The translations under genes were made by a program, and so were the position numbers. Positions 1 to 10,736 of a DNA stretch of 10,736 nt are shown here, in pieces. Positions within the stretch are counted from its first letter, which is position 1. Each line of letters begins with the position of its first letter. The stretch lies in NCBI GenBank assembly GCA_022827045.1, contig JAJDTQ010000007.1, positions 1 through 10,736 of the forward strand, in the 5' to 3' direction. Origin of the DNA: Candidatus Binatia bacterium. Its GTDB lineage: Bacteria > Desulfobacterota_B > Binatia > UBA9968 > JAJDTQ01. The notes beneath the pieces were generated by a model, which saw only the letters and a list, made by a program, of their open reading frames with translations, was not told the origin of the DNA and did not search any database.

Positions 1-1279
<1,279 letters not shown>

Positions 1280-1395
1280 CTAGGGGCTCGATACGATGGA
1301 ATACGGTGCCGTGAACTTCAACTCCTATCCCAATTGGACGCGTTGCGTCAAGGAAACGCAAGTGGAACGGGAGGTGAGGACGCTTGCCCGAAAGG

Positions 1396-1413
1396 ACCTA
1401 TTCCACCTATTCC
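1396..1413. repeat. 9-bp tandem duplication spanning the apt stop codon
   Basis: ACCTATTCC is repeated twice head to tail on the plus strand. On the coding strand it reads GGAATAGGT twice, so the apt stop codon TAG is followed 9 nt later by a second in-frame TAG. It looks like a small replication-slippage duplication and doubles the stop signal. Confidence 0.8.
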
Positions 1414-1937
1414 GAATCGTACCGGATGAGCGAAAACAGTTCCTGGTCGAGCTTTTCGCGCGGTTTGAGGAAGGCGAGCTCGATGATGCAGGCGTGCTCG
1501 AAGACCGTGCCGCCGAGCTGCTCCACCAGCGCGGCCGCCGCCGCGGCGGTGCCCCCGGTGGCGACGAGGTCGTCCACCAGGAGCACGTGCGCGCCGGACG
1601 CGAGGCCGTCGCTGTGGACCTCCAGGGTGTCCGTGCCGTATTCGAGCTCGTAGGTTGCCTCCAGCGTGTCGTAGGGGAGCTTCCCGGGTTTCCGGACCAC
1701 GCACAGGCCCTTGCCCAACCGGTAGGCTAGGGCCGCCCCGATGATGAACCCGCGGGACTCGACACCCACCACCGTGTCCAGCGAGGCGGCTTCGTAGCGC
1801 TCGGCCAACAGGTCGATGGTCTTGCGGAACAGCGGCCCGTTGCCCACGAGCGGCGTGATGTCCTTGAACACGATCCCGGGTTTGGGGAAGTCGGGGATGT
1901 CGCGAATGGCGGCACGGATGTCGTCGATGGTGCTCAT
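1407..1937 (-). CDS. apt: Adenine phosphoribosyltransferase
   Basis: This cytoplasmic purine-salvage enzyme converts adenine and PRPP to AMP and pyrophosphate. The 176-residue product has the usual family length and starts MSTIDDIRAAIRDIPDFPKP, the typical Apt N-terminus. GIVFKDITPL (21-30) and VVGVESRGFIIGAALAY (56-72) are family signatures, and VLLVDDLVATGGT (118-130) is the type I phosphoribosyltransferase PRPP-binding loop with its two acidic residues. RKPGKLPYDTLEATYELEYG (82-101) is the Apt flexible loop region. It starts 22 nt after the NlpD-like gene stops, so co-transcription is likely, although no strong Shine-Dalgarno precedes the ATG. The stop codon lies in a 9-bp tandem duplication. 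Confidence 0.97.
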   Translation of the reverse strand: MSTIDDIRAAIRDIPDFPKPGIVFKDITPLVGNGPLFRKTIDLLAERYEAASLDTVVGVESRGFIIGAALAYRLGKGLCVVRKPGKLPYDTLEATYELEYGTDTLEVHSDGLASGAHVLLVDDLVATGGTAAAAAALVEQLGGTVFEHACIIELAFLKPREKLDQELFSLIRYDSE

Positions 1938-1959
1938 GATCCGGGTTCAGCTAACACAG

Positions 1960-2883
1960 TCAAGGCAAATAGGAAAGCGGGTTTCGGGCGACGTTGTTCC
2001 TGCGGATCTCGAAGTGAAGATGCGGGCTGGTGACCCGGCCCGTGTCGCCGACTTCGGCAATGACCTGCCTGCGCGCCACCTTTTGCCCCGGCCGTACGAG
2101 GTTCCGGCGGTTGTGCGCATAGACCGATGCGAAACCGCCGCGGTGGCGCACGATGATGAGGTTGCCGTAGCCGCGGAGGTGGTCGCTGTAGATGACCTGT
2201 CCCGCCGCCGTTGCCAGGATCGGGGTGCCAGACGGCGCGGCGATGTCGATTCCGTCGTTCAGGGTGTCGTGTCGTGAGTCGAATCTGGCGGTGATTTTTC
2301 CCCTTACCGGCCAGACGAAACCCTGCTTCGACCGCCTCGCCGGCGGTGGCCGCCCGACCCGGTTCTTGGCCACCCTTGCCTTGCGCGCGGCGGCCGGGGT
2401 CCGGGACTTCTTTCCGGCGGTGACCCCCTTGCGACGAGCGGCCCTGGTGCCGCGAGGTGTATTCACCGCGGCCGCCGTGCTCCGGGCCGGCGTCTTTCGG
2501 GGCGCAACGACGGAAGGGGTCTTTCGAGCCCGGACGGCCGAACGCGCAACGGGTTCCTTGATGGGGGTGATGATCTGGACCGGCAGCGTGCGGGTTGCGC
2601 CGGGAATGAACAGCCGGCGCCCGATCCGGATGTCCCGCGCATCCGCGATGCGGTTGATACGCGCCAGGGTTGCGTAGTCTATGCCGTACGCCTTGCCGAT
2701 GCGGTAGAGGTTCTCGCCCTTTTTGACGACGTGGTGGATGCCGGCTCTCGCCACGGCCTTGCCCGGCGCCTTCGAAGGCGCACGGCTAGTGGCATCACGG
2801 TTGTGGTGATAACTGCAACCGGCTACGGCAAGGAAGGCGAGAAGGTTGAGCAGCCCGAGAGCGCGAAAGGCTAGCCCTGCCAA
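1960..2883 (-). CDS. nlpD: NlpD-like LysM/LytM (M23) lipoprotein, probable TTG start
   Basis: Predicted envelope lipoprotein that binds peptidoglycan and, by analogy with NlpD, activates a cell-wall amidase during division. From the TTG start the order is: hydrophobic signal with lipobox VAGC (Cys23), LysM domain about 50-95 (HHVVKKGENLYRIGKAYGID onward), a very basic Ala/Pro/Arg/Lys linker about 110-186, and a LytM/M23 domain about 188-307. In that domain the usual first zinc ligand His of HxGxD is Asn (NDGID, N209), while YAH (H257) and HLHFE (H288, H290) remain. NlpD of E. coli also has Asn there, so this is probably an activator rather than a hydrolase. I prefer TTG at 2883 because GGGGAGG lies 5 nt upstream; the in-frame ATG at 2916 has GGAGG touching it with no spacer and would add 11 residues to the signal peptide. 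With the TTG start the gene overlaps pcm by 13 nt, which suggests coupled translation. Confidence 0.88.
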   Translation of the reverse strand: MAGLAFRALGLLNLLAFLAVAGCSYHHNRDATSRAPSKAPGKAVARAGIHHVVKKGENLYRIGKAYGIDYATLARINRIADARDIRIGRRLFIPGATRTLPVQIITPIKEPVARSAVRARKTPSVVAPRKTPARSTAAAVNTPRGTRAARRKGVTAGKKSRTPAAARKARVAKNRVGRPPPARRSKQGFVWPVRGKITARFDSRHDTLNDGIDIAAPSGTPILATAAGQVIYSDHLRGYGNLIIVRHRGGFASVYAHNRRNLVRPGQKVARRQVIAEVGDTGRVTSPHLHFEIRRNNVARNPLSYLP

Positions 2884-3536
2884 CCGTACCTCCCCAGAAG
2901 CTTGACGAACCGACATCCTCCAAGGTCCGTTTCTTCAAGGCCAGTGGGAGTCCGCACCGTAAGTGTCAGGGTCTGTGACTGGTCGTCGCCGATGGGAATG
3001 ATGAGCCTTCCGCTGGCCGCGAGTTGCTGGGCCAGCGGCGCCGGAATCCTGGGCGCCCCCGCCGCCACGACGATGGCGTCGTAGGGGGCGTGCTCCGACC
3101 ACCCGAGGGTCCCGTCTCCCATGTGGATCGCCACGTTGTAGTAGCATAGCTCATCGAGGCGGGCCCGCGCCTGCACTGCCAGCTCGTGCAACTTCTCCAC
3201 CGAGAAGACGTTGGCGCACAGCTCCGCCAGCAGTGCCGTCTGGTAGGCGGAGCCGGTGCCGATCTCCAGCACGCGTTCGGTCCCCTTCAGCGCGAGGGCC
3301 TGCAACATGTACCCGACTATATAGGGCTGGGAGATGGTCTGTTTCGCGCCGATGGGCAACGGGTCGTCGTCGTAGGCGCGGTTCACCAGGGCGGGCTCCA
3401 CGAAGAGGTGGCGCGGCACCCTGCGCATCGCGCGGATCACCCGCGAGTCGTGGATCCCTCGATCACGCAACTGGGTCTGGACCATCCGTTCCCTGGCGCC
3501 CTCGAATCCTGCGACGCTACGGCTATTTGAGCTCAC
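2871..3536 (-). CDS. pcm: Protein-L-isoaspartate O-methyltransferase
   Basis: Pcm methylates L-isoaspartyl residues formed by ageing of proteins, using S-adenosylmethionine, so that they can revert to normal aspartate. The 221-residue product carries AYDDDPLPIGAKQTISQPYI (54-73), the PCMT substrate/active-site block, and VLEIGTGSAYQTALLA (89-104), the SAM-binding motif I. MGDGTLGW and PYDAIVVAAGAPRIP follow in the expected order. The start is GTG. The family usually has a few residues before RERMV, which argues against the ATG at codon 18, though the GTG lacks a clear Shine-Dalgarno. It overlaps the NlpD-like gene downstream, as pcm adjoins nlpD in enterobacteria. Upstream is tRNA-Pro, 47 nt away, rather than surE. 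Confidence 0.96.
   Translation of the reverse strand: MSSNSRSVAGFEGARERMVQTQLRDRGIHDSRVIRAMRRVPRHLFVEPALVNRAYDDDPLPIGAKQTISQPYIVGYMLQALALKGTERVLEIGTGSAYQTALLAELCANVFSVEKLHELAVQARARLDELCYYNVAIHMGDGTLGWSEHAPYDAIVVAAGAPRIPAPLAQQLAASGRLIIPIGDDQSQTLTLTVRTPTGLEETDLGGCRFVKLLGRYGWQG
2889..2895 (-). promoter_or_regulatory. Shine-Dalgarno GGGGAGG that decides the nlpD start
   Basis: The purine-rich GGGGAGG lies inside the last codons of pcm, 5 nt before the TTG at 2883. This spacing is normal, whereas the alternative ATG at 2916 has no usable spacer. It is the main reason for choosing the TTG start. Confidence 0.7.
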
Positions 3537-3583
3537 GGCGGTAGATCGGGGCGGCGCGGGTTATCATGGTCCGGGTAAGAAAA

Positions 3584-3660
3584 TGGTCGGGGCGACTGGA
3601 TTTGAACCAGCGACCACACGCACCCCAAGCGTGTGCGCTACCAGGCTGCGCTACGCCCCG
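3584..3660 (-). tRNA. tRNA-Pro (anticodon GGG), CCA encoded
   Basis: The 77-nt sequence folds as a full cloverleaf. The acceptor stem is CGGGGCG with CGCCCCG, the D stem GCGC/GCGC has loop AGCCTGGTA, the anticodon stem CACGC/GCGTG holds loop TTGGGGT (anticodon GGG), the variable loop is TGGTC, and the T stem GCTGG/CCAGT (one G-U pair) has loop TTCAAAT. The discriminator A is followed by an encoded CCA. GGG decodes CCC and CCU proline codons. It lies between the MerR-family gene and pcm on the same strand, with its own promoter-like sequence upstream. Confidence 0.98.
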
Positions 3661-3674
3661 ACACTATGGAAAAC

Positions 3675-3703
3675 GTCTTAACACTCAACCGGGAACGGGT
3701 CAA
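3675..3703 (-). promoter_or_regulatory. Candidate sigma-70-type promoter for tRNA-Pro
   Basis: On the coding strand TTGACC (3703-3698) is separated by exactly 17 nt from TAAGAC (3680-3675), about 14 nt before the mature tRNA 5' end. The -35 box matches the consensus at five of six bases; the -10 box is weak (three of six). A second, overlapping TTGACG lies at the MerR-family stop codon. The placement fits a tRNA with its own promoter, but this is inferred from sequence only. Confidence 0.4.
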
Positions 3704-3726
3704 TTCTCGGTTTGGCGGGCGGGCCG

Positions 3727-4077
3727 TCAAGAGATCATGTTCCGGAGGGAGGTCAGGTCTTCCTTGATCTGGAGCAGCGTTTCCTTGTACTCGGGGTCCG
3801 GCCACGGCGTCGAGGCCGACTCCTCGGCAGGGTCGCGTTGCTTGAGCTTCTTCCGCGCCCCTTCGATGGTGTATCCCTCCGTGTACAGAAGCTGCTTGAT
3901 CTGAAGCAGCAACTCGACGTCCTTGCGTCTGTAGAGACGGTGGCGGGACGGCGCCTTGCCCGGGTTCAGGATATCGAACTCGGTTTCCCAGTAGCGCAGC
4001 ACGTGCGGCCTCAGCTTCAGGAGGGCGCTGACTTCGCCGATCTTGAAGTACAGCTTGTCGGGAATGACGACTGCCAT
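3727..4077 (-). CDS. Small MerR-family DNA-binding protein downstream of ihfA
   Basis: The 116-residue protein has a MerR-type winged-helix DNA-binding domain at about residues 8-78. [24 protein letters not shown] (11-34) contains the helix-turn-helix and the start of the wing, and [20 protein letters not shown] (46-65) completes the MerR signature. The remainder is a short charged tail that may form a dimerising helix (about 96-115). There is no room for a ligand-binding domain and no metal-binding cysteine, so it is not a classic metal sensor. The gene starts 13 nt after ihfA stops and is probably the last protein gene of the thrS-to-ihfA operon. Similar genes follow ihfA in Pseudomonas, but I know of no assigned target. 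Confidence 0.88.
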
Positions 4078-4090
4078 GGACCCAATGATA

Positions 4091-4408
4091 TCATGAAATC
4101 GTCAGGTTGTCGGTATCGGAGGGCTCCGCGGGGGCGGAGTTCATGTTCTTCTTGAGGGTCTGGCTGGGCTTGAAGGTCAGCACCTTGCGGCCCGCGATGG
4201 TGATCTCCTCGCCGGTCTGTGGGTTGCGCCCCTTGCGCGGCTGCTTTCCGTGGATGACGAAGTTCCCGAACCCGGAGATCTTCACCTTGTCACCGTTTTC
4301 CAGATGGGACTTGATGATCTCGAACGTGGCCTCGACAACGTCGGTGGCTTCCTTCTTGGAAAAGCCCACCCTCTCGTAGATCCGATTAATGATGTCAGCC
4401 TTGGTCAT
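4091..4408 (-). CDS. ihfA: Integration host factor subunit alpha
   Basis: IHF-alpha pairs with IHF-beta to bend DNA sharply at specific sites, shaping the nucleoid and helping transcription, recombination and replication. The 105-residue product begins [20 protein letters not shown] and has the HU/IHF signature [20 protein letters not shown] (39-58). The DNA-intercalating arm tip GRNPQTG with its proline (P63) is present, and the C-terminal tail is acidic and serine/threonine-rich. The ATG follows a strong GGAGGA Shine-Dalgarno. Its position directly after pheT, 36 nt downstream, matches the proteobacterial pheST-ihfA arrangement and supports alpha rather than beta or HU. A perfect 14-nt palindrome lies in the short gap before it. 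Confidence 0.96.
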
Positions 4409-4427
4409 GGTTGCCTTCCTCCGAGGA

Positions 4428-4441
4428 GCCCCGGCCGGGGC
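4428..4441. repeat. Perfect GC-only palindrome in the pheT-ihfA gap
   Basis: GCCCCGGCCGGGGC is a perfect 14-nt palindrome starting 3 nt after the pheT stop codon. No T-run follows, so it is not an intrinsic terminator. It could mark an RNA processing or stability point that separates pheT from ihfA expression. Confidence 0.6.
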
Positions 4442-4444
4442 CCG

Positions 4445-6847
4445 CTACCGCAGTGTGGCGTCGAACGCGGCACAAAGCCGGCGGGTCAGATCCTCGTGCA
4501 CGGTGTTGACCTCGTGATCGGTGAGGGTTCTTTCCGTCGATCGGTAAAACACCTTGTAGGCCAGGCTTTTCCTGCCTTCGCTGATGGGAGCGCCGGTGTA
4601 TTCGTCAAAGACATTCACTCTCTCGATGAGAGGCCGGTCCAGTTCCCGCACCCAGTCGATCACGGTCTGGCTCGGAAAGTCTTCGGCCACGACGATGGCA
4701 AGATCCCTTTCCACCGACGGGAAACGGGGAATGGGACGCACCTTGAAATCTGGCCGAGCATAGTGAACGATCGCACCGAAGTCAAGCTCGAAAAGGAAGA
4801 AGGCCGGCAGGTCCAAATCCTCGCGAACTCGCGGACTTATCTCGCCAACATAGCCCACCGGGACGCCTCCGGCGGAGACCGTGGCGAAGCCCCCGGGATG
4901 CAGGATCGGCGGAGGCGCGTCGGCGGTCCAGTGGCAATCGGCGTGCCCGAGACCTTCCAGGAGGTCCTCCACGACTCCCTTCATGTCCGCGAATACGAAC
5001 GCCCGGTTCTCGGCTTTGAGGCCTCGCTGAGGCCGGTGGCCGCGAATGAGGCCGGCGACGTTCATCCGTTCGGTGTAGCCCCCCTCGCTTCCAAGCGAGA
5101 ACACCTTGTTCAACTCGAAGATCATCGAGCTCTCGCTGCGGCGCTCCGAGTGGTAGTGCAGGTTCTCGACCACGCCGGGCAGCAGGCTCAGGCGCATCTC
5201 GTCCGTTTCCCGGCGTAGCGGGTTGGTGATGTGGACGGGCTTGCCGTCCTCGCCCCACAGGCCGGGAAAGGTCCGGTTCATCGCGGCGGAGCAGAAGGGC
5301 AGCGTCACCACCTCGTCCAATCCCTCCGCCGTAAGCAGGGAACGGGTCTTGCGTACCCAGCGCAGAAGCGGGTCGCCCTGGACTCCCATCCTGACCGCCG
5401 GAAGCGTGGCCGGAATGTTGTCATAGCCGTGGAGCCGCGCCAGTTCCTCGATGATGTCCGCTTCCCGGGTGAGGTCGAACCGGTACGAGGGCGGTGATAC
5501 CACCAGGTCGTGGTCCGATGAGCGCTTGAGCTCGATGCCCAGGGATTCGATGATTCCATGGATCCGTTCGCGCGGCAGCTCCACGCCCAGGACGCGTTTG
5601 ACGCTGGCGTACCGCAGGGTGATCTCGGCGGGCTTGCGCGCGCTCGGGTAGGCATCGGCGAAGCCGGGCACTACCTGAGCCTCGCCCATCTGCTCCCACA
5701 AAGCCACCGCCCGGTCCATGGCGTAGCGGGTTCCGTCCGGGTCCACGCCCCTCTCGAACCGGTGCGAGGCCTCGGTGTGCATCCCCATGCGCTTGGCCGT
5801 GCGCCGGATGGTCAGGGGGTCGAAGTGCGCGCTCTCCAGGAGCACGGACTCCGTCTCTTCGGTGACCTCCGAGCCCGCGCCGCCCATGACTCCGGCGAGC
5901 GCCGCCGGGGTGTCGCCGTCGCAGATCAGCAGGTCGTCGGGATGGAGCGCCCGATCCGATCCGTCCAGGGTTGTGAGGGTGCTTGCCTCCCCGGCGGTGC
6001 GGACCACGATGCGCTGGCTGGCGATACTCTGCGCGTCGAAGGCATGGAGCGGCTGGCCCGTCTCCAGCATGACGTAGTTGGTGACGTCCACGATGTGGTT
6101 GATGGAGCGGATGCCGCAGGCCTCGAGCCGGAAGCGGAGCCACGGCGGCGCCGGCGCCGGCCGCAGCCCGTGGATGAGCCGGGCCGAGTAGCGCGGGCAC
6201 AACACCGGGTCCAGTATCTCCACCGAGACCGGGATCGTCGGCGGGTGCTCGCGGAGATGATCGGGGATGGCGGGGACCCGGAGCCTCCCCCCGGTGAGCG
6301 CGGCGATCTCCCGCGCCAGCCCCAGGACGCTGAGGCAGTCGCCTCGGTTGGGAGTGATGCTCACCTCCAGCATCCAGTCGTTCAGGCCCAGGTACTCGTG
6401 GAGCGAGGTTCCCGCGGGGGCGTCGCCGGGCAGTTCCATGATGCCGCGGTGGTCGTCGGAAAGCCCCAGCTCCTTCTCGGAGCAGAGCATCCCGTCCGAC
6501 GGGACCCCCTGGATGGGGCGCCTTTCGATGGCCTGCCCCGACGGCAGCACGGCGCCTACGCGCAGGAAAGCCGTCTTCATGCCGGTCCGGACGTTGGGGG
6601 CGCCGCACACGATGCGCCGCGGCTCGCCGTCATCGTGGATCTCGCACACGGACAGCCGGTCGGCGTTGGGGTGGGGCCGGACGTCCGCCAGCTCGACGAT
6701 CAACGCGCCGGCATCGTCCCACAGGCGCTTGACCGCCTCTACCTCGAGCCCCGCGTGGGTGAGCCGCTCGGCGAGCTCGTCGGGCCCGAACGCGGCCGTG
6801 TCCGGCACCTCCACCAGCTCCATCAACCAATTGAAAGTCAGCTTCAT
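4445..6847 (-). CDS. pheT: Phenylalanyl-tRNA synthetase beta subunit
   Basis: The beta subunit forms the alpha2-beta2 PheRS, binds tRNA-Phe and hydrolyses mischarged Tyr-tRNA-Phe. From the ATG at 6847 it has 800 residues, the usual length, starting MKLTFNWLMELVEVP. A tRNA-binding OB domain (about 40-150) includes VRPHPNADRLSVCEI and CGAPNVR. Next come SITPNRGDCLSVLGLAREIA (about 163-182), the B3/B4 editing region with IVDVTNYVMLETGQPLHAFD, the B5 and catalytic-core-like regions (ASHRFERGVDP, EEIARLHGYDNIP-type block), and a C-terminal ferredoxin-fold anticodon-binding domain beginning PIPRFPSVERDLAIVV and ending with ERTLTDHEVNTVHEDL. The frame stays open upstream to a GTG at 6910, but those 21 residues do not resemble PheT. 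No clear Shine-Dalgarno precedes the ATG; instead a strong hairpin occupies the 87-nt gap after pheS. Confidence 0.97.
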   Translation of the reverse strand: MKLTFNWLMELVEVPDTAAFGPDELAERLTHAGLEVEAVKRLWDDAGALIVELADVRPHPNADRLSVCEIHDDGEPRRIVCGAPNVRTGMKTAFLRVGAVLPSGQAIERRPIQGVPSDGMLCSEKELGLSDDHRGIMELPGDAPAGTSLHEYLGLNDWMLEVSITPNRGDCLSVLGLAREIAALTGGRLRVPAIPDHLREHPPTIPVSVEILDPVLCPRYSARLIHGLRPAPAPPWLRFRLEACGIRSINHIVDVTNYVMLETGQPLHAFDAQSIASQRIVVRTAGEASTLTTLDGSDRALHPDDLLICDGDTPAALAGVMGGAGSEVTEETESVLLESAHFDPLTIRRTAKRMGMHTEASHRFERGVDPDGTRYAMDRAVALWEQMGEAQVVPGFADAYPSARKPAEITLRYASVKRVLGVELPRERIHGIIESLGIELKRSSDHDLVVSPPSYRFDLTREADIIEELARLHGYDNIPATLPAVRMGVQGDPLLRWVRKTRSLLTAEGLDEVVTLPFCSAAMNRTFPGLWGEDGKPVHITNPLRRETDEMRLSLLPGVVENLHYHSERRSESSMIFELNKVFSLGSEGGYTERMNVAGLIRGHRPQRGLKAENRAFVFADMKGVVEDLLEGLGHADCHWTADAPPPILHPGGFATVSAGGVPVGYVGEISPRVREDLDLPAFFLFELDFGAIVHYARPDFKVRPIPRFPSVERDLAIVVAEDFPSQTVIDWVRELDRPLIERVNVFDEYTGAPISEGRKSLAYKVFYRSTERTLTDHEVNTVHEDLTRRLCAAFDATLR

Positions 6848-6879
6848 GATCGATTCGTGAACCCGCGCGCCGGGTGCCG

Positions 6880-6900
6880 GGGCGGGTTCCCAACCCGCCC
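6880..6900 (-). repeat. Strong hairpin in the pheS-pheT spacer
   Basis: A perfect 9-bp stem (GGGCGGGTT with AACCCGCCC) closes a 3-nt GGG loop on the coding strand, 33 nt before the pheT start. No T-run follows, so termination by the intrinsic mechanism is unlikely. It could influence pheT translation or mRNA stability. pheS and pheT are usually nearly contiguous, so both the spacer and the hairpin stand out. Confidence 0.6.
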
Positions 6901-6934
6901 GCGCCTGCACCGCGCGGTCACCCGCTACAGGCTC

Positions 6935-7924
6935 TTAAGGCGGAAACTGTCTCAGAAAACGGACGTCGTTCTGGAAGAACATCCGGATGTCGTCCATCCC
7001 GTACTTCAGCATGGCGATGCGCTCCACGCCCATGCCGAATGCAAAGCCCGAGAAAGTCTCGGTATCGTATCCCACGAAGTCGAACACGTTGGGGTCGATC
7101 ATTCCCGAGCCCAGGATCTCCAGCCATCCCGACCCATGGTACACGTCCACCTCGGCACTGGGCTCGGTGAACGGAAAGAAGCTCGGGCGGAAGCGCACGC
7201 GCACCTTGTCCTGAAAAATCTGCTCCAGGAAATGGGTCAGGACGCCCTTCAGATCGCCGAAGGTGATGTCGTGGTCCACCATGAAGCCTTCCACCTGGTG
7301 GAAGACCGGAGAGTGGGTGGCGTCGTCGTCGTGGCGGTAGACCGCGCCCGGCGCGATGATCCGCAGCGGCGGGCGGCGCTGCTCCATGACGCGGATCTGC
7401 ACCGGCGAGGTATGGGTGCGGAGCACGTGGTCTTCCGACACGAAGAAGGTGTCCTGCATGTCCCGCGCCGGGTGGTCCCTGGGAATGTTGAGGGCCTCGA
7501 AGTTGTGGTAGTCGTCCTCCACGTCCGGCCCGCGGGCGATCTCGAATCCCATGCCGGTGAAGACGTCGATGATCTCGTCGGTGACCCGGGTGAGGGGATG
7601 CACGCGGCCCCGCTCCGGGCGGTTCCCGGGCAGGGTCACGTCCAGACGCGGGCCCCCGTCCGCGAGGGTTGCTTCACTCTCCCGGAGACCCTTCAGCCGG
7701 GCGTCGAGAAGGCCCTCGAGCTCCGCCCGCCGGCGGTTGAGCTCTTGCCCCGCGCGCGGCCGCTCGTCTGCCGGAAGCTCCCGGAGCCCGCGCATCAGCG
7801 CGGTGAGCTTCCCGCCCTTGCGGCCCAGGTAGTCGATGCGGATCTGCTCCAGCTCCTGTTCCGAGGCGCACCGTTCAAGCCGCCCCTCGGCCTCCTCATG
7901 GAGCTTCTCGAGGGCTTCGATCAT
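6935..7924 (-). CDS. pheS: Phenylalanyl-tRNA synthetase alpha subunit
   Basis: The alpha subunit holds the class II active site that activates phenylalanine and charges tRNA-Phe. The 329-residue product has an N-terminal tRNA-binding helical arm (about 1-85, starting MIEALEKLHEEAEGRL), followed by the catalytic core. It carries HPLTRVTDEIIDVFTGMGFE (109-128), RTHTSPVQIRVME (169-181), motif 2 as PGAVYRHDDDATHSPVFHQV (192-211), EPSAEVDV (254-261) and motif 3 as GFAFGMGVERIAMLKYGMDD (293-312). The alanine of FAFGMG, which shapes the phenylalanine pocket, is conserved. The gene starts 15 nt after rplT without a visible Shine-Dalgarno, so translation may depend on coupling to rplT. No Phe-rich leader peptide or attenuator of the E. 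coli pheM type fits in that gap. Confidence 0.97.
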   Translation of the reverse strand: MIEALEKLHEEAEGRLERCASEQELEQIRIDYLGRKGGKLTALMRGLRELPADERPRAGQELNRRRAELEGLLDARLKGLRESEATLADGGPRLDVTLPGNRPERGRVHPLTRVTDEIIDVFTGMGFEIARGPDVEDDYHNFEALNIPRDHPARDMQDTFFVSEDHVLRTHTSPVQIRVMEQRRPPLRIIAPGAVYRHDDDATHSPVFHQVEGFMVDHDITFGDLKGVLTHFLEQIFQDKVRVRFRPSFFPFTEPSAEVDVYHGSGWLEILGSGMIDPNVFDFVGYDTETFSGFAFGMGVERIAMLKYGMDDIRMFFQNDVRFLRQFPP

Positions 7925-7939
7925 GGGCAGGGCAGGGTG

Positions 7940-8335
7940 TCAGGCCCCCGGATCGGGGTCCGGGGCAGGGTTGGCCTGGGAATCGAGGGCAAGCCTGGCG
8001 CACTGGGCGACCTGGTCGAACACCGCGGCGTCCGTGGCCGCGAGATCGGCCAGGATCTTGCGGTCCAGCGCCACGCCGGCCTTCTTCAAGCCGTGGATCA
8101 GCCGGCTGTAGGACAGTCCGTTGACCCGCGCGCCGGCGCTGATGCGTATGTTCCACAATCCCCGGAACGTGCGCTTGCGCACCCGCCGATCCCGGTAGGC
8201 GTAGACCAGTCCGCGCTCGACGGTCTCCCTGGCGACACGGTACAGTCTGCGGCGTCCGCCGACGTACCCCTTGGCCAGTTTCATGTACTTTCTTCGGCGC
8301 CGGCGGGAGGCCGGTCCGCCCTTGACTCTAGGCAT
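7940..8335 (-). CDS. rplT: 50S ribosomal protein bL20
   Basis: bL20 binds 23S rRNA early in large-subunit assembly, and in other bacteria it represses its own operon. The 131-residue product starts [20 protein letters not shown], the expected basic N-terminal extension, and continues with [40 protein letters not shown] and [20 protein letters not shown]. The ATG at 8335 has GAGGAG 9-10 nt upstream; the frame opens 9 codons earlier at a TTG, but that part overlaps the Shine-Dalgarno. bL20 is usually about 115-120 residues; here the end carries a non-canonical tail [14 protein letters not shown] (118-131), rich in Pro and Asp. The gap to rpmI is unusually long (135 nt) and contains hairpins. 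Confidence 0.97.
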
Positions 8336-8365
8336 GGCGTTTGCTCCTCGAACAGATATCAAAAG

Positions 8366-8390
8366 GGGCGCTGCCGGCGAGGGCGCGCCC
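8366..8390 (-). terminator. Weak attenuator-like hairpin before rplT
   Basis: On the coding strand GGGCGC and GCGCCC can form a 6-bp stem around a 13-nt loop, followed by CTTTT. This looks like a weak partial terminator or attenuator between rpmI and rplT. The overlapping GGGCGCGCCC is itself palindromic, so the fold is not unique. Regulation by bL20 is possible but not shown. Confidence 0.25.
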
Positions 8391-8426
8391 GGGCACTGCG
8401 TCCGAACGGGTGTTGATGTCGGTGGA

Positions 8427-8447
8427 TCCCGGCGCTCGCTGCCGGGA
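8427..8447 (-). repeat. Hairpin in the rpmI-rplT spacer
   Basis: TCCCGGC and GCCGGGA form a perfect 7-bp stem around a 7-nt loop, about 25 nt after rpmI. No T-run follows. Together with the hairpin nearer rplT it fills the 135-nt spacer, in which I see no ORF with a convincing start and no clear promoter. Confidence 0.5.
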
Positions 8448-8470
8448 CGTGAGTCTCTGCCCGCCCCTCC

Positions 8471-8668
8471 CTACATGTAGGGGATGAGACGTCGCATGGT
8501 CTTCGCTTCGTAGCCCGATACCGACTCGGCCTGTCTCAGGCGGCGTTTCCGCTTGCGGCTCTTGGTGGACAGAATATGGCTCTTGAAGCCGCGCCGCCTC
8601 ATGACCTTGCCGCTCTTGCTGACCTTGAACCTCTTGGCCGCCCCCCTCTTCGTCTTTATCTTGGGCAT
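8471..8668 (-). CDS. rpmI: 50S ribosomal protein bL35
   Basis: The 65-residue, strongly basic protein is bL35 of the large ribosomal subunit. It starts [20 protein letters not shown] and contains [20 protein letters not shown] and [10 protein letters not shown], all typical of the family, at normal length. Translation starts after an AGGA within GACAGGAAAAT, the sequence that is exactly repeated at the infC stop codon on the far side of the inserted palindromic element. The stop codon lies inside a 14-nt palindrome (CCCTACATGTAGGG, 8469-8482), probably by chance. In most bacteria infC and rpmI are close together; here the insertion separates them by 194 nt. Confidence 0.97.
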
Positions 8669-8850
8669 CCTGAATTTTCCTGTCCCTTCTGGTGTCCTGT
8701 CCGGTTAATTCGCATAATGACCTGCTTGTCTTTTTCGCCGTCGGCGGCGTTGCTCTTCCTCGCGTAGTGCCCGCCACTGCTCGTCATCGCGCCTTGCCGA
8801 CGACGAAAAATCCTGCGCATCTCATCATGCCAATTAACCGGACAGGACAC
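8656..8850 (-). CDS. Short ORF carried by the palindromic element (function unknown)
   Basis: A 64-codon frame starts with GTG at the first base of the element's inverted repeat ([15 protein letters not shown]) and crosses the whole element. Near the other end it reads MRINRTGH, encoded by the second inverted repeat, and it ends 13 nt inside rpmI in another frame. An AGGA from the duplicated GACAGGAAAAT lies 7 nt before the GTG, so ribosomes could enter here and pass on to the rpmI start. I recognise no domain. It may be a fortuitous frame in a GC-rich palindrome; I list it for the possible coupling rather than as a confident protein. Confidence 0.2.
8674..8684. repeat. 11-bp direct repeat, copy at the rpmI ribosome-binding site
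   Basis: ATTTTCCTGTC on the plus strand (GACAGGAAAAT on the coding strand) provides the rpmI Shine-Dalgarno. An identical copy lies at 8854-8864, so the pair brackets the palindromic element and may be its target-site duplication. Confidence 0.7.
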
Positions 8851-8853
8851 AGG
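8685..8853. mobile_element. MITE-like palindromic insertion between infC and rpmI
   Basis: The segment between two exact 11-bp direct repeats is 169 bp. It contains perfect 19-bp inverted repeats, GTGTCCTGTCCGGTTAATT at 8692-8710 and its reverse complement at 8832-8850. Further complementary arms lie inside: 8712-8725 with 8817-8830 in blocks, and 8731-8745 with 8796-8810 at 14 of 15 positions. The whole segment could fold into one long hairpin. No transposase gene is present, so it would have to be mobilised in trans, as for a MITE. The direct repeats lie 7 and 3 nt outside the 19-bp repeats; outermost bases CCT and AGG on the coding strand are complementary, with 4 extra bases on one side. 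The family is unknown to me. Confidence 0.65.
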
Positions 8854-8864
8854 ATTTTCCTGTC
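8854..8864. repeat. 11-bp direct repeat, copy at the infC stop codon
   Basis: This exact copy of ATTTTCCTGTC overlaps the infC stop codon (TGA at 8865-8863). If one copy is the original, the ancestral junction would have been infC TGA, then CAGGAAAATTCAGG, then the rpmI ATG, a tight spacing normal for this operon. Confidence 0.7.
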
Positions 8865-9378
8865 ATGCGTTGCTCTTCGGCGTCAGCAGCATGGCCATGT
8901 TCCGCCCTTCCAGCTTGGGCGACACGTCCAGCTTCGCCAGATCCTGGACTTCGTCAAAGACGCCGTTGAGCATGGCCCTGCCTAGCTCCGGATGGGTGAT
9001 CTCGCGGCCTCGGAAGAACACCGACACCTTGACTCGCTGTCCCCGCTCAAGGAAGCGCCGGATGTTTCTCACCTTGAACTCCAAGTCGTGGTGGTTGGTC
9101 CGGGCTCCCATCTTGACTTCCTTGACCGCGACAAAGGTGGCGTTCCGTTTCGCCTCCTGTGTCTTCTTCTTCTGCAGGTAGCGGAACTTGCCGTAGTCCA
9201 GCAGGCGGCACACCGGAGGCTGTGCGTCCGGGGCAACTTCCACCAGATCGAGCTCCTTCTGCTCGGCTATGCTCAGGGCTTCATGCAAGGGCATGACTCC
9301 GAGCTGGCCGCTGTCCGCGTCGATGACGCGGACCTCCCGTGCCCGTATCTGCTGGTTGATTCTCGTGGGCCGCGCTAT
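8863..9378 (-). CDS. infC: Translation initiation factor IF-3, probable AUA start
   Basis: IF3 binds the 30S subunit, prevents premature 50S joining and checks the start codon and initiator tRNA. An ATG at 9294 would remove the conserved N-terminus. Upstream codons in the same frame read ARPTRINQQIRAREVRVIDA, which matches the IF3 N-terminal domain. An in-frame TAG at 9397-9399 closes the frame, and between that stop and this block there is no ATG, GTG or TTG. The only well-placed codon is ATA at 9378, 6 nt after AGGAGG. That gives 171 residues, normal for IF3. The N domain holds EVAPDAQPPVCRLLDYGKFR, a lysine-rich linker (QKKKTQEAKR) follows, and the C domain contains MGARTNHHDLEFKVRNIRRF and KVSVFFRGRE. 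It starts 37 nt after thrS. Rare start codons are known for infC and support autoregulation. Confidence 0.93.
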   Translation of the reverse strand: MARPTRINQQIRAREVRVIDADSGQLGVMPLHEALSIAEQKELDLVEVAPDAQPPVCRLLDYGKFRYLQKKKTQEAKRNATFVAVKEVKMGARTNHHDLEFKVRNIRRFLERGQRVKVSVFFRGREITHPELGRAMLNGVFDEVQDLAKLDVSPKLEGRNMAMLLTPKSNA

Positions 9379-9383
9379 AAGGC

Positions 9384-9390
9384 ACCTCCT
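9384..9390 (-). promoter_or_regulatory. Shine-Dalgarno AGGAGGT that supports the infC AUA start
   Basis: AGGAGGT is a near-perfect anti-16S match. The core AGGAGG ends 6 nt before the ATA at 9378, and no conventional start codon lies at a usable distance. It directs initiation to the ATA codon. Confidence 0.8.
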
Positions 9391-9415
9391 GGGAAACTAC
9401 GCTCGCTCGGTTTCA

Positions 9416-10736
9416 CTATGCCGGCTCCGTTTCCTGCCTAAGTTCGTCCCGCAGCCGGTCGAGGAAAGCCTCCACCGGCATGGCCGGGAGGTTCTCGCCG
9501 CCGCGTTTCCTCGCGGACAGAGTGCCATTCTGCACTTCCTTGTCGCCGATGACCAGCGCGTACGGAATCTTGGCCACCTGGGCTTCCCTGATCTTGAACC
9601 CCAGCTTCTCGTTGCGATCGTCCAGCTCCACCCGCCATCCGTCCGCCCGAAGCGTGTCGCGCACGGCGGCGGCATAGGGATTCTGTTGATCGGTCACCGT
9701 CACGACACGCGACTGCACCGGCGCCAGCCACAAGGGGAAGGCCCCTCCGGTATGCTCGATCAACAGAGCCATGAAGCGTTCGATGGAGCCGAGAATCGCC
9801 CTGTGAATCATCACCGGCCGTTCAACCGCTCCCGTGGGCGAGATGAACCCAAGGTCGAACCGTTCGGGCAAGGAGAAGTCGAGTTGGACCGTGCCGAGCT
9901 GCCAGCCCCGCTTCATCGCGTCCTTGACGACGAAATCGATCTTCGGGCCATAAAAGGCGCCATCGCCTTCGCTGATCTCATAGGCTACGTCCCGTTTCTC
10001 CAGCGATGCGGCCAGTGCCGCCTCGGCCCGTTCCCAGGTTTCCAGAGCCCCCAGGTACTGGTCCGGCCTTGTGGAGAGGAAGACCTCCAGATCCTCGAAG
10101 TTGAACCTATGATACACCTCGCGAAGCATGTCAAGCAGGCTGTTGACTTCCCCCTCGATCTGCTCCGGGGTGCAGAATATGTGGGCGTCGTCCTGCGAGA
10201 AGCTACGCACCCGCGTGAGCCCGGCCGTGACGCCGGATTTCTCGTAGCGGTGCAGCCGTCCGAAGTCTGCCAGCCTGAGCGGCAGATCCCGGTAGGAGCG
10301 CTTCTTCGAGGCGTAGATGAGCGTGTGGCTCGGGCAGTTCATGGGCTTCACGCCGAACTCGCGCTCGTCGATGTAGGTGAAGTACATGTTGTCCTTGTAG
10401 TGATCGTAGTGCCCCGACCGGTGCCACAGGTCGGCGTCGAAGATCTGCGGGGTGATCACCTCTTCGTAGCCGTAGCGCCGGTACAGGCCACGAATGTACT
10501 CTACGAGCGTGTTGTAGACGAACGCCCCCTTGGGATAGAAGAACGGGCTCGCCGGAGCCGCCGGATGGAAGCTGAAGAGGTCCAGCTCCTTGCCGAGCTT
10601 GCGGTGGTCCCGCTTGCGCGCCTCCTCCAGGAGCGCCAGGTGCTGCTTCAACTCCTTTCGGGACGGGAACGCGGTGCCGTAGATGCGCTGGAGCATCTCG
10701 TTGTTCTCGTCGCCGCGCCAGTAGGCGCCGGCCACC
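9416..10736 (-). CDS. thrS: Threonyl-tRNA synthetase (5' end outside window)
   Basis: ThrRS charges tRNA-Thr. The visible part covers about 440 residues from AGAYWRGDENNEMLQRIYGT to the stop; the frame continues off the right edge, so the GTG at 10735 is internal. ThrRS is normally about 640 residues, so the missing 200 or so hold the TGS and editing domains. The class II core shows motif 1 near VEYIRGLYRRYGYEEVITPQ, motif 2 as FGRLHRYEKSGVTAGLTRVR and motif 3 around HRAILGSIERFMALLIEHTG. The zinc ligands are present: Cys in KPMNCPSH, His in QDDAHIFC and His in MIHRAILGS. The C-terminal anticodon-binding domain begins LWLAPVQSRVVTVTD and includes GFKIREAQVAKIPYALVIGD. It heads the thrS-infC-rpmI-rplT cluster; any promoter or leader lies outside the window. 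Confidence 0.98.
   Translation of the reverse strand, partial: VAGAYWRGDENNEMLQRIYGTAFPSRKELKQHLALLEEARKRDHRKLGKELDLFSFHPAAPASPFFYPKGAFVYNTLVEYIRGLYRRYGYEEVITPQIFDADLWHRSGHYDHYKDNMYFTYIDEREFGVKPMNCPSHTLIYASKKRSYRDLPLRLADFGRLHRYEKSGVTAGLTRVRSFSQDDAHIFCTPEQIEGEVNSLLDMLREVYHRFNFEDLEVFLSTRPDQYLGALETWERAEAALAASLEKRDVAYEISEGDGAFYGPKIDFVVKDAMKRGWQLGTVQLDFSLPERFDLGFISPTGAVERPVMIHRAILGSIERFMALLIEHTGGAFPLWLAPVQSRVVTVTDQQNPYAAAVRDTLRADGWRVELDDRNEKLGFKIREAQVAKIPYALVIGDKEVQNGTLSARKRGGENLPAMPVEAFLDRLRDELRQETEPA

Follow-up and report, generated by a model that had tools for sequence, protein, structure and literature searches.

The 10,736-nucleotide stretch of a Candidatus Binatia contig analysed here (the window) carries a 159-bp palindrome between infC and rpmI. 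This segment is very probably an old, decaying copy of a non-autonomous MITE family of a Binatia clade, of the IS630 type with a TA target, which arrived by the route set out below. Copies of the family are dispersed over many sites with defined ends and TA flanks, combine one core with several types of arm, and often overlap stop codons; the corresponding junctions of relatives are free of the element. One copy of the family has settled even within an essential translation operon.

The Element in the infC-rpmI Junction

The element occupies positions 8692..8850 on the plus strand, in the orientation of the family core, with the flanking genes on the minus strand; full-length matches of up to 94% identity are found in five Binatia genomes. 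It consists of a left arm of 30 nt (8692..8721), a core of 101 bp (8722..8822) that is nearly constant among the copies found, and a right arm of 28 nt (8823..8850), all read on the plus strand. The outer 19 nt of the left arm, GTGTCCTGTCCGGTTAATT, are perfect: as the original prediction had it, exact 19-bp inverted repeats lie at 8692-8710 and 8832-8850, and the further complementary inner arms it described extend these repeats to 34-nt arms with 88% complementarity. The near end-to-end folding that it proposed was borne out against a background of 200 dinucleotide shuffles for the DNA (z = -9.0) and for the gene-strand RNA (-99.7 kcal/mol, z = -11.2); none of the 200 shuffles was equally stable in either case.

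The segment had been given as 169 bp with uncertain ends. The lengths of other two-armed copies correct this to 159 bp, and comparison across the family sets both ends to the base. The arm-to-arm span of 15 other two-armed copies (first loci) is 159 bp in nine, 160 bp in one and 180-262 bp in five. Being short (159 bp), transposase-free and bounded by terminal inverted repeats with 19-bp perfect ends, the element has the features of the bacterial MITE class.

Gaps of 7 and 3 nt do separate the arms from a pair of direct repeats, as described, and are best read as host sequence. The spacer on the rpmI side (8685..8691, plus strand) reads CAGAAGG on the minus strand; its counterparts in element-free junctions are TAGAAGG in G001 (RHO3_bin_65) and GAGAAGG in G002 (RHO1_bin_74). 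Judging from these two junctions, the TA target would be expected here, where the sequence is now CA. No TA target is visible in the probable host spacer on the infC side (8851..8853, plus strand). The flanks of the window copy are TG and AG, which makes it one of 4 copies among 107 with TA on neither side, and its own target duplication is therefore not visible.

All three genes around the insertion lie on the minus strand. The infC gene (IF3; 8863..9294) is open over 143 aa and 93-99% identical to those of nine close relatives; rpmI (bL35; 8471..8668) is open over 65 aa and retains the sequence before its start, with the purine-rich tract ahead of the start kept; rplT (bL20; 7940..8335), the next gene of the operon, has its start placed at MPRVK. 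The insertion leaves the infC stop and the sequence before the rpmI start in place, and for this reason is probably tolerated. Its sole predicted effect is probably a 159-nt hairpin in the infC-rpmI mRNA, and the window copy appears to do nothing essential.

A Dispersed Family in Binatia

The view of the segment as a MITE-like insertion gained support from many dispersed copies with shared ends, without a transposase gene inside, and from the empty site in relatives. The search for dispersed copies yielded 107 unique copies at different sites, several with arms of the window type. An arm-pattern scan of genome contigs returned 25 stretches, 22 of them in MAGs of Binatia/'Deltaproteobacteria' and 3 in gammaproteobacterial MAGs. 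The PheS protein of the window is 96% identical to those of G001 and G002 (residues 1-261), 95% to that of G007 (APA_bin_73; residues 114-328, with a second G007 contig at 87% over 1-159), 89% to that of G004 (OX638375.1, 4.21 Mb), 87% to that of G003 (jk18x27bins.63) and 50-54% to those of the gammaproteobacterial MAGs, which places the window among the Binatia. The host clade is apparently sponge-associated, as the names of isolates and the literature on sponge-dwelling Binatota indicate.

The element matches all eight genomes searched, at no fewer than 38-54 places in each of five Binatia genomes (scoring was limited to 40 candidates in each). A local scan of 400 kb of G004 (L096-L115), a region chosen with its seven matches already known and not an unbiased sample, found the same seven places as the genome search, one of them partial, and no more. 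Since the local scan added no places, it suggests that the 49 element matches in G004 are near the true number. Of 35 genomes of the order, 9 contain the 101-bp core, and the other 26 gave no core match at E <= 0.001 (at most 25 candidates scored each).

The 179 core hits were reduced to 107 unique copies with 80-nt flanks by removing 44 duplicates, 25 partial cores and 3 hits truncated at the end of a locus; all 107 were found via the core and not via the arms. Nine Binatia genomes contribute 105 of these copies (G004, 33; G001, 28; G013, 11; G007, 9; G002, 9; G003, 6; G011, 5; G010, 2; G012, 2), the window contributes one, and the remaining copy, L048, is in the gammaproteobacterial G005. 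We infer from these sequences that the family is mobile.

All three gammaproteobacterial genomes among the eight searched match the element, the match in G006 being weak (best 1.3e-5). Four distinct G008 elements of 158-159 bp (L039, L047, L054/L070 and L061) have their outer arms and parts of the core in common with the window, and within the order of G008 a match to one of these elements was seen in at least 11 of 147 genomes, in several over short stretches only (5 candidates per genome scored). In a sample of the phylum, the window's arm with at most two mismatches was found in one genome of 297, G004 itself, and in none outside the clade. This patchy presence in two phyla would fit horizontal spread. 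A distant-mode search of a plasmid collection with the element and its flanks gave 61 records, all of which cover less than 80% of the query, with the best 20 of the 61 at E >= 0.05; the inner arm pattern had no matches in viral contigs. Rfam, at the gathering threshold, holds no family for the element, and its only match in the window is a tRNA (such repeats need not be in Rfam).

Ends and Target Site

Arms of 30 and 28 nt are found in 101 of the 107 copies. TA flanks the element on both sides in 87 copies and on at least one side in 103, mostly in the arrangement CTA/GTG...CAC/TAG (slashes mark the element ends), so that a target-site duplication is present in the family. C precedes the left TA position in 81/107 copies, and G follows the right one in 96/107. 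Matching arms, defined by up to 5 mismatches in 22, occur in 98 copies, 84 of which are TA/TA. The target duplication of the family is TA (2 bp) and not CTAG (4 bp), because 21 of these 84 copies are without the outer C..G pair and their element ends are still G..C; an IS5-like duplication of 4-bp CTAG was rejected on this count.

Element-Free Junctions and Alternative Origins

The infC-rpmI junction is without the element in all 11 relatives of the order that were compared (G001-G004, G007 and G009-G014), and the nine close relatives among these all carry the core elsewhere. In these nine, manual counting on the junctions gives a spacer of 21-37 nt downstream of the infC stop, with 34 nt in G002, G004, G007 and G013 and 30 nt in G001. 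The original prediction read two 11-bp direct repeats, at 8674..8684 (plus strand, in the region before the rpmI start) and 8854..8864 (plus strand, overlapping the infC stop codon), as a target-site duplication. The repeats exist, are exact and lie 180 nt apart, and IS4-type elements make target duplications of this length; an insertion by an IS4-like transposase with an 11-bp duplication is nevertheless extremely improbable. The repeats do not abut the ends of the element, as a long target duplication of that type would, and the family duplicates TA, seen on both sides in 87/107 copies. Removal of the 169-bp segment and one repeat, which had been said to restore the ancestral junction, leaves 14 nt, unlike the spacers of all nine close relatives. 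Removal of the 159 bp and one TA copy gives 34 nt if the loss of a single A on the infC side is assumed. The insertion thus did not leave the 11-bp repeat as its footprint. GACAGGA also occurs twice in the G001 junction, which has no element. The most fitting reading of this repeat is a pair of purine-rich tracts that resemble each other, one being the stop context of infC and the other the ribosome-binding region of rpmI.

The stability of the RNA fold (z = -11.2) and the position within a co-directional essential operon could also be those of a co-opted hairpin, a former MITE now kept to adjust how much IF3 is made relative to bL35/bL20, for instance through mRNA processing or broken coupling; ERIC elements of Yersinia provide a precedent, with an effect on mRNA stability according to the account in PMC2229807. 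We consider this improbable, as the hairpin is absent from 11/11 relatives, both TA flanks and some of the arm pairs have decayed, and the sequence ahead of the rpmI start is preserved. A fixed regulatory structure, which the original prediction set against an insertion, would be conserved at this site in relatives and occur nowhere else; the opposite was seen, the palindrome being absent at the site and dispersed elsewhere. An alternative compatible with the MITE reading is that the insertion is older than the window lineage and that G001 lost its copy through a deletion between GACAGGA motifs in the infC-side flank and arm, with GACAGGACAC followed by TAG as the scar. The 30-nt spacer of G001 indeed contains the last 10 nt of the element and then TAG, and it is shorter than the 34 nt of G002, G004, G007, G013 and the inferred window site. 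However, the G001 sequence TGACAGGACACTAGAAGGG could also be a native CTAG target. Identity by segment is 96.2-98.3% between G001 and G002, compared to 94.3-96.0% between G001 and the window and 94.0-96.2% between G002 and the window, which speaks somewhat against a scar: with the window the more distant of the three, either G002 would have to have lost the element as well or recombination would have to have acted locally. We therefore regard this older date as conceivable but rather unlikely.

For the preferred reading, a decaying IS630-type MITE, we propose that an IS630 transposase acting in trans recognised the matching arms of about 29 bp, and that the element entered a TA in the infC-rpmI spacer of roughly 34 nt and duplicated this TA. 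Both copies of the TA and some of the symmetry between the arms would have been lost through later changes; the decayed flanks and arms of the window copy are as expected for an old passenger. Within the family, arms would change together on the near-constant core, some types coming to resemble the ends of different IS630 lineages, and the choice of CTAG targets together with the fixed terminal G would place many copies in TAG stops with the protein unchanged.

Constant Core and Changing Arms

The two arms of a copy differ on average at 1.7 of 22 positions, whereas arms of different copies differ at 7.4 (107 copies). For the 88 copies with a 101-bp core, the mean pairwise difference is 8.5% in the core compared to 35% in the left arm, and the core difference is still 9.9% among the 1877 pairs with an arm difference above 40%. 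The core of the family is nearly constant while both arms of about 29 bp change together; this constancy is partly ascertained, since the copies were found through the core. Average-linkage clustering of the 98 matching-arm copies gave nine arm types, a number that depends on our cut-off of 7.5 mismatches in 22, with 56, 12, 9, 8, 7, 3, 1, 1 and 1 members; five types are present in G004 alone.

These 98 copies include 77 distinct ones of 159 nt, in which arm pairs 1-22 are complementary in 94-100%, a figure raised by the omission of the nine unlike-arm copies from the count. At least two Watson-Crick types, with at least three copies each, are found at 23 of the 30 outermost arm pairs, compared to 1 of 30 pairs in the core. 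Mismatched positions of the core are fixed too, for example 38/122 in all 77 copies. Identical cores (95 columns) can carry unlike arms, as in L045 (G007, type 1) and L180 (G011, type 6). The core of the window is nearest to that of L133 (G001, type 6 arms; 98% over 95 columns), and L007 (G004), which has the same type 1 arms as the window, is almost as near by tree path. The core tree was built on 95 columns and is weakly supported, with one starred branch. Placing the seven counted arm groups on it takes 25 changes, against a least number of 6 and a shuffled mean of 48.9, with 0/200 shuffles as low; arm types are thus clustered as well as intermingled. Arm type 5 forms one side of a branch of this tree.

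Arms differing at six or more of 22 positions are found in 9 of the 107 copies. Two different recognised arm types occur in L053/L148, L059 and L215, and also in L065/L021, there with 5 mismatches; the left end of L135 and L152 is unrecognised, and L139, L184, L227 and L048 look decayed or misplaced by our end-finder. Misassembly was considered, because clear chimeras occur only in fragmented MAGs (G001, G003). The best case, and a single one, is L215, as both of its flanks are contiguous with a G002 site without the element. The G002 copy in the set L131/L143/L121 (G001:C30, G002:C88, G001:C149) is similar to one G001 copy in its left flank and to a different G001 copy in its right flank, a pattern that points to either recombination between copies or misassembly at copies.

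Template switching is described as homogenising the arms of inverted repeats (abstract-level account in PMC8604942) and as maintaining hairpins (likewise PMC8794818), and may have made the arms change together in this family. Tentatively, the core could be seen as a parasite that swaps its ends: one arm would be exchanged by recombination, template switching would copy it across, successive IS630 lineages would be ridden, and landing in TAG stops would be nearly cost-free. In the usual view, a MITE relies on the transposase of a single parent and ceases to move when that is gone. A near-constant middle with jointly differing ends, some of which match different IS630 lineages, suggests a way to outlive the parent element.

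IS630 Elements as Candidate Parents

Pfam DDE_3 frames are present in 4/8 genomes, above the cut-off in three; the proteins of G003 and G007 exceed it. We placed the ends of IS630 elements with our own search for facing TA-flanked repeats, which succeeded at four of eight loci examined, and found no ends within 500 nt at L248, L249, L250 and L256. The whole elements of the order each lie between CTA and TAG (CTA/GTGT...TAG): 1143 bp in G003 (ends GTGTCCCGTCCCATTTAAT and GTGTCCTGTCCCATATAATTC), 1127 bp in G007 (ends GTGTTGCGTTTC; this element adjoins a MITE copy at a shared CTAG), 1189 bp in G013 and 1156 bp in G028. An IS630 element (L093) and an IS630 remnant (L199) each abut a MITE copy with which they share one CTAG, and the edge of an element can therefore serve as a landing site.

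Over 26 nt, the best MITE arms have 2 mismatches to the right and 5 to the left end of the G003 element (both type 8), 5 and 6 to the ends of the G007 element (type 9), 5 to an IS630 remnant in G011 (type 9), and 6 to the right (type 5) and 8 to the left end (type 8) of the G013 element. Shuffled IS630 ends compared with the MITE arms had means of 12.5-13.9 and minima of 7-9 mismatches. For the right end of G003, 300 shuffles averaged 12.5 mismatches and never fell below 7, compared to the 2 observed; for the left end of G013, the best MITE arm did not surpass the best shuffle.

An IS630 with arms of the window type was not found, the four placed elements (G003, G007, G013, G028) differing from it at 8-14 of 23 nt. 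A search of 256 loci for facing window-type arms 700-2500 bp apart returned four pairs, one place being counted twice; the arms at L021/L065 and L120, though not evidently those at L023, start and end in separate neighbouring MITE copies. G004, with its 49 element matches, gave no match to either IS630 protein query and contains only two DDE_3 frames, of 178 aa and with other ends.

Insertions at Stop Codons

Gene positions were taken from our codon-score script and not from annotation (the script miscalled the window's own neighbours, and its table of orientations was left out of account). Among the 91 copies that have 600-nt flanks, these calls put one entirely within an open frame, 34 across a frame end with an overlap of more than 10 nt and 56 between genes, with 91% of the G004 400 kb called coding. 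In 50 of the 91 copies, the target TA and the terminal G of the element form the TAG stop of the adjoining coding frame, and in 7 they do so on both sides. Of the 115 CTAG sites in the G004 400 kb, 22 coincide with gene stops, 51 fall within genes and 42 lie between them. Copies at TAG stops thus make up 55%, compared to 19% of all CTAG sites and 34% of those outside gene interiors, where the background comes from the 400 kb of G004 only and the copies from several genomes. Insertions at TAG would spare the gene, because the target TA and the first G of the element rebuild the stop. The position at stop codons offers a simple, testable reason for the build-up of copies by the dozen in gene-dense genomes. 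Among the titles and abstract openings listed for open-licence PMC text, none mentions such placement, which may nevertheless be in print.

TAG is the stop of 123 of the 321 genes called in the G004 400 kb. CTAG is about tenfold rarer there than base composition predicts (115 sites seen, about 1187 expected).

Comparison with Known Elements

IS630 itself prefers CTAG, and IS630 insertion sequences resemble the Binatia element in their TA duplication in a CTAG context and their GTGT ends; they differ in that the Binatia element has 159 bp and no transposase gene. Going by their descriptions, the closest parallels are small repeats of other bacteria. RUP of pneumococcus (107 bp, 108 copies), proposed to be moved by IS630-Spn1, is likewise a small intergenic element without a transposase, with a TA target and ends like those of a resident IS630, as summarised in PMC2229807. 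In contrast to RUP, the Binatia family is 159 bp long and has longer arms, many arm types on one core and many copies at TAG stops. Correia/NEMIS and ERIC elements share TA at the termini, long stem-loop transcripts and a dispersed occurrence as small repeats, but are described from other hosts and with arms of 24 bp and 7 bp (summary in PMC2229807). MITEPsy1 of Pseudomonas syringae is a 100-nt MITE with CTAG or YTAA as target; according to the description in PMC3189936, its ends are related to ISPsy2 of the IS5 family and its duplication is 4 nt, whereas the Binatia family has a TA duplication and IS630-like ends.

Other Features of the Window

The PheS protein of the window (pheS, 6935-7924, with the break near 7145) is without a segment of 14-16 residues that bears two CxxC pairs (IGCILCR...CRVCR) and is present in five aligned relatives between PSAEVD and GSGW. 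This gap looks as if an essential enzyme had lost a zinc-binding loop, the role of zinc being suggested by the motif. The only tRNA found in the window is a tRNA-Pro (GGG) at 3584-3660 on the minus strand.
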